Of a stretch of DNA of 64,000 nucleotides, positions 1 through 64,000 are shown piece after piece. Below the pieces are notes generated by a model. It was not told the DNA's origin, did no database searches, and was given only the letters and a program-made list of their open reading frames with translations. A program made the translations under genes and the position numbers. Location: assembly GCF_034366625.1 (NCBI RefSeq), contig NZ_JAXMIH010000030.1, forward strand, positions 62,001 to 126,000, written 5' to 3'. Position 1 is the first letter of the stretch, and each line of letters opens with the position of its first letter. The stretch is from Prosthecobacter sp. (lineage in GTDB: Bacteria > Verrucomicrobiota > Verrucomicrobiia > Verrucomicrobiales > Verrucomicrobiaceae).

Positions 1-351
1 TTGAAGATGTTTGAGATCATTGGACGTGGGGATCTCCTCCCCATGTTCCCAGCGGCGGAGCCTCTGATGAATGACCCCGACTACCTGCGCGAATCCCTTT
101 TGGTCCATACCCTGATACCGCCGTGCCTTCAGCACGAGGTCCGCAGCGGTCTTTTCAGACTCAGGGTAATGGCCAAGGAACGAAAGAATGCCCGGCCACT
201 CCGACACGACAGGCTGTCGTTCGTCACGCTCCCAACGCTCATAAACCTCGCGCAGAGTGCTCAATTGTTTGGCCACGTCCTCTTGCCGTAACCCTAGAAC
301 CAGCCTTCGATTGCGAAGATGTTCGCCAAGGCTTTTTGGCTGAGCGATCAT
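1..351 (-). CDS. Double helix-turn-helix (XRE-like) regulator, 3' part outside the window
   Basis: The reverse strand reads from an ATG at 349-351 (MIAQPKSLGEHLRNRRL...) without a stop to base 1, so the C-terminus is missing. Two XRE-like helix-turn-helix segments are visible: about residues 8-40 (RNRRLVLGLRQEDVAKQL) and about residues 76-105 (GMDQKGFAQVVG followed by LRRWEHGEEIPTS). It is a close paralogue of the gene at 4419-4784, and both align end to end over the visible part. The alignment continues upstream of this ATG (ILRKKG in both copies), so translation could begin slightly earlier. A DNA-binding role is inferred from the fold; the target is unknown. It lies downstream of, and on the same strand as, the 587-4220 operon. 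Confidence 0.75.
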   Translation of the reverse strand, partial: MIAQPKSLGEHLRNRRLVLGLRQEDVAKQLSTLREVYERWERDERQPVVSEWPGILSFLGHYPESEKTAADLVLKARRYQGMDQKGFAQVVGVIHQRLRRWEHGEEIPTSNDLKHLQ

Positions 352-400
352 GCCTTTCTTTCTCAGAATGAATGTTTTAAACGTTTGTTTGCCGACTCGA

Positions 401-430
401 ATCGTAAAAAAAGCAAAATGGCAAAATAGG
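401..430 (-). promoter_or_regulatory. Conserved operator/promoter-like block upstream of first XRE gene
   Basis: Read on the reverse strand this block contains TTTTGCCATTTTGC followed by a T run and ACGAT. It sits about 50 bases before the ATG at 351. The same block, shorter by one base in the T run, lies about 53 bases before the paralogous gene at 4784, while the DNA between block and gene has diverged. The TTTTGC hexamer is repeated directly with an 8-base period. The selective conservation suggests a promoter or an operator for autoregulation; no clean -35/-10 pair is visible. Confidence 0.45.
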
Positions 431-586
431 ACGACGTACATTTCAAGTGAGGTTGACAGCAGATTTCCTGCGCAGTTCATGTTCATCGTCGCAATGAATC
501 CATGTCACCACGTTGCCTAATTTCAGCCTCTTGAAGGTCGTCTTCCAATTCTGTTTCTATGCCGCGCATCCATGCGAGCTGCGGCT

Positions 587-2062
587 TCAAAAGCTGTCTA
601 TCGCGCGAGTCACTTTCTCTCGCCGATGAGGCCCGAGCAGTGGTTGGTCTTTTAGCCATTTTCCCGACTCGGAGAGACTCTTTGTGATCCTTCTCCAATG
701 CGAGGAACTTCGGCTGGACATGTTGGCCAGAATTTGCCAGTGCGCGTATTTTGCCATCGCATGAGGATAACGATGAGCCTTTCCTTTGAAGTCGGTGCAA
801 AGGCTCGCGAGAGCCGCAGTTTCTCTGCGACTCCATTGACGACGGCGATAGAATAGCGGGCGGCCAGCGAGGCGCAGCGCCTTGCAAAGATCGCGATCTT
901 TGGAAGAAAGCCTGAGCCAAGGACGGACGCTGATCTCGATCGTGTTGGAAGAAATCACCACTCTCTTGGAGAGACGCCAGGTGATCCACACACGATGCAC
1001 GCCGGCGTGGCGGAAGGTATAGCCTCCTGACTGGCCGAAGAGGGTCAGATCACGTTCGAACGGTTGTTCCGGCGTGACCGGGCACGGAGCCGCGTTTTCA
1101 CAACAGTGGTTGATGGACTTGTAGCGACGTCGCTCACCCAGCGGATTTTCAATCCATACGGCGAAGCTGGAATAAGATGGATCCATCTCATTGCGCAGGC
1201 CTCGGGGCACCCTGCAACCGGGAACGACCGAGAGCTTCATGTCGAGCTCCACAGGCTCAAAAGGAAGAAACTCGTCACAGATGGCTTTGATTTTGAGTTT
1301 GAGAGGCGCGATGCCGAGAGCTTTTGTCACTCGTTCGTCCCCGCCGCCGACATAGGAGTGGTCGCCAAACTCATGACCGCCCGGGTACACGGATGGCTGG
1401 CGGCAGTCGGTCAGGTAGGCCTCGTTTTCGGCATTGAAGCGATACCAGGTGCGCGGCGGCGCGCTTGCAGCCGGGCTCTGACGGAGGAAGCACTGTTGAT
1501 CCTCGACATGCAGGAGGTTGAACACATGGGCAAGCTCATGCACGCTCGTGTAAGCCGCCTGATCCACCCGCTCGTTTGCCGGGCGGGTGTTATGAATGGT
1601 CTGGAGGAAGACCGCGCAGGCTTCACGGCAGCAGTGCTTCCACTGGGTCCAGTCGTAGCTTGGATTGTGGGTTTCGTCGTCGAAATCGGTGTGAAAACCG
1701 GTGTCAAACATGAGGCCGCGGAGTCCAGGGTGACCATCCAAAGCGGGCGCGTAAATGACGGCGATGTTTTCCAGCGGACCAGCAGGAGTGGCCGTGGAGT
1801 TCCCGGTCACCTGCGAGGCAAAATGGTGCAGGTCCGCCACGGTGACGGCCTGCCGGGTGGGATCGGGATTCTGGGCCGCGGTCATGCGCGTGGTATCGAG
1901 CGCCAGGCGCAATCGATGATTGGACGTCGCCAGAAAGAGTTCTGGTAGCGTGTAGGCAACTCCGTTGCTGCACAATACATCGGGACCATCGGACGGCACC
2001 AAGCCGTCAGGCAGGTCGCCTAACGCAGCCAGATGGCATGTGACATCGAGGGTGTTGGGCAT
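587..2062 (-). CDS. Putative metzincin-like zinc metallopeptidase, last gene of the envelope operon
   Basis: This is a 491-residue protein with no recognisable overall family. It carries HELAHVFNLLH at residues 175-185, which fits HExxHxxxxxH, the zinc-binding helix of metzincins and relatives: H175, H179 and H185 as ligands, E176 as catalytic base. The usual glycine at the eighth position is asparagine. Cysteines are frequent (for example HCCREAC about 143-149, and HCCENAAPC in the C-terminal half), which would suit an exported, disulfide-bonded protein, but no signal peptide is seen. The last ~110 residues are rich in Arg and Ser. Its start lies 30 bases after the lipoprotein gene at 2093-3043, so it is probably cotranscribed with the upstream lipoproteins and membrane protein. 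Substrate unknown; protease activity is inferred from the motif alone. Confidence 0.6.
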   Translation of the reverse strand: MPNTLDVTCHLAALGDLPDGLVPSDGPDVLCSNGVAYTLPELFLATSNHRLRLALDTTRMTAAQNPDPTRQAVTVADLHHFASQVTGNSTATPAGPLENIAVIYAPALDGHPGLRGLMFDTGFHTDFDDETHNPSYDWTQWKHCCREACAVFLQTIHNTRPANERVDQAAYTSVHELAHVFNLLHVEDQQCFLRQSPAASAPPRTWYRFNAENEAYLTDCRQPSVYPGGHEFGDHSYVGGGDERVTKALGIAPLKLKIKAICDEFLPFEPVELDMKLSVVPGCRVPRGLRNEMDPSYSSFAVWIENPLGERRRYKSINHCCENAAPCPVTPEQPFERDLTLFGQSGGYTFRHAGVHRVWITWRLSKRVVISSNTIEISVRPWLRLSSKDRDLCKALRLAGRPLFYRRRQWSRRETAALASLCTDFKGKAHRYPHAMAKYAHWQILANMSSRSSSHWRRITKSLSESGKWLKDQPLLGPHRREKVTRAIDSF

Positions 2063-2092
2063 GACTCCGCAAAGTATGGCCGGCCGACGAAC

Positions 2093-3043
2093 TCAGTTGT
2101 CCACCTTGATGGTGATGCTGATGTCAGCTGTGGTGACGGGCGTTTTCTGGCTCTTGACCTTGAGGGTCAGGATGTAGGTGTCCGTTGCAATTGCCGCCTT
2201 GTCGATTTTGATCACGGCTTTATCCGCGTTATCGAGCACCACATTGCACAAAGGAGTGCGGTCCTGATTCTCGAGGTTTTTCAGAGTATAGCCATCCTGC
2301 TTGACCTTCATGTCAAACTGGGGAGTCAGGATGAGATGCGGACCCGGCTCCGCATTCTTTTTGAGCACCATTTGTTTTTCGGAAACCAGCTTGGGCCCGG
2401 CGGGAGTGGCTGTGCCACCGCCGTCGGGGGTGCCGGTGGTCTCGAAGGATTTCTGCTGACTGGGGGTGAGCCCCTGGCCATTGAGAGTCGCCCTGAACGT
2501 CACGGGCTGCAAACGGACGCCATAGGACGGATCCTCCACCACGCGGTAGATAACAGGGCCATTCGCCATCGTGTCCACGCCTGCGCTCCTTGCACCAGCC
2601 CCGTCCGCGTTGCCATCATCGGCCCCGTCTCCCCCTGAAGGCTTTTTGGCGGTGTTCAAGGCCTTGAGATGGGTCTCCAGCAAGTTGCCGGCCGTGTCCA
2701 CCATGGAGGTTGCGACAGCGGTGTCATCCTTGGTGTATGAGACGGACTTGAGGAAGCCGCGCGAGGTGCGCTGCAGGTTCATCTTGTGCTTGGCCATGAA
2801 GCTCCAGGCACTCACCGCGTATTCATTGTCGGGGTCGGGAAGGTACTCGACGCTGTAGCTGATCTTGCCGTTTCCTTGGGGTTTGCCGACGATAAAAGGC
2901 TGAGGCAGGGAATAGCGCACGCCTCTGGCCTTGCTTGGAACGGTGCCACAGGCGTTGTCGACTTTCTTGACGTCAATGCGTGCGATGCAGGAACCCAGCA
3001 CGAGAGGGAGGAGGAGACGCGGAAGCTGTTGGATGAGATGCAT
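2093..3043 (-). CDS. Predicted lipoprotein with GxRY/YLPD domain (larger copy)
   Basis: The 316-residue protein starts with a hydrophobic signal ending in the lipobox LGSC, with Cys19 as the predicted lipidated residue. Residues about 40-130 hold a domain with GVRYSLPQPFIV, then EYLPDPDNEY, then SFMAKH and DDTAVATSMV. The same order of landmarks occurs in the neighbouring lipoprotein at 3062-3631, so the two look like paralogues. A Gly/Asp-rich linker (about 133-150) joins it to a C-terminal part ending in a likely beta-rich segment (TYILTLKVKSQ). It sits third in the leftward operon, 18 bases after its paralogue. Function unknown; an envelope-anchored binding role is only a guess. Confidence 0.65.
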   Translation of the reverse strand: MHLIQQLPRLLLPLVLGSCIARIDVKKVDNACGTVPSKARGVRYSLPQPFIVGKPQGNGKISYSVEYLPDPDNEYAVSAWSFMAKHKMNLQRTSRGFLKSVSYTKDDTAVATSMVDTAGNLLETHLKALNTAKKPSGGDGADDGNADGAGARSAGVDTMANGPVIYRVVEDPSYGVRLQPVTFRATLNGQGLTPSQQKSFETTGTPDGGGTATPAGPKLVSEKQMVLKKNAEPGPHLILTPQFDMKVKQDGYTLKNLENQDRTPLCNVVLDNADKAVIKIDKAAIATDTYILTLKVKSQKTPVTTADISITIKVDN

Positions 3044-3061
3044 GGGTGGAACGATGAGGGG

Positions 3062-3631
3062 TTAAGACTTGACCGGGCTGCCGCCGCTGCCGCGGAGTTC
3101 CCAGACACACTGGCCTTTAGCGTCGATGGTCTTGATGATCTTGAAGAGGTAAACCCGTGGGGCCATGCCGTTGGCGTCCGCGACTTCCCGAGCAGGACTG
3201 GTGTCCGCCGCGATGGCGATCTTGGCCGCTTTTTCGAGAGCTGAAATCACGGCCTTGGGCACGGCGGTGCCGTCGCCATTGGACTCTGCGCCGGTCAGGA
3301 TGCCGTCCTCGAAGTCTAACTTGCCATCCGTGGACGCGAGGAATTGATAGGGCTTCACCTGCCGTTTCTTGGTGAGGTCCGGCATGTACTTGAGCTCGGA
3401 GTTCAAGGATCCCTTGTTGTCGGTGTAAACGAGGAGATAGGGAGATGAGTCGTAGTAACGGAAGCCGCTGGCGGACCAGTCCTCATCCTCGGTCAAAGTT
3501 CTGCCGCTCAACCCTGCACAAGCGGCGAGTGTCAGGGCGAGACCAACGAGGCAGACGCGGGCAAGGCCAGACAGAACGGAGGCGTACGGCGGCGGAGGAG
3601 TAGGATTCGGGAGCGATGGGTTGGGTGTCAT
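3062..3631 (-). CDS. Predicted lipoprotein with GxRY/YxPD domain (smaller copy)
   Basis: The start chosen is the ATG at 3629-3631. It gives a 189-residue protein with a Pro-rich N-terminus and then a signal sequence ending LTLAAC (Cys38 predicted lipidated). A longer reading from 3817 would add a Lys/Arg-rich stretch that merely reads the upstream coding region out of frame. The mature part shows GFRYYDSSPYLLV, LKYMPDL, FLAS and DGTAVPKAV, matching landmarks in the larger lipoprotein just downstream. The C-terminal half is predicted alpha/beta with KIIKTIDAKGQCVWEL. It is the second gene of the operon. Not recognised beyond that; probably anchored at the outer or inner membrane, facing the periplasm or outside. 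Confidence 0.65.
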   Translation of the reverse strand: MTPNPSLPNPTPPPPYASVLSGLARVCLVGLALTLAACAGLSGRTLTEDEDWSASGFRYYDSSPYLLVYTDNKGSLNSELKYMPDLTKKRQVKPYQFLASTDGKLDFEDGILTGAESNGDGTAVPKAVISALEKAAKIAIAADTSPAREVADANGMAPRVYLFKIIKTIDAKGQCVWELRGSGGSPVKS

Positions 3632-3695
3632 AAGAGTGAGCGCTGCGAGAGTGAATTTAGGGGAATGCCATGGCGTGAGAGAACCGGCTCCGGGA

Positions 3696-4220
3696 TCAGC
3701 CGGGTTTTGTTTCGGCTCTTGCCTTTGCCGCTTCGGCTTGTGCTTTCTCGGCCTCGGCCTTGTCTGTTTCAGCCTTGAGCTTTTCCGCCTTCGAGGCAGC
3801 GAGCTTCTCTTCCGCATCCTTGATGCCCTTCACCTTCAAGAGATACTCAAGCACAGAGTTCCACAGTCCAGAGCCGCCACTTGAAAAAAGGCCGAGTGCA
3901 AGGATGATCAAGATGGTGGACAAAGGCTGGGGAAAGTGGCTTTTGTCAGTGAACAGATTGGTGTAATTCGTGATCGCGGGACTGGCCAGCGCCGCGGTGA
4001 CAATGCCGCATAAGACAGCCAGCATATGCACGCGAGCTTTGCGCTTGGCTTCAGCACGAGCCGCCGCCGCAACAACCTCGGGAGGAGAACCGGCCGGAGC
4101 AGGAACTTCCTGAAACAAATGCTGTGGAAGATAGGCCTTGAGGATTTCCACCAGACGCTCGGAGGCGAGGCTGATGGAGGCCAGGAGGGTGACGATGGCG
4201 ATAAGATCCGGGAGCATCAT
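3696..4220 (-). CDS. Small membrane protein with C-terminal coiled coil, first gene of the operon
   Basis: The 174-residue protein has three hydrophobic segments (about 5-20, 66-83 and 100-118). A GSGLWNSVLEYLLKVKG stretch follows, then a highly charged tail (about 132-174) built from alternating Lys, Glu and Ala that should form a coiled-coil helix. The layout of few short transmembrane helices plus a charged tail resembles phage holins or small scaffold proteins, but no family is recognised. It heads the leftward operon and is preceded by an AT-rich promoter region. A membrane platform for the two downstream lipoproteins is an inference from gene order only. Confidence 0.65.
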   Translation of the reverse strand: MMLPDLIAIVTLLASISLASERLVEILKAYLPQHLFQEVPAPAGSPPEVVAAAARAEAKRKARVHMLAVLCGIVTAALASPAITNYTNLFTDKSHFPQPLSTILIILALGLFSSGGSGLWNSVLEYLLKVKGIKDAEEKLAASKAEKLKAETDKAEAEKAQAEAAKARAETKPG

Positions 4221-4234
4221 TTAATTAATTTCAA

Positions 4235-4263
4235 AAATAACAATTCGGATCAATCAGTGTCAA
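4235..4263 (-). promoter_or_regulatory. Sigma70-like promoter for the envelope operon
   Basis: On the reverse strand a perfect TTGACA (4258-4263) is followed after 17 bases by TTATTT (4235-4240), placing transcription start within about 10 bases of the ATG at 4220. The surrounding 4215-4310 stretch is strongly AT-rich in an otherwise GC-rich window. The very short leader that results is unusual. Confidence 0.45.
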
Positions 4264-4418
4264 AATTTATAATAATTATATAAGATAGGTGATTAGTATT
4301 CATTGGAGTCAACATTGAAAATCAAGGTGGTAGGGATGGTCTGAATAATCCTTTACGCTAGGGATTCGCAGAGCCAAAGAGTGGACGTTCAATTCATGAC
4401 ACCTACCGGATGCAGAGG

Positions 4419-4784
4419 TTACGGGCATGCGAGAGAGTGAAGACATTCCAACTTGTCGGATGTGGGGATCTCCTCTCCATGTTCCCAGCGGCGGAGCCTC
4501 TGGTGAATGACGCCGACTACCTGTGCCAAGCCCTTCTGATCCAGGCCTTGGCACCGCCGTGCTTTCAGCACAAGATTCGCAGCGGTCTCCACGCCAGCAG
4601 GGTAGTAGCCAAGAAATCGAAGGATGCCCGGCCACTCAGACACGACAGGCTGTCGTTCGTCGCGCTCCCAGCGCTCATAAACCTCTCGTAGTGTGCCAAG
4701 TTGGGTGGCTACATTCTCCTGTCTGAGTCCAAGAGTCAGCCTCCGATTGCGCAGATGTTCGCCGAGCGTGTTCGGTGCTGTCAC
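4419..4784 (-). CDS. Double helix-turn-helix (XRE-like) regulator, complete copy
   Basis: The chosen start is the GTG at 4782-4784, which matches the ATG of the paralogue at 351 and gives about 121 residues. The reading frame stays open upstream to 4859 and the paralogues remain similar there (ILRKKG), so the true start could be slightly earlier; AAAGGAG lies only 2 bases before the GTG. Two XRE-like domains are visible: LRNRRLTLGLRQENVATQLG...WERDERQP and then CQGLDQKGLAQVVG...LRRWEHGEEIP. Each has the recognition-helix pattern and the trailing W-x-R/H-x-E seen in such repressors. It lies just upstream of, and on the same strand as, the operon starting at 4220, and is a natural candidate to regulate it. 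Confidence 0.75.
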   Translation of the reverse strand: MTAPNTLGEHLRNRRLTLGLRQENVATQLGTLREVYERWERDERQPVVSEWPGILRFLGYYPAGVETAANLVLKARRCQGLDQKGLAQVVGVIHQRLRRWEHGEEIPTSDKLECLHSLACP

Positions 4785-4836
4785 CGCTCCTTTCTTTCTC
4801 AAAATGAATGCTTTGATCTTCTCTGGAGCCACGGAG

Positions 4837-4865
4837 ATCGTAAAAAAGCAAAATGGCAAAATAGG
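4837..4865 (-). promoter_or_regulatory. Conserved operator/promoter-like block upstream of second XRE gene
   Basis: Apart from one missing base in the T run, this is identical to the block at 401-430. It holds the same 8-base-spaced TTTTGC repeat on the reverse strand, about 53 bases before the GTG at 4784. It also lies about 105 bases before the forward thrS start, so a factor binding here could influence both directions. Confidence 0.45.
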
Positions 4866-4969
4866 GTGACACCTATTTCAGCCGGTAAACGAGCAGGGTG
4901 GGGGATCGGGCCGCAATCATCTTGAAACCTTCGGCGTCCTGCGGCATGGACACGGCCCCTCTCACAACC

Positions 4970-6931
4970 ATGTCCGCCGAACGAAAAACTCTCGAAGAAC
5001 GCGCTCAGATGTCCGACATCGACCGCCTGCGCCACTCCTGTGCCCATGTGATGGCCACTGCCATCCTGCGCCTGTGGCCGAACGCCCAGTTCGCCTACGG
5101 TCCGCCCGTGGAGAACGGCTTCTACTACGACTTCGACCTGCCGGACCACCGTATCACGCCGGACGACTTCGAGAAGATCGAGGCGGAGATGAAGAAAATC
5201 TCGAAGGAGAACCAGAAGTTCGAATGGAAGGGCATCAGCCGCGACGAAGCGAAGGCGATGGCGCAAAGCGGCCGCCTCGGCGGTTTGACCGAGCGCCCAG
5301 GGAACCCGAGCGTGTTCAAGCTCGACCTCATCGACAAGATTCCTGAAGGCGAGCAGATCTCCTGCTTCCAGAACGGCGATTTTATCGACCTTTGTGCCGG
5401 ACCGCACGTCGGTTACAGCGGCAAGTGCAAACACGTGAAGCTCATGTCGGTCAGCTCGTCCTTCTACATGGGCGACGAGACGAAACCGCAGCTCCAGCGT
5501 CTCTACGGCACCGCGTTCCCGACCAGCGAGGAACTCGCCAAGCATCTCGAACAGCTCGAAGAGGCAAAGAAGCGCGATCACCGCAAGCTGGGCAAAGAAT
5601 TGAAGCTCTTCCACATCGACGAAGAAGTCGGGCAAGGTTTGATCCTGTGGACACCGAACGGCGCGATCCTGCGCCAGGAACTGCAAAACTTCATCAGCGA
5701 GGAACTGCGCAAGCAGGGCTACAGCCAGGTCTTCACGCCGCACATCGGCAAAGTCGGCCTCTACAAGACCAGCGGCCACTTCCCTTATTACAAGGAGAGC
5801 CAGTTCGCGCCCGTCATCGAGAACGACGACCTCGCGAAGGTCATCAAAGAAGGCTGCGGCTGCTGTGAAGTCATGGAACGCCTCGGTGCTGTGTCTGCCA
5901 AGATGCGCCAGGGACTCAACGAGCGTGCTGGCAAGGAAATCGTGCCTGAAGATCGCGTGCTGCCCGATGACCAGCTCCTCGACGGCTTCCTGCTGAAGCC
6001 GATGAACTGCCCGCATCACATCAAGATCTACGACAGTCAGCCGCACAGCTATCGCGACCTGCCCGTGCGCCTCGCCGAGTTCGGCACGGTGTATCGCTGG
6101 GAGCAGAGCGGTGAGTTGAACGGCATGACCCGCGTGCGTGGCTTCACGCAGGACGACGCGCATCTCTTCTGCACCGAAGACCAAGTCGCCGCCGAAGTCC
6201 TCGGCTGCCTGAGCCTCGTGAAGATCGTGCTCAGCACGCTAGGCATGACGGATTACCGCGTGCGCGTGGGCTTGCGTGATCCTGACAGCAGCAAATTCAC
6301 CGGCAATCCCGAGCAGTGGGACAAGGCCGAAGACGCCTGCCGCAAAGCCGCCGCCACACTCGGAGTGCCGTTCACCGAAGAGCCGGGCGAAGCCGCGTTC
6401 TACGGCCCGAAGATCGACTTCGTCATCAAGGACGTCATCGGCCGCGAATGGCAGCTCGGCACCGTGCAGGTCGATTACGTCCTGCCCGTGCGCTTTGACC
6501 TGACCTACAACGGCCCCGACAACAAGCCGCATCGCCCGGTGATGATTCATCGTGCGCCCTTCGGCAGCATGGAGCGCTTCTGCGGCGTGCTTATCGAGCA
6601 CTTCGCCGGTCACTTCCCGACCTGGCTCGCGCCCGAGCAGGTGCGCGTGCTCACCATCAGCGAAAAGGCCGATGCCTTCGCCGAGGAAACCTTCGCCCAG
6701 CTCAAGGCCGCCGGCCTGCGCGTCACGCTGAACAACGATGCCGACAAGATCGGCGCCAAGATCCGCAACGCCCAGCTCGACAAGATCCCCTACATGCTCG
6801 TCGTCGGCGAGAAGGAAGCCGCCGTGCAATCCGTCGCCGTCCGCCACAGCAAGAGGGGTGACCTCGGCGTCAAACCCATCGCCGATTTCCTCACGGAGAT
6901 CACGGCGGAGGTGCGCGAGCGGCGGTTGTAG
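4970..6931 (+). CDS. thrS: Threonyl-tRNA synthetase
   Basis: A class II synthetase that charges tRNA-Thr. The ATG at 4970 (MSAERKTLEERAQMSD) gives 653 residues and is preferred over an upstream in-frame start that lacks similarity. The protein enters directly into the editing/SAD-type domain (HSCAHVMATAI), so the usual N-terminal TGS domain is missing. The catalytic core shows KPMNCPHH (Cys347 a zinc ligand), RVRGFTQDDAH (motif 2 region with His zinc ligand) and IHRAPFGSMERF (motif 3). An insertion of about 45-50 residues containing GCGCCE (about 295-300) separates the HFPYYKES segment from motif 2. The C-terminus is the anticodon-binding domain. No T-box or leader was recognised upstream. 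Confidence 0.95.
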   Translation: MSAERKTLEERAQMSDIDRLRHSCAHVMATAILRLWPNAQFAYGPPVENGFYYDFDLPDHRITPDDFEKIEAEMKKISKENQKFEWKGISRDEAKAMAQSGRLGGLTERPGNPSVFKLDLIDKIPEGEQISCFQNGDFIDLCAGPHVGYSGKCKHVKLMSVSSSFYMGDETKPQLQRLYGTAFPTSEELAKHLEQLEEAKKRDHRKLGKELKLFHIDEEVGQGLILWTPNGAILRQELQNFISEELRKQGYSQVFTPHIGKVGLYKTSGHFPYYKESQFAPVIENDDLAKVIKEGCGCCEVMERLGAVSAKMRQGLNERAGKEIVPEDRVLPDDQLLDGFLLKPMNCPHHIKIYDSQPHSYRDLPVRLAEFGTVYRWEQSGELNGMTRVRGFTQDDAHLFCTEDQVAAEVLGCLSLVKIVLSTLGMTDYRVRVGLRDPDSSKFTGNPEQWDKAEDACRKAAATLGVPFTEEPGEAAFYGPKIDFVIKDVIGREWQLGTVQVDYVLPVRFDLTYNGPDNKPHRPVMIHRAPFGSMERFCGVLIEHFAGHFPTWLAPEQVRVLTISEKADAFAEETFAQLKAAGLRVTLNNDADKIGAKIRNAQLDKIPYMLVVGEKEAAVQSVAVRHSKRGDLGVKPIADFLTEITAEVRERRL

Positions 6932-7098
6932 TCGCGCTTTCTCAGAGCGCGGTCATGGCGTCAAGCGGCTCACCCGGTGGGCATTCAAAGTGTAGCCATG
7001 AAAGCAGCCATCCTTGAAATGAATCGGGCACGGGCCGGTGCCTGTCGCTTCTGGATCATGACGTCATGCGTGGGTCTTCTCGCCTTCTGCGCTCCCAG

Positions 7099-7596
7099 TC
7101 ACGACGGGTTGATGCCGAGCAGCTCGATCTCAAAGACCAGCGTGCTGTATGGCGGGATTTTGGGCGTAGGGCTGTTCGCGCCATAGGCCAGGTGGGATGG
7201 AATCACGAACCTGAACTTGTCGCCCACCTTCATCAAATGCACGCCTTCCGTCCAGCCGCGGATCACGGCGTTCAACGGGAAGCTGATCGGCTCGCCACGC
7301 TCCACCGAGCTGTCGAAGACCGTTCCGTTAAGCAAGGTGCCGTGATAGTGGACCCTGACGGTGTCGGTGGATACCGGTGAAACCGTGCCGGTGCCGCGCC
7401 TCAAGACCTCATACTGCAACCCTGTCAGGGTGGTATGCATGCCGCTGCCCACGCTGACATCGGCAATCGGTGAGGTGATCGGGGCCCTTTGAGGCTTGGT
7501 CTTGGGCGTTTGGCTGCAACTCAGAAGCAGCAGTGATGGAAGGATGACTTGGACGGCTTTGATCATAAGGGCGGATTTCGTGGTGAGGCTCTGCAT
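7099..7596 (-). CDS. FKBP-type peptidyl-prolyl isomerase lipoprotein
   Basis: The 165-residue protein (or 155 from an internal ATG at 7566) has a hydrophobic signal ending LLSC, a likely lipobox. An FKBP domain follows: VRVHYHGTLLNGTVFDSS, VIRGWTEGVHLMKVG, FVIPSHLAYG, and a closing STLVFEIELL strand. Most active-site aromatic/hydrophobic positions of FKBPs are present. It should catalyse prolyl cis-trans isomerisation of exported proteins at the membrane surface. It stands alone on the reverse strand, converging with thrS. Neither possible start has a clear ribosome-binding site. Confidence 0.88.
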   Translation of the reverse strand: MQSLTTKSALMIKAVQVILPSLLLLSCSQTPKTKPQRAPITSPIADVSVGSGMHTTLTGLQYEVLRRGTGTVSPVSTDTVRVHYHGTLLNGTVFDSSVERGEPISFPLNAVIRGWTEGVHLMKVGDKFRFVIPSHLAYGANSPTPKIPPYSTLVFEIELLGINPS

Positions 7597-7677
7597 CGGC
7601 CCAGTGTCTCGACTTGCCCCCTGAGGTCAAGCCGCAGCCTGTCAAAGCTGAGCTGGCAGGTAGGAAGCGGCTCCACT

Positions 7678-8265
7678 TCAGTCAATAAGCCAGTAAAGAA
7701 CCTGATGCTTGCTCTGCGATACAGCGACTCCTTTGGCGAAAAAATTGCCATTAGGTTCTTTGGGGTCACGTGCAGGTGATAAATCAAACCAGATAAAATC
7801 ATCCCCGAATTTGCGCGATTCATAGCTGGGTTCCTTCCCAAACCAGGATCTCGGGCACCACTCCTTTGGAATGACATACGGACGAGAAATCGCCATGTCG
7901 GCAGACAAGGCCTGATGCTCCGCCCGCAAGCGTTGCTCGATCTTGGACGTTTCGGCAGAGGACAGGGTTAGTAGAAGAAGGATCTGCGCACCTCGGAATC
8001 CAAATCTATAAAACATGGCATCACTTGCCGATGATGGGATGCGTTCAGGAAAGTGATCGAAGTAACAGTGGTTTCTGTCGTTCCCAGCTTCCTTTCGTTT
8101 AGGATCACCGACGATCTTGTCGTAGCGCCACAAACTGGTGGTGGGCGTAAATGCGTCATAGACTAAAACGACAGGCACCGCCAAAAGCGCAAAACCAAGG
8201 GCGCAGACGATGAAGAGAGGGGCTTTGATGAGGCGAATGAATTTTTCCCTGATCATAAGAATCAT
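7678..8265 (-). CDS. Hypothetical membrane-anchored protein
   Basis: The 195-residue protein has an N-terminal hydrophobic anchor (about residues 15-36) and a second hydrophobic stretch (about 90-103, QILLLLTLSS). A soluble C-terminal region with several Trp residues follows, rich in Phe/Tyr and charged residues. The start at 8265 is supported by GAGGTG about 6 bases upstream; a second ATG lies three codons in. No family is recognised. It lies between the FKBP lipoprotein and the thioredoxin-like gene on the same strand, but with gaps of about 80 and 120 bases an operon is uncertain. Confidence 0.55.
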   Translation of the reverse strand: MILMIREKFIRLIKAPLFIVCALGFALLAVPVVLVYDAFTPTTSLWRYDKIVGDPKRKEAGNDRNHCYFDHFPERIPSSASDAMFYRFGFRGAQILLLLTLSSAETSKIEQRLRAEHQALSADMAISRPYVIPKEWCPRSWFGKEPSYESRKFGDDFIWFDLSPARDPKEPNGNFFAKGVAVSQSKHQVLYWLID

Positions 8266-8383
8266 TTTTCACACCTCACACCTGCGTCACAAGATAGTGA
8301 ACTGCGTGCGATTACACACCAGATTGCGATGGTGGTGGTAAGCTGCCCAGTTCACCGGGTGTCCCTTCTCTGATGAACCTCGA

Positions 8384-8824
8384 CTACTTTTTCTTCGCCT
8401 TGGCATCCTCCAGCTTCTTCGCGGCCTTCTGCGCGTCGCGGAGGAGATCTTCGAAGTCTTTGGCGCTGCCATAGCCGGTGCGGCCGGCCAGTTGGGTGCC
8501 GTCGGCGGCGGCCACGACGACGAAGGGCAGCGTGGAGCCTTCCACCTTGAACTTCTCACGGAACAGGGCGCTCGTGGTCGCATCATCGCAGTTCACGTCG
8601 GCATAGACGAACTTGCTCTCCGAGAGCCGCACCTGCCGCTTCTCGATCATGCCCTTGAGCGCCTGGCAGTTGCCGCAGGCCTCACGGCCATACTGCACGA
8701 ACAGCATCTTCCCCTGGCCCTGCGCCGTCTCCAGCGCCGATTTCAAATTGGTAATCTTGTCGGGGCCGCCCGCAAGCGCGGCGGAGGCAAGCAGCAGGGC
8801 GAAGGAGGCGAGCAGAGTTTTCAT
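8384..8824 (-). CDS. Exported thioredoxin-like protein (CGNC)
   Basis: The start at 8822-8824 gives 145 residues with a clean signal peptide (MKTLLASFALLLASAALA), better than the longer reading from 8866. The mature protein has a thioredoxin fold: VQYGREACGNCQALK with Cys50 and Cys53 as the redox pair, then FVYADVNCDD and STLPFVVVAAADG, where the cis-proline loop is visible. A Lys/Ala-rich tail ends the protein. It probably works in the periplasm as a disulfide reductase or isomerase. CGNC is not the classical CGPC of cytosolic thioredoxins. Confidence 0.82.
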   Translation of the reverse strand: MKTLLASFALLLASAALAGGPDKITNLKSALETAQGQGKMLFVQYGREACGNCQALKGMIEKRQVRLSESKFVYADVNCDDATTSALFREKFKVEGSTLPFVVVAAADGTQLAGRTGYGSAKDFEDLLRDAQKAAKKLEDAKAKKK

Positions 8825-8964
8825 GGTGATGAAGGATGGGTTGGGTGTTCGACGGCTGCATCCCATCAGAAAGCGGCCCGCGCTTCAAGCGCGTTTTTAC
8901 CCGGTCATTCGGAGGGCAGCGCTAACACCTTCATTTTCTGAGGGGGTAGCTCGGTCCGGTTCCT

Positions 8965-9342
8965 CACCAGCCTTTGGCTGCTGGCAGGCATGAAGGTCGG
9001 GAACGTCACCGCCCATTGGCTGGCAGCACCTTGGAGAGTGGGGAACATCACCACCCATCGGCTGGCGGCACCTCGGAGAGTGGAGAACGTCACCGCCCAA
9101 TGGCTGGCGGCACCCTGGAGCATGGGGAATGTCACCGCCCATTGGCTGGCGACACTTGGGAGCATGGGGGATGTCGCCGCCTATTGGCTGGCGACACCTC
9201 GGAGAGTGGGGAGCATCACCGCTCTTTAGCTGCCAACATCTGGGAGATTTCAGGATGCCACGCCGCTTTGGCCGGTGAGGCTCCCGACTTTGCTGGGTGC
9301 CAGGACGCTTTGGCTGGCGAGGCTCCCGAGCTTGCTGAACGC
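8965..9342. repeat. Nine-unit 42-bp tandem repeat (minisatellite)
   Basis: Units of exactly 42 bases begin at 8965, 9007, 9049, 9091, 9133, 9175, 9217, 9259 and 9301. The consensus core is CACCGCCCATTGGCTGGCG followed by a purine-rich GGAGAGTGGGGAAC-like half. The central units (9007-9216) are most alike and the outer ones decay. Because 42 is a multiple of three, several frames on both strands stay open and encode 14-residue repeats, but none has a credible start or function. It fills most of the 8825-9450 gap between the thioredoxin-like gene and the restriction enzyme; nothing else is seen there. Confidence 0.85.
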
Positions 9343-9450
9343 CAGTTTCCTTTGCGACTTCGAGCGCTCGGGCTCCGCGCCTGTTGATCGCGAAAAGCAA
9401 CTTTGCCCGTGCGCTCTCGGCACAGCCTGCCATCATCGCCGCTTCTCCTC

Positions 9451-12400
9451 ATGGCCGTCGAAACCAAGCCCCTGTTCAATCCCGAGCTCATCCGTCAGCA
9501 GGTGCATGCCTTCACGCTGCCGGATGCTGTGGAGACAGCGCGCCCCCGCCTCCAGCATTGGGCGGACCTCATCGCTTCGGGTAAAGCAGACACCTTCAAA
9601 GAAACCGCGCTGCTGCCCGAGTTCCTCACGGACATCTTCGGCCAGCTTCTTGGTTACACCGGCCCCGCGGGCCCCGGCGACAGCTTCACGCTGCTGCGCG
9701 AGACGCATGTCGAGGTGGACGGTCAGTTCGCCGATGCCGCGCTCGGGCGCTTCACCAGCGAGTCGAAGAAGTTCACTGTCGCCGTTGAGGGGAAGGGGAC
9801 ACGCGATCCGCTGGAACGCCCCTTCGCCGGACGCCGCATGTCCGCGGTCGATCAGGCGTATCGGTATGCGATCAATCTACCGTGTGACTGGATCATCGTC
9901 ACCTCCATGCGGGAGACGCGGCTGTATCACAAAGGCTCGAACCAGCAGACCTACGAGCGCTTCGAGACCACGCGACTCGCCAGCGATGCGGCGTTGTTGA
10001 TGCGCTTCGTCTTCCTGCTCGGTGCGGCGCGCGTCGTGCCGGAGTCGGGAGCTTGTCACCTCGACGCCTTGCTGCGTTCGTCCGAGTCCGCCGGACGTGA
10101 ACTGACGAATCAGTTCTACGCGCTCTACGCCGACATCCGCCAGCAGGTCTTCGTCCAGCTCCGCAGCGCCAATGCCACGGTGCCGCCGGAGGAAATCCTG
10201 CGCTGCACCCAGAAGCTGCTCGACCGCATCCTGTTCTGCTCTTTCTGCGAGGATCGCGTCCTGCTGCCGCCGAACACCGTCCGCTGCGCCTTCGAGCACC
10301 ACGATCCCTACCATCCCCGGCCCATCTGGGAAAACTTTCGCGGCCTGTTCCGCTCCGTTGATGTTGGCAATGCCGGGCTGAAGATTCCCGCCTACAACGG
10401 CGGCCTCTTTGCGCATGACGCGGGCCTCGACACGCTCGCCGTGCCCGATGATGTCTGCGCCCTGTTCCGCGACCTCGCCGAATACGATTACCGCCCCGCG
10501 CGTGAGATGGCCGAGGCCGACGACACGCAGGAAATCCATCCCGTCATCGACGTGGACATCCTGGGCCACATCTTCGAGCAGTCCATCACCGAACTGGAGC
10601 GTCTGCGGCAGGAATTGGGAATGACCTACGGCACCGTGGATGAAAAGCAGGCGAAGACTCGCCGCAAAAAGGAAGGCGCGTTCTACACACCGGCGTTCAT
10701 CACGCGCTACAACGTCGAGCAAGCGCTGGGCGGCGTGGTGAAAGTCCGCTTCGAGGCTTTGCGTGTGAAACATGCGGCGGAAGCCGTCGCCACGGCGCGG
10801 AAGACGCTGACCGATCCCAATGCCTACGACCTCGCCGCGCTCAATGAGCCGCAGCGCAAGGCGCTCATCCGCTTCTGGGAAGCCTGGCAGGAAGTGCTCA
10901 AGACCCTCCGCATCCTCGATCCCGCCTGCGGCAGCGGCGCTTACCTCATCGAGGCGTTCGATCAGCTCCACGCGCTCTACGAAATCTCCAACGCCCGCTT
11001 GGAGGAGCTGCGCGGCCACCGCACGCTCTTTGATCTCGACCGCCAGATCCTCCAGCACAACCTCTACGGCGTCGATCTCAACGCCGAGGCCATCCAAATC
11101 TGCCAGCTCAGCCTGTGGATCAAAACCGCCGCGCATGGCAAGCTGCTCACCAGTCTTGATCACAGCATCCGCGAGGGCAACAGCATCATCAGCGACCCCG
11201 CCGTGCATCCCAAAGCCTTCGATTGGCAGACCGCCTTCCCCGAAGTCTTCGCGCAGGGCGGCTTCGATGTCGTCGTCGGCAATCCGCCCTATGTGCGGCA
11301 GGAACTCCTCACGCCCTTCAAGCCCTGGCTCGAAGCGCACTACGCCAGCTACCACGGCATGGCCGACCTCTACGTTTACTTTTATGAGCTGGGCCTGCGC
11401 GTGTTGAAGCCCGGCGGCCTCATGTCCTACATCGTCACCAACAAATGGATGAAGGCCGGCTACGGCGAGCCGCTGCGCCGTTTCTTCCGTGATCAGGCCT
11501 GGGTGCGCAGCGTCGTGGACTTCGGCCACGCCAAGCAAATCTTCGAGGAGGCCGATGTCTTCCCCTGCATCATCGTCGCCGAGAAACCCACCAGCGAAGA
11601 CAAGCCCAAGACCGCCCGCCTCTGCACCATCCCCCGCGAGCAGCTCCGCATCGACGACCTCAGCGTGCAGATCGAGAAGGAAGGCGCGGAGATGGATGTC
11701 GAACAGCTCGGCGTGGAAAGCTGGCAATTGGAACCGCAGGCGGTTTCCGGTTTGATTCAAAAGATACGCAGCACCGGCAAGCCGCTCAAAAGCTTCGCAG
11801 GCGTGAAGCCGCTTCGCGGCATCGTCACGGGATGTAATGAAGCATTCCTCATCGACTCCAAGACAAGGAACGACATCGTCAAAGCCGATCCCAAGAGCAG
11901 TGAGATCATTCATCCCTACCTGCGCGGGCAGGACGTGAACCGCTGGCAATCGGAGTGGGCCGAAACGTGGATCATCTTCACGCGCCGAGGTATCGACATC
12001 GACGCCTATCCCGGAGTGAAGTGCCACTTGGAGCAGTTCAAGCAACAGCTTGAACCCAAGCCCAATGATTGGACTGGAGGCGAATGGCCAGGCCGCAAAG
12101 CAGGCACCTACAAGTGGTTCGAGATTCAAGACTCGATCGACTACTGGCGTGAGTTCGAGAAGCCGAAGATCAGCTACCAAGAGATTCAGTTTCATCCGTG
12201 CTATGCCTTGGACACCAAGGGCTTCTATGGGAACAACAAGACCTTCTTCATCACCTGCGACGATCTTTACCTTCTCGCCGTGCTGAACTCGCCGCTGATG
12301 TGGTGGCACAACTGGCGTTACCTCCCACACATGAAGGACGAAGCGCTTTCACCGCTTGGATTCCTCATGGAAGCGTTGCCCATCGCCGAACCCACCGCGG

Positions 12401-12792
12401 CGATCCGTGCCGCCGTCGAAACTGCCGCACGCCGCCTCATCGACATCACCGCGAGCCAGCAGCAGACGCAGCACACCGTGCTCGACTGGTTGCGCGTGGA
12501 ATACGCCATCGAGAAGCCCAGCCAGAAACTGGCGGCCCTCACCGACCTCGATTCCGACGCCTTCATCGCCGAAGTGAAGAAACTGCGCGGCAAAAGCCAG
12601 CCCCTCACCGCCGCCAGCCTCGCCGCGTTGCGTGCCGAGCACACCCGCAGCATCGACCCCGCCCGCACCCTCGCCGCCGAAACGCTGACCATCGAGCGCA
12701 CTCTCAGCGACCTCATCAACCAAGCCTACGCCCTCACCCCCGAAGAAGTGAAGCTGATGTGGGCCACCGCCCCGCCGAGGATGCCGTTCTAA
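9451..12792 (+). CDS. Type IIG restriction-modification enzyme (Eco57I-like fused nuclease-methylase)
   Basis: The ATG at 9451 (MAVETKPLFNPELI) starts a 1,113-residue single-chain enzyme. The N-terminal part has a PD-(D/E)xK-type nuclease signature: an Asp in HVEVDGQFADAAL, then VAVEGKG at about 111-116. A helical region follows, then an N6-adenine methylase core with motif I LDPACGSGAYL (about 488) and motif IV NPPYV (about 611). The last third (RIVTGCNEAFLID, HPYLRGQDVNRW) resembles the target-recognition region of this family. It should cut and methylate one asymmetric DNA site. No separate specificity, helicase or BREX/DISARM-type genes flank it, so it appears to be a stand-alone defence system. 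It follows the tandem repeat closely. Confidence 0.88.
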   Translation: MAVETKPLFNPELIRQQVHAFTLPDAVETARPRLQHWADLIASGKADTFKETALLPEFLTDIFGQLLGYTGPAGPGDSFTLLRETHVEVDGQFADAALGRFTSESKKFTVAVEGKGTRDPLERPFAGRRMSAVDQAYRYAINLPCDWIIVTSMRETRLYHKGSNQQTYERFETTRLASDAALLMRFVFLLGAARVVPESGACHLDALLRSSESAGRELTNQFYALYADIRQQVFVQLRSANATVPPEEILRCTQKLLDRILFCSFCEDRVLLPPNTVRCAFEHHDPYHPRPIWENFRGLFRSVDVGNAGLKIPAYNGGLFAHDAGLDTLAVPDDVCALFRDLAEYDYRPAREMAEADDTQEIHPVIDVDILGHIFEQSITELERLRQELGMTYGTVDEKQAKTRRKKEGAFYTPAFITRYNVEQALGGVVKVRFEALRVKHAAEAVATARKTLTDPNAYDLAALNEPQRKALIRFWEAWQEVLKTLRILDPACGSGAYLIEAFDQLHALYEISNARLEELRGHRTLFDLDRQILQHNLYGVDLNAEAIQICQLSLWIKTAAHGKLLTSLDHSIREGNSIISDPAVHPKAFDWQTAFPEVFAQGGFDVVVGNPPYVRQELLTPFKPWLEAHYASYHGMADLYVYFYELGLRVLKPGGLMSYIVTNKWMKAGYGEPLRRFFRDQAWVRSVVDFGHAKQIFEEADVFPCIIVAEKPTSEDKPKTARLCTIPREQLRIDDLSVQIEKEGAEMDVEQLGVESWQLEPQAVSGLIQKIRSTGKPLKSFAGVKPLRGIVTGCNEAFLIDSKTRNDIVKADPKSSEIIHPYLRGQDVNRWQSEWAETWIIFTRRGIDIDAYPGVKCHLEQFKQQLEPKPNDWTGGEWPGRKAGTYKWFEIQDSIDYWREFEKPKISYQEIQFHPCYALDTKGFYGNNKTFFITCDDLYLLAVLNSPLMWWHNWRYLPHMKDEALSPLGFLMEALPIAEPTAAIRAAVETAARRLIDITASQQQTQHTVLDWLRVEYAIEKPSQKLAALTDLDSDAFIAEVKKLRGKSQPLTAASLAALRAEHTRSIDPARTLAAETLTIERTLSDLINQAYALTPEEVKLMWATAPPRMPF

Positions 12793-12810
12793 TTCCGTCT
12801 CACAACGATC

Positions 12811-13788
12811 ATGATCACGCTCACCGACCTGCCACTCCCATTACGCGGAGTGTTTGCCTTTCTGGACACCGTGCTTCCGCCAGAGACACGCGAGGCTTTC
12901 GCCACAACAGAGATCAATAAGGATCAGCCCGGCTTTCTGGTTTACGAATCATTCACCGGCAAGACGCAGCGGATCCTGATGGATACCTTTCAACTCATGA
13001 ATGGCTGCTCGCCCGTATGCCAATTTCTGGAGGAGTTCCACCTTTTTCACGAAACGGACATGGCCACGGCTCTGACCTGGGCCTATGGCCTGCATCAGCG
13101 AGGGAAAGACCCGCTGGAGGCATTGCGGGCGGATTATGCCTTCCGTTGGGAAGCATTGCTCAGTTGGATGACAAACGAACAGATTAATGCGGCCCGTAGC
13201 AGACGGCCCTTTTGTGAGCACCAGCCCCGCACAAAGCTAGGCGACCGGTGGGCACGCTGCGAAACTTACTGGCATGTGGGCACGATCGTCCTGCGCGGCG
13301 ACCGGCTGGTCTGTCACCAAATCGAGTGCTACCTGGACATGGACACGGAAATGGACTGGTTGGAGGATTCGGAATGGGCAAAGTTTCAAGCTCTTGGCGG
13401 GACAGAAGCTTTTCTCGCCGGAAAGTTTGAGTGGCCGCCGATAAGGCTCAGCATGACGACGAGCTTCGATGATGTCCGCGACGCGGTGCTCCACCTGCGC
13501 AAATTGGACCAAGTGCGCATCCTCTCGCTCGTGGCGAAGGAGGTGGCGGATGCGCACCCAGGCATCGACTTTCAGGACAACATCTGCGGAGGTTCGGCGC
13601 GCATCAGCCGCACACGCATCGCCGTCTGGCTGCTCGAAGCGCTGCGACGCGGTGGCAGGACGGATGCGGAACTGCTGGCCGCCTACCCCTCGCTCACCGC
13701 CGAGGATCTCGCCAATGCGTGGAACTATGCGCGCACGCACCGGGAGGAGATGGAGCGCGAGATCGCTGCCAATGGAGATGACGCATGA
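12811..13788 (+). CDS. Unknown N-terminal domain fused to a DUF433 antitoxin-type domain
   Basis: The 325-residue reading frame has two parts. Residues 1 to about 213 are not confidently recognised (LDTVLPPETREAF, many Trp and charged residues). The last ~110 residues, from an internal ATG at 13453 (MTTSFDDVRDAV), match the layout of stand-alone DUF433 proteins: DFQDNICGGSARISRTRIAVWLLEALRRGG, then AELLAAYPSLTAEDLANAW. DUF433 proteins are usually antitoxins for a PIN-like DUF5615 toxin. The internal ATG has AAGG 6 bases upstream, so a separate 111-residue antitoxin may be made. At the 3' end an ATG overlaps the stop (ATGA) and encodes only five codons, MIARL, before TAG, as if the toxin had been lost. 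The gene follows the restriction enzyme by 18 bases. Confidence 0.65.
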   Translation: MITLTDLPLPLRGVFAFLDTVLPPETREAFATTEINKDQPGFLVYESFTGKTQRILMDTFQLMNGCSPVCQFLEEFHLFHETDMATALTWAYGLHQRGKDPLEALRADYAFRWEALLSWMTNEQINAARSRRPFCEHQPRTKLGDRWARCETYWHVGTIVLRGDRLVCHQIECYLDMDTEMDWLEDSEWAKFQALGGTEAFLAGKFEWPPIRLSMTTSFDDVRDAVLHLRKLDQVRILSLVAKEVADAHPGIDFQDNICGGSARISRTRIAVWLLEALRRGGRTDAELLAAYPSLTAEDLANAWNYARTHREEMEREIAANGDDA

Positions 13789-13850
13789 TCGCCCGGCTCT
13801 AGCCGCCTGTCATATTTCCGATCAGCATGATTTGTGAAAAGCCGTTTGGT

Positions 13851-13921
13851 CCCGCAGATTCAGACAACCCACAGATTGTATGAGTCAGGAAAGAAATCTG
13901 CGGACTGTCTGAATCTGTGGG
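13851..13921. repeat. Large imperfect hairpin (27-bp arms, 17-base loop)
   Basis: The arm at 13851-13877 pairs with 13895-13921; the two differ at four of 27 positions when aligned as inverted copies. Each arm itself contains two versions of a CAGATT word, giving an internal repeat. It lies in the 13789-14110 gap, between a forward gene and a kinase gene transcribed toward it, so a bidirectional terminator or a dispersed palindromic element are both possible. No T run follows directly. Nothing else is seen in this gap. Confidence 0.75.
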
Positions 13922-14110
13922 AAATCACAAAACCTGATGACGCTGGGCATAACAGCATCTGCGCGGTCGGGTTTGCTGGAGTTCAAGCGGTGGAGCTGGC
14001 TGGCGACGTTTCCGCAAGCCTCCTTGCAGTGCCGCGTTTGGAATGTCAGGGCGAAATGGCGGCTGTCCCTCAAGCAGCAAGCACTTTGCCCGCAGCTCAT
14101 CACGGAGCGT

Positions 14111-16192
14111 TCAACGCTTCGGCACGCGCTGGATCTGCCAGATGTCCATGCCGCCCTGACCGCCGGGTCCATCCCAGGCGAACCAGAGGGTGCGGCCATC
14201 GGGTGACAGCCAGGGGGTGGCGACCTTGCCTTTGATCGGCCAGTCGAGGGGACTGGCACTGAAACTGCCGTGTTCATCTTGGACGCCCATGAATAGAACC
14301 GATGGGGACAGGTCAGCGGAATTGGCAGCATTCCGCATGAAGAGAATCGTGCGATTGTCAGAGGCCAGGAAGACCTGCCGCTCGGTGCCGGTGCTGTTGA
14401 CTCCGGTGCCCAAGTTCTCGGGCTGCTCGAAAGGTGAAGTGAGTGATTGGCGGCTGCTGCGCCAGACGTCCCACCAACCATGTCCTCCGGGCCGGTCGGA
14501 GATGAACAGCAGTGTGAGGCCATCAACAGAGAGGCTGGGGGCGAGATCGAGGCCGAGAACGTTCACCAGCGTGCCCAAATGGGTCTGTTCTCCCCAAGGC
14601 GAGCTTCGATCACGGCGCTGTCTTTGGTAGATGTCCAGGGATGGCCCGCCTTGGTGGTCCGGTCCCTGCGAAGCGCTGTAGAGCAAGGTGAGGCCGTCCG
14701 CGCTCATCCAAGGATTGGTCTCGGCTCTGTCTGTGTTCACCTCGTCGAGCGGCCGGGCTTCACCAAATGGCTCGCTCGGAGTGCGACGCGTGCATTCAAC
14801 CAAATCCTCGGGATGAAAGCGTGCGGACTGCACGGTGAGGACCAATCCGTCAGCGGTGATCGCCACGCCCTGTTCATCCTTGGCGCTGTTCACCATCGGC
14901 CCGAGGTTCATGGGCGCTGACCACTGGTAGTCGGCAGAAGTGAGGATGAAAGGAATGGTGCCGGGAGTTGCTGAAGACTGGGAGACGGGGAGTGGTGGAG
15001 GTGAGGAGCGGGGCTTTGCAAACCATGCGGAGGGCTTGTCGAACACGAAGAACACTCCCGCCGTGATCACGACCGCTGCGCTGAGGATGCTGACAAGGCG
15101 CAGTGTTTTTGATTTCGACTGTAGGGCGGGCGTTGCGCCTGTTGGGCTTTTGGCAGGCAGGCGGGGCGCTTGCTCCACAGCGTCCGTGAGCATGATCCGG
15201 GATACCTCCGTTTTCACCTCATCGGCCCGCGCGTAGCGGTCATTCGGATTGGGTTCCATCGCATGGGACACGATGGCGTCCCATTGCGGAACCACTCCAG
15301 GACGTTGCGACGGTGGCTTCCACGCGCCGCGCGGGAGGTCACCGGTGATCATCTGGTAGATCATGACGCCTAGCGCATAGATGTCCGCACGGTGGTCCAC
15401 CACTCCGGCGGCATTGAACTGCTCCGGCGCCGCGTAGTCGGGTGTGCCCATGCCGGTGCCAGCCTTGGTGCGGAAGTCACTGTCCACGTCATAGCGTTTG
15501 GCCAGTCCGAAGTCGCACATCTTCACCCGGCCATCGCGCGTGAGCATGATGTTGCTGGGTTTGATGTCACGGTGGATGATGCCGTGGTCGTGCGCGAACT
15601 GAAGCGCGTCACAAATCTGCGGCAGCAGCTTCATCGCCATCTCCTGCGTCATCTGGCCGCTGCGGATGACGCCCACCAAATCCGCGCCATCGACAAGCTC
15701 CATGACGATGTAGAGGTAGTCCGGCCCCGCTTCACCGTAGTCGATGACACTGACAATGTTTGGATGGTTCAGCTTCGCCAGCGCCAGTGCCTCGCGGCGG
15801 AAGCGTTCCTCATAGCCGCGGTCCTTGGCTTGATCACGCCGCATGATCTTGATGGCCACGGGGCGTTGCAGGCGCACTTGCGTGCCTTTGTAAACCGCGC
15901 CCATGCCACCCTGACCGAGGAAACTTTCCACCGAGTAGTTGTCCTTCGGCAGCAGTGCGGTGAGTTCCTCCGGCAGCGGGATGTCGCTGTTGTTGTTGTC
16001 TTCCGAAAGTGTCGGATGTGGCCCGGATAATGGCAGGGTGGCGGCGTCTGGATCGAGAGGAGCGGTGTCGAGCTGCGAAGGCTGGAGGGCTGCGGACGAG
16101 AGGCACTGCGCACAGCGACCGTCTGGACCTTCGGCAGGCAGGGCTTTGCCGCATTGCGGGCAAGTTTTCGGTGCGGCGGGCGAATCGCTCAT
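14111..16192 (-). CDS. Receptor-like Ser/Thr protein kinase with extracytoplasmic PD40 repeats
   Basis: The start at 16192 (MSDSPAAPKTCPQCGK) gives 693 residues. Domains in order: a zinc-ribbon-like Cys4 (C11, C14, C27, C30), an acidic linker, and a Hanks-type kinase (about 87-335). The kinase has GQGGMGAVYKG, Lys115, HRDIKPSN (207-214), DFG (227-229) and GTPDYAAPE. One transmembrane helix (about 366-384) follows, then an outside region with several WD40-like/PD40 blades (for example SADGLTLLYS, SVDGLTLLFISDRPGG, SPDGRTLWFAW). All catalytic residues are present, so it should phosphorylate cytosolic Ser/Thr targets in response to a signal sensed by the propeller. Partner unknown. It is divergent from the lactonase at 16348. 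Confidence 0.92.
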   Translation of the reverse strand: MSDSPAAPKTCPQCGKALPAEGPDGRCAQCLSSAALQPSQLDTAPLDPDAATLPLSGPHPTLSEDNNNSDIPLPEELTALLPKDNYSVESFLGQGGMGAVYKGTQVRLQRPVAIKIMRRDQAKDRGYEERFRREALALAKLNHPNIVSVIDYGEAGPDYLYIVMELVDGADLVGVIRSGQMTQEMAMKLLPQICDALQFAHDHGIIHRDIKPSNIMLTRDGRVKMCDFGLAKRYDVDSDFRTKAGTGMGTPDYAAPEQFNAAGVVDHRADIYALGVMIYQMITGDLPRGAWKPPSQRPGVVPQWDAIVSHAMEPNPNDRYARADEVKTEVSRIMLTDAVEQAPRLPAKSPTGATPALQSKSKTLRLVSILSAAVVITAGVFFVFDKPSAWFAKPRSSPPPLPVSQSSATPGTIPFILTSADYQWSAPMNLGPMVNSAKDEQGVAITADGLVLTVQSARFHPEDLVECTRRTPSEPFGEARPLDEVNTDRAETNPWMSADGLTLLYSASQGPDHQGGPSLDIYQRQRRDRSSPWGEQTHLGTLVNVLGLDLAPSLSVDGLTLLFISDRPGGHGWWDVWRSSRQSLTSPFEQPENLGTGVNSTGTERQVFLASDNRTILFMRNAANSADLSPSVLFMGVQDEHGSFSASPLDWPIKGKVATPWLSPDGRTLWFAWDGPGGQGGMDIWQIQRVPKR

Positions 16193-16347
16193 GCGGTTTG
16201 ACTGACGGCCAGATAGGCGGGGGCCGCCAATGGTTTCAAGTGGCAATCACGACGGCGAATGCAACCGGACGCTTCAACGCAGGCATTTTCATTGGAGAGA
16301 TGACGCAGGCAGTTCGTTTACTGCGCACTCAACTCAACCACCTCACC

Positions 16348-17331
16348 ATGATTCCTCGCACGCTCGGTTTGTTCGTCGTCTTTTCCTTCGCGGCCTTAGC
16401 TGCTGATCCCGTTCCCACGTTTCAAGGCTCCATCGAACGACTGGACCCGGCCCTGGATGCGTTGATTGCGCCGGAGGCGAAGATCGAGGTGCTGGCGTCG
16501 GGGTTCAACTGGTCGGAGGGGCCGGTGTGGCGGGATGGGGGCATCGTTTTCTCGGATGTGCCGGAGAACACGGTGTTTGGCTGGAAGGAAGGCGACACGG
16601 CGGCGAAGGTGGTGCTGAAGCCGAGTGGCAGCCTGATCGATCCCACCGGGCAAGGCTCGAACGGGCTGGCGGTGGATGCGCAGGGGAATCTGATTCTCTG
16701 CCAGCACGGCGAGCGCCGCATCGCGCGACTGGAGAAAGACGGCCGCTTCACGCCGCTGGCGGGCAAGTATGAGGGCAAGCGCTTCAACAGCCCGAACGAT
16801 CTCGTCATTGCGAAGGACGGCACGATCTACTTCACCGATCCGCCCTACGGCTTGAAGAAAGGCGGAGCGGCGGCGGAGCTGGCTTTTCATGGCATCTACG
16901 CGCTCACATCGGCGGGCAAGGTGTCGCTGCTGATCAGCGACATTGATTTTCCGAATGGCATTGCCCTGAGCCCGGACGAAAAGACGCTCTACATCGCCAT
17001 TTCGGACCCACAGCACACGCGCGTGAGTGCCTATGATCTACAAGACGACGGCAGTGTGAAGAATGGCCGTGTCTTCTTCAACGCGCACCCTCTCAAGAGC
17101 GCGGCACGCAAGGGCGGCTGCGATGGGATGAAGGTGGACACGAACGGCAACATCTGGACCACTGGTCCCGGCGGCGTGTTGATCATCGACAAGAGCGGCA
17201 AGCACCTCGGCAGCATCCTCACCGGCCAGGCGACGGCGAACTGCGCCTTTGGCGGCGAGGATCGCAGCACGCTCTACATCACGGCGGACATGTTTCTGCT
17301 GCGTGTGAAGACGCTGGCGAAGGGGCTGTGA
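16348..17331 (+). CDS. Exported SMP-30/gluconolactonase family protein
   Basis: The ATG at 16348 starts a 327-residue protein with a signal peptide (MIPRTLGLFVVFSFAALA). A six-bladed propeller of the SMP-30/gluconolaconase family follows. Recognisable parts are NWSEGPVWRDGGIVFSDVP, SNGLAVDAQGNLILCQHG, SPNDLVIAKDGTIYFTDPPYG, FPNGIALSPDEKTLYIAI, and CDGMKVDTNGNIWTTGPGG. Glu in SEGP, Asn in SPND and Asn/Asp later in the chain are the usual metal ligands. Likely a periplasmic or secreted sugar-lactone hydrolase. A longer reading from 16009 would overlap the kinase and lacks similarity. Confidence 0.88.
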   Translation: MIPRTLGLFVVFSFAALAADPVPTFQGSIERLDPALDALIAPEAKIEVLASGFNWSEGPVWRDGGIVFSDVPENTVFGWKEGDTAAKVVLKPSGSLIDPTGQGSNGLAVDAQGNLILCQHGERRIARLEKDGRFTPLAGKYEGKRFNSPNDLVIAKDGTIYFTDPPYGLKKGGAAAELAFHGIYALTSAGKVSLLISDIDFPNGIALSPDEKTLYIAISDPQHTRVSAYDLQDDGSVKNGRVFFNAHPLKSAARKGGCDGMKVDTNGNIWTTGPGGVLIIDKSGKHLGSILTGQATANCAFGGEDRSTLYITADMFLLRVKTLAKGL

Positions 17332-17400
17332 ATGTAGTCATGAGGTTCGCTTCGCGGCTTCGCAGCAGCTCGTTGGGTCTTTGAAAACCAACGGTCTTCC

Positions 17401-17630
17401 GTCATGCAGCCCAAGGGGGTCGATCTTTGGCGAGGCTCCCTTGGGCACACGGTCCTATTCACCCGTGATGTTCCCGGACTGCAACGCGGTCCCGTCAGGA
17501 GCGATGGCGGCGACGTAGGGACATTCGAGTGACGGAACCCCGGTGGGGTTCGTGATCCGTGTGGGATCGTGTTTGACGTGAAGTCCCAGGAGAGCACTCG
17601 CTGGCGCTCGGCACTCCTGGGCTGCATGAC
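17401..17630. repeat. 230-bp element bounded by inverted repeats and packed with palindromes
   Basis: The ends are 13-bp inverted repeats (GTCATGCAGCCCA at 17401-17413 and its complement at 17618-17630). Inside are further perfect dyads: GCCCAAGGG/CCCTTGGGC (17409-17417 with 17438-17446), GAACCCC/GGGGTTC with a 3-base loop (17535-17551), GATCC/GGATC (17554-17568) and CCCAGGAG/CTCCTGGG (17585-17592 with 17614-17621). It fills the 17332-17656 gap between two convergent genes. No credible coding frame is present. It could be a MITE-like mobile remnant or a structured RNA; which one cannot be told from one copy. Confidence 0.65.
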
Positions 17631-17656
17631 GCAAGCCGGGTTGGGCTTGAGGGAAC

Positions 17657-18874
17657 TCACGAGCTAAAGCTCGAAACTACTTTGAGGAGCGCGAGGGCGT
17701 TCATGACGGCCTTGGGGATGAAGGAACTCAGCTCGACGTATTCGGGCAGCTTGGAGCCGTCGGCGGTGCGCTCGGAGCAGTGGGCGTTGCCGCCGTGGGG
17801 GCCGAGGCCGTCGAGGGTGGGGGCGAGGTGCCAGAGGTGGTTGGCATCGCTCAAGCCACCGCGTGGGACGGAGACGGCGGTGAGATTCATCATGGCGGCG
17901 GCTTCGTGCCAGAGATGAAACAGTGCTTCGGATTCCACGCTGCCGGGCCAGGCGGAAGTGTGGCCGGTGCGTTCGGCGATGAGCTTCGCGCCATTCGCGG
18001 CGGTGCCGCTGAGGGTTGCGAAGAAATCATCGGCCTGCTGCAGCGCGGCGGGCGCGGTGGCGCGGCATTCCCATTCGGTGACGGCCTCATGCGGGACGCG
18101 ATTGACGACGGTGCCGCCGTGGATCATGCCGAGGTTCACGGTGCGTTCGTCGGCGGCGCTGGTCTGTGCGGCGATGTCGGGCAGCACACGGGCGATGGCG
18201 TCGATGGCGTTGATGCCTTCGTGGTGCTTGCTGCCGGCGTGCGCGGCTTTGCCTTCCGCCGTGAGCTGCCAGGTGCTGCGGCCTTTGCGCGAGGTGACGA
18301 TGTGCCAGCCTTGGGCATCGACCGGACCGCTTTCAAAGACGAGCACGGCACGCGCTCTGCCGCCGCAGCGTCGCATGGTGGTGAGGGCGAAATCGTCACC
18401 GATGACTTCCTCAGCGGCGTTGGCGGCGATGAGCCAGTGAGCACTCTCGAAGACCTCGGGCGCGCAGTCACGGAGGATCTGCAGCATCAGCCAGATCAAG
18501 GCGGTGCCGCCTTTGATATCGACGGTGCCGGGCCCGTAGATGCGGCCTTCATCGGGACGCTTGTCCCATTTGAAATCGTTGCGCTGTTCTTCCTCAGGGG
18601 GAAACACGGTATCTGAATGCGTGACGAGCACGATGGGATCACCGCCAGCGCCGCGATGGGTGAGGAAGAGATGGTGGCCGGTGCCGGGAATGGAGCAGGG
18701 GACGAGTTCGGCATCGAAGCCGAGTGGAGCGAAGGCTTCGGCAGTGAGTTGTGCGACCGCATCGACGCCCGCAGGATTTGCGGTGAAGCTGTTGATGGCA
18801 ACGAGGCGACGCAGGAGGTCGAACGCGGCGGGAAGGTGGCGTTCTGCGACGGTTTGAAGAAGAGATGCGTTCAT
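17657..18874 (-). CDS. M20-family metallopeptidase (glutamate carboxypeptidase-like)
   Basis: The 405-residue protein is a zinc aminoacylase/carboxypeptidase of family M20. Visible metal-site segments are LVTHSDTVF (His-x-Asp), GPGTVDIKGG (bridging Asp), NAAEEV (catalytic Glu pair), VFESGP and the C-terminal GPHGGNAHCSER with the last His. The dimerisation/lid domain lies around residues 195-310 (SRKGRSTWQLTAEGKAAHAG). The order and spacing fit CPG2-type glutamate carboxypeptidases. Its start codon overlaps the stop of the dipeptide epimerase gene (ATGA), so the two are translationally coupled. Together they suggest cleavage and use of Glu- or Ala-Glu-type peptides from peptidoglycan, which is an inference from context. 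Confidence 0.9.
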   Translation of the reverse strand: MNASLLQTVAERHLPAAFDLLRRLVAINSFTANPAGVDAVAQLTAEAFAPLGFDAELVPCSIPGTGHHLFLTHRGAGGDPIVLVTHSDTVFPPEEEQRNDFKWDKRPDEGRIYGPGTVDIKGGTALIWLMLQILRDCAPEVFESAHWLIAANAAEEVIGDDFALTTMRRCGGRARAVLVFESGPVDAQGWHIVTSRKGRSTWQLTAEGKAAHAGSKHHEGINAIDAIARVLPDIAAQTSAADERTVNLGMIHGGTVVNRVPHEAVTEWECRATAPAALQQADDFFATLSGTAANGAKLIAERTGHTSAWPGSVESEALFHLWHEAAAMMNLTAVSVPRGGLSDANHLWHLAPTLDGLGPHGGNAHCSERTADGSKLPEYVELSSFIPKAVMNALALLKVVSSFSS

Positions 18875-19854
18875 CGTGGGATGGCTCCGATGCCGGGTCG
18901 GTCCGGCATGAGGAGAGTGCCGTGCGCATCATACTCGATGCCGGTGAAGTCGTCATTGGCGACGTAGAAGTGGCCGTCGAGGTCGATCCAGTCGGCCCAG
19001 GGGGCGAGGTGGGCCGCAGCGGTGGTGCCGAGGCTGGTTTCGATCATGCAGCCGAGGAGGATTTGCAGGCTATGCGCACGTGCAGTTTCGATCATGGCGA
19101 TGGCGGCGTCGAAGCTGCCGCATTTCAGCAGCTTGATGTTCACGCCATCGATGAAATCGGCGAGTGCGGGAATATCGGCGGCGGTTTGCACGCTTTCGTC
19201 GGCAAAGATGGGCGGCGGGTTGCCGGGGAGACTGGCGCGGAGTTCTTCCCAGGCGTCGATGCCATGGCGATGGTGAATCGGCTGCTCGATGAGGACGGGC
19301 GAGTAGTGGGCCAGCTTTTCAATCATGAGCGCGGCCTCGTGGAGATCCCAGCCGCCGTTGACGTCGAGAATCAAGTCGGCCTCAGGCGCGGCGTAGCGTG
19401 CGACGGAGACGGTGGCGATGTCGAGTCCGAGATCGCCGGAGCCGAGCTTGAGTTTGAGTACGCGGAATTGTTTGGCAATGGCGCTGACTTTGTCGGCGAA
19501 GACGGCGAGATCGTCGGGGATGCTGAAGGAGCGGCAGCCAGGAGGCGCGGGACGGGTGGGTGGTCCCAATTTGAGTCTGGCCGAAGCAGCCAGGTTCTGG
19601 CTTGTGGCGTGGCCGACGATGTCGTGACGGAGGAGATTGAGAGCGAGGGCGGCGGTGCGCGGAAGTTGCGCTGGCAGCACGGCTTGATTCAACACGGCCA
19701 GTGTTTGTTGCGGATCTTCGCCGTAGTAGGGAACGAAGGGAGCCTCGGCGATGCGATCACCTTCCGAGACGCGGAGCACCTGCCGCGTGGCGGAGGTGCC
19801 GTGGGCGATGCGGAAGGGTTCGACGAGGTGGAGGGTGTGGAGCGTGGCGTGCAA
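18871..19854 (-). CDS. Dipeptide epimerase (enolase superfamily, Ala-Glu epimerase-like)
   Basis: This 327-residue enolase-superfamily protein belongs to the muconate-lactonising subgroup. Visible catalytic signatures are LKLKLGS (KxK bases), LDVNGGW (Asp ligand), LIEQP (Glu ligand), FADES (Asp/Glu ligand), VNIKLLKCGS (second Lys base), GCMIET and DLDG near the end, where dipeptide epimerases bind the substrate ammonium. L-Ala-D/L-Glu epimerases convert murein-derived L-Ala-D-Glu so that it can be hydrolysed. It is the first gene of a two-gene unit with the M20 peptidase. It is slightly shorter at the N-terminus than typical members. Confidence 0.88.
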   Translation of the reverse strand: MHATLHTLHLVEPFRIAHGTSATRQVLRVSEGDRIAEAPFVPYYGEDPQQTLAVLNQAVLPAQLPRTAALALNLLRHDIVGHATSQNLAASARLKLGPPTRPAPPGCRSFSIPDDLAVFADKVSAIAKQFRVLKLKLGSGDLGLDIATVSVARYAAPEADLILDVNGGWDLHEAALMIEKLAHYSPVLIEQPIHHRHGIDAWEELRASLPGNPPPIFADESVQTAADIPALADFIDGVNIKLLKCGSFDAAIAMIETARAHSLQILLGCMIETSLGTTAAAHLAPWADWIDLDGHFYVANDDFTGIEYDAHGTLLMPDRPGIGAIPR

Positions 19855-19868
19855 GCGGCGCAGTGAAC

Positions 19869-19943
19869 GATCAAGAGGTCAAGAGGTCAAGGAATCGTCA
19901 AGATACGACGCTTGACCACCTTGACCGTTGGCGGCTTGACCTG
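19869..19943. repeat. GGTCAAG-word dyad cluster (probable terminator/attenuator-like repeat)
   Basis: Several direct copies of GGTCAAG on the left face several CTTGACC copies on the right, giving a loose, multi-register inverted repeat between the secretin stop and the epimerase start. The same arrangement recurs at 62793-62888. Confidence 0.5.
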
Positions 19944-19955
19944 CTCCCACTCTCA

Positions 19956-22577
19956 CTACGGTTTCTTGTCGCGGCTGAAGAGGCGCTGGAAGAAGTTTTT
20001 CTTCTTCTCGACCTCCACAGGTTCGGCGGCGGGAATGGGAGCGACTTGCGGGAAGCGCTGGGCGGCCTCGGAACCGATCTGGGTGCGGTAATCTTCATTG
20101 AGCGAGGTCTGACGCACGCTGTGGTTGTCGACGACGACTTGGGGCTGGATGAAGACGACGAGTTCCTTGCGGACTTTGTTCTTGGTGTCAGTGCGGAAGA
20201 GTTTGCCGAGGCCGGGGATTCTGCCGAGGATGGGCAGGCCTTGCTTGTCGATGGTGTTTTCCTCGGAGATGAGGCCGCCGAGGACGATGGTGTTGCGGTC
20301 GGGGATGGTGACGGTGGTGACAAGCTGCTCGGTGCCGATGATGGGCACTTCATTGGGCACGACGAGCTGGGTGCCGACGACGGTGTCATTGACCTGGGCG
20401 ATGGTGAGAGTGACTTCGCCATCCTCATTGATGAGAGGAACGATCTCGAGCTTCAGCACGACATCGCGGTATTCAATGGTGGTGGTGGTGGAGCCTGCGG
20501 CGTTGTTGTTGGCAATGGTGGTCTGCTGGGAGGGGACGGGGATCTGGCGGCCGGAGGTGATGGTGGCCTTTTTGTTGTTGAGGGCGAAGATGGAGGGCCT
20601 GGAGAGAATCTTGAAGTTGTTGTTGGTTTCGAGGGCGGTGACGAAGACTTCGAGGCTGTCGCCGATGGCACCGTAGAGATTGAGGCCGGTCGTGGGGCCG
20701 AAAGGCGTGGTGATGAAATTGTTGCGGATGTCGTTGATGGCCCGGCCGACGCCGTTGGCCCCGCCGAGAGTGTCAGTGCGGTTGGTGAAGCCACCGGCGG
20801 TGAAGTTGGTGCCGTCTCCAGCCCGGCTGAGGCCGGAGATGTAGTCGATGCCGGACATCATGCCGTCGGTGAGGGTGAGCTGGCCGATGACAGTGGCGAG
20901 ATAGACCTGGGCGGGCTTGCGGTCGAGCTTGTCGAGAAGGCTGTTGGTCTTGTCGATGTCCTCCTTGCGGCCCATAACGAGGATGGAGTTCGACATGGGG
21001 TCGGCGACGATGCGGGTCTTGCCGACGAGGACGGAGACAGGGGCGTTATTTTCCGTGGGGCCGGAGATGACATCGGCACGGGAGCCGATGCCGGTGGTGG
21101 CGGTGGTGGCGGTGTCGGAGGCGGCGGCCCCTGCGGTGCTGCCGACGGTGCCGCCACGGGTGCCGGTGGTGGTGCGGCCACCGAGGAGCTGGCTGCTGTT
21201 GCTGGCGAGCGCCCGCTGCTGCTGCTGCTGCACGGTGCCGCCGCCGGGGAGCTGGGTGGTGCCGGTGCTGACCTCCTGAAGGAGATCGGCGACGGCACTG
21301 AGTACGTCGAGGGCGGCGGCGTATTTGAGACGACGCTCGTAGGGCTCAGCAACTTCGAGCGGCTTGTCGAATTCGGAGATCAGGCTGGCGATGTAGGTGT
21401 AGTCGCCGGGAGAGGAGACGACGAGGATTTGATTCAGACGCGTGTCGGCGACGACCTGGGCGCTGGGCTGCGGCATCTGGGCGTTGGGATTGACCTGGAC
21501 GCCGTTGATGAAGATGGGTTGCGTCGGTGTCTGCTGCCGCTGCTGTTGTTGCTGCTGGTTGTTGTCGCCACCGCGATTTTCACGTCCATCGCTGGCGGCA
21601 CTGCCGCGGATGGTGTTCACGCCCTTGGTTTCCTTTTCCTGGGCCTGGGCGGTGAGCGTGGCCTGGATGATCTGGGCGATGGTGGCAGCATCGCCGTAAG
21701 TGATGGGAATGAACTTGGTGACGAGGGAGGAGCCGGTGTCGCCCACATCAATGGCCTCACGGATGCTGATGAGCTGCTTCACGACGGTGGCGCTTTCGGT
21801 GATGAGCAGGCCGGGCGGCGTGGTGACGGCGGTGATGCGGCCATAAGCACCGAGGCCGACATGGCCGGAGAACATGGTGGCGGCGTCCTCAGGCGTGAGG
21901 AAGTCCAGCTTCATGAAGTAGGCCACGATGCTTTCGTTGTCCGGGATGTCCTTCGCGCTGGTGTAAAACCTTACGCCGTGTGAGAACTGCACGGCATTGG
22001 CACTTTGATTGCGCGCAGGAAGGATTTTGGCACTCTTGCCGCCTGGGTCGGTGACGATGGCGTAGCCGTTGGTGAGGAGCGAGGCCTCGATGAGCTTGAT
22101 GGCCTCGTCCTTGGCCACCGGCTTCGGTGTGATGAGACTGATCTGCGCACCTTCGAAGATGTTCGTGTCCTTGATGAGCGTGAGGCCGGTGAGCTTTTCG
22201 TAGATGGCGAGGATGTCGGCCACCGGGTTCGCGGCGAACTGCATCATGACCAGGTCACCGGTGATGGTGAAGGTTTCGCCTTCGCCTTGGGTCATCCCTG
22301 GAGTGCCACCTTCACCGAAGCCGCCGCGTCGGGTGCCGAAGCCACCACGGCCTGCGCCAGGAAACCCACCGCCAGGGCCGAAACCCGTGCCTGGAGCGCC
22401 GGGTGCAACAGTACCGGGAGGCGGGGCGGCTGGAGTGGTGCCATCAGCAGCGGGAGTAGCAGGCTGTGCTGCCGGGGCTGTGGGGGTGGCGGGAGCCGGA
22501 GTGGGGGGGGTCTGACCAAAGGCGATGGTGCTGACGGCAACGAGCGAGAGGGTGATAACGGGGAGACGGCGATGCAT
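19956..22577 (-). CDS. gspD: Secretin (GspD/PilQ-like outer-membrane channel)
   Basis: The start at 22577 gives 873 residues with signal peptide MHRRLPVITLSLVAVSTIAFG. A long Pro/Ala/Gly-rich, probably disordered stretch (about 22-100) precedes the ring-building N domains (AANPVADILAIYEKLTGLTLI, LITESATVVKQL, RLNQILVVSSPGDYTYI). Two Gln/Gly/Thr-rich linkers interrupt them. The C-terminal secretin domain is clear: ILSRPSIFALNNKKATITSG, VPLINEDGEVTLTI, EQLVTTVTIPDRNTIVLGG, then RIPGLGKLFR and VFIQPQVV. It ends in a Lys-rich helix (KKKNFFQRLF). It forms the outer-membrane pore of the secretion/pilus machine and is the last gene of the operon. The D/Q distinction cannot be made with certainty. 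Confidence 0.93.
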   Translation of the reverse strand: MHRRLPVITLSLVAVSTIAFGQTPPTPAPATPTAPAAQPATPAADGTTPAAPPPGTVAPGAPGTGFGPGGGFPGAGRGGFGTRRGGFGEGGTPGMTQGEGETFTITGDLVMMQFAANPVADILAIYEKLTGLTLIKDTNIFEGAQISLITPKPVAKDEAIKLIEASLLTNGYAIVTDPGGKSAKILPARNQSANAVQFSHGVRFYTSAKDIPDNESIVAYFMKLDFLTPEDAATMFSGHVGLGAYGRITAVTTPPGLLITESATVVKQLISIREAIDVGDTGSSLVTKFIPITYGDAATIAQIIQATLTAQAQEKETKGVNTIRGSAASDGRENRGGDNNQQQQQQRQQTPTQPIFINGVQVNPNAQMPQPSAQVVADTRLNQILVVSSPGDYTYIASLISEFDKPLEVAEPYERRLKYAAALDVLSAVADLLQEVSTGTTQLPGGGTVQQQQQRALASNSSQLLGGRTTTGTRGGTVGSTAGAAASDTATTATTGIGSRADVISGPTENNAPVSVLVGKTRIVADPMSNSILVMGRKEDIDKTNSLLDKLDRKPAQVYLATVIGQLTLTDGMMSGIDYISGLSRAGDGTNFTAGGFTNRTDTLGGANGVGRAINDIRNNFITTPFGPTTGLNLYGAIGDSLEVFVTALETNNNFKILSRPSIFALNNKKATITSGRQIPVPSQQTTIANNNAAGSTTTTIEYRDVVLKLEIVPLINEDGEVTLTIAQVNDTVVGTQLVVPNEVPIIGTEQLVTTVTIPDRNTIVLGGLISEENTIDKQGLPILGRIPGLGKLFRTDTKNKVRKELVVFIQPQVVVDNHSVRQTSLNEDYRTQIGSEAAQRFPQVAPIPAAEPVEVEKKKNFFQRLFSRDKKP

Positions 22578-22627
22578 GAAGATGGTTGGGAGCGTGGTGG
22601 GCCGGAAGGAGGAGGCGCAGGAGCGGA

Positions 22628-23389
22628 TCAACGTTTGCCCTTTTCATCCTTCTCGATTTTTTCGACGGCGCTTTTGATGATGTTGCGACGTTCTTCCTCG
22701 GGCGCGTTGCGGAATTTTTCATCGCTGAACTTTTCCCGGAACACATTGCGGAGCTTTTCCTTGCCTGATTCGGAGAGTGATTCGTATCTTTTGCGGTCCT
22801 CCTCACTCGGGCCGCGACTGCCACGGCTGAAGCGGTCCCCACCTCCGGGCGGAGGCGGGCCACCAGGGCCGCCCTCGCGGCGTTCGCTTTTGTCTTTGCG
22901 CATGTCGTCCTTGGTGAGGGAGCTGTGGCGGATGCTGAAGGTTTCACCGCCGATGGCGATCTGGGCCTGCGCGTAATCGATTTTTTCCGAGGGCTTGGCA
23001 CCGACGAGCTTCCAGCCCTTCAAATTTGGCTCGTCTGAGACGACGATGGACTGTTTGGCGGTCTTGTCGAAGATGGTGACGACAGGCTTGCCATCCACAT
23101 AGGCCATGCCGGTGAGCACGAGCGAATCGGAGATGCTGACGATGCGGGTGAAGGGCGAGTTTTCGACGATGGCGGTGAGACTGGCTGGATCGAAGGGCTG
23201 GGGCAGATCGGGATCGCCATTGGCAACGGGATCGGGGGTGACCTGCGCTGCGGGAAGGGTGGGATCAAACTCGTCGGAGGGCAGGGGAATCAAATCGGCC
23301 GTGGTCAGCGGCGCATCGGCTGGTAACTGGGCAGTCAATGAGCTGACGGCCAGGAGGCAGGGTAAAAGAAGGCAAAGCAGCGTTTTCAT
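22628..23389 (-). CDS. Exported operon protein in the GspC/PilP position, unknown family
   Basis: The 253-residue protein has a signal peptide (MKTLLCLLLPCLLAVSSLTA). A segment about 75-155 with alternating strands (FTRIVSISDSLVLTGMAYVD, VVTIFDKTAKQSIVV, AIGGETFSIRHS) recalls the small beta domains of GspC or PilP that dock to the secretin. A Gly/Pro linker follows (about 170-195), then a highly charged helical tail (KEKLRNVFREKFSDEKFRN). It sits immediately before the secretin gene, where a secretin-docking protein would be expected. The family assignment is inferred from position and predicted fold, not from clear sequence similarity. Confidence 0.7.
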   Translation of the reverse strand: MKTLLCLLLPCLLAVSSLTAQLPADAPLTTADLIPLPSDEFDPTLPAAQVTPDPVANGDPDLPQPFDPASLTAIVENSPFTRIVSISDSLVLTGMAYVDGKPVVTIFDKTAKQSIVVSDEPNLKGWKLVGAKPSEKIDYAQAQIAIGGETFSIRHSSLTKDDMRKDKSERREGGPGGPPPPGGGDRFSRGSRGPSEEDRKRYESLSESGKEKLRNVFREKFSDEKFRNAPEEERRNIIKSAVEKIEKDEKGKR

Positions 23390-23391
23390 GG

Positions 23392-23955
23392 CTAGAGTCC
23401 GTTTTCAGGTTTGAACCAACGTGCGAGGACGAGGTTGCAGAGCACCTGCGGGGTCTTTTCCTTGGCTTTGGCGTCGATCTCGAGTTCGAGCTGCTTGATG
23501 GCTTGGAATTTTTCGGGCGATTGCAGCGAAGCAAGCCAGCCGAGCACGGTGGTTTGATCCCCCCGAATGCGCACTTCGACAGCAACTTCGCGATACACGG
23601 CGGCGTTGGCCTTGGCATCGGCTGAATCGGGCAGGAGCTGCTGCTTCTGCACCTGGAGCTGATAATCGAGCGCGACGTTCTGGATTTCCTCCAGGAGCTG
23701 GGCCTGTGCGGTGCCGAGGCTTTCGGTCACAGGCATGTTCTGGGTCAACCAGACAGAGCGTTTTTCCCAAAAGTCGCGGTCGGCTAGGTAGCCTTCGTTT
23801 TCACGCTTCTCACTCTCCAGCGCGGCAATTTTCGCCAGCACGGCGGTGCGACGGTCGAGGAACTGCTTGAGAATGATGAACGTGGCCATGAGCACCAGCG
23901 CGCTGATGCAGGCAGCGAGGAGCTTTTTTTCACGTTGGGTGAGGGCGAGGGCCAT
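23392..23955 (-). CDS. PilO/GspM-like inner-membrane protein
   Basis: The ATG at 23953-23955 (MALALTQREKKLL) gives 187 residues. The layout is one N-terminal transmembrane helix (about 12-31), a coiled coil (about 34-60), and a ferredoxin-like periplasmic domain (YREVAVEVRIRGDQTTVLGWL and LELEIDAKAKEKT). This is the layout of PilO and GspM. A longer in-frame reading from 24276 overlaps the upstream gene in another frame and is rejected. It lies between the L/M-like gene and the unknown exported protein, as in alignment subcomplexes of type IV pili and type II secretion systems. Akkermansia places a functionally similar gene (Amuc_1100) at the same position; homology is not established here. 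Confidence 0.75.
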   Translation of the reverse strand: MALALTQREKKLLAACISALVLMATFIILKQFLDRRTAVLAKIAALESEKRENEGYLADRDFWEKRSVWLTQNMPVTESLGTAQAQLLEEIQNVALDYQLQVQKQQLLPDSADAKANAAVYREVAVEVRIRGDQTTVLGWLASLQSPEKFQAIKQLELEIDAKAKEKTPQVLCNLVLARWFKPENGL

Positions 23956-23993
23956 GGACTGAAAAAATGGGAAAGTGGAAAGCTGAAACAAAC

Positions 23994-25226
23994 TCAAGGC
24001 AGCTTGCCTTGGGCGCGGAAGGAGGCGGTGGTGCCTTTGACTTCGGGGCGCGGGTTCGTCCACACATAGCGGCTGAGGATGCGGTTCTTCTTGAAGTCTT
24101 CGATGAACTGGAAGGCGAGCTGGGCATCGCGCGCCTCGCCTCTGATGTCGATCTCGTTGCCCTTGACCTCGAATTCGCGGATCACGATGCCGCTGCCGGG
24201 CATGATGCGGTTGATCTCCGCCAGCAGGAAGAGCGGGTAGCGCTTGGGCTCGATGGCGGGTGCGAGGGCTTTCCATTGCTCGTTGGCCTTGCGCACGATG
24301 GCGGCAGGCTCGCTGGTGGCCTCCACTTCCTCCGCGAGTTTGGTGACACGGGTTTCCTGGAAGTGCAGGTAGGCGAAGGCGAGGAAGGCGAGCGAAAGAT
24401 ACAGCATGCCGCCGAGAACGAGCGCACGTGTGAGTTTGCCGCGCCGCACGCTGGCGGTCTGTGCGCTGCGGATGTCCGACGGAAGCATTCTACCCCAGGT
24501 GCGGGTGTCGAGCGCGGTGTTCGGCGGCAGATCGGCCACGATTCGCACGGGAATGTCTAGCACGGAGCTGAGCCGGGTCGTCAGCGCGCGTTCAAAGCTC
24601 GCGCCGATGAGTGCGACACCGGTGATGCTGCCCATGCCGAGATCGGACTCGATGCTGAGACGCGCGAGCGTGATCTCCAAGGCCAGATTGTCTTCGGCAG
24701 CAGGCGTTTGGGCGAAGATGTGGCTGTGGTAGAGCTTGCCCTGATGGCTGGCGGCCAGAACGAGATCGCCCTGCTCCTCAATGATGACGATGTGACCGGC
24801 TGGAAGCTGGGCGAGGCGCAGCGCGGCGGTGTAATCGCTCGCCTGGGCGGCAGCGAGAGATTCGGGGAAAGGCTCGGCAAGGACATCGACGCTGACGACG
24901 GCCTGTCCACCGAGGTTGCCGAGGAGGTGCCAGCGGTAGTTTTTGCCCGCTTTGTCCTGTTCGAGTTTGAAACCACGACGTTCGAGCTGGGTGACGATGA
25001 TCTGCTCCAGCAGATCGCTTTCGGTTTGCGGCAGGATCAGACCGATCGTGCGGCAGGCAGCGGCAGGCAAGCCGATGACGAGTGGTTTGGAGAGATGCGA
25101 GGCCTGTGAAGGACTGTCCACTGCCTCAGCGCTGGTACTCGCACGTGGTTTCCACACACGCCAGGCGGCATCGGGGGCGGGGAGGAGCAGGGTGGCGGCG
25201 GTGAGTGACATCGTTGGGCGGGACAT
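23994..25226 (-). CDS. GspL/PilM-PilN-like assembly platform protein
   Basis: The 410-residue protein appears to fuse a cytoplasmic actin-like half to a PilN-like half. Residues about 1-255 are alpha/beta with PilM/GspL-like patterns (LILPQTESDLLEQIIVTQLE, AGHIVIIEEQGDLVLAA, LTTRLSSVLDIPVRI). A transmembrane helix lies near 268-290 (ALVLGGMLYLSLAFLAFAYL). A coiled coil and a periplasmic ferredoxin-like domain (SGIVIREFEVKGNEIDIRGEA) follow. It would link the cytoplasmic ATPase to the periplasmic parts of the machine. A second ATG at 25211 is an equally possible start. It follows the GspK-like gene after a repeat-containing 128-base gap. Confidence 0.75.
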   Translation of the reverse strand: MSRPTMSLTAATLLLPAPDAAWRVWKPRASTSAEAVDSPSQASHLSKPLVIGLPAAACRTIGLILPQTESDLLEQIIVTQLERRGFKLEQDKAGKNYRWHLLGNLGGQAVVSVDVLAEPFPESLAAAQASDYTAALRLAQLPAGHIVIIEEQGDLVLAASHQGKLYHSHIFAQTPAAEDNLALEITLARLSIESDLGMGSITGVALIGASFERALTTRLSSVLDIPVRIVADLPPNTALDTRTWGRMLPSDIRSAQTASVRRGKLTRALVLGGMLYLSLAFLAFAYLHFQETRVTKLAEEVEATSEPAAIVRKANEQWKALAPAIEPKRYPLFLLAEINRIMPGSGIVIREFEVKGNEIDIRGEARDAQLAFQFIEDFKKNRILSRYVWTNPRPEVKGTTASFRAQGKLP

Positions 25227-25260
25227 TTACAACGTAGGGGGACGGGGGAAGTTGCGCAGG

Positions 25261-25328
25261 GAAATGACGAATGAGTAATGACGAATGACGAATGTGATGG
25301 CGAATGGTTTTTCGTCATTCGCTCATTC
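25261..25328. repeat. GAATGACGAA-word hairpin inside the secretion operon
   Basis: The arm at 25269-25285 pairs with 25311-25328 (GAATGAG...AATGACGAA against TTCGTCATTCGCTCATTC), flanked by more copies of AATGACGAA and CATTC. It lies in the 128-base gap between the gspK-like and L/M-like genes, where it might attenuate transcription. Related words occur at 28280-28300 and 47826-47856. Confidence 0.55.
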
Positions 25329-25354
25329 GGGAATTAGTCATTCCGCGAACGCGG

Positions 25355-26287
25355 TCATTCCTCCATCCTGCCCAGATATGTCACCGCTCCGGTTTCCTGA
25401 TTGCGGCGGACGACGAGGATGATTTTGGAGCGTTTGTCACCCACCCAGCCGATGCTGGTGATGCGGCGCAGGCTGGTGTCGTCGTCATTGACGATGCCGC
25501 TGATTGCGGTGAGGCGGTCGCCGCTGAGTCCGAGAATCTGGTAGGCCTCCTCGTCGCGGATGCGGCGGTCATCTTCGGTGCCGGGGATGCCATCGGCCCC
25601 GTCACGTTCGGAGATGAAGCGTGTCACATCGCCCTCGGAGGCACCGGTGACGGCCAGCAGCACGTCTTTGAAGACCGTGCGCAGGTCGATCTGGCCTTCG
25701 CCGTAGATGCTGAAGTACTCACGCCAGTCGGGTTTGCGGCGGTCCACGGCATCCATGCCGCGCACGAGCAGCATTTCGTCCACGCGGGAGAAGCCTTGGT
25801 TGCGCGGCGCGTCGTAGGTGCCGAGCTGCTTGTAATACTCCGCCTCAGCGCCGTTTGCGCGCTGGTTGCTGTCATTATCCACCCAGTCGGCCAGCGAATC
25901 GGCGGCGATGCCGGCGTCCTCGGCATTGAGCTGCCAGTAGATGAAGAGATTGTAGATTGCCTCGCGCAGGCGCTCGTCGGTGGCGTAGTTGATCGGGAGG
26001 CGGGCACCTTCGTAATTGATGACCACGTCGAAACCGCTCTCCGGGCCGATTTTCTGTTTCAACACAAGATCACCACGCCGTATGTTCGGGTGCAGGCCGA
26101 CGGCAAGGCCACTTTCCGCCAGATGCAGCGCACGGAATTGATACGCGGCCATTTTCGACTCTTCGGCGCTGTAGGTGATGTATTCGACGACGCCCATGAC
26201 CGTGACGGACATGAGCAGGATGGCCCAGATCATGAGCATGAGGGCCGAGCCCGATTCGCGGGTGCGAGAAAGCATCAACGTTTTCAT
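25355..26287 (-). CDS. gspK: GspK-like minor pseudopilin
   Basis: The 310-residue protein begins with a short leader and a pseudopilin helix (RESGSALMLMIWAILLMSVTVMG...). There is a Gly at the likely cleavage site and no Glu at +5, a known trait of GspK. The large globular part is helical (DSLADWVDNDSNQRANGAEAEYY is the conserved GspK core, with the Asp-rich calcium-type loop) and ends in strands (ITSIGWVGDKRSKIILVVRR). GspK caps the pseudopilus tip with GspI and GspJ. Its ATG overlaps the GspJ stop by four bases, so the genes are translationally coupled. Confidence 0.85.
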   Translation of the reverse strand: MKTLMLSRTRESGSALMLMIWAILLMSVTVMGVVEYITYSAEESKMAAYQFRALHLAESGLAVGLHPNIRRGDLVLKQKIGPESGFDVVINYEGARLPINYATDERLREAIYNLFIYWQLNAEDAGIAADSLADWVDNDSNQRANGAEAEYYKQLGTYDAPRNQGFSRVDEMLLVRGMDAVDRRKPDWREYFSIYGEGQIDLRTVFKDVLLAVTGASEGDVTRFISERDGADGIPGTEDDRRIRDEEAYQILGLSGDRLTAISGIVNDDDTSLRRITSIGWVGDKRSKIILVVRRNQETGAVTYLGRMEE

Positions 26288-27228
26288 CGTGGAGGGCCGC
26301 CTCCTCCGCCGCCACCATTAGAGTTGCCACCACCTCCGGGCGTGCCACCGCCTCCTCCAGGCGGACCACCGCCACCTTGTCCGCCGCGTCCGCCGCCATC
26401 ACCACCACGGCCTCCTCCTGGACCGCCGCCGCCGCCACCTCCTCCACCCGTGGGAGCGCCACCACCGCCACCTGTTTGAGTGGCGCTGGAGGTGGAGTTG
26501 CTGCTGGAACTGCTGCTTGGCGCGGGAGTTCTGCCTGCGGTGATGGTAAGAACAGGAACGCTGTAAACCATGCGGATGGGCAGGGTACGATCCTTCAGCA
26601 CAAGCTGCGCTTCGATCAAATCCGGCCACTGCGATTTGCTCCATTCCTCATACCACGTCTCCTCTTTCTCGACGTAGAAGCGCCATTTCAGCGAGACGAC
26701 ATCCGGCAGCAGCGGCATCCAGTAGCGGCCTTCTTCATCGGGTGCATACAGCCCGGTGGTGGCTTCGCGGATGCCTGTCTGGCGGTCATCGGTTTGTGGA
26801 ATGACGTCCTCGCGTGAGAGGCTGAGGTAATGCAGCGGCATCTCATTGGAATCGGCCAGGCCATCGGGATGAGGACGGATGCGCAGCGTGGTGTCCTTCA
26901 GGCTGATGGGACTGAGTCCGAAGGGAAAACAATCAGGTGCGCCAGCGATGGTGATTTCTTGAATGATAGGCTCCGTGTTCTGCACCATCTTCAGCGTGAC
27001 CGTGGCCGTGCTCGGCAGCGTGGTGAAGGCCTTGCGGCTCAATTCGATGAAGCGGTTCACGGCATCGCTTTCCCTCTTGCCGTGCTCGATCTCCGCCGCC
27101 GTCTGCACCGAGCCGCGGATAAGCGCGAACAATGTTGTTGTGATCATGGCCAAGATCGTGATGCCGATCACGACCTCGATCAGAGTGAAGGCAGAGCGCC
27201 GTCTATTGTTGCGCGGATTTGTACACAT
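26284..27228 (-). CDS. gspJ: GspJ-like minor pseudopilin with glycine-rich tail
   Basis: The 314-residue protein has an N-terminal prepilin signal RRSAFTLIEVVIGITIL. The residue before the cleavage Phe is Ala rather than the usual Gly, and Glu at +5 is present. A GspJ-like globular domain follows (LPDVVSLKWRFYVEKEETWYEEW is typical). The last ~75 residues are extraordinary: a Ser/Thr patch followed by almost pure glycine with some Pro, Ala and Arg. Such a tail is not normal for GspJ. The gene starts 26 bases inside the end of the GspI-like gene and overlaps GspK at its end. It should sit at the pseudopilus tip. Confidence 0.85.
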   Translation of the reverse strand: MCTNPRNNRRRSAFTLIEVVIGITILAMITTTLFALIRGSVQTAAEIEHGKRESDAVNRFIELSRKAFTTLPSTATVTLKMVQNTEPIIQEITIAGAPDCFPFGLSPISLKDTTLRIRPHPDGLADSNEMPLHYLSLSREDVIPQTDDRQTGIREATTGLYAPDEEGRYWMPLLPDVVSLKWRFYVEKEETWYEEWSKSQWPDLIEAQLVLKDRTLPIRMVYSVPVLTITAGRTPAPSSSSSSNSTSSATQTGGGGGAPTGGGGGGGGGPGGGRGGDGGGRGGQGGGGPPGGGGGTPGGGGNSNGGGGGGGPPR

Positions 27229-27604
27229 AGACGTTCAGTGTGGCTTCCTCGGGCACGCCATCGAAAGACGAGGTCGCCGTGATGGTGAGGTTGTAAATGT
27301 CGCTCAGGGTGTCGCCACGGGTCGTGCGCAGCGCCACCGGCTCCGTGTTGCTCGTGTAGGTGACGCCATACGTGGTGTCCATCTGCGAGGTGCTCATCTC
27401 GGTGATCGGCTTGCGGCGGATTTCCTCCAAAAAATTGCGCATGCCGATGCGGATGATCTGGTCGCGCTTGAGCAAGTTCGCCGTCTCAGCAGCTTGGTTT
27501 AAAGCCCTTGCCAGTCCCAGCGCAGCGATGGCGAAGATGGTCAGCGCGATCACCAATTCAAACAGAATGTAGCCGCTCCGGCGTCTGTGGGCTGATGTTT
27601 TCAT
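27203..27604 (-). CDS. gspI: GspI-like minor pseudopilin
   Basis: The 133-residue protein starts MKTSAHRRRSGYILFELVIALTIFAIAALG. Gly is at -1 and Glu at +5 of the pseudopilin helix, but the usual FTLIE is replaced by YILFE. A compact alpha/beta domain follows, ending in a strand-rich region (YNLTITATSS, ATLNVYVYKS). Size and place between the H- and J-like genes fit GspI, a tip-complex pseudopilin. It overlaps GspH at its start by four bases and GspJ at its end by 26. Confidence 0.82.
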   Translation of the reverse strand: MKTSAHRRRSGYILFELVIALTIFAIAALGLARALNQAAETANLLKRDQIIRIGMRNFLEEIRRKPITEMSTSQMDTTYGVTYTSNTEPVALRTTRGDTLSDIYNLTITATSSFDGVPEEATLNVYVYKSAQQ

Positions 27605-28362
27605 CGTAGATCGACGCTCTCTTTCACGATGTCTGCTGTCAGGGCTCCGAACTCGACATCGAACGTGGCGGATTCACGGTCGATGTGGACCTTCAGCGGC
27701 TGGCAGATGCCGCTGGGCTGGAACACCCATAGTTTAACGGCATCGCCTTCGAGAAAGAGCGGTTCGGTGTCATACCAGAACTGCAACGAGTACTGCATGT
27801 CTTCCGGCATCTCGTACTTCTCCGTCCAGTGCTCGTCATACTTCGGCGCGGGCGGGGCGAGAGGCAGTTCGGTCGTTTTGGTGACGCTGCCGCCGCTGTC
27901 GAGATCGTTCTTGTCGAAAGTTTCCTGCTCCGCCGGTGGGTTCTCGCCGGTTTCGAGGAACTCCTGCAGTTCCGCGAGCTGGAGATACGGATTGAAGTAG
28001 CGCGATGCTGTGAAGCCGCCGCCATGAAACGCCACCTGGTAGGGGCGCTTCTCCGTCATCGCCCGCATGCGTGCTTCACGGGCCAGTTTGACCAGCGCGG
28101 TGACTGGTTCGCGTGCGAGACGCTCCTCCCGGAAGCCTTTCAACATGGGTACCGTCGCCGCCGCGAGAACGGCGACGATGGTCAGGGCGATGACGATCTC
28201 AACGAGAGTGAAGCCGGTGGAACGACGAGCCGAGCGAAGCGAGACAGACGACCGAAGGGAGCCCAGAGGGGAGCGAAGCGAATCAATGAAGGCAGAATGA
28301 CGAAGGGTGAGGGTATCACTCGCGTCATGGCTGGTCTTCGTGCTTCGGCATTCGGCATTCAT
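27601..28362 (-). CDS. gspH: GspH-like pseudopilin with unusually long leader
   Basis: The only conventional start is the ATG at 28360-28362, directly abutting the stop of gspG. This yields a leader of about 50 residues before STGFTLVEIVIALTIVAVLAA, whereas leaders of this class are usually 5-25 residues. The leader DNA carries GAGCGAAGCGA and GAATGACGAA words like those in intergenic repeats, suggesting that repeat sequence was inserted between G and H and became coding. The mature part is a GspH-like beta-rich domain with REARMRAMTEKRPYQVAF. The Glu at +5 is present. Processing by prepilin peptidase should still work in principle. Confidence 0.82.
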   Translation of the reverse strand: MNAECRSTKTSHDASDTLTLRHSAFIDSLRSPLGSLRSSVSLRSARRSTGFTLVEIVIALTIVAVLAAATVPMLKGFREERLAREPVTALVKLAREARMRAMTEKRPYQVAFHGGGFTASRYFNPYLQLAELQEFLETGENPPAEQETFDKNDLDSGGSVTKTTELPLAPPAPKYDEHWTEKYEMPEDMQYSLQFWYDTEPLFLEGDAVKLWVFQPSGICQPLKVHIDRESATFDVEFGALTADIVKESVDLR

Positions 28363-28809
28363 TTACTTCGTCGCGGTCTTCTTCCAGTTCCCCATGTCGT
28401 CCTCGGTGCCGTCCTGGCCGTCGGCACCCATGGTCCAGACGTCATAGGGCTTCTTCGATTTCTGGGCGGGGAAGCGGTACTTGTATTCGGCGCCCCATGG
28501 GTCTTTGGGCATCTCTTCCATGAAAGCGCGGTAGTTTTCAGGAATTGGCTCCATGGTGGGTTTTTCGACGAGGGCTTTGAGGCCTTGCTCGGTCGTGGGC
28601 ATGCGCAGGGCGCGGGATTCGTAGGATTGAAGGGCGAGACCGATGGCTTGGATGTCGCTGTCCACGCGGGTGTCCTTGGCGGAGTCGATCTGGCCTTTGA
28701 GCAGGTAAATCGAGCCGGAGGCCAGGATGGCAATGATCGTGAGCGTGATGACGATTTCGATCAGGGTGAAACCGGCGCGGAGAGAGGTGTGCGATGGGCG
28801 GATTTTCAT
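28363..28809 (-). CDS. gspG: GspG-like major pseudopilin
   Basis: The ATG at 28807-28809 (MKIRPSHTSLRAGFTLIE) gives 148 residues. The leader ends AG, followed by the perfect FTLIE signature and a hydrophobic helix. The globular domain shows the classic major pseudopilin motifs: YESRALRMPTTEQGLKALVEKP, DPWGAEYKYRFP and a closing WTMGADGQDGTEDDMGNW, which forms the calcium-binding loop of GspG. It should polymerise into the pseudopilus. The longer reading upstream is an out-of-frame pass through gspF. Confidence 0.93.
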   Translation of the reverse strand: MKIRPSHTSLRAGFTLIEIVITLTIIAILASGSIYLLKGQIDSAKDTRVDSDIQAIGLALQSYESRALRMPTTEQGLKALVEKPTMEPIPENYRAFMEEMPKDPWGAEYKYRFPAQKSKKPYDVWTMGADGQDGTEDDMGNWKKTATK

Positions 28810-28886
28810 GGAGATGGGGAAGGGGTGGCTGCGGGAGGTTTTTAACAGGATTTGAGAGGGATTAACAGATTTTTTGGCCGAAGGTT

Positions 28887-30113
28887 TCACTGACCTCGGA
28901 TGCCGGTGACGCTTTGGGCGATGGCGGCGACGATGGAGTAGGCCACGGTGCCGACCATGATGGCCATGAAGATGAGGATGACGGGCGTGATCATCGCCGT
29001 CATGCGCTTGATACGCTTGTCGAGCTCCTTGTCGTAACGGATGGCACATTTCTCCATCGACTTGCCAAGCTGGCCGGTTTGCTCGCCCACACCGATCATG
29101 TCGGCCAGCAACAGCGGGAAACTGCCGACCTTGCGCAAGGCCGAAGACAGCGGAGCACCTTCGGAAACGAGGTTGGTGACTTTGGCGAGCAGCGATTGGA
29201 TGAAGACGTTGGCGGAAATCTTCGAGACGAGGCGGATGCTGTTGAGCAGCGGCACGCCATTGGTGATCAGGTTGCCCAAGGAGTGCGCAAACTGCGCGTA
29301 GAAGCGCATGGACATGATCGCTCCGAACAGCGGGAGCTTGAGTTTGGTGGCGTCCCACCACAGGCGGCCTGCGGGGCTGGAAATGTAACCACGGAAGGTC
29401 AGAACGATGGCGGTGATGGCAGCAAGAATGGCCCACCACCACTGGCCGAAGAAATGATTGAAGCTGATGAGCAACTGCGTGGCCGCAGGAAGCTGCTGGC
29501 CGTTTTTCCCCATCAAATCCATGATCTGCGGCACCATGAAGGTCATGAACACGACCATGAGAACCACGCAGGCACCGATGAGAAAGGCGGGGTAGATCAT
29601 CGCCTGGGTCACCTTGGCCTGAAGATCGGCCATGACGGCCAGATTGGTCGCGAGACGACGCAAAATGCTCGGCAGAGAGCCGCTGACCTCACCGGCGGCG
29701 GCGAGATTGCAGTAAAGATCATCGAAGCTTGGCGATGCTTTTCTCAGAGCCTTCGCCACAGTCGAGCCTTCGCGCAGTTCATTGCGCATCGTGGTCGAGA
29801 TGCGCCGCAGGGCAGAGGCTTCCTGCCGCTCCTGCATGATGCGAAACGCCTGATCAATTTGCAGGCCGCCATCGAGCAGATCGGCGAGTTCTTCCGTGAA
29901 CAAGATCAACTGCGCCCGCTTCAACTTCACCGGACCTTCCGCCGCGTCCGCTTTCGCCTTCGCCGTTTCGGATTTCTCCTCCTGCGTGACCTTCACCGGC
30001 GTCAGCGCCTGTGCCTCGATATTCCGAAACGCCTCAGCTCTGGATCCTACCGTAACCGATCCGGTGATTGTTTGTCCGGTTGCAGTGAGAGCTGTGTAGG
30101 TAAATGCGGGCAT
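28887..30113 (-). CDS. gspF: GspF/PilC-like inner-membrane platform protein
   Basis: The 408-residue protein has the two tandem cytoplasmic T2SSF helical bundles (about 72-195 and 275-395). Three or four transmembrane helices are present (YPAFLIGACVVLMVVFMTFMV, WWWAILAAITAIVLTF, and the C-terminal VILIFMAIMVGTVAYSIV). Conserved GEVSGSLP-type and GEQTGQLGKSMEKCA turns are visible in both halves. The N-terminal GspF leader (MPAFTYTALTATGQTITG) is typical. It couples the ATPase to pseudopilus assembly. It lies 36 bases after gspE and 77 before gspG. Confidence 0.94.
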   Translation of the reverse strand: MPAFTYTALTATGQTITGSVTVGSRAEAFRNIEAQALTPVKVTQEEKSETAKAKADAAEGPVKLKRAQLILFTEELADLLDGGLQIDQAFRIMQERQEASALRRISTTMRNELREGSTVAKALRKASPSFDDLYCNLAAAGEVSGSLPSILRRLATNLAVMADLQAKVTQAMIYPAFLIGACVVLMVVFMTFMVPQIMDLMGKNGQQLPAATQLLISFNHFFGQWWWAILAAITAIVLTFRGYISSPAGRLWWDATKLKLPLFGAIMSMRFYAQFAHSLGNLITNGVPLLNSIRLVSKISANVFIQSLLAKVTNLVSEGAPLSSALRKVGSFPLLLADMIGVGEQTGQLGKSMEKCAIRYDKELDKRIKRMTAMITPVILIFMAIMVGTVAYSIVAAIAQSVTGIRGQ

Positions 30114-30149
30114 GGCGCTCTGTTAATTCAGCGAGTGTGGATTTCAATC

Positions 30150-31847
30150 TTACTCACTGGCAGCCGTCACGGTCATGACTTCCTCCAGCGTGGTGACGCC
30201 TTCGGATGCCTTGCGGAAGCCGTATTGGCGCATCGGGACCATGCCGTCTTTGAGAGCCTGGGCTTTGAGTTCCATGCTGTTGGCGCGATTGTTGATCTTG
30301 TCCTGCAAAGCTTCGGACATGAGGCAGATCTCCATGATGGCGAGACGGCCAGTGAAGCCGGTGTTGCGGCAGGCACGGCAGCCGACGGGTTTGAAGAGCT
30401 TGTTTTTCCACTCCAGCGGGAAGCCGATGGTGCGCAGGTGGCTGTCTTCGTGGTGCGCGGGCTGCTTGCAGAGATTGCACAGGGTGCGGACGAGGCGCTG
30501 GGCCTGGAAGGCACGCACAGAGGATGAAATCATGAACGGCTCGATGCCCATGTCGAGCAGACGGGAGATGCCGCCGACGGCATCGTTGGTGTGCAGCGTG
30601 GAGAAGACCAAGTGACCGGTCAAGGCACCGCGGATGGCGATTTCGACCGTCTCCTGGTCGCGCATTTCACCGACCATGATGACGTTCGGGTCGCCACGCA
30701 GGATGCTGCGCAGACCAGCGGCGAAGGTGAGGTCGATCTCCGGCTTCACGGCGATCTGGATGATGCCATCGAGCTTGTTTTCGACCGGATCCTCGATGGT
30801 GACGATGCGCCGCTCCTTGGTGTTGAGTTCCTTGAGGAAGGTATAAAGAGTGGACGACTTGCCGGAACCAGTGGGGCCGGTGACGAGGATGATGCCGTTC
30901 GGCGCGGCGAGCAGCTTGCGAATCGTCGCCTCGGTGGCGGGATCAAGGCCGAGGGACATGATGTCGAATTTTTTGCGCGTGAGCAGACGGAGCGCGACGG
31001 ATTCGCCGTTGACGCTCGGGATCGTTGCCACACGCACGTCGATGGGTTCGCCATCGAGTTCGAGGTTGATGCGGCCGTCCTGCGGCATGCGGCGTTCGGC
31101 GATGTCGAGGTTCGCCATGATTTTGAGGCGCGAGATGAGCGAGGATTGCAGCAGGCGCATGTTCGGTGGCACGGGGACTTCGAGCAGCTTGCCATCGACG
31201 CGGTAGCGGATGCGCAGGTCGCGCTCCAGCGGCTCGACGTGGATGTCGGTGGCGCGTTCCTTGAGCGCTTCGCGGAAAACCTGGTTCACGAAGTTCATCA
31301 CCGTGGCCTCTTCGTCTGCTTCATCGAGGACGTTGACCTCCTGCTTGAGGTCGTCGTGGTCATCCCCGCTTTCACGTCCTTCGAGAAGTTCTTCGAAATT
31401 TTCAGCACCGACGCCGTAGCCCTGATGCAGCGCTTCGAGGATGCGATGACGCGGCGCGATCTGCCAGTGGACGCGTTTGCGCAGCTCCTGGCCGACGGCC
31501 TGACGGGCACTGAGGTCGAAGGGATTGTAGGTAAGAATGGTGACTTCACCGTTGGCGACCTCTGAAGGGCAAATGCGGTGGCGCAGGGCCAGCTTGGCCG
31601 GAAAACGGCTGTGAAGGCCTTCAGCGGCATCGGCGATGCCATTTTCGGAGAAGGGCATGCCCAATCCGGTCGCAAGCTGGGCGAAAAAGCGATCTTCATC
31701 GACCATGCTGCTGTCCACGACGGCATCCAGGAGTGGCTGGCGCTTGTCTGCGGCGAGTTCGAGGGCGTGGCGCAGGCGGGTGGGCTCCTCGCATCCGGCG
31801 CTGGTGGCGGTGCGGACAAGAACGTCGATCAAGGTGGTGGCGGGCAT
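30150..31847 (-). CDS. gspE: GspE/PilB-type secretion ATPase
   Basis: The ATG at 31845-31847 (MPATTLIDVLVRTATSAG) gives 565 residues, better than the longer frame from 31955 that runs into the divergent intergenic region. Visible parts are the N-terminal MshEN-like domain, then DIHVEP and RYRVDGKL, Walker A GPTGSGKSST, the Asp box (ITIEDPVE-like VTIEDPVEN), Walker B (VIMVGEMRD), the His box STLHTND, and a zinc tetracysteine (LCNLC about 100 residues before the end, VGCRAC later). It powers pseudopilus or pilus assembly and heads the eleven-gene operon. No retraction ATPase (PilT) or prepilin peptidase is in the window. Confidence 0.95.
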   Translation of the reverse strand: MPATTLIDVLVRTATSAGCEEPTRLRHALELAADKRQPLLDAVVDSSMVDEDRFFAQLATGLGMPFSENGIADAAEGLHSRFPAKLALRHRICPSEVANGEVTILTYNPFDLSARQAVGQELRKRVHWQIAPRHRILEALHQGYGVGAENFEELLEGRESGDDHDDLKQEVNVLDEADEEATVMNFVNQVFREALKERATDIHVEPLERDLRIRYRVDGKLLEVPVPPNMRLLQSSLISRLKIMANLDIAERRMPQDGRINLELDGEPIDVRVATIPSVNGESVALRLLTRKKFDIMSLGLDPATEATIRKLLAAPNGIILVTGPTGSGKSSTLYTFLKELNTKERRIVTIEDPVENKLDGIIQIAVKPEIDLTFAAGLRSILRGDPNVIMVGEMRDQETVEIAIRGALTGHLVFSTLHTNDAVGGISRLLDMGIEPFMISSSVRAFQAQRLVRTLCNLCKQPAHHEDSHLRTIGFPLEWKNKLFKPVGCRACRNTGFTGRLAIMEICLMSEALQDKINNRANSMELKAQALKDGMVPMRQYGFRKASEGVTTLEEVMTVTAASE

Positions 31848-31960
31848 GTGGGGCGATACAACGCAGGGACAGGGGCAAAGTTTCGATCTAGCTACAAGAG
31901 GTTTGTTGGGGAAAGAAAATCTGTGGAGCCATGGGAATCGTGTGCTACATCGCAACCTGC

Positions 31961-32584
31961 ATGAATATCCTCCTCCCCATCTGCCGTCGTTCCCTGAAGG
32001 CGCTCGCCTTCGCCGGGCTTGCCCTCGCCTTGAGCCAATGTGCTGTCGTGAAAAAAGGCAACTACTCGCTCAATTTTGATCCACCCACGAAGCCGGTGAA
32101 AAACCCCTCGGCCGTGAAGGTGAAGCTCAGCACCGGCGCCCAGCGCGTGTATGTGATGGAAGGCAATGAAGTGCTGCTTGCCACGCCATGCTCAGTCGGT
32201 ACCGCCAGCAGCCCGACGCCGCTCGGCACGTATTCGATTTACAGCAAGACGGCCAACCGCCGTCGTGCCAGCAGCCCTGGCGCCGGTTATCCGATGACGT
32301 TCTGGATGGAGTTCAAGTCCGCCTACGGCATGCACTGGGGCTGGGTGAAGCCTTATCCCTGCACCCACGGCTGCGTGCGTCTGCCGATCAAATCCGCGCA
32401 GAAGATCTTCAGCATGGTGAAAAGTGGCACGCCGCTCATCATCGCCACCTCTCACCCGGAAGACGCCACCCATGGCAAGTCGCTTCCTGTGCTGGATGAC
32501 TCCACGCTGGCCGACCCACCCGATTCCTACATGATGAGTAACAAGGTCTTCGAAGACGCCGCGAAGGGCAAAATGTACTATTGA
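31961..32584 (+). CDS. L,D-transpeptidase (YkuD) lipoprotein
   Basis: The ATG at 31961 gives 207 residues with a signal ending in lipobox LSQC (Cys27). The YkuD domain (about 51-170) has YVMEGNEVLLATPCSVG, the STPLGTY-type turn (SPTPLGTYSI), a His at 125 and the catalytic box THGCVRLP with Cys138 as nucleophile. Such enzymes make 3-3 peptidoglycan cross-links or attach proteins to murein. It is divergent from gspE, with about 110 bases between them. The next gene (ispH) follows after 26 bases, so they may share a transcript. Confidence 0.9.
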   Translation: MNILLPICRRSLKALAFAGLALALSQCAVVKKGNYSLNFDPPTKPVKNPSAVKVKLSTGAQRVYVMEGNEVLLATPCSVGTASSPTPLGTYSIYSKTANRRRASSPGAGYPMTFWMEFKSAYGMHWGWVKPYPCTHGCVRLPIKSAQKIFSMVKSGTPLIIATSHPEDATHGKSLPVLDDSTLADPPDSYMMSNKVFEDAAKGKMYY

Positions 32585-32610
32585 TTCGCCGGCCAGTTTT
32601 TTTCTCATCA

Positions 32611-33855
32611 ATGTCTGCTCCAGCACCCTCTCCAGCCGCCCGCCGTGTGAATGTCCGCACGCCGGAGGTCATGGAGCGTGTGCAGGCGGAGGTGGAGACG
32701 CATTACCGCAGCCACATCGTCGAAAAAATCCGGGCGCGTGGCAGCATGCTGACCGTGGGCAACACCACGATTCGTCTCGCTCGTGATTTCGGTTTCTGCT
32801 ACGGCGTGGAGCGTGCCATCGACCTCGCCTATGCGGCGCGGAAGGTGTTTGCCGACCGACGGGTGTTCCTGCTGGGAGAGATCATCCACAATCAGGAGGT
32901 GAACCGCCAGCTCACCGAAATGGGCGTGGTCAGCATCCCGAACAGCGAACATGAGGCGATGGTCGCCACCATGACGAACGAGGATGTCGTCATCGTGCCC
33001 GCTTTCGGTGCTGAAACGCGGCTGATGAAGCTGATCGGTGATCGAGGTTGCATGGTGGTCGATACGACCTGTGGCGATGTGATGAGCGTGTGGAAGCGCG
33101 TGAGGCAGTATGCCAAGACCGGCTTCACCTCCATAATCCACGGCAAGGCCAGCCACGAGGAAACCCGCGCCACTTCCTCGCGTGCGATGGGTGATGATGG
33201 CATGGGCAATTATCTCGTGGTGCTCACGCTGGCCGATGTCGATTACGTCTGCGATTACATCCGCCACGGTGGTGATCGTGAGGCTTTCTTGAAGCGTTTT
33301 CCGGCCGGGGCTCACTCGGACGACTTTGATCCTGATCTGCATCTCACCCGCATCGGTGTGGCGAATCAGACCACGATGCTCAAATCGGAGACCGAGGAGG
33401 TTCAGCGGCGTTTGAAGCAGGCTGTGCTGGACAGGCATGGCCCTGAGGCTGGAGTCGTCAATTTTCAGGTCTTCGACACGATTTGCGGAGCCACGCAGGA
33501 ACGGCAGGACTCGCTCTTCGGTCTGCTGCGCCAGCCGCTCGATGTTTTGCTCGTCGTCGGTGGCTACAACAGCTCCAACACTACACACCTCGTTGAAATC
33601 GGCGAGCAGCAACTGCCCACGTTCTTCATCCGCACCGCCGACTGCCTCAAATCACTGGAGCAGATCGTGCATTTCGATCTCCACCTCAAGGCGGAGAAGG
33701 AAAGTTATTCCACCAAACTCGCCAGCGACGGCCCTGTGACCGTCGGCATCACCGCCGGGGCCTCGTGCCCGAACAATCTCATCGAAGACACCGTGCTTCG
33801 CGTGTTCAAACTGCGCGGTGTTGATGAAGCCACCGTGCGCGCCGCCTTGAATTGA
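32611..33855 (+). CDS. ispH: 4-hydroxy-3-methylbut-2-enyl diphosphate reductase, long plant/cyanobacterial type
   Basis: This is the last enzyme of the MEP isoprenoid pathway, with a 3- or 4-iron Fe-S cluster. The ATG at 32611 gives 414 residues, well above the ~315 of E. coli IspH. The N-terminal extension and internal insertions are typical of the plant/cyanobacterial class. Cluster cysteines lie in GFCYGVERA, VDTTCGDV and GASCPNN; HNQEVN and SNTTHLVE carry substrate-binding residues. A short gap of one base separates it from the thioesterase gene. Confidence 0.93.
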   Translation: MSAPAPSPAARRVNVRTPEVMERVQAEVETHYRSHIVEKIRARGSMLTVGNTTIRLARDFGFCYGVERAIDLAYAARKVFADRRVFLLGEIIHNQEVNRQLTEMGVVSIPNSEHEAMVATMTNEDVVIVPAFGAETRLMKLIGDRGCMVVDTTCGDVMSVWKRVRQYAKTGFTSIIHGKASHEETRATSSRAMGDDGMGNYLVVLTLADVDYVCDYIRHGGDREAFLKRFPAGAHSDDFDPDLHLTRIGVANQTTMLKSETEEVQRRLKQAVLDRHGPEAGVVNFQVFDTICGATQERQDSLFGLLRQPLDVLLVVGGYNSSNTTHLVEIGEQQLPTFFIRTADCLKSLEQIVHFDLHLKAEKESYSTKLASDGPVTVGITAGASCPNNLIEDTVLRVFKLRGVDEATVRAALN

Positions 33856-33856
33856 C

Positions 33857-34294
33857 ATGCATCTCACGCCGACCATCGAAACTCGCGAGGAAGTGATGTT
33901 TTTCGACACTGACTGCGGTGGCGTCGTCCACAACATTGCCTACCTGCGCATGATCGAGACCGCGCGCACACGTCTTGCCGGCTTGATGGGCATGAAGTTG
34001 CGTGAAATGGCGCAGACTCATTTGTATCCCGTCGTGGTGCGCACGGAGATCGACTACAAGAAGCCAGCGAAGCTCGGTGATGAATTGATCATCCACGGCA
34101 AGCTCGAAACCGTCGAGCGAGTGCGTTTCTGGTGCTCGTTTGAAATGCGTCGAGCTGAGGACAACGCTCTGCTCATCACCTGCCGCCAGTCCTTGGCCCT
34201 CGTGCAGATGCCCGAAGGCAGGCCTTCACGTCTTCCAGAAGACTGGAAGGTGAAGTATGCGCATCTGCTCAAATCGAAGCAGGAGCCGGTTTAA
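33857..34294 (+). CDS. YbgC-type acyl-CoA thioesterase (hotdog fold)
   Basis: The 145-residue protein has the 4HBT active site: FFDTDCGGVVHNIAYLRMIETARTRL, where the Asp before the CGGVVH loop is the catalytic acid. The usual YxDTDxxGVVYxxxY pattern is altered to include a Cys. Remaining strands (VVVRTEIDYKKPAKLGDEL, FWCSFEMRRAEDNALL) match a single hotdog domain. Likely a cytosolic acyl-CoA or acyl-ACP thioesterase. It follows ispH directly and its stop overlaps that of the convergent topoisomerase gene. Confidence 0.88.
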   Translation: MHLTPTIETREEVMFFDTDCGGVVHNIAYLRMIETARTRLAGLMGMKLREMAQTHLYPVVVRTEIDYKKPAKLGDELIIHGKLETVERVRFWCSFEMRRAEDNALLITCRQSLALVQMPEGRPSRLPEDWKVKYAHLLKSKQEPV

Positions 34295-36885
34295 CTCCGT
34301 CCGCTGACGCCCGCTGGTTTCTTGGGCTTCTTTTCTGCCTTGGGCTTCGCCTCACGCGGCGGGAACTCCCAGCTCATGATGCGCTTCTCACCCGGCGTGC
34401 AGACGAGGAAGGTGCTGAAGGGGCGGCCACGTTTGGAGATCATGCCGGCGATCAGCGAGGTCTTGCCATCAGCGAAAAATTCGCGGGCGTTCTCTGGCGT
34501 GATGTCTTTCTGGCAGAGCTTCTTCGGCAGGCGGGCGTTGCACTTGGAGGAGTCCGTGGCGTTGATTTTGCACTGATACCCATCCGCCGTTTCGTGGATT
34601 TTTTCACCCGCGCGGCCCTTCTTGGCACAGACCGGGCAGTCGCAGATGACCGGGCATTCATCCCAGTTGATGCTGTCAGGATCGGTGCCGTCGCCAAAGA
34701 CGAAGGCAACTTTCATGTCGTCCTTGATCTGCAGCGCGGCGCTGAAATCCTTGCCCTTCTTGCTGCGGAAGCCTTCCAGCGGACCGATGAAACGTTTTTC
34801 GATCAGCGTGCGGATTTCATCCTCGCTAAGCGGACGGCTGGCGACGGCCTTGAAAACGCGAACTTTGCACTTGGGGTTTTTGCAGCCGTAAAACTCCTCA
34901 GTCTGCTTGTAACCTTCCGTGCTGCCACAGACGCCGCAGGTGGCCTTGAATTCAGGGTAAACCTTGTCCTTGGCGGCCTTGGAATAGGCCTTGGTTTTTT
35001 CGACGACCTGGCTGGTGACGCGACGGATGTCGCGCATGAAGCTGTCACGGTCGAGTTCACGGTGCTCCATCTGGCGCAGCTTGTACTCCCACTGGCCGGT
35101 CATTTCAGGCGAACTGAGGGCCTCAATGCCGATGGCGCTGATTTGATCAATGAGGGCGAGACCCTTGGCGGTGACGTGGAAGTCACGCTGCACGCGCTCG
35201 ACATAGCGGTCCATGATCAAACCTTCGATGATCGCGGCGCGCGTCGCAGGCGTGCCGAGGCCACGCTCGCTCATGGCTTCGGCGAGTTCTTCGTCTTCGA
35301 CGTACTTGCCCGCGCCTTCCATGGTGGAGAGCAGCGTCGCTTCCGTGAAGCGTGGCGGCGGCTTGGTTTGATGCTCGTTGACCTCGACATTGAGCGCGCT
35401 GGCCTTGTCACCAGGATTGGCCTGCACGAGGAGCTTGGCGGCGTCCTCACCGCCTTCCGCGGCCTCTTCGGCAGCCTTTTTGCCATAAACAGCGAGCCAG
35501 CCGGGCTCCTTGAGCACCTTGCCGTCGCTCTTGAAGGCATCCTTGTCCACACGAGTGATGCGGGTCGTCACTTCGAACTCGGCAGCAGGGAAAAACACGG
35601 CCACAAAGCGGCGTGCGACCATGTCGAAGAGCTTCTGCTCGGCCTCCGGCAGTTCCTTGGGCGGGATCTGGCCGGTGGGGATGATGGCGAAGTGATCGCT
35701 GACTTTGGTGGTGTCGAAGATGCGCTTGTTGGGGCGCACCCATTTGTTGTCGATGACGGTGGCAGCGTGCGTGCCGAGTTCGTGCGGCAACGCGTCGTGC
35801 TTGCGGCTGTCGTGGCTGGCAAAGGTCTGCATTGTCTCCGTCACCGTCGGGATATAATCCTCCGGCAGGTGGCGGGAGTCAGTACGCGGATAGGTGAGCA
35901 CCTTGAACTTCTCATACAGCGCCTGCGCGATCTGGAGCGTGCGGCGCGCGGAGAAACCAAAGCGGTTGCTGGCCTCACGTTGAAGGCTGGTAAGGTCATA
36001 GAGCAGCGGCGGTGCTTGACGCGCGGGTTTGGTCACTTGCTCAATGACACCCGGCTTGCCGTTGCAACGATCTGCGATGGCCTGTGCCGTGCCTTGATTC
36101 CAAAGACGCTCCTGTTTCTTGTGCTCGTCGTTCTCGTCCTTTTTGAATGATTCGTCGATCCAGCGGCCTTGGTAACGACCCGCAGGCACTTCAAACAGCG
36201 CGATGGCTTCAAAATAGGTGCGCGGCACGAAGGCGGCGATCTCGCGCTCGCGACCGGCCATGATGGAAAGGGTTGGCGTTTGCACGCGGCCCACGGGTGT
36301 GAGGCGGAAGCCGCCGTGGCGTGAATTCAGCGCGGTCAGAGCGCGGGTGCCGTTGATGCCGACAAGCCAGTCGCTCTCGCTGCGGCACTTGGCCGCGTCG
36401 GCCAGCGGCTGCATCTCTTCGTCGGTGCGCAGCTTCTTATAGGCGTCCAGGATGGCTCCCTGCGTCATGGATTGCATCCAGAGGCGCTTGATGGGCTTCT
36501 TGGTGCCGGTGGCATCGACGATGTAACGGAAAATCAGTTCTCCCTCGCGGCCAGCATCGCAGGCATTGATGAGAGAATCGACATCCTTGCGCTTCATCAG
36601 TTTGGCGAGGAGCTTGTAGCGGTCTGCGCTCTGTTCGATGGGGTTCAGCTCAAACTTCTCCGGCATGATCGGCAGGCTGGTGAAGCCCCAGCCGACTTTT
36701 TTGCCATCGACCGTGGGCATGCCGAGTTCCAGCAGATGGCCGACGGCGGATGAGATGACGTGCGTTTCGTTCTCGTACCAGTCCTTTTCTTTGGCGAAGG
36801 GTTTCATGCCGGGGGCTTTGGCGAGTGCTCGGGCGAGATCGGCGGCAACACTGGGCTTTTCGGCAATAATCAGGGCTTTGGGCAT
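34291..36885 (-). CDS. topB: DNA topoisomerase III (type IA)
   Basis: The 864-residue protein starts with a TOPRIM domain (MPKALIIAEKPSVAADLARAL, then ACDAGREGELIFRY with the acidic metal site). The four-domain type IA core follows: GRVQTPTLSIM and the active-site tyrosine in KVLTYPRTDSRHLPEDY (about Tyr331). The C-terminal part has zinc clusters (CGVCGSTEGYK with CKNPKCK, and CPVICDCPVCAKKGRAG) and topo III C-terminal repeats. It decatenates or relaxes negatively supercoiled DNA. Its stop overlaps the convergent thioesterase stop by four bases. Confidence 0.94.
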   Translation of the reverse strand: MPKALIIAEKPSVAADLARALAKAPGMKPFAKEKDWYENETHVISSAVGHLLELGMPTVDGKKVGWGFTSLPIMPEKFELNPIEQSADRYKLLAKLMKRKDVDSLINACDAGREGELIFRYIVDATGTKKPIKRLWMQSMTQGAILDAYKKLRTDEEMQPLADAAKCRSESDWLVGINGTRALTALNSRHGGFRLTPVGRVQTPTLSIMAGREREIAAFVPRTYFEAIALFEVPAGRYQGRWIDESFKKDENDEHKKQERLWNQGTAQAIADRCNGKPGVIEQVTKPARQAPPLLYDLTSLQREASNRFGFSARRTLQIAQALYEKFKVLTYPRTDSRHLPEDYIPTVTETMQTFASHDSRKHDALPHELGTHAATVIDNKWVRPNKRIFDTTKVSDHFAIIPTGQIPPKELPEAEQKLFDMVARRFVAVFFPAAEFEVTTRITRVDKDAFKSDGKVLKEPGWLAVYGKKAAEEAAEGGEDAAKLLVQANPGDKASALNVEVNEHQTKPPPRFTEATLLSTMEGAGKYVEDEELAEAMSERGLGTPATRAAIIEGLIMDRYVERVQRDFHVTAKGLALIDQISAIGIEALSSPEMTGQWEYKLRQMEHRELDRDSFMRDIRRVTSQVVEKTKAYSKAAKDKVYPEFKATCGVCGSTEGYKQTEEFYGCKNPKCKVRVFKAVASRPLSEDEIRTLIEKRFIGPLEGFRSKKGKDFSAALQIKDDMKVAFVFGDGTDPDSINWDECPVICDCPVCAKKGRAGEKIHETADGYQCKINATDSSKCNARLPKKLCQKDITPENAREFFADGKTSLIAGMISKRGRPFSTFLVCTPGEKRIMSWEFPPREAKPKAEKKPKKPAGVSGRS

Positions 36886-36994
36886 GTGCGTATGAACAGG
36901 GATTGGTCGGAAAAAGGGGGCTACTTAGGGCATGCTTTCCGCCCGGATGTCAAGGCGGGCGCGTTTTAGGCAGCAAAACCACCCGTGCGTTCAG

Positions 36995-37684
36995 TTATAC
37001 GTGCAGCAGCGAAACGGCGACGTTGCCGCCGAAACAGACATCCACATCCGAGCCGGGATCGCGGGGGCGTGAGGCATAGGAGGCGCTGTAAGCGTAGCCA
37101 TGCTCGTTCTGGGTGTAGGAGACGTTCAAAGGCGAATGAGCGGGCTGGCACGCGATGCGGGGAGGGAGAGCATGCTGGCCGGGAGCCAGATGCGGCAGAT
37201 TGATGTTCCAAAAAGAATTGAGCGGATGATCCTGGAGATGTGTTTCACGCAAAATGTCCGCGACCCAGGCCGAGGTGCGCCGCCAATCGACGGCGAGTTC
37301 GCGAATCATGTAGTGCGACAGTGCAAACGAACGAATGCCATGATACGCAGCCTCGCGTGCCGCGGCGACGGTGCCGGAGATGACGATGTCCTGGCCCATG
37401 TTGCCACCGGCGTTGATGCCGGAGATCACGAGGTCCGGCTTCACATCAAGAGCGAACAGCGCCAGCCGCACGCAGTCTGCCGGTGTGCCGTGGACGGCGA
37501 AGCGCTGGTCGCCGCGCGGTTCCACTTTGAGGTGTTGATGCGTGGTGACACGGTGGCCGCACTGGCTTTGCTCGTGAGCGGGTGCCACGATGACCGGCTG
37601 CCAGCCAAGCTGTTTCACCGCTTCTTCCAAAGCCTGCAAACCAGGCGCGGTGATGCCGTCGTCATTCGTGAGGAGGACGCGCAT
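36995..37684 (-). CDS. surE: 5'/3'-nucleotidase SurE
   Basis: The ATG at 37682-37684 starts MRVLLTNDDGITAPGLQAL, the diagnostic SurE N-terminus with the metal-binding DD pair. It continues with APAHEQSQCGHRVT (Ser ligand region), VHGTPADCVRLAL and VISGINAGGNMGQDIVISGTV (Asn ligand). Length 229 residues, near the family norm of ~250. It hydrolyses nucleoside monophosphates in stationary-phase or stress metabolism. It begins 4 bases after the oxidoreductase gene at 37689-38672 and is probably cotranscribed with it. Confidence 0.93.
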   Translation of the reverse strand: MRVLLTNDDGITAPGLQALEEAVKQLGWQPVIVAPAHEQSQCGHRVTTHQHLKVEPRGDQRFAVHGTPADCVRLALFALDVKPDLVISGINAGGNMGQDIVISGTVAAAREAAYHGIRSFALSHYMIRELAVDWRRTSAWVADILRETHLQDHPLNSFWNINLPHLAPGQHALPPRIACQPAHSPLNVSYTQNEHGYAYSASYASRPRDPGSDVDVCFGGNVAVSLLHV

Positions 37685-37688
37685 CAGT

Positions 37689-38672
37689 TCAGGCGAGATC
37701 GAGAATGACTTTGCCGTGACGAGAGCCCTCCTGCGCACGGAGGATGGCCTGCTTGAAATCGGCCAACGGCACGATTTGATCGATGGCTGTGACAAGTTCG
37801 CCCTTTTCGATGAGAGCCGTGAGAGGATCGAGCACTTCGTAAAGTTCGGGCGTGCTGGCTTTTTCGAGCCATTTCGTGATCCACAGTCCGTGAAGCTGGA
37901 GATTTTTGAAGATGAGGAATTTGTTCGGCACCTTGAGGCTGCGGCGGCTCATCGCTCCGTAAGTCACCATGATTCCTTCCGAACTGAGCAGATCCATGAG
38001 GTGAATGGCGCTGTCGCCACCAACGGCGTTCGCGGCAAGCTGCACAGGTTCGCTGCCGACGATCTTTTTGGCCTCGGCCACACCTTCGGCGGTATCAAGC
38101 ACCACCGCGTCGGCCCCGAGGGTCTTCAATTCATCGACCAGTTCGGCGCGACGGACGAAATTGATCGTCCGCAGCCCGAAGTGATGGGCGAGCTGGATCA
38201 AGGCGCGGCCCACGCCGGAGTTGGCGGCGTTTTGCGCCACCCAGGAGCCTTTGGCGAGACGAATGTGGTGATTGAGCAGCGCCCAAGCGGTGACAGGGTT
38301 GACGCGCAGCATGCTGGCCTGCACGGCATCGATCTGCGGCGGCAGTTTGGCGAAGTGATGCTCCGGGGCGGTGAGATGCTGCGTCCAGCAGCCCGTGCCG
38401 AGCAGCGGGATGACCACATCGCCTTTCGCCAGCGAGACCACAGCGCTGCCGACCTCCTCGACCTCACCACACCCTTCATGACCGGGAATGCAGGGCGGAT
38501 GCGCGGCCCGGCCGTAGGTGCCCTCGATGAAATTCAGGTCCGCCGGATTGACGGGAGCATAGCGCATGCGCACGCGGACTTCGTGGCCTTCGGGTGGTGC
38601 AAGCACGCGTTCCTTGAGTTGAAGGACGTTCGCCGGATTGCCGGTATGATCGAATTGAAGGAAAGAGGACAT
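37689..38672 (-). CDS. Zinc-independent alcohol dehydrogenase-family reductase (2-enoyl thioester reductase-like)
   Basis: The ATG at 38670-38672 (MSSFLQFDHTGNPANVLQ) gives 327 residues of the MDR superfamily. Visible are PVNPADLNFIEGTYG, PGHEGCGEVEEVG, MLRVNPVTAWALL and ANSGVGRALIQLAHHFG, the NADP-binding Rossmann turn. The pattern is that of mitochondrial/bacterial trans-2-enoyl reductases (MECR/ETR family), with a conserved Tyr in the N-terminal domain (GTYGR). No structural zinc cysteines are present. It could reduce enoyl-CoA/ACP or quinones. It is divergent from the Tat-exported oxidoreductase and upstream of surE. Confidence 0.85.
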   Translation of the reverse strand: MSSFLQFDHTGNPANVLQLKERVLAPPEGHEVRVRMRYAPVNPADLNFIEGTYGRAAHPPCIPGHEGCGEVEEVGSAVVSLAKGDVVIPLLGTGCWTQHLTAPEHHFAKLPPQIDAVQASMLRVNPVTAWALLNHHIRLAKGSWVAQNAANSGVGRALIQLAHHFGLRTINFVRRAELVDELKTLGADAVVLDTAEGVAEAKKIVGSEPVQLAANAVGGDSAIHLMDLLSSEGIMVTYGAMSRRSLKVPNKFLIFKNLQLHGLWITKWLEKASTPELYEVLDPLTALIEKGELVTAIDQIVPLADFKQAILRAQEGSRHGKVILDLA

Positions 38673-38861
38673 GGTGCGCAGGATCAATAGGTTGGTGGTT
38701 TTGGCCACAATGCCGACCACACTCAATGCTTTCAAATACGGCATTCGTTACGCTTTGCGCCGCTTTTTTCGTTTCACATCGGTGTCTGCGAGACTGCTGC
38801 GCAGACTGCGTCTCCTGAACAATCTCGGTGGCAGGGTGCGTTTCGTCTGGCATTGCCCGTC

Positions 38862-40205
38862 ATGACATCCTCCCGCCGCACCTTCCTCCAAACCGCCGGT
38901 TCCATGCTCATTTTGCCCTCTGGCCTGCTGCGCGGGCAGGCGGCGAAGAAACTGAATGTCGGCTTCATCGGCATGGGCGGGCAGATTCAGGGTCACGTGG
39001 GCAAAATCATTCAACTCGGCCACCACGTCGGTGCGTTGTGCGATGTCGATGCCGCGCAGATCGCCAACTCGCAGAAGAAACACGGCGAAGGCGTCGCAAA
39101 GGCCGCTGTGTATCGTGATTACCGAGAACTCTTCGCCAAGGAGACCTCGCTCGATGCCGTCGTGATCGCCACACCGGATCACTGGCATGCGCCGATCTGC
39201 CGCGCGGCCATGCAGGCAGGGAAGCATGTCTATTGCGAGAAACCGCTCACCCACACCATCGCCGAGGCACGCGAGTTGCGGGAAATGGCACGCGGAGCCA
39301 AGGTCATCACGCAGACCGGTAATCAAGGCAGCGCCTCACCGAACCTGCGTCGCAGCATGGAGCTCATCGCTGCCGGATTTTTCGGCACGATCTCCGACAT
39401 TCATGTGTGGCATCCCACGCACAGTTGGCCCAGTGGCGAGGAGCTGCCCAAAGAGAGCGATCCGGTGCCGGCGGGCCTCGATTGGGACTTCTGGCTTGGC
39501 ACAGCGCCGGAGCGTCCCTACAAGGCCGGCATCTACCATCCGGCGAAATGGCGCGGCTGGTATGATTTCGGCAGCGGCTCACTCGGCGACTTCTGCTGCC
39601 ACGGCTTCAACATGCCCGTGCGTGCGCTGAATCTCGATTACCCGGACAAGATCGACATTCGTGGCGAAGGACTCGGCAAGGAGAGCTTCGCCGCCGCCTG
39701 CACCGTGACCTATCACTTTCCCAAACGTGGCGACCGCGCCCCGGTTCGCCTGCATTTCTACACTGGCGGCCATTTGCCGCCCGAGGACGTCACCTCGGCA
39801 TTGCACAGCACCTTCGGCACACTGCCGCGCACAGGTTGTCTGCTCGTCGGCGACAAAGGCCAGCTCCAGAGCGGACTGTGGAACAGCGACTGCTACATCA
39901 AGCTCAACGAGGACGCGAAGTTTGTGGGCGAAGGCAATCACGCCGCCGCAAAAACCGTTCCGCAGTCTCTTCCGCGCGTGAAAGGCCATCTCGACGAATG
40001 GATCGACGCCATTCACGGCGGCCCGAAGGTCTTTGCCGACTTCGATCTCGGCGGTCACCTCACCGAGATCGGCCTCGCAGGCATCGTGGCGTTGCGATTG
40101 CAGAAGAGCATCGCCTGGGACGGTGCTGCGATGAAAGTCCCCGGCATTCCCGAGGCAGACACGTTCATTCGCAAGACCGAGCGGGCTAAGTTCGGGCGTT
40201 CTTAA
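38862..40205 (+). CDS. Tat-exported Gfo/Idh/MocA family oxidoreductase
   Basis: The ATG at 38862 gives 447 residues with a twin-arginine signal (SRRTFLQTAGSMLIL). The NAD(P)-binding Rossmann domain starts LNVGFIGMGGQIQG; CEKPLTHTIAEARELREMA carries the catalytic Lys. The C-terminal alpha/beta domain has the WHPTHSW and YDFGSGSLGDFCCHGFN patterns of planctomycete/verrucomicrobial members. Such paralogues are numerous in PVC bacteria and are thought to act on sugars or inositols outside the cytoplasm, but the substrate cannot be read here. The 3' end overlaps the convergent small gene at 40186-40563 by 20 bases. Confidence 0.9.
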   Translation: MTSSRRTFLQTAGSMLILPSGLLRGQAAKKLNVGFIGMGGQIQGHVGKIIQLGHHVGALCDVDAAQIANSQKKHGEGVAKAAVYRDYRELFAKETSLDAVVIATPDHWHAPICRAAMQAGKHVYCEKPLTHTIAEARELREMARGAKVITQTGNQGSASPNLRRSMELIAAGFFGTISDIHVWHPTHSWPSGEELPKESDPVPAGLDWDFWLGTAPERPYKAGIYHPAKWRGWYDFGSGSLGDFCCHGFNMPVRALNLDYPDKIDIRGEGLGKESFAAACTVTYHFPKRGDRAPVRLHFYTGGHLPPEDVTSALHSTFGTLPRTGCLLVGDKGQLQSGLWNSDCYIKLNEDAKFVGEGNHAAAKTVPQSLPRVKGHLDEWIDAIHGGPKVFADFDLGGHLTEIGLAGIVALRLQKSIAWDGAAMKVPGIPEADTFIRKTERAKFGRS

Positions 40206-40563
40206 CGGCAAGCAGCTTGAAGGCCAGATAGACCATCAGGAGAAACGCCCCGATGCATTTGAAACGACCAGCCCAGTTCTGCAGGACGGAAACGAACGAG
40301 AAGTACGCATGCGAGGATTGAAACAACGGAATTTCGCCCAGCGCATATGGCACTTGGTCCAGCATGATGCAGCAGATCGAAGCAATGAGAATGCCATTTG
40401 CCATCGATCGAGAACGAACAAACAAGACCACTGCCAGCACGAACGCCACCGACAGGAACACGGCCTCCGAAATGAAAATCGAAGGCGGAATCTCCGTGAT
40501 CGTGATGGATTCAGCGGTGGTGGAGAACTCGTGGCTGTCAGCATTCATGCCGCGATTATTCAT
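40186..40563 (-). CDS. Hypothetical small integral membrane protein
   Basis: The 125-residue protein (from the ATG at 40561-40563; another lies five codons in) has a polar, Thr/Ser-rich N-terminus. Three hydrophobic helices follow (IFISEAVFLSVAFVLAVVLFV, GILIASICCIMLDQV, IGAFLLMVYLAFKLLAV) and a short basic tail. No family is recognised. Its stop overlaps the end of the forward oxidoreductase by 20 bases. The reality of the gene rests on the clean three-helix pattern and on its compact fit into the gap. Confidence 0.5.
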   Translation of the reverse strand: MNNRGMNADSHEFSTTAESITITEIPPSIFISEAVFLSVAFVLAVVLFVRSRSMANGILIASICCIMLDQVPYALGEIPLFQSSHAYFSFVSVLQNWAGRFKCIGAFLLMVYLAFKLLAVKNART

Positions 40564-40690
40564 GGGCTGGTGGGACGAGTAAAGCCGTGTCTTATGCTGG
40601 GTAGGACCGACGGGTAACGTCAGTTTTAATGGAAACAAAACAGTCTGACGATGAAGCCAACCTGCCTGTGATTGTTAAAAAAGACTCGGT

Positions 40691-43600
40691 CTATTTGGCC
40701 ACACTCAACGTCCCCCACATCAGCACGGCGTGGCCGGGGAAGGTGCAGACGAACTCGTATTCACCGGGCTGTGAAGGAGCCTTCAGCTTGATGGTTTCTT
40801 TCTGGCCGGGTTCGAGGAGCTTGGTGGCGGCGAGGATTTCTTTTTCGAAGGTGGTGGGAAGGAAGGCGCGGCCTTGCTTGTCGAGTTTGTCGGGAGTCAT
40901 GGTCATGGCGGCCATGCCGATGTCCATGTGCTTGCCGGGCGGGACGATGACGAGGTTGTGCGGCATGACGTCGTCGTTTTCAAAGATGATCTCGAAGTTC
41001 TTGCCAGCCTGGACTTCGATGCGCGTGGTGTCGAAGCGGAGCTGCTCGTGCACGGTGTGAACAATGAAGACATCGACGCTGATGGTTTTCAGCTCGGCGA
41101 GGATGGCTTTTCCGGCCTCGCTTTGCAACGCGGCCATTTCTTTGGCGGCGGCGATGACTTCAACGTACTCGGGCTTGCTGCGGTCCTGTGGCTTGACGGT
41201 CTTGCCGTAGGCGAGGACGGAGTCGGTGATGGGTTTGGCGAGCGTGGCATCCCAACTGGTTTTGGGGAACTTCATCAAGGCCTTGGCGGCGGTGTTGCGC
41301 TCTTTGCCGTCGATGAGGTGTTGGGCGACGAGTTTGAAGTTCGCAGAGGCATTGTCAGCACCGGTCAAAGGCAAAGCGGTGAGCACAGCACGGAGGCGTC
41401 CGCCGTTGATTTTGCCATCGGCGAGCAGCGCGGCAAGGTGCGGCTGAAATTTGGCGCGCAGCGCTGCCTCGTTGGCGGGAATGAGGGCGATGGATTCGAC
41501 CAAGTAATTGAGCTGGCCACCGTCGCTGACGTTTTCAGCCCAGATAGTGTCGGGACTGCGAGCGGCGAAGATGAGCATAGCAAAGGTGGAGCGCTTCACG
41601 GGCGCGGTTTTGGCATCCTTGGCGAGGGCTTTGAGTTGAATGGCGTAACGGGTGACGACGCCGGGATTGTCGGTGTAAACGAGCTTCGCCAGCTCCTCGG
41701 CGGTGCTGCCAGCGCCTTCGCGGGCGTCGATGAGCTTGAGCATGTTGTGAATGACGAGCGGACGTTCGCTGCCGCTGAGCTTCACCATTTCCTCCAGCGC
41801 TTTCACGCGGATGTCGGCGGTGATTTTTGGGCGTGTGAGCTTCTCGATGAGCACGGGCTCGACATCGGGCAAGCCTTTGAGATCGGCATCGGTGGTCTTG
41901 GCGATGAACTCGGCCAGCGCGGCGGGGTCTTTGGGCAGGACTTTGGACTTCACCACTGATTGCAGGCCTTTGCGGCATTCGCTGAAGACGTGGTCGATGT
42001 AATCGTCCGTGGGCTGCTTGAGCACGTCGTAGGCGATTTCGAGAGCCTTCTCCGCATCGGGCGTTGGCTGGTAGAAACTGAGAGCGCGGACGGCGTGCAT
42101 GCGCACGCGCATGTCGGCGTCGTTGACGGCGACTTTGAGCAGATCGAGCGCTCCTGGCACGCGATCACGCCAGTAGCAGAGAACACGAGTTGCAGCAGCG
42201 CGGGCACGGGGCTCGGATGAGGCGAGAACTTGCTTCAAGAGGTCCACATCGACGACATCGACCCACTGGTGCGTCCACAGCGCCTCCAGGCGATGATGTT
42301 CGAATTCCTTGTCGCTCTTGTTGAGCTTCGCAGCCCACGCTTTGGCTGCGGCGGCGACTTTGGCGGGATCGTGCTTCGCGAGTTCGATTTTCGAGCGCAT
42401 GCGCACGTTGTCTTCCCAGGCTTTGAGGTTTTCGAGGAGGGACTCGATGCTCTCGCCCTGGATTTTGGCGGGCTTCAGCAGTTCGCGTCCTTCATAGGTG
42501 AGCTTGTAGATACGACCGTGGCCGTGGTCGCGGTTTGGGTCGCGCAGGTGGTGCTGCATGTGGCCGATGATGGCATTGGCCCAATCGCAGAAATACAACG
42601 CGCCATCCGGGCCGACGCTGACGGCGCTGGGGCGGAAGGTCGGATACACGGCGGGATCGGCTTTGACGAGCTCGTTGCTGATCTCACCCTTCATGCCCGC
42701 GCCATCCTGCTCAAGCGGCACACGCCAGATGCCCTGGTAGCTGATGACGTTGGTGTTGAGGAAGTTGTTCTGCCAGTCTTCGGGGAAATGGCGGCTGGAG
42801 ATGATGTTGTTCCCAGGGCTGGGGCGCGCTGGACGCTTCCAGAACTCCTTCAGCTTCGCGCTGCCGCCGCCTTCACGCGGCAAGTAGCACGAGGAGGCTT
42901 CCGCAAACGTGTTCACATTGCCCGTGGCATCGGTGAAGTAGGCGTTGCCCCAGCGATCCCAGATTTTGCCATGCGGATTCACCGTGGCGTCGGTGGTGAA
43001 GCGCTCCAGGCTGCGGCGGTTGAGGTCAAAGCGGTAGATGCAGCCGTTGGTGTTGCGCACCGGGCCGTAGAGCGTCTCGACCTGCGTGCGGTGGAAGACG
43101 CCGTCGCTCGGATAAAGCGCGCCGCCGCAGTCGTAGCTCAGCGCGTTGGTTTCATGATGCGAATCGGCGGCACAGAGGCCCATGAGCAGGATCGTGCGCT
43201 TGTCGCCTTTGCCATCGCCATCTGTGTCCTCGATATAGACGAGGTTGGGCGACTGCATGACGATGACGCCGTCTTTGTAGAAGTTGAAGCCGGTGGGGCA
43301 GTTCAGATCATCGACGAACTCGGTCATCTTGTCCGCCGTGCCGTCGCCGTTCGTGTCCTCGAAGATGAGGAGGCTGTCACCTTTCTTGCTCGTCGGCGTG
43401 CGCTCGGGGTAGTTCAGCCACGCGGCCACCCACAGGCGGCCTTTCGTGTCCCAGGCCATCTGCACAGGATTCACCAGCTCGGGAAACATCTTCTCATCGG
43501 CAAAGAGCGTGAGTTTGAGGCCCTTCTCAGGCTGGATGTGCTTCAGGTACTCCTTCGCGTCGGGAAACGCGACCAAGCCCTCAGGCGTGAAGGTCATGCC

Positions 43601-44635
43601 GGTCATCGGCACTTTGTTGAACTCCTTGCCCTCTTTCGGATTCGGCATGTTCGTCGGCACGGACTCGACGGGCGGCAGATTGTCGTCCTTCACCTCAATA
43701 TCGCCGCCTTTGGCAATGGCGTGGACACGTTTGTCGCGGTTCGCGGTCTTCACATCGCGCTGCGCCATCTCCTGCATCATGGTTTGATAATTGGAGATGT
43801 AGGGCTTCTCAGGAGTGCGCTCGTTCTGCTTGAAGCCGCCGACGCCAGCCGTGTAGGCGAGGCCGCTGCGACCGCCATAGACATTGTAGCCGTCCACGGT
43901 GCGGTAGCGTTGATGCCACTCCCAGTTCTTCGCCACGATGGCCTGGCGCAGCTTTTCATTCACCTGCGGCGCGTCTTTGCCCGTCAGGGCTTTGAAAGCA
44001 GCCTCGGCGATCGCTTTGTCGCCCGTGGTGGTCACATAGAGACCATCCAGCGTGCTGCCCTCCGGCAATCCCTTCGCCGTGGGCTGATACAGATCGACCA
44101 CAGCCACTCCTTGGGCCTTCGCCACGTCGAGCATGGCGGCGGTGTAGTTTTGCAGATTGGTGTTCGTGTCCTCGACCTTCGGCAGGCTCGGGTTCGCGAG
44201 CTTTTGCAGCGCGATGGGTGAGAATAGCACGATGCGCGGCGCTCCTTTGCCGCTGTAGTTCTGCGCCTTGGCGTCGTCGATGAACTTGGCGAGGTTCTTC
44301 TTAAACTCCTCAATGCCCTCGTAGCCCTTGAAGGACTCGTTGTAGCCGTAGAAGGCGAAAATCACGTCTGCCTTCACCTTGGCGAGCCATTCGTCGCGCG
44401 TGCCGAAGTTGTCGATGCGGTGCCAGGTCTGCACTTCGTCCCCGGAGAACGCAAGATTGCGGAAGGTGAGGTCTTTGTCGGCATTCGCCTGTGTGAGCAG
44501 TGTTTCCAGCCAGCCGAAGTGCTGCGAGCGGTCCGGCAACGCGTTGCCGAGGATGGCGATGCTGTCGCCCTTTTTGAGTTCGAGCTGCGCGTGCAGTGAG
44601 GCGGCGGCAAGGAGGAAGCAGAGCAGTTTCTTCAT
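40691..44635 (-). CDS. Secreted SGNH-like / beta-propeller / helical-repeat / azurin multidomain protein
   Basis: The ATG at 44633-44635 gives 1,314 residues with signal peptide MKKLLCFLLAAASLHA. Domains in order: an SGNH-hydrolase-like domain (about 17-220; GDSIAILGNALPDRSQHFGW, FYGYNES), and a linker. Next comes a PVC-type membrane-bound dehydrogenase beta-propeller (about 350-720; QMAWDTKGRLWVAAWLNYPE, FEDTNGDGTADK, AVSVGPDGALYFCDW). A long HEAT-like helical region (about 730-1180) follows, and the chain ends with a plastocyanin/azurin domain. Copper ligands are His1226 (MPHNLVI), Cys1297, His1302 and Met1306 in FVCTFPGHAVLM, nearly the classical azurin box. Related PVC proteins usually end in a cytochrome c (CxxCH); none is seen here. 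Probably an extracytoplasmic sugar-related electron-transfer enzyme. Confidence 0.88.
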   Translation of the reverse strand: MKKLLCFLLAAASLHAQLELKKGDSIAILGNALPDRSQHFGWLETLLTQANADKDLTFRNLAFSGDEVQTWHRIDNFGTRDEWLAKVKADVIFAFYGYNESFKGYEGIEEFKKNLAKFIDDAKAQNYSGKGAPRIVLFSPIALQKLANPSLPKVEDTNTNLQNYTAAMLDVAKAQGVAVVDLYQPTAKGLPEGSTLDGLYVTTTGDKAIAEAAFKALTGKDAPQVNEKLRQAIVAKNWEWHQRYRTVDGYNVYGGRSGLAYTAGVGGFKQNERTPEKPYISNYQTMMQEMAQRDVKTANRDKRVHAIAKGGDIEVKDDNLPPVESVPTNMPNPKEGKEFNKVPMTGMTFTPEGLVAFPDAKEYLKHIQPEKGLKLTLFADEKMFPELVNPVQMAWDTKGRLWVAAWLNYPERTPTSKKGDSLLIFEDTNGDGTADKMTEFVDDLNCPTGFNFYKDGVIVMQSPNLVYIEDTDGDGKGDKRTILLMGLCAADSHHETNALSYDCGGALYPSDGVFHRTQVETLYGPVRNTNGCIYRFDLNRRSLERFTTDATVNPHGKIWDRWGNAYFTDATGNVNTFAEASSCYLPREGGGSAKLKEFWKRPARPSPGNNIISSRHFPEDWQNNFLNTNVISYQGIWRVPLEQDGAGMKGEISNELVKADPAVYPTFRPSAVSVGPDGALYFCDWANAIIGHMQHHLRDPNRDHGHGRIYKLTYEGRELLKPAKIQGESIESLLENLKAWEDNVRMRSKIELAKHDPAKVAAAAKAWAAKLNKSDKEFEHHRLEALWTHQWVDVVDVDLLKQVLASSEPRARAAATRVLCYWRDRVPGALDLLKVAVNDADMRVRMHAVRALSFYQPTPDAEKALEIAYDVLKQPTDDYIDHVFSECRKGLQSVVKSKVLPKDPAALAEFIAKTTDADLKGLPDVEPVLIEKLTRPKITADIRVKALEEMVKLSGSERPLVIHNMLKLIDAREGAGSTAEELAKLVYTDNPGVVTRYAIQLKALAKDAKTAPVKRSTFAMLIFAARSPDTIWAENVSDGGQLNYLVESIALIPANEAALRAKFQPHLAALLADGKINGGRLRAVLTALPLTGADNASANFKLVAQHLIDGKERNTAAKALMKFPKTSWDATLAKPITDSVLAYGKTVKPQDRSKPEYVEVIAAAKEMAALQSEAGKAILAELKTISVDVFIVHTVHEQLRFDTTRIEVQAGKNFEIIFENDDVMPHNLVIVPPGKHMDIGMAAMTMTPDKLDKQGRAFLPTTFEKEILAATKLLEPGQKETIKLKAPSQPGEYEFVCTFPGHAVLMWGTLSVAK

Positions 44636-44773
44636 GGTTTTGGGAGAGAGCAGGGCAATACGGAGGCGCAGGCTGAATGTTTGCCCCCGAATCTGCAAGT
44701 TCCCTCTTTGTCCTGCGTGACCTGCGGTAGCAAAACTGTTTACTCTTTGGGGCGACTGTGTTAAACACGATGA

Positions 44774-45007
44774 ATGTCTTTAATTCGTCTGATTTTTGCC
44801 ATCGCCGCCTGCCTGCTGCTGAGCAGTTGTAGTCTCATCAACACGGCGTTACGGCTGGCCCCTCTGCTGATGCTGGTAGAGGAGAGCAAGGAGGCGGGTG
44901 GTGGCAAATCAATGGAGATGCGAGGACGGCAGGTGGAAGACAGGGGGATGCATGGAATCCTGCCGGCAGATCGCAGCACCAACTCCGGGCTGGCTTTCAA
45001 ACGCTGA
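44774..45007 (+). CDS. Very small lipoprotein (first of a pair)
   Basis: The 77-residue protein has a signal ending LLLSSC (lipobox) and a short mature chain. Near the end is RGRQVEDRGMHGILPADRS, which closely matches RARQVENRGIYAGHLPAAGS in the next gene. No family is known to me. It is divergent from the azurin-domain protein and 30 bases upstream of its paralogue. The conserved RQVExRG box in two otherwise different tiny lipoproteins argues that both are real genes. Confidence 0.65.
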   Translation: MSLIRLIFAIAACLLLSSCSLINTALRLAPLLMLVEESKEAGGGKSMEMRGRQVEDRGMHGILPADRSTNSGLAFKR

Positions 45008-45037
45008 GCATCTTGTTGTTTACAGATTCAAACCGGC

Positions 45038-45325
45038 ATGATAAACACGCTGCTAATGAAATATTTTCGACTCGCCACACTTGTGCTGCTTCCCGTTTGC
45101 CTGACCAGTTGTGGAACTCTTAATGGCTTGATGAACAGCTATCCGGTGAGGATGATGGATCAGACTGCGACCGCACTGTTGGGTTATCTGGCGGAAAACG
45201 AGCTTCCTGCCAATGGCAAACCGGCGTCCATTCAGGATCGTGCCCGTCAGGTCGAAAATCGTGGCATCTACGCTGGTCACCTTCCTGCCGCCGGATCGCC
45301 GCGTCAGAGCATGGCGGCACGCTAG
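45038..45325 (+). CDS. Very small lipoprotein (second of a pair)
   Basis: The 95-residue protein (or 89 from the ATG at 45056) has a signal ending VCLTSC with a lipobox Cys. A short helical stretch (MMDQTATALLGYLAEN) and the shared box RARQVENRGIYAG follow. It lies 18 bases before sufS and may be cotranscribed with the suf genes, though a lipoprotein has no obvious role there. Function unknown. Confidence 0.65.
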   Translation: MINTLLMKYFRLATLVLLPVCLTSCGTLNGLMNSYPVRMMDQTATALLGYLAENELPANGKPASIQDRARQVENRGIYAGHLPAAGSPRQSMAAR

Positions 45326-45343
45326 TTGCCGAGGTCCGAAATC

Positions 45344-46561
45344 ATGGACTGGCATCGCATCCGCTCTGATTTCCCCATTCTTGACCAGCAGGTTCATGGG
45401 CATCCGCTGGTCTATCTGGACAGTGCGGCCAGCAGCCAGAAGCCGCGTGCGGTCATTCAGACGCTGTCGCACTACTACGAACGGGACAACGCCAACGTCC
45501 ATCGGGCGCTGCATGAACTGAGTGTCCGTGCCACCGACGCCTTTGAAACGGCGCGGAAAAAGGTGGCCCGCTTCATCGGGGCTGCGACGGATGACGAGAT
45601 CATTTTCACCCGGGGCACGACAGAAGGCATCAACCTCGTCGCCAACACCTGGGGCACGCAAAACCTCCGTCCGGGCGATGTCATTCTCGTCACAGGCATG
45701 GAACATCACAGCAATCTTGTGCCCTGGCAGCTTCTCGCCCAGCGCACTGGCGCGACGCTGAAGCACATCCCCGTGCTCGACGACGGCACGCTCGACTCGG
45801 CCGCCATTGAGGCATTGCTCAACGAGCAGGTGAAACTCTTCGCCTTCGTTCACATCTCGAACTCGCTCGGCACCATCAACCCCGCCCGTGAACTCTGTGC
45901 CAAAGCGAAGGCGGTTGGTGCGGTCACGCTGCTCGATGGCGCGCAAAGCGCCGGGCACATGCCCATCGACGTGCGTGATCTCGGCTGCGATTTCTTTGTC
46001 TTCTCCGGCCACAAGATGTGCGGGCCCACCGGGATTGGCGTGCTCTATGGCCGCATGGAACGGCTCGAAACCATGCCGCCCTGGCATGGCGGCGGTGAGA
46101 TGATCCTCTCCGTCTCGCTCGAAGCCAGCACCTACAAACCGCCACCGCATCGTTTTGAGGCCGGTACACCTGACATCGCCGGGGTGATCGGACTCGCCGC
46201 CGCCATCGACTACCTCCAGGCGATCGGCCTCGAAAACATCCAGCGCCACGACCACAACCTCTCCAATTATGCCGTGCAGCAGATGCGTGAGGTGCCAGGT
46301 ATTCGCATCCTGGGGCCGCAGTCCGGCCATCGCGGGGCACTCGTCGCCTTCCATCTCGACTGCGCTCATCCACATGACCTTGTCGAGTTTGCCAACAGCC
46401 ACGGCGTCGCCATGCGTGGCGGTCATCACTGCACGCAGCCGCTGATGAAGCGTTTCAAAGTGCCCGGCACTACCCGCGCCAGTTTCTATTTCTACAACAC
46501 GATCGAAGAAATCAACCGGCTCGTCGAAGTACTGCTCGCCGCGCGCAAATTCTTCACCTGA
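45344..46561 (+). CDS. sufS: Cysteine desulfurase SufS
   Basis: The ATG at 45344 (MDWHRIRSDFPILDQQVHG) gives 405 residues. This PLP enzyme takes sulfur from cysteine for Fe-S cluster assembly. Visible are YLDSAASSQKP, TEGINLVANTWG, MEHHSNLVPWQ, DGAQSAGHMPIDV, the PLP lysine in FSGHKMCGPTGIGVLYG and the active Cys in MRGGHHCTQPLM, all SufS-type (group II). The stop overlaps the start of sufU (TGATG), so the two should be translated together. The other suf genes (B, C, D) are not in the window. Confidence 0.95.
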   Translation: MDWHRIRSDFPILDQQVHGHPLVYLDSAASSQKPRAVIQTLSHYYERDNANVHRALHELSVRATDAFETARKKVARFIGAATDDEIIFTRGTTEGINLVANTWGTQNLRPGDVILVTGMEHHSNLVPWQLLAQRTGATLKHIPVLDDGTLDSAAIEALLNEQVKLFAFVHISNSLGTINPARELCAKAKAVGAVTLLDGAQSAGHMPIDVRDLGCDFFVFSGHKMCGPTGIGVLYGRMERLETMPPWHGGGEMILSVSLEASTYKPPPHRFEAGTPDIAGVIGLAAAIDYLQAIGLENIQRHDHNLSNYAVQQMREVPGIRILGPQSGHRGALVAFHLDCAHPHDLVEFANSHGVAMRGGHHCTQPLMKRFKVPGTTRASFYFYNTIEEINRLVEVLLAARKFFT

Positions 46562-47004
46562 TGCCTCTCTCCGACGACCTCCGCGATCTCTACCAGCAGG
46601 TGATCCTCGATCACTCGCGCAATCCGCGTAATCACGGCGAAATCCCGCCTCCCTGCCTGCATGCGCATGGTGACAACCCCTCCTGCGGCGACGAGATCGA
46701 CGTCTGGCTCCGCCTGTCCGACGACGGCCAGAACATCGACGACCTCAAGTTCACCGGCCAGGGCTGCGCCATCAGCCAGGCCAGCGCCTCCATGATGACG
46801 CAGAAGATCAAAGGCAAGTCCAAGGAGCAGGCCGCCGCCATGCGCGAGGACTTCCGCCGTGTCGTCATGGGGGATGGAATACCGCAGGATGAAGACGCCC
46901 TCGGTGAATTGGTTCTGTTGGAAGGCGTGCAAAAGTTCCCACAGCGCGTGAAATGCGCCATGCTGGCTTGGCGGGCCGTGGAACAGGCACTCGAAGGCCA
47001 ATAG
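46561..47004 (+). CDS. sufU: SufU-type Fe-S scaffold/sulfur-acceptor protein
   Basis: The 147-residue protein starts LYQQVILDHSRNPRNHG. It carries NPSCGDEIDVWL (first Cys and Asp), GQGCAISQASASMM (second Cys) and RVKCAMLAWRA (third Cys), the zinc/sulfur site of SufU/IscU-fold proteins. The 18-21-residue insertion between the second and third Cys region, typical of SufU rather than IscU, appears present. It receives persulfide from SufS. It is directly coupled to sufS, and mutM starts 3 bases after its stop. Confidence 0.93.
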   Translation: MPLSDDLRDLYQQVILDHSRNPRNHGEIPPPCLHAHGDNPSCGDEIDVWLRLSDDGQNIDDLKFTGQGCAISQASASMMTQKIKGKSKEQAAAMREDFRRVVMGDGIPQDEDALGELVLLEGVQKFPQRVKCAMLAWRAVEQALEGQ

Positions 47005-47007
47005 CCC

Positions 47008-47823
47008 ATGCCAGAACTTCCCGAGGTCGAAACCACGCTGCGCGGTGTTTCGCCGCATGTGATCGGCAAACGTGTGCGTGAGGTGATCATCCGCGACAAA
47101 CGCCTGCGCTGGCCGGTGCCGGACGCAATTCATGAACTCGAAGGCTGCCGCATCGATTCGGGTATCCGCCGGGCCAAATACATGCTCTTTGGCACCGCCA
47201 AAGGCACGCTCATGATTCATCTCGGCATGTCCGGCAATCTGCGGGTGCTCTCACCGGACGTGCCGTTCAAGAAGCACGACCACCTGGCGATCACGCTGGA
47301 CAGCGGCAAGCAACTCCGCTTGCATGATCCGCGTCGTTTCGGAGCCGCGCTGTGGATTGAGGGCGATCCCATGCAGCATGCACTGCTCAAAGACCTCGGA
47401 CCCGAGCCGTTGGGGGATGAATTCACAGCCATGCACCTCCATGCCGCCTGCCAAGGCAAAACTGCCGCGATCAAGCTTGTCATCATGGACGCGCACGTCG
47501 TCGTTGGTGTTGGCAACATCTACGCCAGCGAGGCCTTGTTCATGGCTGGCATCGATCCGCGCAAGCCTGCGGGCAAAGTCACGCGTCCGCGTCTTGAAAA
47601 GCTGGTCAAAGCCATCCGCGATGTGCTCGCAGCCTCGATCAAGATGGGCGGGACGACATTGCGCGACTTTGTGAACGAGAGTGGCGAGCCCGGTTACTTC
47701 GCCCAGACCCTCCGTGTCTATGATCGCGAGGGCGAACCCTGCCGCGTCTGCGGCGCGAAGATCAAACGCATCGTCCTCGGCCAGCGTTCCACCTTCTACT
47801 GCCCCAAATGTCAGAAGTCGTGA
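47008..47823 (+). CDS. mutM: Formamidopyrimidine-DNA glycosylase
   Basis: The 271-residue protein starts with the catalytic MPELPEVETTLRG (Pro2 nucleophile, Glu3). It has the conserved Lys in RRAKYMLF, the H2TH domain (NIYASEALFMAGIDPRKPAG) and a C-terminal zinc finger CRVCGAKIKRIVLGQR...CPKCQ. It excises 8-oxoguanine and other oxidised purines. It follows sufU after only 3 bases, so base-excision repair appears to be coexpressed with Fe-S cluster assembly, a plausible oxidative-stress pairing. Confidence 0.95.
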   Translation: MPELPEVETTLRGVSPHVIGKRVREVIIRDKRLRWPVPDAIHELEGCRIDSGIRRAKYMLFGTAKGTLMIHLGMSGNLRVLSPDVPFKKHDHLAITLDSGKQLRLHDPRRFGAALWIEGDPMQHALLKDLGPEPLGDEFTAMHLHAACQGKTAAIKLVIMDAHVVVGVGNIYASEALFMAGIDPRKPAGKVTRPRLEKLVKAIRDVLAASIKMGGTTLRDFVNESGEPGYFAQTLRVYDREGEPCRVCGAKIKRIVLGQRSTFYCPKCQKS

Positions 47824-47870
47824 TTCTTTCATTCGTCATTCCGCCATTCGTCATTCAACATTGATGAGCC

Positions 47871-48920
47871 ATGTCCACCAGCCTTCCCCCTCTCCGCAGT
47901 GCTCACGACCTCGAACGCGTTCTCGAATTTGAATTCGTTCGTGCCACTGAAAACGCGGCCTTGCAGGCCATTCATTGGCTGGGACGTGGCGAGAAGGAAC
48001 TCGCTGACGGTGCCGCATGCAGCGCGATCTACGGCGTGTTCGACATCCTCGACATCCGTGGTGAAGTCGTCATCGGTGAAGGCATCAAAGACAACGCGCC
48101 CGGCATCTTCGTTGGCGAGCATCTTGGCACATGGCGTGATGGCACGCCGCGATTCAACATCGCCCTTGATCCCATTGATGGTACCAGCAACATCGCCAAG
48201 GGGCTGCCCAACAGCATTTCAGTCATCGCAGCAGCGCAGATTCCCGATGGTGCTCCGTGCGCGATGAAAAGTCTCCCCAGCTTCTACAGCCATAAGATCG
48301 CTTATGGTCCGGCGGTGAAGAAAGCGCTGGAGGGCAGGGGGGACCGTTGCTTCCTCGACATGCCGCTCACAGAAGTAATCAGCTTCGTGGCCGAAGCATT
48401 GGGCAAACGCGAACGCGATCTCGTCGTGGTCACCATGGATCGTCCCCGTCATCACGAGATTGTCGATGAGGTTCGCCGCACCGGGGCTGCGTTGCGCATG
48501 GTTACCGATGGTGACATCGCCGCCGCAGTTGCCCCGTCGATGCCGGAACCGACCTGTGACCTCTACGTTGGTATGGGCGGCTCGCCCGAAGGCATTCTGG
48601 CCGCTGCGGCGTTGAAATGCCTCGGTGGCGACATGCAATTGCGCATGTGGTTTCACAACGACGCGCATAAGGCCGAAGTTGCCACCCAGGTCTCCGCATC
48701 AGAATTGAATCAAGTGTTTCGGGTGAACGAACTCATCGTCGGTGAGAGCGCCTTGTTCTGCGCCACCGGCATCAGCGACAGCCCGCTGCTGCCCGGTTGC
48801 CGTTTGTTCGGCCATCGCGTCGAAACGCACTCCATCCTGATGCGTTCGCGAAGCGGCACCGTGCGCCGCATCCATGCCGTGCATGATCTGGACCGCAAAG
48901 TGGTGCCACTGAGGGCGTGA
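47871..48920 (+). CDS. glpX: Class II fructose-1,6-bisphosphatase
   Basis: The 349-residue protein has the GlpX signatures: EFVRATENAALQAIHWLGRGEK, IRGEVVIGEGIKDNAPG, LDPIDGTSNIAKGLPN (metal site) and VTDGDIAAAVAPSMPE with GMGGSPEGILAAAALK. It dephosphorylates fructose-1,6-bisphosphate in gluconeogenesis. The start ATG at 47871 follows a 47-base gap from mutM that contains CATTCGTCATTC words like those at 25.3 kb. It may belong to the same transcript. Confidence 0.95.
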   Translation: MSTSLPPLRSAHDLERVLEFEFVRATENAALQAIHWLGRGEKELADGAACSAIYGVFDILDIRGEVVIGEGIKDNAPGIFVGEHLGTWRDGTPRFNIALDPIDGTSNIAKGLPNSISVIAAAQIPDGAPCAMKSLPSFYSHKIAYGPAVKKALEGRGDRCFLDMPLTEVISFVAEALGKRERDLVVVTMDRPRHHEIVDEVRRTGAALRMVTDGDIAAAVAPSMPEPTCDLYVGMGGSPEGILAAAALKCLGGDMQLRMWFHNDAHKAEVATQVSASELNQVFRVNELIVGESALFCATGISDSPLLPGCRLFGHRVETHSILMRSRSGTVRRIHAVHDLDRKVVPLRA

Positions 48921-49072
48921 GAGGATCACGCATCAGCTTTTTCACAAGACACGCAAGGATCTCAGCCATCCACGATGAGTCTCTCCATTTTGCCGACTTT
49001 CTTTGTCAGAGTCTGGTTGTTCAATGGTGTGAAGGCCATCCATTGGCTGCCTGCAGGAATGGAGCCGTTGCC

Positions 49073-50332
49073 TCAATGGCTTAGGCTTTGCCATACTGTG
49101 GGCAGGCGTTCACGCACCAGCTTGGCGCTGTTGGCCGGAATCAGGGCCGGAGAGAGAGGCACGTTCTTCGTGTCTTCGTAGTCGAACTGGCCGGGTGACC
49201 GCGAATACTTATAGTCGCGGTCCAAGTTGCCGTCAGCGGAGAGTTGAATGCCGACTTCATCGACGCGGGGCACGGAGAGGTAGAACTGGCCGTGTTCGAG
49301 GATGCAGTGTTCGCCGGGCTTCAAACGCAGCTTTGCCTTGGCAAGCTCACGGAACAGCTCTTTGGCTGTCGCTTCAGCGGGATTCACGAAGAGGCGCTGT
49401 TCGGCGATCAAATCGCGAAACGCTGGCTCCTGGCGCAGTGAATCGAAGGCGGTGTCGATCTCATCCTTGGCGAGCGGGTAGTGCGTGCAGCCGAGGACGA
49501 TGGTTTGCAGCGGTTTGGTCGGTTTGGCATCGCGATAGGCCTCCATCAGGGCACGAGCTTCCTTCAACGCATACGCTGACACGGATTCAGGAAACGCCGC
49601 ATCGCCTTCGATGGCTCCGGCGAGTGTGGCGCTGCCCTGCTGGGCGATGACGGGGACGCTTTGACCAGCAAGGCCGAGGGTTTGGGTGATGGTGCGCGGG
49701 TAAACGCCGCTGGCGCAGGTGCCCACTGTGGCGAGGACACCGATGCCGCCGGTAGTTTTGGATTCGAGGACACCGCGTGCTCCGGCTTCAACGACACCGA
49801 CGACGATCACAGGAATTTTCCATGCGGCCACGGCCTTGCGGATGCCTTCGAGGCCGTAGGCGGTGGCGGTGTTGCAGGCGATGACGATGGCTTTGACCGG
49901 CGGCTTGGTGAATGAGGGGACGTTGCCCTTCGCAGGCCAGAATCGCTTGCCGAGGAGAAAAATCGTGTCCTTCACGATCAATTCACGCAGGTAGTCGGTG
50001 CGGTTGACGGCGGAGTAGTTGCCGTAGGGCATGTTGGCCTGATCGCCGAAATAGATGAAACGTTCCTGCGCAAAATCGGCCGCGCCATCGGCTCCAGGTT
50101 GCAGCGTGTCGTTGTGGAAGGCATCGAGTGTGAGCAGTGCTTCGAGCACCGTGAGTCCGCCGATGCCAGAGTCGAACACGCCGATGGGCAGGTGGCGGGT
50201 GGCTTCGACATCGCTCCAAGCGGTGGCATCGAAGCTGAACGCCGCTTTGCCATCGGGATGTGCTTTTGCATGCTCGATGAGATCTGCGGCGTGAACGGCG
50301 CAGACGAGCAGCCATGGGAGAAGGAATTTCAT
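49073..50332 (-). CDS. Glutamate racemase-like enzyme with a signal peptide
   Basis: The 419-residue protein begins MKFLLPWLLVCAVHAADLIE, a convincing signal peptide, whereas glutamate racemases (MurI, ~265 residues) are cytosolic. The racemase core is complete: GVFDSGIGGLTVLEAL, FGDQANMPYGNYS, IACNTATAYGLEGI (first catalytic Cys) and VLGCTHYPLAKDEI (second Cys). About 60 residues precede the core and about 90 follow it. It may act on Glu or Asp in the periplasm. Its start overlaps the stop of the SpmA/SpmB fusion gene, so the two are translationally coupled. True export remains to be shown. Confidence 0.85.
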   Translation of the reverse strand: MKFLLPWLLVCAVHAADLIEHAKAHPDGKAAFSFDATAWSDVEATRHLPIGVFDSGIGGLTVLEALLTLDAFHNDTLQPGADGAADFAQERFIYFGDQANMPYGNYSAVNRTDYLRELIVKDTIFLLGKRFWPAKGNVPSFTKPPVKAIVIACNTATAYGLEGIRKAVAAWKIPVIVVGVVEAGARGVLESKTTGGIGVLATVGTCASGVYPRTITQTLGLAGQSVPVIAQQGSATLAGAIEGDAAFPESVSAYALKEARALMEAYRDAKPTKPLQTIVLGCTHYPLAKDEIDTAFDSLRQEPAFRDLIAEQRLFVNPAEATAKELFRELAKAKLRLKPGEHCILEHGQFYLSVPRVDEVGIQLSADGNLDRDYKYSRSPGQFDYEDTKNVPLSPALIPANSAKLVRERLPTVWQSLSH

Positions 50333-51735
50333 GAGAAAAGCATTCGACCAATGATCACAGCCATTCCCATGCCGACGACATCGGCGGTGAGTCCGGCTGC
50401 GAGGGCGTGGCGGATGCGGCGGATGCCGACGCTGCCGAAATAGACGGCGAGGACGTAGAACGTGGTCTCGGTGGAACCGTACATGATGGCGGCGGTGTAT
50501 TTGAGCAGATCGCTGCTCTCAGGCCGCAGCAGGATGTCATTGAGCACGCCGAGCGAGCCGGAGCCGGTCAGCGGTCGCATCAGCGCCATCGGCAGCAGTT
50601 CCACTGGGAAGCCGATGAAGCCAAGCACGGGTCGCAGCATGTATTCGAGCAGCAGGAGCATGCCGGAGCTGTTGAAAACGGCCAGCGCGGCCAGCATCGC
50701 CACGAGGAAGGGCATGATGCGCGTGGCGACGGCAAAGCCCTCCTTCGCGCCTTCGACGAACTCCTCGTAAACTTTCACGCCCTTCGCCATGCCGACGCCG
50801 AGGGTGATGACGAGCACGATGGGAATGGCGAGGCCGGAACCGCCGTTCATGAAGCGCTTCCACGCGGGTTCGATTTGCGGCGCTTCAGCGGCAGCCGAGT
50901 TTGGCGTGGCTTTGGCTGCGGGTGCGGCCTTCTGCTTCGCCTTTTCGACAACTTGGCTGAGTCCGGTGGCATGCAAGACGCTCTCACGAGCGGTGGCAGG
51001 CATGAATTCGAGCACGGCACAGGCACCAAAGATGACGAACAGGGCGATGAGCCAGAAGCGGCGTTTCGGCGTGATCTTTTCGGACACGGGCGCGGTTTGA
51101 TCGGCTGCGGCCGTTGATTCCACGCTGTCATCCGGTTGAATGGCAAACATGGGCAGCTTGCCGTAAAGTTTGGCTGTGACCACGGCGGTGACGACGGTGC
51201 AAGCCGTGGCGAGGATGGTGGGAACGATGATTTGATGAGCGCCTTTGACCCCGGCGGCGTTGAGGTAGTTGATGGCCGTCATGGGCACGAGCGTGAACGC
51301 GGCGGTGTTCATCGCGAGGAAGGTCACCATGGCGTTGCTGGCAGTGTGCTTGTACGGATTGAGCTCCTGGAGGTGCGTCATGGCCTTGAGGCCAAGTGGC
51401 GTGGCGCTGTTGCCGAGGCCAAGCATGTTGGCGGCCAGATTCATGATCATGGCGCTCATTGCTGGATGATCGCGCGGAACATCGGGAAAGAGGCGGCGCA
51501 TGATGGGCGAAAGGGCGCGGGCGGCCAGTTCCAGCAGCCCGGCTTTTTCCATGACGCGCATGACACCGAGCCAGAAAATCATCAATCCGGCCAGCGGCAG
51601 CGCGATGTCCATGACCGCAGCTTTCGATTTGGAGAGAATGGATGCGACGATGCCGCCGTCACCGGAGACATTGCCCAGCAGCGCGGCGGCGCACATGCCG
51701 GTGAGAAGGAGGAAGGCCCAGATGTAATTCAGCAT
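50329..51735 (-). CDS. SpmA-SpmB fusion membrane protein (nucleoside-recognition/Gate domains)
   Basis: The ATG at 51733-51735 (MLNYIWAFLLLTGM) gives 468 residues with many transmembrane helices. The N-terminal half has the SpmA-type Gate domain (LAGLMIFWLGVMRVMEKAGLL, NMLGLGNSATPLGLKAM). The C-terminal half has the SpmB-type one (ARIMPFLVAMLAALAVFNSSGML, GSGSLGVLNDI, YGSTETTFYVLAVYFGSVGIRR). In Bacillus these are separate spore maturation genes; fused forms occur in non-sporulating bacteria with unknown transport roles. Here the gene is translationally coupled to an exported racemase, suggesting a link to D-amino acids or murein. Confidence 0.88.
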   Translation of the reverse strand: MLNYIWAFLLLTGMCAAALLGNVSGDGGIVASILSKSKAAVMDIALPLAGLMIFWLGVMRVMEKAGLLELAARALSPIMRRLFPDVPRDHPAMSAMIMNLAANMLGLGNSATPLGLKAMTHLQELNPYKHTASNAMVTFLAMNTAAFTLVPMTAINYLNAAGVKGAHQIIVPTILATACTVVTAVVTAKLYGKLPMFAIQPDDSVESTAAADQTAPVSEKITPKRRFWLIALFVIFGACAVLEFMPATARESVLHATGLSQVVEKAKQKAAPAAKATPNSAAAEAPQIEPAWKRFMNGGSGLAIPIVLVITLGVGMAKGVKVYEEFVEGAKEGFAVATRIMPFLVAMLAALAVFNSSGMLLLLEYMLRPVLGFIGFPVELLPMALMRPLTGSGSLGVLNDILLRPESSDLLKYTAAIMYGSTETTFYVLAVYFGSVGIRRIRHALAAGLTADVVGMGMAVIIGRMLFS

Positions 51736-51806
51736 GTGGCGGAAAATGTGACAAGACAGTAGCCAGAGGCGGCGGCAATGCGTAATCGTTCCAGTGCCAG
51801 CCTCAA

Positions 51807-52745
51807 ATGGCAACTGCCATTCGACATCTCCTCCCGATGCCCTGTCCCATTCAGCACGCCAGCCAGCTCAGCGGCCTCAGCTCCCACGTGATCCGCATAT
51901 GGGAGCGCCGCTACAACGCGCTCAGTCCCAGCCGCACCGGCACGAATCGCCGCATGTACTGCGAAGAAGCCATCAAGCGGTTGAAACTGCTGCGCGTGCT
52001 CACGGAAAACGGCCACCGCATTGGTGGTGTGGCAAGGCTTGGCACTGTGGAGCTGGAGGAACTGGTGAAAAAGCTACCTGCAAGCGCGGTCGCTGCCCCG
52101 GAGGCGAATTTCGAGACGGCGGAGCACTTCGTGGAGGCCGCCATTGCCGCGTCGAAGAAGTATGACTCCGACACCTTGCGCCGAGTGCTGCTCCAAGCGC
52201 GTCGGCAACTCGGCCAGCGCGGGATGCTGCATCAAGTGATTTGCCCGCTGATCATCCAGATTGGCGACAGTTGGCAGCATGGCAGTCTGCGCCCCAGCCA
52301 CGAGCACATCGCCACGGCGGTGATCCGTGAACTGCTGCTGACGGCAGTGCCTGGAAGCCAGACTGCCGCGCATGCGCCGGAACTCGTCGTCGCTACTCCG
52401 GCGGGGGAGTTGCATGAATTGGGCGCGTTGATCGTGGCGGCCTCGGCACGGGATCTTGGCTGGCATGTGACCTATCTCGGGCCGAATTTGCCGGTGGAGG
52501 AGATTTCCGCCTGCGCCATCGCCCGTCATGCGAAGGCGGTGGCGCTGAGCGTGGTTTATCCGGAAAAATGCCCGGTCATTGAGGAAAAGCTGCGGCGCAT
52601 GCGCGACCTGCTGCCGCCCTCGATGGGATTGATCGTCGGCGGTCGCGCGGCGGAGAGTTATCGAGACTGTGTGGCCGTTGCTGGAATCCAGTGGGCGAGC
52701 TGTCTTCATGGCCTGGATGAGGTGCTGCTGAAGATTCAGAAGTGA
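51807..52745 (+). CDS. MerR-family regulator with B12-binding domain (CarH/LitR-like)
   Basis: The 312-residue protein (or 302 from the ATG at 51837) has a MerR winged-helix with [26 protein letters not shown] helical bundle follows ([21 protein letters not shown], the W-x-EH pattern that caps cobalamin). The Rossmann B12-binding domain contains [20 protein letters not shown], where the His of ExHxxG would ligate cobalt. In CarH, adenosylcobalamin acts as a light sensor; here no carotenoid gene is adjacent. It is divergent from the SpmAB-racemase unit with about 70 bases between, so it may control that unit. Confidence 0.88.
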
Positions 52746-52789
52746 CGCTGGTTGCACGCGGCGCGAGTCCCTCTAGTCTGGCCGCCATC

Positions 52790-53617
52790 ATGCTCCTTTA
52801 CCGCACCGCTTCCGGCATCTTCATTGAAAACGCAGGCACTTGGCACGCCGTACCGGAAACCAACTGGGATGCTCTCCTCGAAATCGCAGGACTGGCTGCT
52901 TACCTCTCTCAAATAGCGGCTTCTTCTCCCGCCGTCGCTGCGCCGGTCACTGAGAGCATCCTGGCCCCCATCGTCTCGCAGGAAGTCTGGGCCGCAGGCG
53001 TCACCTACTTCCGCAGCCGCACCGCCCGCATGGAGGAATCGAAAGACGCCGGTGGTGGCAGTTTTTACGACCGCGTTTATGCCGCCGAACGTCCTGAGAT
53101 TTTCTTCAAAGCCACTCCGCAGCGTGTTGCGCATCCAGGCCAGGCGATGCATCTGCGCAGCGACTCGAAATGGATGGTGCCCGAGCCGGAACTCACTCTC
53201 TGCATCAACTCACGCGGCGAAATCATCGGCTACACCGTTGGCAACGATCTTTCCTGCCGTGACATCGAAGGCGAAAACCCGCTCTACCTGCCCCAGGCGA
53301 AGTGCTTCAAACTCTGCGCTGCTCTTGGGCCTGCCATCTTGATTCAAACAGAGGCGCCTGCTCCTACGACTCGCATCCACCTGCAAATTGACCGTGCTGG
53401 AGTCGTTGCCTTCGAAGGCGAAACGACATTGTCTCAATTGAAACGCACGCCGCAGGAACTTGCCGGGTTCCTCTATCGCGACAATACTTTCCCCACCGGC
53501 ACCTTCCTCATGACTGGTACAGGCATCGTTCCAGGTGATGAATTCACGCTTCAGAGCGGCGATGTCGTCAACATCACCATCGACGGTATCGGCACACTCA
53601 TGAACCCGATGGCCTGA
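52790..53617 (+). CDS. Fumarylacetoacetate hydrolase-family protein
   Basis: The ATG at 52790 gives 275 residues. The FAH fold is recognised from [34 protein letters not shown], the metal site [23 protein letters not shown] with Glu-x-Glu and Asp, [14 protein letters not shown] and [17 protein letters not shown]. Members hydrolyse C-C bonds of 2-keto-3-deoxy acids or decarboxylate/hydrate related acids. With the dehydrogenase at 54149 it fits a non-phosphorylating pentose or aldonate pathway to 2-oxoglutarate, as 2-keto-3-deoxy acid dehydratase (an inference). Confidence 0.85.
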
Positions 53618-53658
53618 TCGGGTCTTGCCGCGATCTTCAAATCTGACATAATTCAACC

Positions 53659-53844
53659 ATGAGCAACCGCCAGATCGCCATCGACTTGATTGAGAAACTG
53701 CCGGAGGACATGCCTCTGAACGACATTGCCCGCGAGATCGAGTTCATCGCCGGAGTGCGTGAAGGTTTTGAGCAGCTCGAACGTGGCGAGGGGGTTCCGA
53801 TCAACAAAGTGCGTGAGATGATGCCCTCATGGATTGTCGAGTGA
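53659..53844 (+). CDS. Short antitoxin of a type II toxin-antitoxin pair
   Basis: The 61-residue protein is mostly helical and acidic (MSNRQIAIDLIEKLPEDMPL, then REGFEQLERGEGVP). Its 3' end overlaps the toxin start by 16 bases, the typical layout of such modules. The middle (EIEFIAGVREGFEQLERG) resembles small RelB/ParD-like partners of ParE toxins found in cyanobacteria and other phyla. It should bind and neutralise the toxin. Confidence 0.8.
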   Translation: MSNRQIAIDLIEKLPEDMPLNDIAREIEFIAGVREGFEQLERGEGVPINKVREMMPSWIVE

Positions 53845-54137
53845 TCATTTCGCCTCGTGCGATTCAGGATCTACGTGAAATTGTGCGCTACATCTCCCTC
53901 GATGACCCCAAGACGGCGCGGAGATTCGGTGAAAAGCTCGTTTCAGCCGCCGAGTCTCTGGCCATTCTGCCCGAACGAGGCCGGATTGTTCCTGAATTTG
54001 ATGACGCGATAACACGGGAGATCGTGGTTTATCCTTATCGCATTGTTTATCGCTACGACAAAGACGACAACACCGTCGGAATCGCCCGCTTCTGGCACGG
54101 CGCACGATTGCTGGACGAAACCGCATTTCGCTTTTAG
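53829..54137 (+). CDS. RelE/ParE-family toxin
   Basis: The 102-residue protein has the RelE/ParE fold pattern: VIISPRAIQDLREIVRYIS, PERGRIVPEF, REIVVYPYRIVYRYD, ending in VGIARFWHGAR. RelE-type RNases and ParE-type gyrase inhibitors share this fold; the terminal helix and lack of clear catalytic His/Arg triad favour ParE-like but cannot decide. The pair is lodged between two catabolic genes, only 12 bases before the dehydrogenase. Confidence 0.87.
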   Translation: MDCRVIISPRAIQDLREIVRYISLDDPKTARRFGEKLVSAAESLAILPERGRIVPEFDDAITREIVVYPYRIVYRYDKDDNTVGIARFWHGARLLDETAFRF

Positions 54138-54148
54138 AGACTCCCACC

Positions 54149-55732
54149 ATGACACTCAACGGACACCACTTCATCGCCGGCCGCGAATCCGCGCCACAAA
54201 GCCATCTGTTCCACGCCTTCAATCCCACCACCAGCGCCCAGCTTGAGCCAGCTTACGGGGACGCCACGCATGCGGAGGCCGATGAAGCCTTGCAGGCTGC
54301 GGAAGCGGCTTTCGATGGCCTGCGTCTTGCCACGCCGGAGACGCGCGCGGCGCTGCTGGATGCGATTGCCGACGAAATCACGGCGATGGGAGATGCGCTG
54401 CTCGAACGGGCGCATGCGGAGACCGCTTTGCCGATGGCACGCCTCACTGGCGAGCGCGGACGTGCCATCGGGCAGTGCAAGCTGTTCGCGGCCTTGATTC
54501 GCGAAGGTTCCTGGGCGGAGGCTCGCGTGGATCATGCGATTGCAGAACGCCAGCCGTTGCCGAAACCAGATGTGCGCCGCGTGATGATGCCAATCGGGCC
54601 AGTGGTGGTGTTTGGCGCGAGCAATTTCCCCTTCGCCATCGGTGTCGTTGGCACGGACACGGTTTGTGCGCTCGCAGCGGGATGTCCCGTCGTGGTGAAA
54701 GGCCATCCCGCGCATCCAGGCACCTGTGAGATGATGGGACGTGCGGTGGTGAATGCGCTGCACAAGGTCGGCCTGCCTGCGGGGAGTTTTTCACTACTGC
54801 ATGGCAAGGGCAACGACATCGGCATGACGTTGGTGAAACACCCGATCACACAAGCGGTGGGTTTCACCGGATCGCTTCGTGGTGGTCGTGCGCTCATGGA
54901 TGTGGCCGCGGCGCGTTCGCATCCGATTCCGGTGTATGCGGAGATGGGCTCGGTGAATCCGGTGTTTATGCTGCCCGGTGCGCTCAAGGAGCGTGCCTCG
55001 AAGATCGCGGAAGCCTACGTCGGCTCGGTCACGATGGGTGTGGGCCAGTTCTGCACGAACCCCGCCATCGTGCTGGGCCTGCAAGGAGGCGAATTGAACC
55101 AGTTCATCAGCAATGCGGCGGCTCTCGCCGGCAAGGTGGCCCCGCAAACGATGTTGCATCGCGGCATTTGCGAGGCTTACGATGCCGGCACTGCCGTGTG
55201 GCAGACGATTGATGGGCTGCATCTGGCCGGACAATCCGAAACGCCGCCGAGCGAAACGGCCACGCAGGCAGCCTGCCGCATCTTCACCACCACCATCGAC
55301 GTGCTGGAGGGCAATGCTGAGTTGCAACGCGAAGTCTTCGGCCCGTGCTCGATCATCACCCAATGTGCCAGCCTTGAGGACATGCTGCGCTACGCGAACA
55401 GCCTCGAAGGTCAACTCACTGCGACGCTGCATGGCACGGAACAGGATCTGCGCGACTTCGCACCGCTGGTGCGTGTCTTGGAGAAGAAGGTCGGCCGCAT
55501 CGTCTTCAACGGTTTCCCCACCGGCATCGAAGTCTGCCCTTCAATGCATCACGGCGGCCCGTATCCGGCCGCGAGCCACAGCTTCTTCACCAGCATCGGC
55601 ACGGCGAGCATTTACCGCTTCGTGCGTCCGGTCTGCTATCAAGGCTTCCCAGAAGATGCGCTGCCGGAGCTGCTCAAAGACTCGAACCCGCGTGGCGCGA
55701 TGCGCATCGTGGACGGCGAGATGAAGCGTTAA
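54149..55732 (+). CDS. Aldehyde dehydrogenase, 2,5-dioxovalerate (ketoglutarate semialdehyde) type
   Basis: The 527-residue protein is an NADP-preferring aldehyde dehydrogenase. It has VMMPIGPVVVFGASNFPFAI (nucleotide fold), VVVKGHPAHPGTCEMMG, TGSLRGGRALMDVA, the catalytic Glu in VYAEMGSVNPVF and the nucleophilic Cys in MGVGQFCTNPAIV. The KGHPAHPGT and GQFCTNP variants are characteristic of the alpha-ketoglutaric semialdehyde dehydrogenase class, which ends non-phosphorylating sugar-acid pathways. Together with the FAH-family gene it suggests use of aldonic or uronic acids. The stop is adjacent to that of the convergent AAA+ gene. Confidence 0.9.
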   Translation: MTLNGHHFIAGRESAPQSHLFHAFNPTTSAQLEPAYGDATHAEADEALQAAEAAFDGLRLATPETRAALLDAIADEITAMGDALLERAHAETALPMARLTGERGRAIGQCKLFAALIREGSWAEARVDHAIAERQPLPKPDVRRVMMPIGPVVVFGASNFPFAIGVVGTDTVCALAAGCPVVVKGHPAHPGTCEMMGRAVVNALHKVGLPAGSFSLLHGKGNDIGMTLVKHPITQAVGFTGSLRGGRALMDVAAARSHPIPVYAEMGSVNPVFMLPGALKERASKIAEAYVGSVTMGVGQFCTNPAIVLGLQGGELNQFISNAAALAGKVAPQTMLHRGICEAYDAGTAVWQTIDGLHLAGQSETPPSETATQAACRIFTTTIDVLEGNAELQREVFGPCSIITQCASLEDMLRYANSLEGQLTATLHGTEQDLRDFAPLVRVLEKKVGRIVFNGFPTGIEVCPSMHHGGPYPAASHSFFTSIGTASIYRFVRPVCYQGFPEDALPELLKDSNPRGAMRIVDGEMKR

Positions 55733-57169
55733 TCAGCGCTCCTTCTTCGTATTCGAAGGTGCGCCGAGGAATTTGCGCATGTCGTTGAAGATGCTGTCCG
55801 GGCCTTCGTGCTGTTGCGCGTGGGTGCGGACGCCTTCAAACCAATCCTGAGTGGTCGGTGCATGTGCCTTGGCCACAGCGAGGAGCAGTTCGAGCGTGAT
55901 CGGCACCGGCTGGCCGGTGTGAATGGCGGCGGAGAGTGCGAGTTCGGCGGCGCGGTCAAACACCCACTTCAAATCGGCTCCTGAGAAGCCGTTGGTGGCT
56001 TCGATGAGGGCAGCGTTGTCAAAATTGGAGATGGGCTTGTCCTTGGCGAGCAGGTCGATGATCTGCGCGCGTGCCGGTGCATCCGGTGGCGGCACGAAAA
56101 TGGCCTGATCGAAACGACCCGGGCGGCGGAAGGCCGGATCAAGCGCCCACGGTTGATTGGTGGCACCGATGACGAGAATGCGCTGGTTATCGCTGCGGAT
56201 GCCGTCCATCTCGTGCAGGAACTGGTTAACGAGGTTACGCATCTGGCTTTCGCGAATCTGGCGGCGGTCCTGGGCAAGTGAATCGAGATCGTCAAAGACG
56301 AGCACGCACGGCGCGTTGGCGCGGGCGGTTTCGAAGATCTGATGCAGGTTGCGCTCAGTGCTGCCGAAGTAGGGATCAAAAATTTCGTGCAGACCGACGG
56401 CGAGGTAGTTGCAGGGGACTTCGCCCGCGACTGCGCGGAGGATGAGCGTCTTGCCACAGCCGGGAGGTCCATAGATGAGGATGCCGCCGCCGGTTTTGCG
56501 ACCGTAGGCCTTGTACAAGTCCGGGAACTGGAGCGGGTAGGTGATCTTGAGGCGGATCTCCTCCTTCAATTCCTCCATGCCACCGACATCTGCGAAAGTA
56601 ACACGGCCACGCTCAGGATCGCCGGGAGCATAGAAAGTTTCAGGCCGCCAGTCGTAGGGCGGATCATCGAAGGGATCGTCGAAGAATTCGTCGGCATCAC
56701 CAGCACCAGAAGGCGGGGCTTCTTGATTCGCGGGCTCTGGAGCCGGTGCTGGCGCGGTTTTGCGCGCGTCACGGGCGGTGCGGCCGAGTTCGCGCTCCAA
56801 TGCAGGATCGCTCATGGTTCCGTCGATCTGCGCGGCGCGGTCGAAGTGATCGATGGCCTTGGTGCGGTCGCCTTCGCTCAAATAAACGCGGCTCAGAAGC
56901 AGATGCGCCTGGGCGTTGGTGGGTTCGAGAAACAGCACGCGTTCGGCACGCACGGCAGCACCGGAGGTGTCTCCCTCCATGAACGAAACCTTCGCGATGC
57001 CGAGCATGGCATCGGTCTGATCCGGGTCTTCATTCAGCGCCCGGGTGAAAACCTCCCGTGCCTCATCCAGATGAAGCTCTTCCAAGCATGCGCGGCCATA
57101 GAGCAACAGCAGGGAAAGATTGTTCGGCGACTGTTGCAGGGCGTCGCGTAGTGCGGAGGATTTTGGCAT
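55733..57169 (-). CDS. TPR-AAA+ ATPase (FtsH/Cdc48-like ATPase domain)
   Basis: The ATG at 57167-57169 (MPKSSALRDALQQSPNN) gives 478 residues. Three or four TPR-like helical repeats (about 1-115) are followed by an acidic/Pro-rich linker with DDPFDDPPYDW. One AAA+ domain comes next: FADVGGMEELKEEIRLKI, Walker A YGPPGCGKTLI, Walker B CVLVFDDLDSL, sensor 1 GATNQPWALD and arginine fingers RRPGRFD. It lacks a protease domain. It may be an adaptor-like remodelling ATPase that grips partners by its TPR part. An extended frame to 57301 shows no similarity. Confidence 0.9.
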   Translation of the reverse strand: MPKSSALRDALQQSPNNLSLLLLYGRACLEELHLDEAREVFTRALNEDPDQTDAMLGIAKVSFMEGDTSGAAVRAERVLFLEPTNAQAHLLLSRVYLSEGDRTKAIDHFDRAAQIDGTMSDPALERELGRTARDARKTAPAPAPEPANQEAPPSGAGDADEFFDDPFDDPPYDWRPETFYAPGDPERGRVTFADVGGMEELKEEIRLKITYPLQFPDLYKAYGRKTGGGILIYGPPGCGKTLILRAVAGEVPCNYLAVGLHEIFDPYFGSTERNLHQIFETARANAPCVLVFDDLDSLAQDRRQIRESQMRNLVNQFLHEMDGIRSDNQRILVIGATNQPWALDPAFRRPGRFDQAIFVPPPDAPARAQIIDLLAKDKPISNFDNAALIEATNGFSGADLKWVFDRAAELALSAAIHTGQPVPITLELLLAVAKAHAPTTQDWFEGVRTHAQQHEGPDSIFNDMRKFLGAPSNTKKER

Positions 57170-57398
57170 GGTCTTGAGGGTGAGACAGCCGCAGGGGCGA
57201 TCACGCTGAGATTTAAGAGCGCATGAAGCGTGCCGCCAATGATTTCTTGGCAAGTGGCCTTCACAATCTGTGTGGGAAACCGTCTCGCCGCGGAATCTCA
57301 CGTGCTTGCATGCTCACGACCGTGGCTTCTCCGAACAAACAAGCGCACGGCATGAGTAATGCCGCAGATTGTGTGACAGATGTCAGAGCGTGAACTGC

Positions 57399-59837
57399 TT
57401 ACCACTTCTTCTTGAAGCCACCACCGCCGCCGCCAAAGCGTTTGCCGCCGCCGCCACCGCCGAATGGGCGTTTGGGCGGACCGCCGTAACCACCACCACC
57501 CTCGCCGCCACCTTGGTAGCCGCTGCCAGCGTCTTCGCGGCGCGGGCCGTCATCACCGCCACCGTAGCCGGGGCTGGGGCCTTCGCCTTCGCGTTGCTGC
57601 CAGGGTTTGCTGCCGAAGCCCGGCTTTTTGAAGCCTCCTCCGCTGAATCCACCGCCAGCTCCACCGAAGCCGGGTTTTTTAAAGCCGCCGCCGCCACCTT
57701 GGTAACCGCCGCCGCCTCCACCATAGCCGCCTTTGCTGAAACCACCGCCGCTGCCACCTTTGTAGCCGCCACCAAAGCCGGGCTTTTTGATGAATCCACC
57801 GCCACCGCCGAAACGCTTCGGACGGATGCCGCTGATGTCATCGGGACGATCCGCGTGATCCATGCGAACATCACGGCCGCGCAGTTGAGCGCCTTTGACG
57901 CCTTCGAGCACAGACTCAACGACGTCGCCAGGCACTTCGACGAAGCTGCATTTCTCCAGCACATCGATCGCGCCGATGCTGCCAGGGGTAAGGTCTTGAA
58001 TGGTGTTGTAAAGCATGCCGGCGATGTCCTGCGGGCGCACCTGATCCATGCCGCCGACGTTGATGAACAGGCGCACCATGCCGGAACGCGGGCCTTTTTG
58101 AACGTAGCTGCTCTGCTTCTTGGGCAGCGGGCGCTCTTCGTCGGAGGTGTCGTATTCGTTGTCGAATTTTGCGGGCGCGGGTCTCGGAGATGCAGCGGGC
58201 GCAGGGGCGGCTGCCTGATGATTCGTCGGGCCGGCGTCCTCCTCGTGTTCTTCGGCGGGAGCGGGGGAAGCGGATGGGACGGGCGAAATGGCTGGGGCCG
58301 ATGCTTCCACGGCGGCTGTTTCGACAGCGGCGGGAGCTTCCGGTGCAGGGGACTCGGTCACGGCTGGAGCTTCACCGTCGGCTGCGGGGGCCGGAGCGGC
58401 CTCAACAGGGGCGGGCTTTGGCGCAGGTGCGGCGGCCGGAACAGGGGCCGGGGTGCGCACCGGAGGAGCCGGACGGGCCTGGAATTCGCGCTGCGGCGCG
58501 TCTTTGCGCTTGGGCGCACGGTCTTCCATGATCTGCTCGGCTTCGCGGACCTGGTCCTTCATGAGGAGGTCCATGAGAGCGCTGGCGATCTCGGTGGCGG
58601 TAAAGCCGGCATCAAGCAGGCGCTGAATGCTGTGCTCGTGTGAGGTGAAGGAACTGGCTTCGAGCACGCCTTTGACCTTCTCGAAGGTCTTATCGACACG
58701 AGTGGCTTCGAGGTCTTCCTGCGACGGAACTGAGGCGCGGTCGATGCGGATGTTGATGAAGCGCTGGATGCGCTGCATGAGGTAAATTTCACGACCAGCG
58801 ACGAGGCTGACGGCCTTGCCGCTGCGGCCGGCACGACCGGTGCGGCCGATGCGGTGGACGTAGTCCTCGGCATCGTAGGGCAGCTCCAGATTGACGATGA
58901 GGTCGATGTCATTCACGTCGAGGCCGCGCGCGGCCACGTCGGTGGCGCAGAGGACTTCGACAGCGCCGCTGCGGAAGTTCCTCATTACGCGTTCGCGCAT
59001 GGTCTGGTTGATGTCGCCATGCAGGCGGTCGGCGGCATAACCACGGGCCACGAGGGCGTCGGTGGCGTCATCGACGGCACGTTTGGTGTTGGCGAAGACG
59101 ATGGTGAGGCGCGGGGCTTCGATGTCGAGGACGCGGCAGAGCACTTCCGTTTTGGAACGGCCGTGCACCTCGTAGTAGCGCTGCTCAACCGTAGGAACAG
59201 TGAGCGCTTTTTGCTGAATGGTGATGGTGGCGGCATCGCGCGTGTAATTCTGCACGAGGCGGCGGATGCGCGGCTCGAAGGTGGCGGAGAAGAAGATCGT
59301 CTGGCGCTCCTTCGGCACAGCGGCCATGAGGCGGTCGATGTCATCGCTGAAGCCCATGTCGAGCATTTCATCGGCTTCATCGAAGACGAGCATTTTCAGA
59401 CCGTCGAGCTTGATCAAGCCGCGCTCCATGAAGTCGAGAATGCGGCCTGGAGTGCCGACGACGATCTGGGAGCCACTTTGCAGCGCACGAATCTGACGGT
59501 CGTACGAAGCACCGCCGTAAACGGGCGTGGCGCGGATGTCTTTGAAGGTGGCGAGCTTGTGGATCTCCGCGCAGACCTGCATGGCCAGTTCGCGGGTGGG
59601 GCAGAGGATCAGTGCCTGCACGTTCCGCTGGGTGGCATCGACACGCTGCACGACGGGAATGCCGAAGGCCATGGTCTTGCCGGAGCCGGTCTGGCTCTGG
59701 CCCACCACATCGCGTCCGGTCAGGGCCACGGGAATGGCCTCAGCCTGAATGGGGGAGGGTTGCTCGAATCCGAGTGATTTGACGGCTTCGAGAAGCTCCG
59801 GGGCGATTCCCAGTTCAGGGAAAGTGTGTTGACTCAT
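57399..59837 (-). CDS. DEAD-box RNA helicase with DbpA-like RNA-binding domain and Gly-rich tail
   Basis: The ATG at 59835-59837 (MSQHTFPELGIAPELLEAV) gives 812 residues. The core has SQTGSGKT, the VFDEADEM DEAD box, SAT (FFSATFEP) and HRIGRTGRAGRSG. A long Ala/Pro-rich low-complexity linker (about 455-575) follows, then a DbpA-type RNA-binding domain (RLFINVGGMDQVRPQDI, CSFVEVPGDVVESVLEG). The last ~140 residues are nearly all Gly with Phe, Lys and Pro (repeated KKPGFGG-like units). It resembles CsdA/DeaD helicases that act in ribosome assembly and cold response. The disordered tail could promote RNA condensates (inference). Confidence 0.93.
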   Translation of the reverse strand: MSQHTFPELGIAPELLEAVKSLGFEQPSPIQAEAIPVALTGRDVVGQSQTGSGKTMAFGIPVVQRVDATQRNVQALILCPTRELAMQVCAEIHKLATFKDIRATPVYGGASYDRQIRALQSGSQIVVGTPGRILDFMERGLIKLDGLKMLVFDEADEMLDMGFSDDIDRLMAAVPKERQTIFFSATFEPRIRRLVQNYTRDAATITIQQKALTVPTVEQRYYEVHGRSKTEVLCRVLDIEAPRLTIVFANTKRAVDDATDALVARGYAADRLHGDINQTMRERVMRNFRSGAVEVLCATDVAARGLDVNDIDLIVNLELPYDAEDYVHRIGRTGRAGRSGKAVSLVAGREIYLMQRIQRFINIRIDRASVPSQEDLEATRVDKTFEKVKGVLEASSFTSHEHSIQRLLDAGFTATEIASALMDLLMKDQVREAEQIMEDRAPKRKDAPQREFQARPAPPVRTPAPVPAAAPAPKPAPVEAAPAPAADGEAPAVTESPAPEAPAAVETAAVEASAPAISPVPSASPAPAEEHEEDAGPTNHQAAAPAPAASPRPAPAKFDNEYDTSDEERPLPKKQSSYVQKGPRSGMVRLFINVGGMDQVRPQDIAGMLYNTIQDLTPGSIGAIDVLEKCSFVEVPGDVVESVLEGVKGAQLRGRDVRMDHADRPDDISGIRPKRFGGGGGFIKKPGFGGGYKGGSGGGFSKGGYGGGGGGYQGGGGGFKKPGFGGAGGGFSGGGFKKPGFGSKPWQQREGEGPSPGYGGGDDGPRREDAGSGYQGGGEGGGGYGGPPKRPFGGGGGGKRFGGGGGGFKKKW

Positions 59838-60034
59838 AATGCTGTTCCCCTGGGTTTTGAGGGCGGTCATACTCCCACCGATGGGGGAGATAGCAAGGTG
59901 TTTGATCGAAGCGCCATCTGCCCGCTCCTCATGTGAAAAAAGCCCGTCAGGAGGATGGACGATTGCAAAAGACCCCTCATAATGGCGTTTCTGTCACCCA
60001 CCAACCTGCGGGTCTTCTGTGCCTGCATCCAACC

Positions 60035-61828
60035 ATGCCAACCGCCACAGCTTCTGCTCCCCCCTCGTCTGTTCCTGCTCAAACTCTGCGCAACGCCGTC
60101 ATCCGGCTCGCTGGAAATTCCCAAGATGGCATTCAGTCCATCGGCGGCTTCCTCGCCCGTCTCGCGGGCCGCACGCAGCATGATGTGATGACCTACATGA
60201 CCATCCCGTCCACGATTTCGGGCGGTCCTTCGATCTTCCAGCTTCACCTTGGCTCCGGTCACGTCCTCACGGCGGGTGATGAGGCGGACGTGTTGGTGGC
60301 CTTTTACCAGCACAGCTACGACAGCCACATCGGCTCTCTGCGCGAAGGCGGCATCTGCATCTATGAGTCCGCGGAGGTCACGGAATTCAAAAACGAGCGT
60401 GGCATCCACCACATCGGTGTGCCGTTCACCGCCGCCACCATCGAGGCCCTCGGCGGCAGCGCCCGCGACCGAGGCAAGAACATGTTTGTTCTCGGCCTCC
60501 TCTGTGCCGTTTATCAGCTCGACCGTGACAAGCTCGCTGGCATCGTTTCGCGCCAGTTCGGCAAGAAGGATGAAAGCGTGCTGCGCAATGCGATGCTCGC
60601 CTTCGACGCGGGCTATGCCTATCCCATCGGTGACATCGGCACCTTCAATTTCGAGGAAGGCGAGCACAAGGACGAGCACCGTCTTAGCACTGACGGCAAC
60701 ACCTTGATGACCATGGGCCTGATCGCCGCCGGTGTGCGCTACGGCTCCGCGTATCCGATCACTCCTTGGTCCAGCATCATGGAAACCCTGCGCAGCGAGC
60801 TGCCGAAATACGGTGGCATCTATGTGCAGGCCGAAGATGAACTCGCCGCCGTCTCGATGACCATCGGCGCGGCTTATGCGGGCCATCTTGCCGTTACCGG
60901 CAGCGCGGGTCCGGGCCTCAGCCTGAAGATGGAAGCTCTCAGCTATGCCAGCATGGCTGAGATTCCGCTCATCGTCATCAATGTGCAGCGCGGCGGCCCC
61001 TCCACCGGTCTGCCGACGAGCGTGGAGCAGTCGGATTTGCTGCAAGCCATCTACGGCAGCCACGGTGACTGTCCGCGCATCGTGCTCGCCCCGCAGGATG
61101 TGGAAGATTGCTTCTACATCGCTCTCGAAGCCGGCAAACTTGCCCGCGAATATTCCTGTCCGGTCATCATTCTCAGCGATCAAGGCCTCAGCAGCCGCAT
61201 CGAGGCCTTCACCGAGCCTGATCTCGACAAATGCTGGGTCGAACCCATGCTCGACATCGCGGAGCGTGCCGCAGACTTCAAACCCTACCCGCTCGACAGC
61301 GTCACCCGCCACGCGCCACCCGGAGCCAAGATGGCCAGCGGACGTTATCCGCACGTCACAGGTTTGGAGCACGACGAATGGGGGCATCCATCCGGCAATC
61401 CCAAGATGCACCAGAAGATGACTGACAAGCGCCGCAACAAGCTCATTGAGCTGAGCAAGAAGCTGCCGCTGCCGGAAATCTACGGCGAGCAGCAGGGAGA
61501 CGTGCTCCTCGTCGGCTGGGGCAGCACTTATGGCCCGATCAAGGAAAGCGTGAACCGCATGCTCTCCGAAGGCCACAAGGTCGGCGCGATTCACATCCGC
61601 CATGTGCATCCAATGCCTGCGAAACTCGACACTATCTTTGCGAAGTTCAAAAAGGTCGTTGTCGTCGAGATGAACGACTCCGGCATGTATGGTTACGGCC
61701 AGCTCGCCACCATGCTGCGCGCCAGCCTGGCTGATCCCAAAATCCAGTCCGTGTGCAAGACTGACGGCCTCAACTTCCGCATCCGCGAGATCGTCACCGG
61801 TGTGGAAAAGGTGATGGCCGCCAACTGA
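60035..61828 (+). CDS. korA: 2-oxoacid:ferredoxin oxidoreductase, fused gamma-alpha subunit
   Basis: The ATG at 60035 gives 597 residues. The N-terminal gamma domain (GIQSIGGFLARLAGRTQHDVMTYMTIPS..., about 25-210) is joined to the alpha domain (about 235 onward). The alpha domain carries GVRYGSAYPITPWSSIMETL, YVQAEDELAAVSMTIGAAYAG and GGPSTGLPTSVEQSDLLQAIYG. Such fused subunits are known from KorA-type 2-oxoglutarate or pyruvate:ferredoxin oxidoreductases. With KorB it oxidises a 2-oxoacid to acyl-CoA, CO2 and reduced ferredoxin. It is divergent from the helicase and 40 bases before korB. Confidence 0.92.
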   Translation: MPTATASAPPSSVPAQTLRNAVIRLAGNSQDGIQSIGGFLARLAGRTQHDVMTYMTIPSTISGGPSIFQLHLGSGHVLTAGDEADVLVAFYQHSYDSHIGSLREGGICIYESAEVTEFKNERGIHHIGVPFTAATIEALGGSARDRGKNMFVLGLLCAVYQLDRDKLAGIVSRQFGKKDESVLRNAMLAFDAGYAYPIGDIGTFNFEEGEHKDEHRLSTDGNTLMTMGLIAAGVRYGSAYPITPWSSIMETLRSELPKYGGIYVQAEDELAAVSMTIGAAYAGHLAVTGSAGPGLSLKMEALSYASMAEIPLIVINVQRGGPSTGLPTSVEQSDLLQAIYGSHGDCPRIVLAPQDVEDCFYIALEAGKLAREYSCPVIILSDQGLSSRIEAFTEPDLDKCWVEPMLDIAERAADFKPYPLDSVTRHAPPGAKMASGRYPHVTGLEHDEWGHPSGNPKMHQKMTDKRRNKLIELSKKLPLPEIYGEQQGDVLLVGWGSTYGPIKESVNRMLSEGHKVGAIHIRHVHPMPAKLDTIFAKFKKVVVVEMNDSGMYGYGQLATMLRASLADPKIQSVCKTDGLNFRIREIVTGVEKVMAAN

Positions 61829-61868
61829 TCTTTTCCTCCGATTCTTCGAACTTTTTATCCCAACCACC

Positions 61869-62789
61869 ATGTCCACCGCCACTCTGGAAGCCCCCGCTCC
61901 CGCCGCACCACCTGCCGACGGCAAGCTCACCAAAAAAATGCTCACCGCCGACCACCCGACATGGTGTCCGGGTTGCGGTGACTTCGCCGTCCTCGCTGCA
62001 TTCTACAAGGTGCTCGAAAAGCTCCAATACCCGCACGAGAAGATCGTCTGCGTCGCCGGCATCGGCTGCTCCTCACGCTTTCCGTACTTTGTGAACAGCC
62101 ACGGCATCCATTTCATCCATGGCCGCGCTTTGCCGCTGGCCACCGGCATCTCTCTGAGCCGTCCAGACGTGCATGTCTTCGTCTTTGGCGGTGATGGCGA
62201 CGGCTTCTCCATCGGCGGCAATCACCTCAACCACGCGGCGCGCAAAAACATCAAGCTGACCTACGTCATCATGGACAACTTCGTCTATGGCCTGACCAAG
62301 AAGCAGACCAGTCCTACCAGCCCGCAGGGCTTCAAATCCAAGACCGACCCCACCGGCAGCATCGACCGCCCCATCAATCCGATGAAGCAGCTCCTCGCCA
62401 GCGGTGCCACCTTCATCGCCCGCACGCACGCCGCGCAGGTGAAGCACATGATGGACGTCTTTGAACGCGCCATCCTCCACGACGGATTCAGCGTCGTCGA
62501 GTGCCTCAGCGAGTGCATCATGTTCTACGAAGGTTCATTCGACGACAGTTGGCCGAAAAAAGGCGGTGTTTTCGAAACTATCGACGAAACCCAGCATGAC
62601 GTGAAAGACGACGTCTCCGCCTACAAGCTCGCCGACCAGCCGTCTCCCGGCAAATTCGGCGTCTTCTACGATGTGGACCGTCCGACCAAGAACGAGATGG
62701 AGCAAAAGTGGATCGATTCCACCCAGGCAAAACTGGGCGGAGTCAGCCAGAAGGATATCCTCAAGAAGCGCCTCGAGATGATGCGCTAG
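61869..62789 (+). CDS. korB: 2-oxoacid:ferredoxin oxidoreductase, beta subunit
   Basis: The 306-residue thiamine-diphosphate subunit has HPTWCPGCGDFAVL, AGIGCSSRFPYF, FGGDGDGFSIGGNHLNHAARKN (the GDG-N ThDP site) and MDNFVYGLTKKQTSPTS. The three conserved cysteines that ligate a 4Fe-4S cluster are at WCPGCGD and GIGCSS, with a fourth likely in VVECLSECI. A 20-residue Ala/Pro-rich N-terminal extension is present. The substrate, 2-oxoglutarate or pyruvate, cannot be told from sequence alone. Confidence 0.93.
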   Translation: MSTATLEAPAPAAPPADGKLTKKMLTADHPTWCPGCGDFAVLAAFYKVLEKLQYPHEKIVCVAGIGCSSRFPYFVNSHGIHFIHGRALPLATGISLSRPDVHVFVFGGDGDGFSIGGNHLNHAARKNIKLTYVIMDNFVYGLTKKQTSPTSPQGFKSKTDPTGSIDRPINPMKQLLASGATFIARTHAAQVKHMMDVFERAILHDGFSVVECLSECIMFYEGSFDDSWPKKGGVFETIDETQHDVKDDVSAYKLADQPSPGKFGVFYDVDRPTKNEMEQKWIDSTQAKLGGVSQKDILKKRLEMMR

Positions 62790-62792
62790 TTC

Positions 62793-62888
62793 TTGGTCAA
62801 GGAGTCAAGAAAGTGGTCAAGCATGGTCAAGACGGTTACGGCACGACTCTTGACCGCTACTTGACCTTCTTGACGGCGAAGCCTTGAC
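62793..62888. repeat. GGTCAAG-word dyad cluster after korB
   Basis: Left copies of GGTCAAG (in 62804-62832) face right copies of CTTGACC (62848-62874), giving an imperfect stem of about 27 bases with a 15-base loop. It matches the cluster at 19869-19943 in word and arrangement. It fills the gap between korB and the downstream hydrolase and may terminate korAB transcription. Confidence 0.5.
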
Positions 62889-62896
62889 TCCCGCTC

Positions 62897-63784
62897 ATGC
62901 GCATTCACACGCTAGATCTTCATTTCCTCGGCATCCCGGGCCTCATCGCGTCCTACCTCGTCGAAAGCGGCGGCGAATACGCACTGATCGAGACTGGGCC
63001 GGGATCGACGTTGGAGACATTGCGCAGTGCCATTCGTGCTGCGGGAGTCGATGAATCGGTCATCAAGAAGGTCTTTGTCACGCACATCCATCTTGACCAT
63101 GCCGGGGCCGCGGGCTGGTTCGCGCAAATTGGCGCTACCATCTACTGCCATCCGAATGCGGCACGCCATTTGATCGACCCGACCAAGCTCATCGGAAGCG
63201 CCCGCATGGTCTATGGCGATCAGATGGATGCTTTGTGGGGCAAGATGCTGCCTGCGCCAGCCGGGCTGGTCATCGCCTTGCAGGACGAAGAGCGTGTGAA
63301 ACTTGGTGAGGTGGAGATCATCGCCTGGAACACACCCGGCCATGCACGACATCATCACGCCTTCATCATCGGCGATGTGTGCTTCCCGGGTGATGTGGCC
63401 GGCGCGCGCCTCGAAAACAGCCGTTATCTCTCCGTCACTGCGGCCCCACCACAGTTTGATCCTGTCGCTTATGTCCATTCCGTGGATCGTCTGACCGCCG
63501 CTGGCTTCCAGTCGCTCTACCTCACCCATTTTGGACGCGTGGACGATGTGGAGTGGCATCTCTCCGCCTATCGCAAGCGCATCACCGAAATCCACGCCCG
63601 CGTCGCCGCTGATTTTCGTTCAGGCGTCAGCGCGGAGGAAAATCGCACCCGCTATGCCACCGACGAGCACGAAGCCGCCATGCGAGCTGGTGTGGACGAG
63701 GCCCTCTGGCAAAAGTGCGAACGTGCCAATCTCACCTCGATGTGCGCCGACGGCGTGCGTTTGTTTTGCGAGAAAGAGCAGTGA
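62897..63784 (+). CDS. Metallo-beta-lactamase-fold hydrolase
   Basis: The 295-residue protein has VFVTHIHLDHAGAAGWF (HxHxDH zinc motif), TPGHARHHHAFII and FPGDVAGARLENSR, the remaining MBL zinc ligands. The pattern resembles glyoxalase II- or NudS-like small MBL hydrolases rather than antibiotic-degrading lactamases. The C-terminal helical part (VEWHLSAYRKRITEIHARV) is not recognised. A cytosolic thioester or lactone hydrolase is likely; the substrate is unknown. Confidence 0.88.
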   Translation: MRIHTLDLHFLGIPGLIASYLVESGGEYALIETGPGSTLETLRSAIRAAGVDESVIKKVFVTHIHLDHAGAAGWFAQIGATIYCHPNAARHLIDPTKLIGSARMVYGDQMDALWGKMLPAPAGLVIALQDEERVKLGEVEIIAWNTPGHARHHHAFIIGDVCFPGDVAGARLENSRYLSVTAAPPQFDPVAYVHSVDRLTAAGFQSLYLTHFGRVDDVEWHLSAYRKRITEIHARVAADFRSGVSAEENRTRYATDEHEAAMRAGVDEALWQKCERANLTSMCADGVRLFCEKEQ

Positions 63785-63814
63785 ACCGGGCGAGACATCG
63801 CGAACAATAGGTCT

Positions 63815-64000
63815 TCACGATCGGCGTTGTCGCCTTGTTGGCAATTTCGCCGCGCGTCTTGACAGCGTGGCGACACGGCCCAGCACGATGACAACGATGA
63901 ACACCACGGCACGCAGCATCCACCAGCGCTGCTCACTCGGCGGCTCCATGGTCTTCTTTTCAGCCGCCTGCACGAACGGATCGTCCACATAGCCCGTGTC
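63815..64000 (-). CDS. C-terminal end of a membrane-anchored protein (5' part outside the window)
   Basis: The reverse strand reads open from base 64000 to a TGA at 63815-63817, giving the last 61 residues. They start DTGYVDDPFVQAAEKKTMEP and contain one strong transmembrane helix (WWMLRAVVFIVVIVLGRVATL) followed by a very basic Arg/Lys tail. This looks like a tail-anchored or C-terminally anchored protein whose main domain lies beyond the window. It converges with the hydrolase gene. Confidence 0.6.
   Translation of the reverse strand, partial: DTGYVDDPFVQAAEKKTMEPPSEQRWWMLRAVVFIVVIVLGRVATLSRRAAKLPTRRQRRS

Follow-up and report, generated by a model that had tools for sequence, protein, structure and literature searches.

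Two related lipoproteins and a metzincin-type protease form a conserved three-gene unit in Prosthecobacter and in scattered loci of other bacteria

The closest described arrangement is Mtz-Tim of Listeria monocytogenes, in which a metzincin releases, by cleavage, the TIMP-like lipoprotein of the adjacent gene, at a locus with two adjoining XRE regulators and a link to mobile elements (Boichis et al. 2021, PMC8235301). Two further comparisons are useful. Archaemetzincins carry the pattern HEXXHXXGXXHCX4CXMX17CXXC (PMC3427221), and in a group of NTP-dependent conflict systems trypsin-like and caspase peptidases exchange in one gene position (Kaur et al. 2020, PMC7159879; 2021 follow-up, PMC8195603). 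In PMC7159879, the words “metzincin” and “lipoprotein” occur once each, both in the reference list.

Here, we describe a locus from Prosthecobacter sp. (RefSeq assembly GCF_034366625.1, contig NZ_JAXMIH010000030.1, positions 62,001 to 126,000; this whole stretch of 64,000 nucleotides is “the window,” and coordinates count from its first letter). It resembles Mtz-Tim in layout only, as compared with the published description: a metzincin gene adjoins a lipoprotein gene (here in 13 of 14 loci), and two XRE regulators and mobile-element neighbours occur in both. In contrast, Mtz has a Sec signal peptide, whereas none is evident on the window-type metzincins (14 of 14, judged by hydropathy only); the Listeria metzincin gene precedes one TIMP-like lipoprotein gene, whereas here two lipoprotein genes precede that of the metzincin; and the Listeria XRE genes face opposite directions, whereas those of the window are same-strand duplicates (PMC8235301). 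A search of the open-licence literature returned no description of this lipoprotein-metzincin operon among the matches listed. With PADLOC, the four proteins of the locus (P0001 to P0004) match no family at E values up to 1; the XRE protein alone was matched.

The preliminary description had proposed four same-strand genes with short gaps, and the coordinates bear this out (Table 1), with intergenic gaps of 64, 18, and 30 bases. The flanking regulators that it mentioned are two near-duplicate XRE-type genes, with 78% identity at the DNA level across 449 alignment columns and 77% at the protein level, and no further copy was found in the genome except one weak match (E 8.8e-6, 44% over 50 aa). 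Given duplicate XRE genes on both flanks, an inducible module is possible. The proposed AT-rich island is confined to the upstream region of about 110 bases, whose GC content of 24.5% ranks second among 6,389 same-size windows, and does not extend to the four genes, which at 56.6-60.5% GC compare with 60.3% for the whole window. As for the shared TTGACA/TTATTT promoter, the TTGACA is real and a TTATTT follows 17 bases further (by eye), but the promoter is unproven because such sites are no commoner in positions 1-4900 than in shuffles (2 observed vs 2.0 expected).

Table 1. Features of the locus, in window coordinates
Feature	Coordinates	Strand	Remarks
XRE-type regulator, downstream copy	1..417	(-)	continues beyond the window to G000:C30:61989
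Metzincin-type metalloprotease, 491 aa	587..2062	(-)	catalytic, Ig-like, and helical C-terminal domains
Lipoprotein B, 316 aa	2093..3043	(-)	lipobox Cys19, shared lipoprotein domain, C-terminal beta domain
Lipoprotein A, 189 aa	3062..3631	(-)	lipobox Cys38, shared lipoprotein domain
Three-helix membrane protein with charged tail, 174 aa	3696..4220	(-)	accessory
AT-rich upstream region with promoter-like TTGACA (4263) ... TATTTT (ends 4234)	4221..4330	(-)	
XRE-type (HTH_3/HTH_31) regulator, upstream copy	4419..4859	(-)	

Apart from the window, 12 of 13 full-length metzincin loci carry lipoprotein A, lipoprotein B, and the metzincin in fixed order. With the window included, order and strand are kept in 13 of 14 loci that span six phyla (some assigned from organism names), a plain count of loci. 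The set includes loci of Janthinobacterium fluminis (L018) and Undibacterium terreum (L013). The exception is Bythopirellula (L010), whose metzincin lacks the lipoproteins and adjoins a divergent subtilase. It is important to remember how this set was drawn: the metzincin scan relied on either of two short peptide patterns and so misses any relative that has neither; L009, on the same contig as L002/L005, was counted once; and, of the 17 loci from the scan, L022, a partial match, and the weak relatives L023-L025 were excluded, a profile search having found the lipoproteins in none of these four. At the 13 three-gene loci, 10 of the 26 junctions overlap by exactly 4 or exactly 1 bases, as is typical of translational coupling. 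Sequence distances correlate between protease and lipoprotein A (r 0.46, p 2.5e-4), lipoprotein A and lipoprotein B (r 0.59, p 1e-4), and protease and lipoprotein B (r 0.27, p 0.03; n=13 throughout), and phylum explains part of these correlations (protease r 0.23, p 0.05; lipoprotein A r 0.50, p 0.0015). Among 172 ORFs of at least 100 aa in 13 loci, the lipoprotein and metzincin families alone recur widely; an XRE group follows with 4 loci, then HipA and a DNA methylase with 2 each.

The conserved unit is therefore three genes, not four, and the original idea of a four-gene system survives in that modified form. The idea would have failed if the genes did not co-occur elsewhere or if each belonged to an unrelated well-known family. 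Three of the four do co-occur, and no known family gave a convincing match to the lipoproteins, which supports reading the locus as an undescribed system of lipoproteins and a protease.

The gene that drops out encodes the membrane protein. Its three hydrophobic stretches (residues ~1-24, 62-85, and 95-120) agree with the three helices first described, and its tail is charged, of Ala/Glu/Lys type. Relatives were sought in the 68 genomes of the family, in the fetched loci, and by the viral pattern scan; there is none in the 12 other three-gene loci and one in the 67 other family genomes (L006:2419-2940). This protein is an accessory, not a core member. The four-gene surface complex originally proposed, with the membrane protein as scaffold, could appeal to L006, where genes for a lipoprotein and a trypsin-like protease directly follow the relative, but its absence from the 12 other loci and the lack of an evident signal peptide on the metzincin make that complex highly improbable. 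A phage lysis cassette (holin/spanin) was likewise rejected: the charged tail matches an Rz-like spanin weakly in PHROGs (E 0.033), viral contigs yielded no relative by pattern scan, and phage records held no match for the window metzincin (P0004) or that of L018.

The window protease comprises a catalytic domain (~1-230) with HELAHVFNLLH, an Ig-like domain (~251-382), and a helical C-terminal domain (~387-490). The HExxHxxxxxH protein first reported is thus borne out, and the motif, in the form HExxHxxxxx[H/D], recurs in all 14 metzincins as HE[LV][AG]H[VIL]FN; the third zinc ligand is His in 13 and Asp in L011. A Met, a candidate for the Met-turn residue, stands just after the motif in 12 of 14, and a Leu in the window and L015 (by sequence position only). 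By VIA-align, the model of the window protease (pLDDT 77.8) has a metzincin fold, with Z 13.8 and rmsd 3.5 over 169 residues against archaemetzincin 2x7m, Z 12.1 against a venom metalloproteinase, and many metzincins among the top rows; the top Foldseek rows are beta-glucosidases of low TM-score. The family profile matches ADAMTS-1 at 1.4e-5, around the zinc motif. The likeness to archaemetzincins lies in the catalytic fold and the zinc motif: 13 of 14 proteins match the curated NCBIfam profile NF033823 weakly (best 4.9e-5), the score of 19.4 bits falls below its cut-off of 145, the sequence departs from the archaemetzincin pattern (PMC3427221), and the protein has two further domains.

Twelve of the 14 metzincins have N-terminal hydropathy below that of every lipoprotein, and those of L010 (1.78) and L015 (1.86) lie just above the weakest lipoprotein (1.72), so that the separation is not clean. 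In alignment, the N termini coincide with the first catalytic-domain strand (residues 5-14 of the window protein). Since hydropathy shows no evident signal peptide on any of the 14, proteolysis at the surface, as first suggested, is doubtful, and protease and lipoproteins are therefore expected in different compartments. Cysteines C9, C149, C220, and C321 are frequent in the metzincins and are not lost in matched pairs (alignment by eye), so no compartment was inferred from disulfides.

Lipoproteins A and B had been called paralogues, and this holds: both have lipoboxes and contain a common domain (for a single pair, E 4e-5 at 25% identity over 77 aa), each matching the other's two-sequence profile. 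In uncut alignments the lipobox Cys, which follows a hydrophobic stretch, is invariant in 13 of 13 lipoproteins A and 13 of 13 lipoproteins B (judged from alignment and hydrophobicity); in alignment A7 it is invariant by construction. The shared domain has no convincing match in Pfam or NCBIfam. The lipoprotein B model is poor (pLDDT 59): VIA rows cover mainly a C-terminal Ig/CopC-like beta domain (~217-316, at low confidence) and include no TIMP-like match, and Foldseek returned nothing at E 0.001 or better. With so poor a model, a fold call for the core domain was dropped.

Lipoproteins of this kind should face the periplasm or surface, and could be immunity proteins that protect the producer's periplasm from a metzincin toxin secreted into neighbouring cells. 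The coupled genes, the two paralogues, and the scattered distribution would suit such a pair; against it, no delivery domain was matched on the window metzincin (Pfam, NCBIfam, PHROGs) or on the other 13 (Pfam, NCBIfam), the lipoprotein genes precede that of the enzyme, and the neighbourhoods have no secretion gene family in common. We consider a toxin-immunity pair improbable.

The distribution is sparse and scattered. The metzincin occurs in 2 of 68 family genomes, its own included; of 250 genomes in the order of Undibacterium, 1 has it, namely Undibacterium itself. Of 398 Pseudomonadota genomes, 2 contain the lipoprotein domain, one of them being the genome on which the search was centred. 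Such rarity speaks against housekeeping envelope proteolysis or lipoprotein processing free of any conflict role, a reading to which the conserved active-site residues and the Ig/CopC-like domain of lipoprotein B (low-confidence model) would lend themselves, and which we judge unlikely. Integrases, transposases, and restriction or toxin-antitoxin genes lie near several loci. Plasmid cargo was rejected, since no plasmid match was found for the window metzincin (P0004), P0003, or lipoprotein A of L015. A distant metzincin relative is present on a Methylobacterium plasmid, at 26% identity across 59% of the L015 query. Within the 10.9 kb viewed there, no feature is annotated as a lipoprotein, and the annotation labels most genes hypothetical.

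The lipoprotein family also occurs away from the metzincin. In 7 of 18 lipoprotein-profile loci without one (pooled from batches of 4, 11, 1, 1, and 1), a trypsin-like (S1) or caspase-family gene is the direct neighbour (L054, L077, L081, L083, L086, L088, and L097), and L006, found via the membrane protein and outside the 18, likewise has one. No S1 or C14 neighbour was seen in the other eleven (L052 and L053, of one genus, L055, L078, L079, L080, L082, L084, L085, L087, and L098), where the Pfam scan covered one gene each of L079 and L080, the rest being viewed by eye and motif script; the contig of L078, L087, and L098 is short or ends nearby, and gene calling is unreliable in GC-rich L084 and L085. 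The L079 gene scanned encodes an amidase of C92 type, divergent and slightly short of the Pfam cut-off (E 7e-6). L097 and L098 were fetched after the idea of protease neighbours had arisen, and one of the two has a trypsin-like neighbour. In a motif control over 19 loci, S1 or C14 motifs occur in 8 of 37 adjacent ORFs vs 0 of 127 others (p 3.5e-6, indicative only, because the motifs were written after most of the proteases had been seen and miss P0011, which has GDSGL).

The individual assignments differ in strength. The L086 protease is clear in Pfam (E 1.3e-18) and that of L077 is below the cut-off (E 4e-4), while P0011, P0014, P0015, P0016, and the L097 protease were assigned by triad motifs seen by eye. 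Taken one protein at a time, Pfam (for P0011 and P0014-P0016) and the PDB (for P0011 and L097) gave these assignments weak support or none. P0011 and the L097 protease, taken singly, matched no solved protease. A joint profile of seven S1 candidates matches trypsin-fold proteases (FAM111A 3.9e-6, Der p 3 2.4e-4), a score that the L086 trypsin may carry, from an alignment that does not line up all catalytic residues. With metzincin, trypsin-like, and caspase neighbours, one lipoprotein family therefore accompanies proteases of three unrelated folds.

Peptidase exchange is also what likens these loci to the systems of Kaur et al., although the constant part is an NTPase there and a lipoprotein here (PMC7159879). 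By analogy with them, the lipoproteins, with P0001 or another membrane protein, might sense envelope damage and activate an effector protease in the cytoplasm, which would then kill the infected cell or halt it. The exchange of effectors among three folds is consistent with such a sensor system, as are the metzincins without an evident signal peptide, a VWA gene adjoining L083, a weak NACHT/AAA-like protein and a patatin upstream in the window genome, and the type I restriction R subunit, HipA, PIN, RES, and integrase genes near other loci. However, no membrane-transducer gene is common to the metzincin loci, no PADLOC model matches the four proteins, and both proteases of L086 have signal-peptide-like N termini (by eye). 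We regard a sensor system as possible, if rather unlikely.

The reading that we tentatively prefer, as plausible but short of probable, is a three-gene operon in which the two lipoproteins are dedicated envelope partners of the metzincin, the likely setting being conflict with phages or competitors. Lipoprotein A, lipoprotein B, and the metzincin would be made from one sparsely distributed operon and act as a unit through direct interaction, the lipoproteins most likely serving as substrate or inhibitor of the metzincin and so setting the time and place of proteolysis. The Listeria pair offers a precedent. Points against this reading are the expected separation of metzincin and lipoproteins into different compartments, the poor lipoprotein model without a TIMP-like match, the Bythopirellula metzincin that lacks lipoproteins, the eleven lipoprotein loci with no S1 or C14 neighbour seen, the weak single-protein support for P0011 and the L097 protease, the part of the distance correlations due to phylum, and the viral contigs and phage records, which yielded no relative for the patterns and queries used. 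Because no signal peptide is evident, the metzincin probably waits in the cytoplasm, and it would meet the lipoproteins upon release at a breach of the envelope, for example by phage lysis or attack. The small membrane protein perhaps helps in the window genome. Because the metzincin is replaced by a trypsin-like or caspase protease while the lipoprotein domain stays, the lipoprotein may be the constant part, a partner or sensor, and the protease the exchangeable effector.

These observations define a lipoprotein family that has no convincing Pfam or NCBIfam match and is tied to proteases of three unrelated folds; since it stands beside unrelated proteases too, it looks like an undescribed envelope protease-partner system. 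More speculatively, and with no great confidence, these could be rare but widespread envelope conflict modules, in which one lipoprotein family guards or senses the envelope, interchangeable proteases of three folds are stored inside and act after a breach, and cleavage of the lipoprotein reports or completes the damage to the cell. If the conflict role is true, the trypsin- and caspase-type effector systems known from multicellular bacteria would gain a partner on the envelope side, and the module would provide a Gram-negative counterpart to the metzincin-lipoprotein pair of Listeria.

The three-gene core of the module is conserved. A pattern scan that used the two first metzincins as queries and covered a genome collection of 84,980 species returned 17 loci, and the set kept comprises 14 distinct full-length metzincins, the window's included. 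In 13 of their 14 loci lipoprotein A, lipoprotein B and the metzincin follow in that order on one strand: in Verrucomicrobiota (the window and a second Prosthecobacter), proteobacteria (Undibacterium, Janthinobacterium, Sphingomonas, Marinicaulis, Rhodopila, and one more), a Myxococcota MAG, Emticicia (Bacteroidota), two Planctomycetota, and Nitrospinaceae (Nitrospinota). Within the family, the closest three-gene relative found lies in genome G029, of the window's own genus. The sole exception is L010 from Bythopirellula, a genome in which no match of the lipoprotein A type was found. Junctions overlap by 4 or 1 bases in 10 of 26 cases; the lipoprotein B start codons in L013, L019, and L021 are probably over-extended, so the large overlaps there are untrustworthy. 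Across these loci the distance matrices for the three proteins are correlated, in part by phylum.

Among 172 ORFs at 13 loci (Prosthecobacter left out), the only wide families are the lipoproteins (19 ORFs, 10 loci, linked at BLAST threshold) and the metzincins (12 loci); an XRE group recurs at 4 loci, and HipA and a DNA methylase at 2 each. The four-gene system of the preliminary description holds elsewhere for three genes, but its membrane protein falls outside the widely shared families. The membrane protein and both lipoproteins have no significant family match in Pfam, NCBIfam, PADLOC, or PHROGs; the protease weakly matches archaemetzincin (E 8e-4). When all aligned members were scanned, 13/14 metzincins weakly matched archaemetzincin (best 4.9e-5) and 7/14 Matrixin (best 0.011), and no lipoprotein gave a meaningful match (single-member bests: Filamin, 9e-4; malonate decarboxylase holo-ACP synthase, 0.003). 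Against PDB sequences, the lipoprotein A profile had zero matches and that of lipoprotein B a best of 0.32.

In the metzincin model (pLDDT 77.8), the catalytic domain matches archaemetzincin (Z 13.8), venom metalloproteinases, and ADAMTS; an Ig-like domain (251-382; best RbmA, Z 9.1; Bacillus intracellular proteinase inhibitor 3isy, 7.8) and then helices follow. Z near 8 may reflect only a common sandwich, and Foldseek itself ranked beta-glucosidases highest, at low TM-score. Lipoprotein B is poorly modeled (pLDDT 59), with an Ig/CopC-like C-terminal part (Z 8.9 to 3bc9, 8.0 to PcoC). The metzincin has no evident signal peptide by hydropathy, the sole basis for signal-peptide and transmembrane calls and one on which two metzincins overlap the weakest lipoproteins.

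Lipoprotein-profile searches found 18 loci without a metzincin, seven of which directly adjoin another protease: caspase family at L054 (Pfam, 1.3e-33), trypsin-like at L077, L081, L083, L088, and L097, and at L086 both (trypsin-like, 1.3e-18; caspase, 1e-26), flanking the lipoprotein. With signal-peptide-like N termini seen by eye on both its proteases, L086 looks like a variant whose every part is apparently exported. The run at L006, found via the membrane protein, opens with a gene for a 363-aa protein and continues with those for the membrane protein, a lipoprotein, and a trypsin-like protease. Most trypsin-like assignments are based on catalytic motifs. Searched singly, the candidate P0011 and the L097 protease matched no solved protease; a joint profile of seven candidates matched trypsin-fold proteases (FAM111A, 3.9e-6). 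Protease motifs, picked post hoc, occur in 8/37 adjacent versus 0/127 other ORFs. Of all the evidence, this exchange of proteases argues most strongly that the lipoprotein's role is tied to proteases in general.

The best experimental guide to a possible mode of action is the Listeria Mtz-Tim pair (PMC8235301). There, an XRE switch, metzincin, and lipoprotein share the layout of the present operon; the metzincin clips the lipoprotein free, and the cell lyses more easily. We favor a view in which the lipoproteins would be dedicated partners of the protease, the envelope barrier would control their meeting, and conflict would be the likely setting, because that layout is shared but the present protease is without an evident signal peptide and accompanies two lipoproteins whose family relation to Listeria's is not established. 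Conflict systems bearing trypsin and caspase effectors are already known (PMC7159879, PMC8195603, PMC10907252); in the parts of those papers available, none has the lipoprotein-based build of the present operon.

The module is sparsely distributed. The metzincin occurs in 2/68 family genomes (window genome counted), 2/288 drawn from the phylum (own counted; the other a weak fragment), and 1/250 of the Undibacterium order (Undibacterium itself). With phylum labels taken from the centre genome's organism and that genome counted, the lipoprotein A profile matched 5/387 Verrucomicrobiota, and the core-domain profile 12/294 Planctomycetota, 2/398 Pseudomonadota, 2/107 Myxococcota, and 2/114 Bacteroidota. 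This scatter probably reflects horizontal transfer. Several loci have mobile or defence-type neighbours, hand-chosen with no background rate alongside: integrase (L014, L016), type I restriction R (L016), transposase and D5-type primase (L012), DNA methylase (L017), HipA (L015), PIN (L011), and RES (L013).

Features of the window and of related loci (window positions unless a locus is named)
Feature	Positions	Strand	Remarks
XRE-type gene	1-417		direct repeat bracketing module
Metzincin	587-2062	minus	
Lipoprotein B	2093-3043	minus	
Lipoprotein A	3062-3631	minus	
Membrane protein	3696-4220	minus	first of the four genes; three helices, 174 aa
XRE-type gene	4419-4859		direct repeat bracketing module
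Threonyl-tRNA synthetase gene	end at 6931	opposite	follows
42-base tandem repeats	8999-9337		about 6 and 2 copies, several frames open
Conflict-type gene run (G000:C30)	L007:7923-15623		upstream of window; weak M4-peptidase-like protein, metallo-beta-lactamase-fold protein, patatin-like phospholipase, 1,020-aa protein with weak AAA/NACHT matches
Planctomycetota run (G815)	L086:2012-8811		caspase (weak beta-propeller matches), lipoprotein, trypsin-like protease in series
P0010	L006:2979-4070		363 aa, no Pfam match; first gene of run
Bythopirellula pair	L010:565-4277		metzincin without lipoproteins adjoins divergent subtilase; only such full-length metzincin

In the 6.6 Mb genome that carries the window at G000:C30:62001-126000, the four same-strand genes are closely spaced as described (gaps of 64, 18, and 30 bases). 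The reported AT-rich island comes down to a 110-base stretch preceding the first gene (rank 2 of 6,389 windows), the genes themselves having 56.6-60.5% GC, similar to the whole window. The flanking regulators are XRE-type genes, one on either side of the module, and the two share 78% DNA identity across 449 alignment columns. Recombination between these direct repeats could delete the module.
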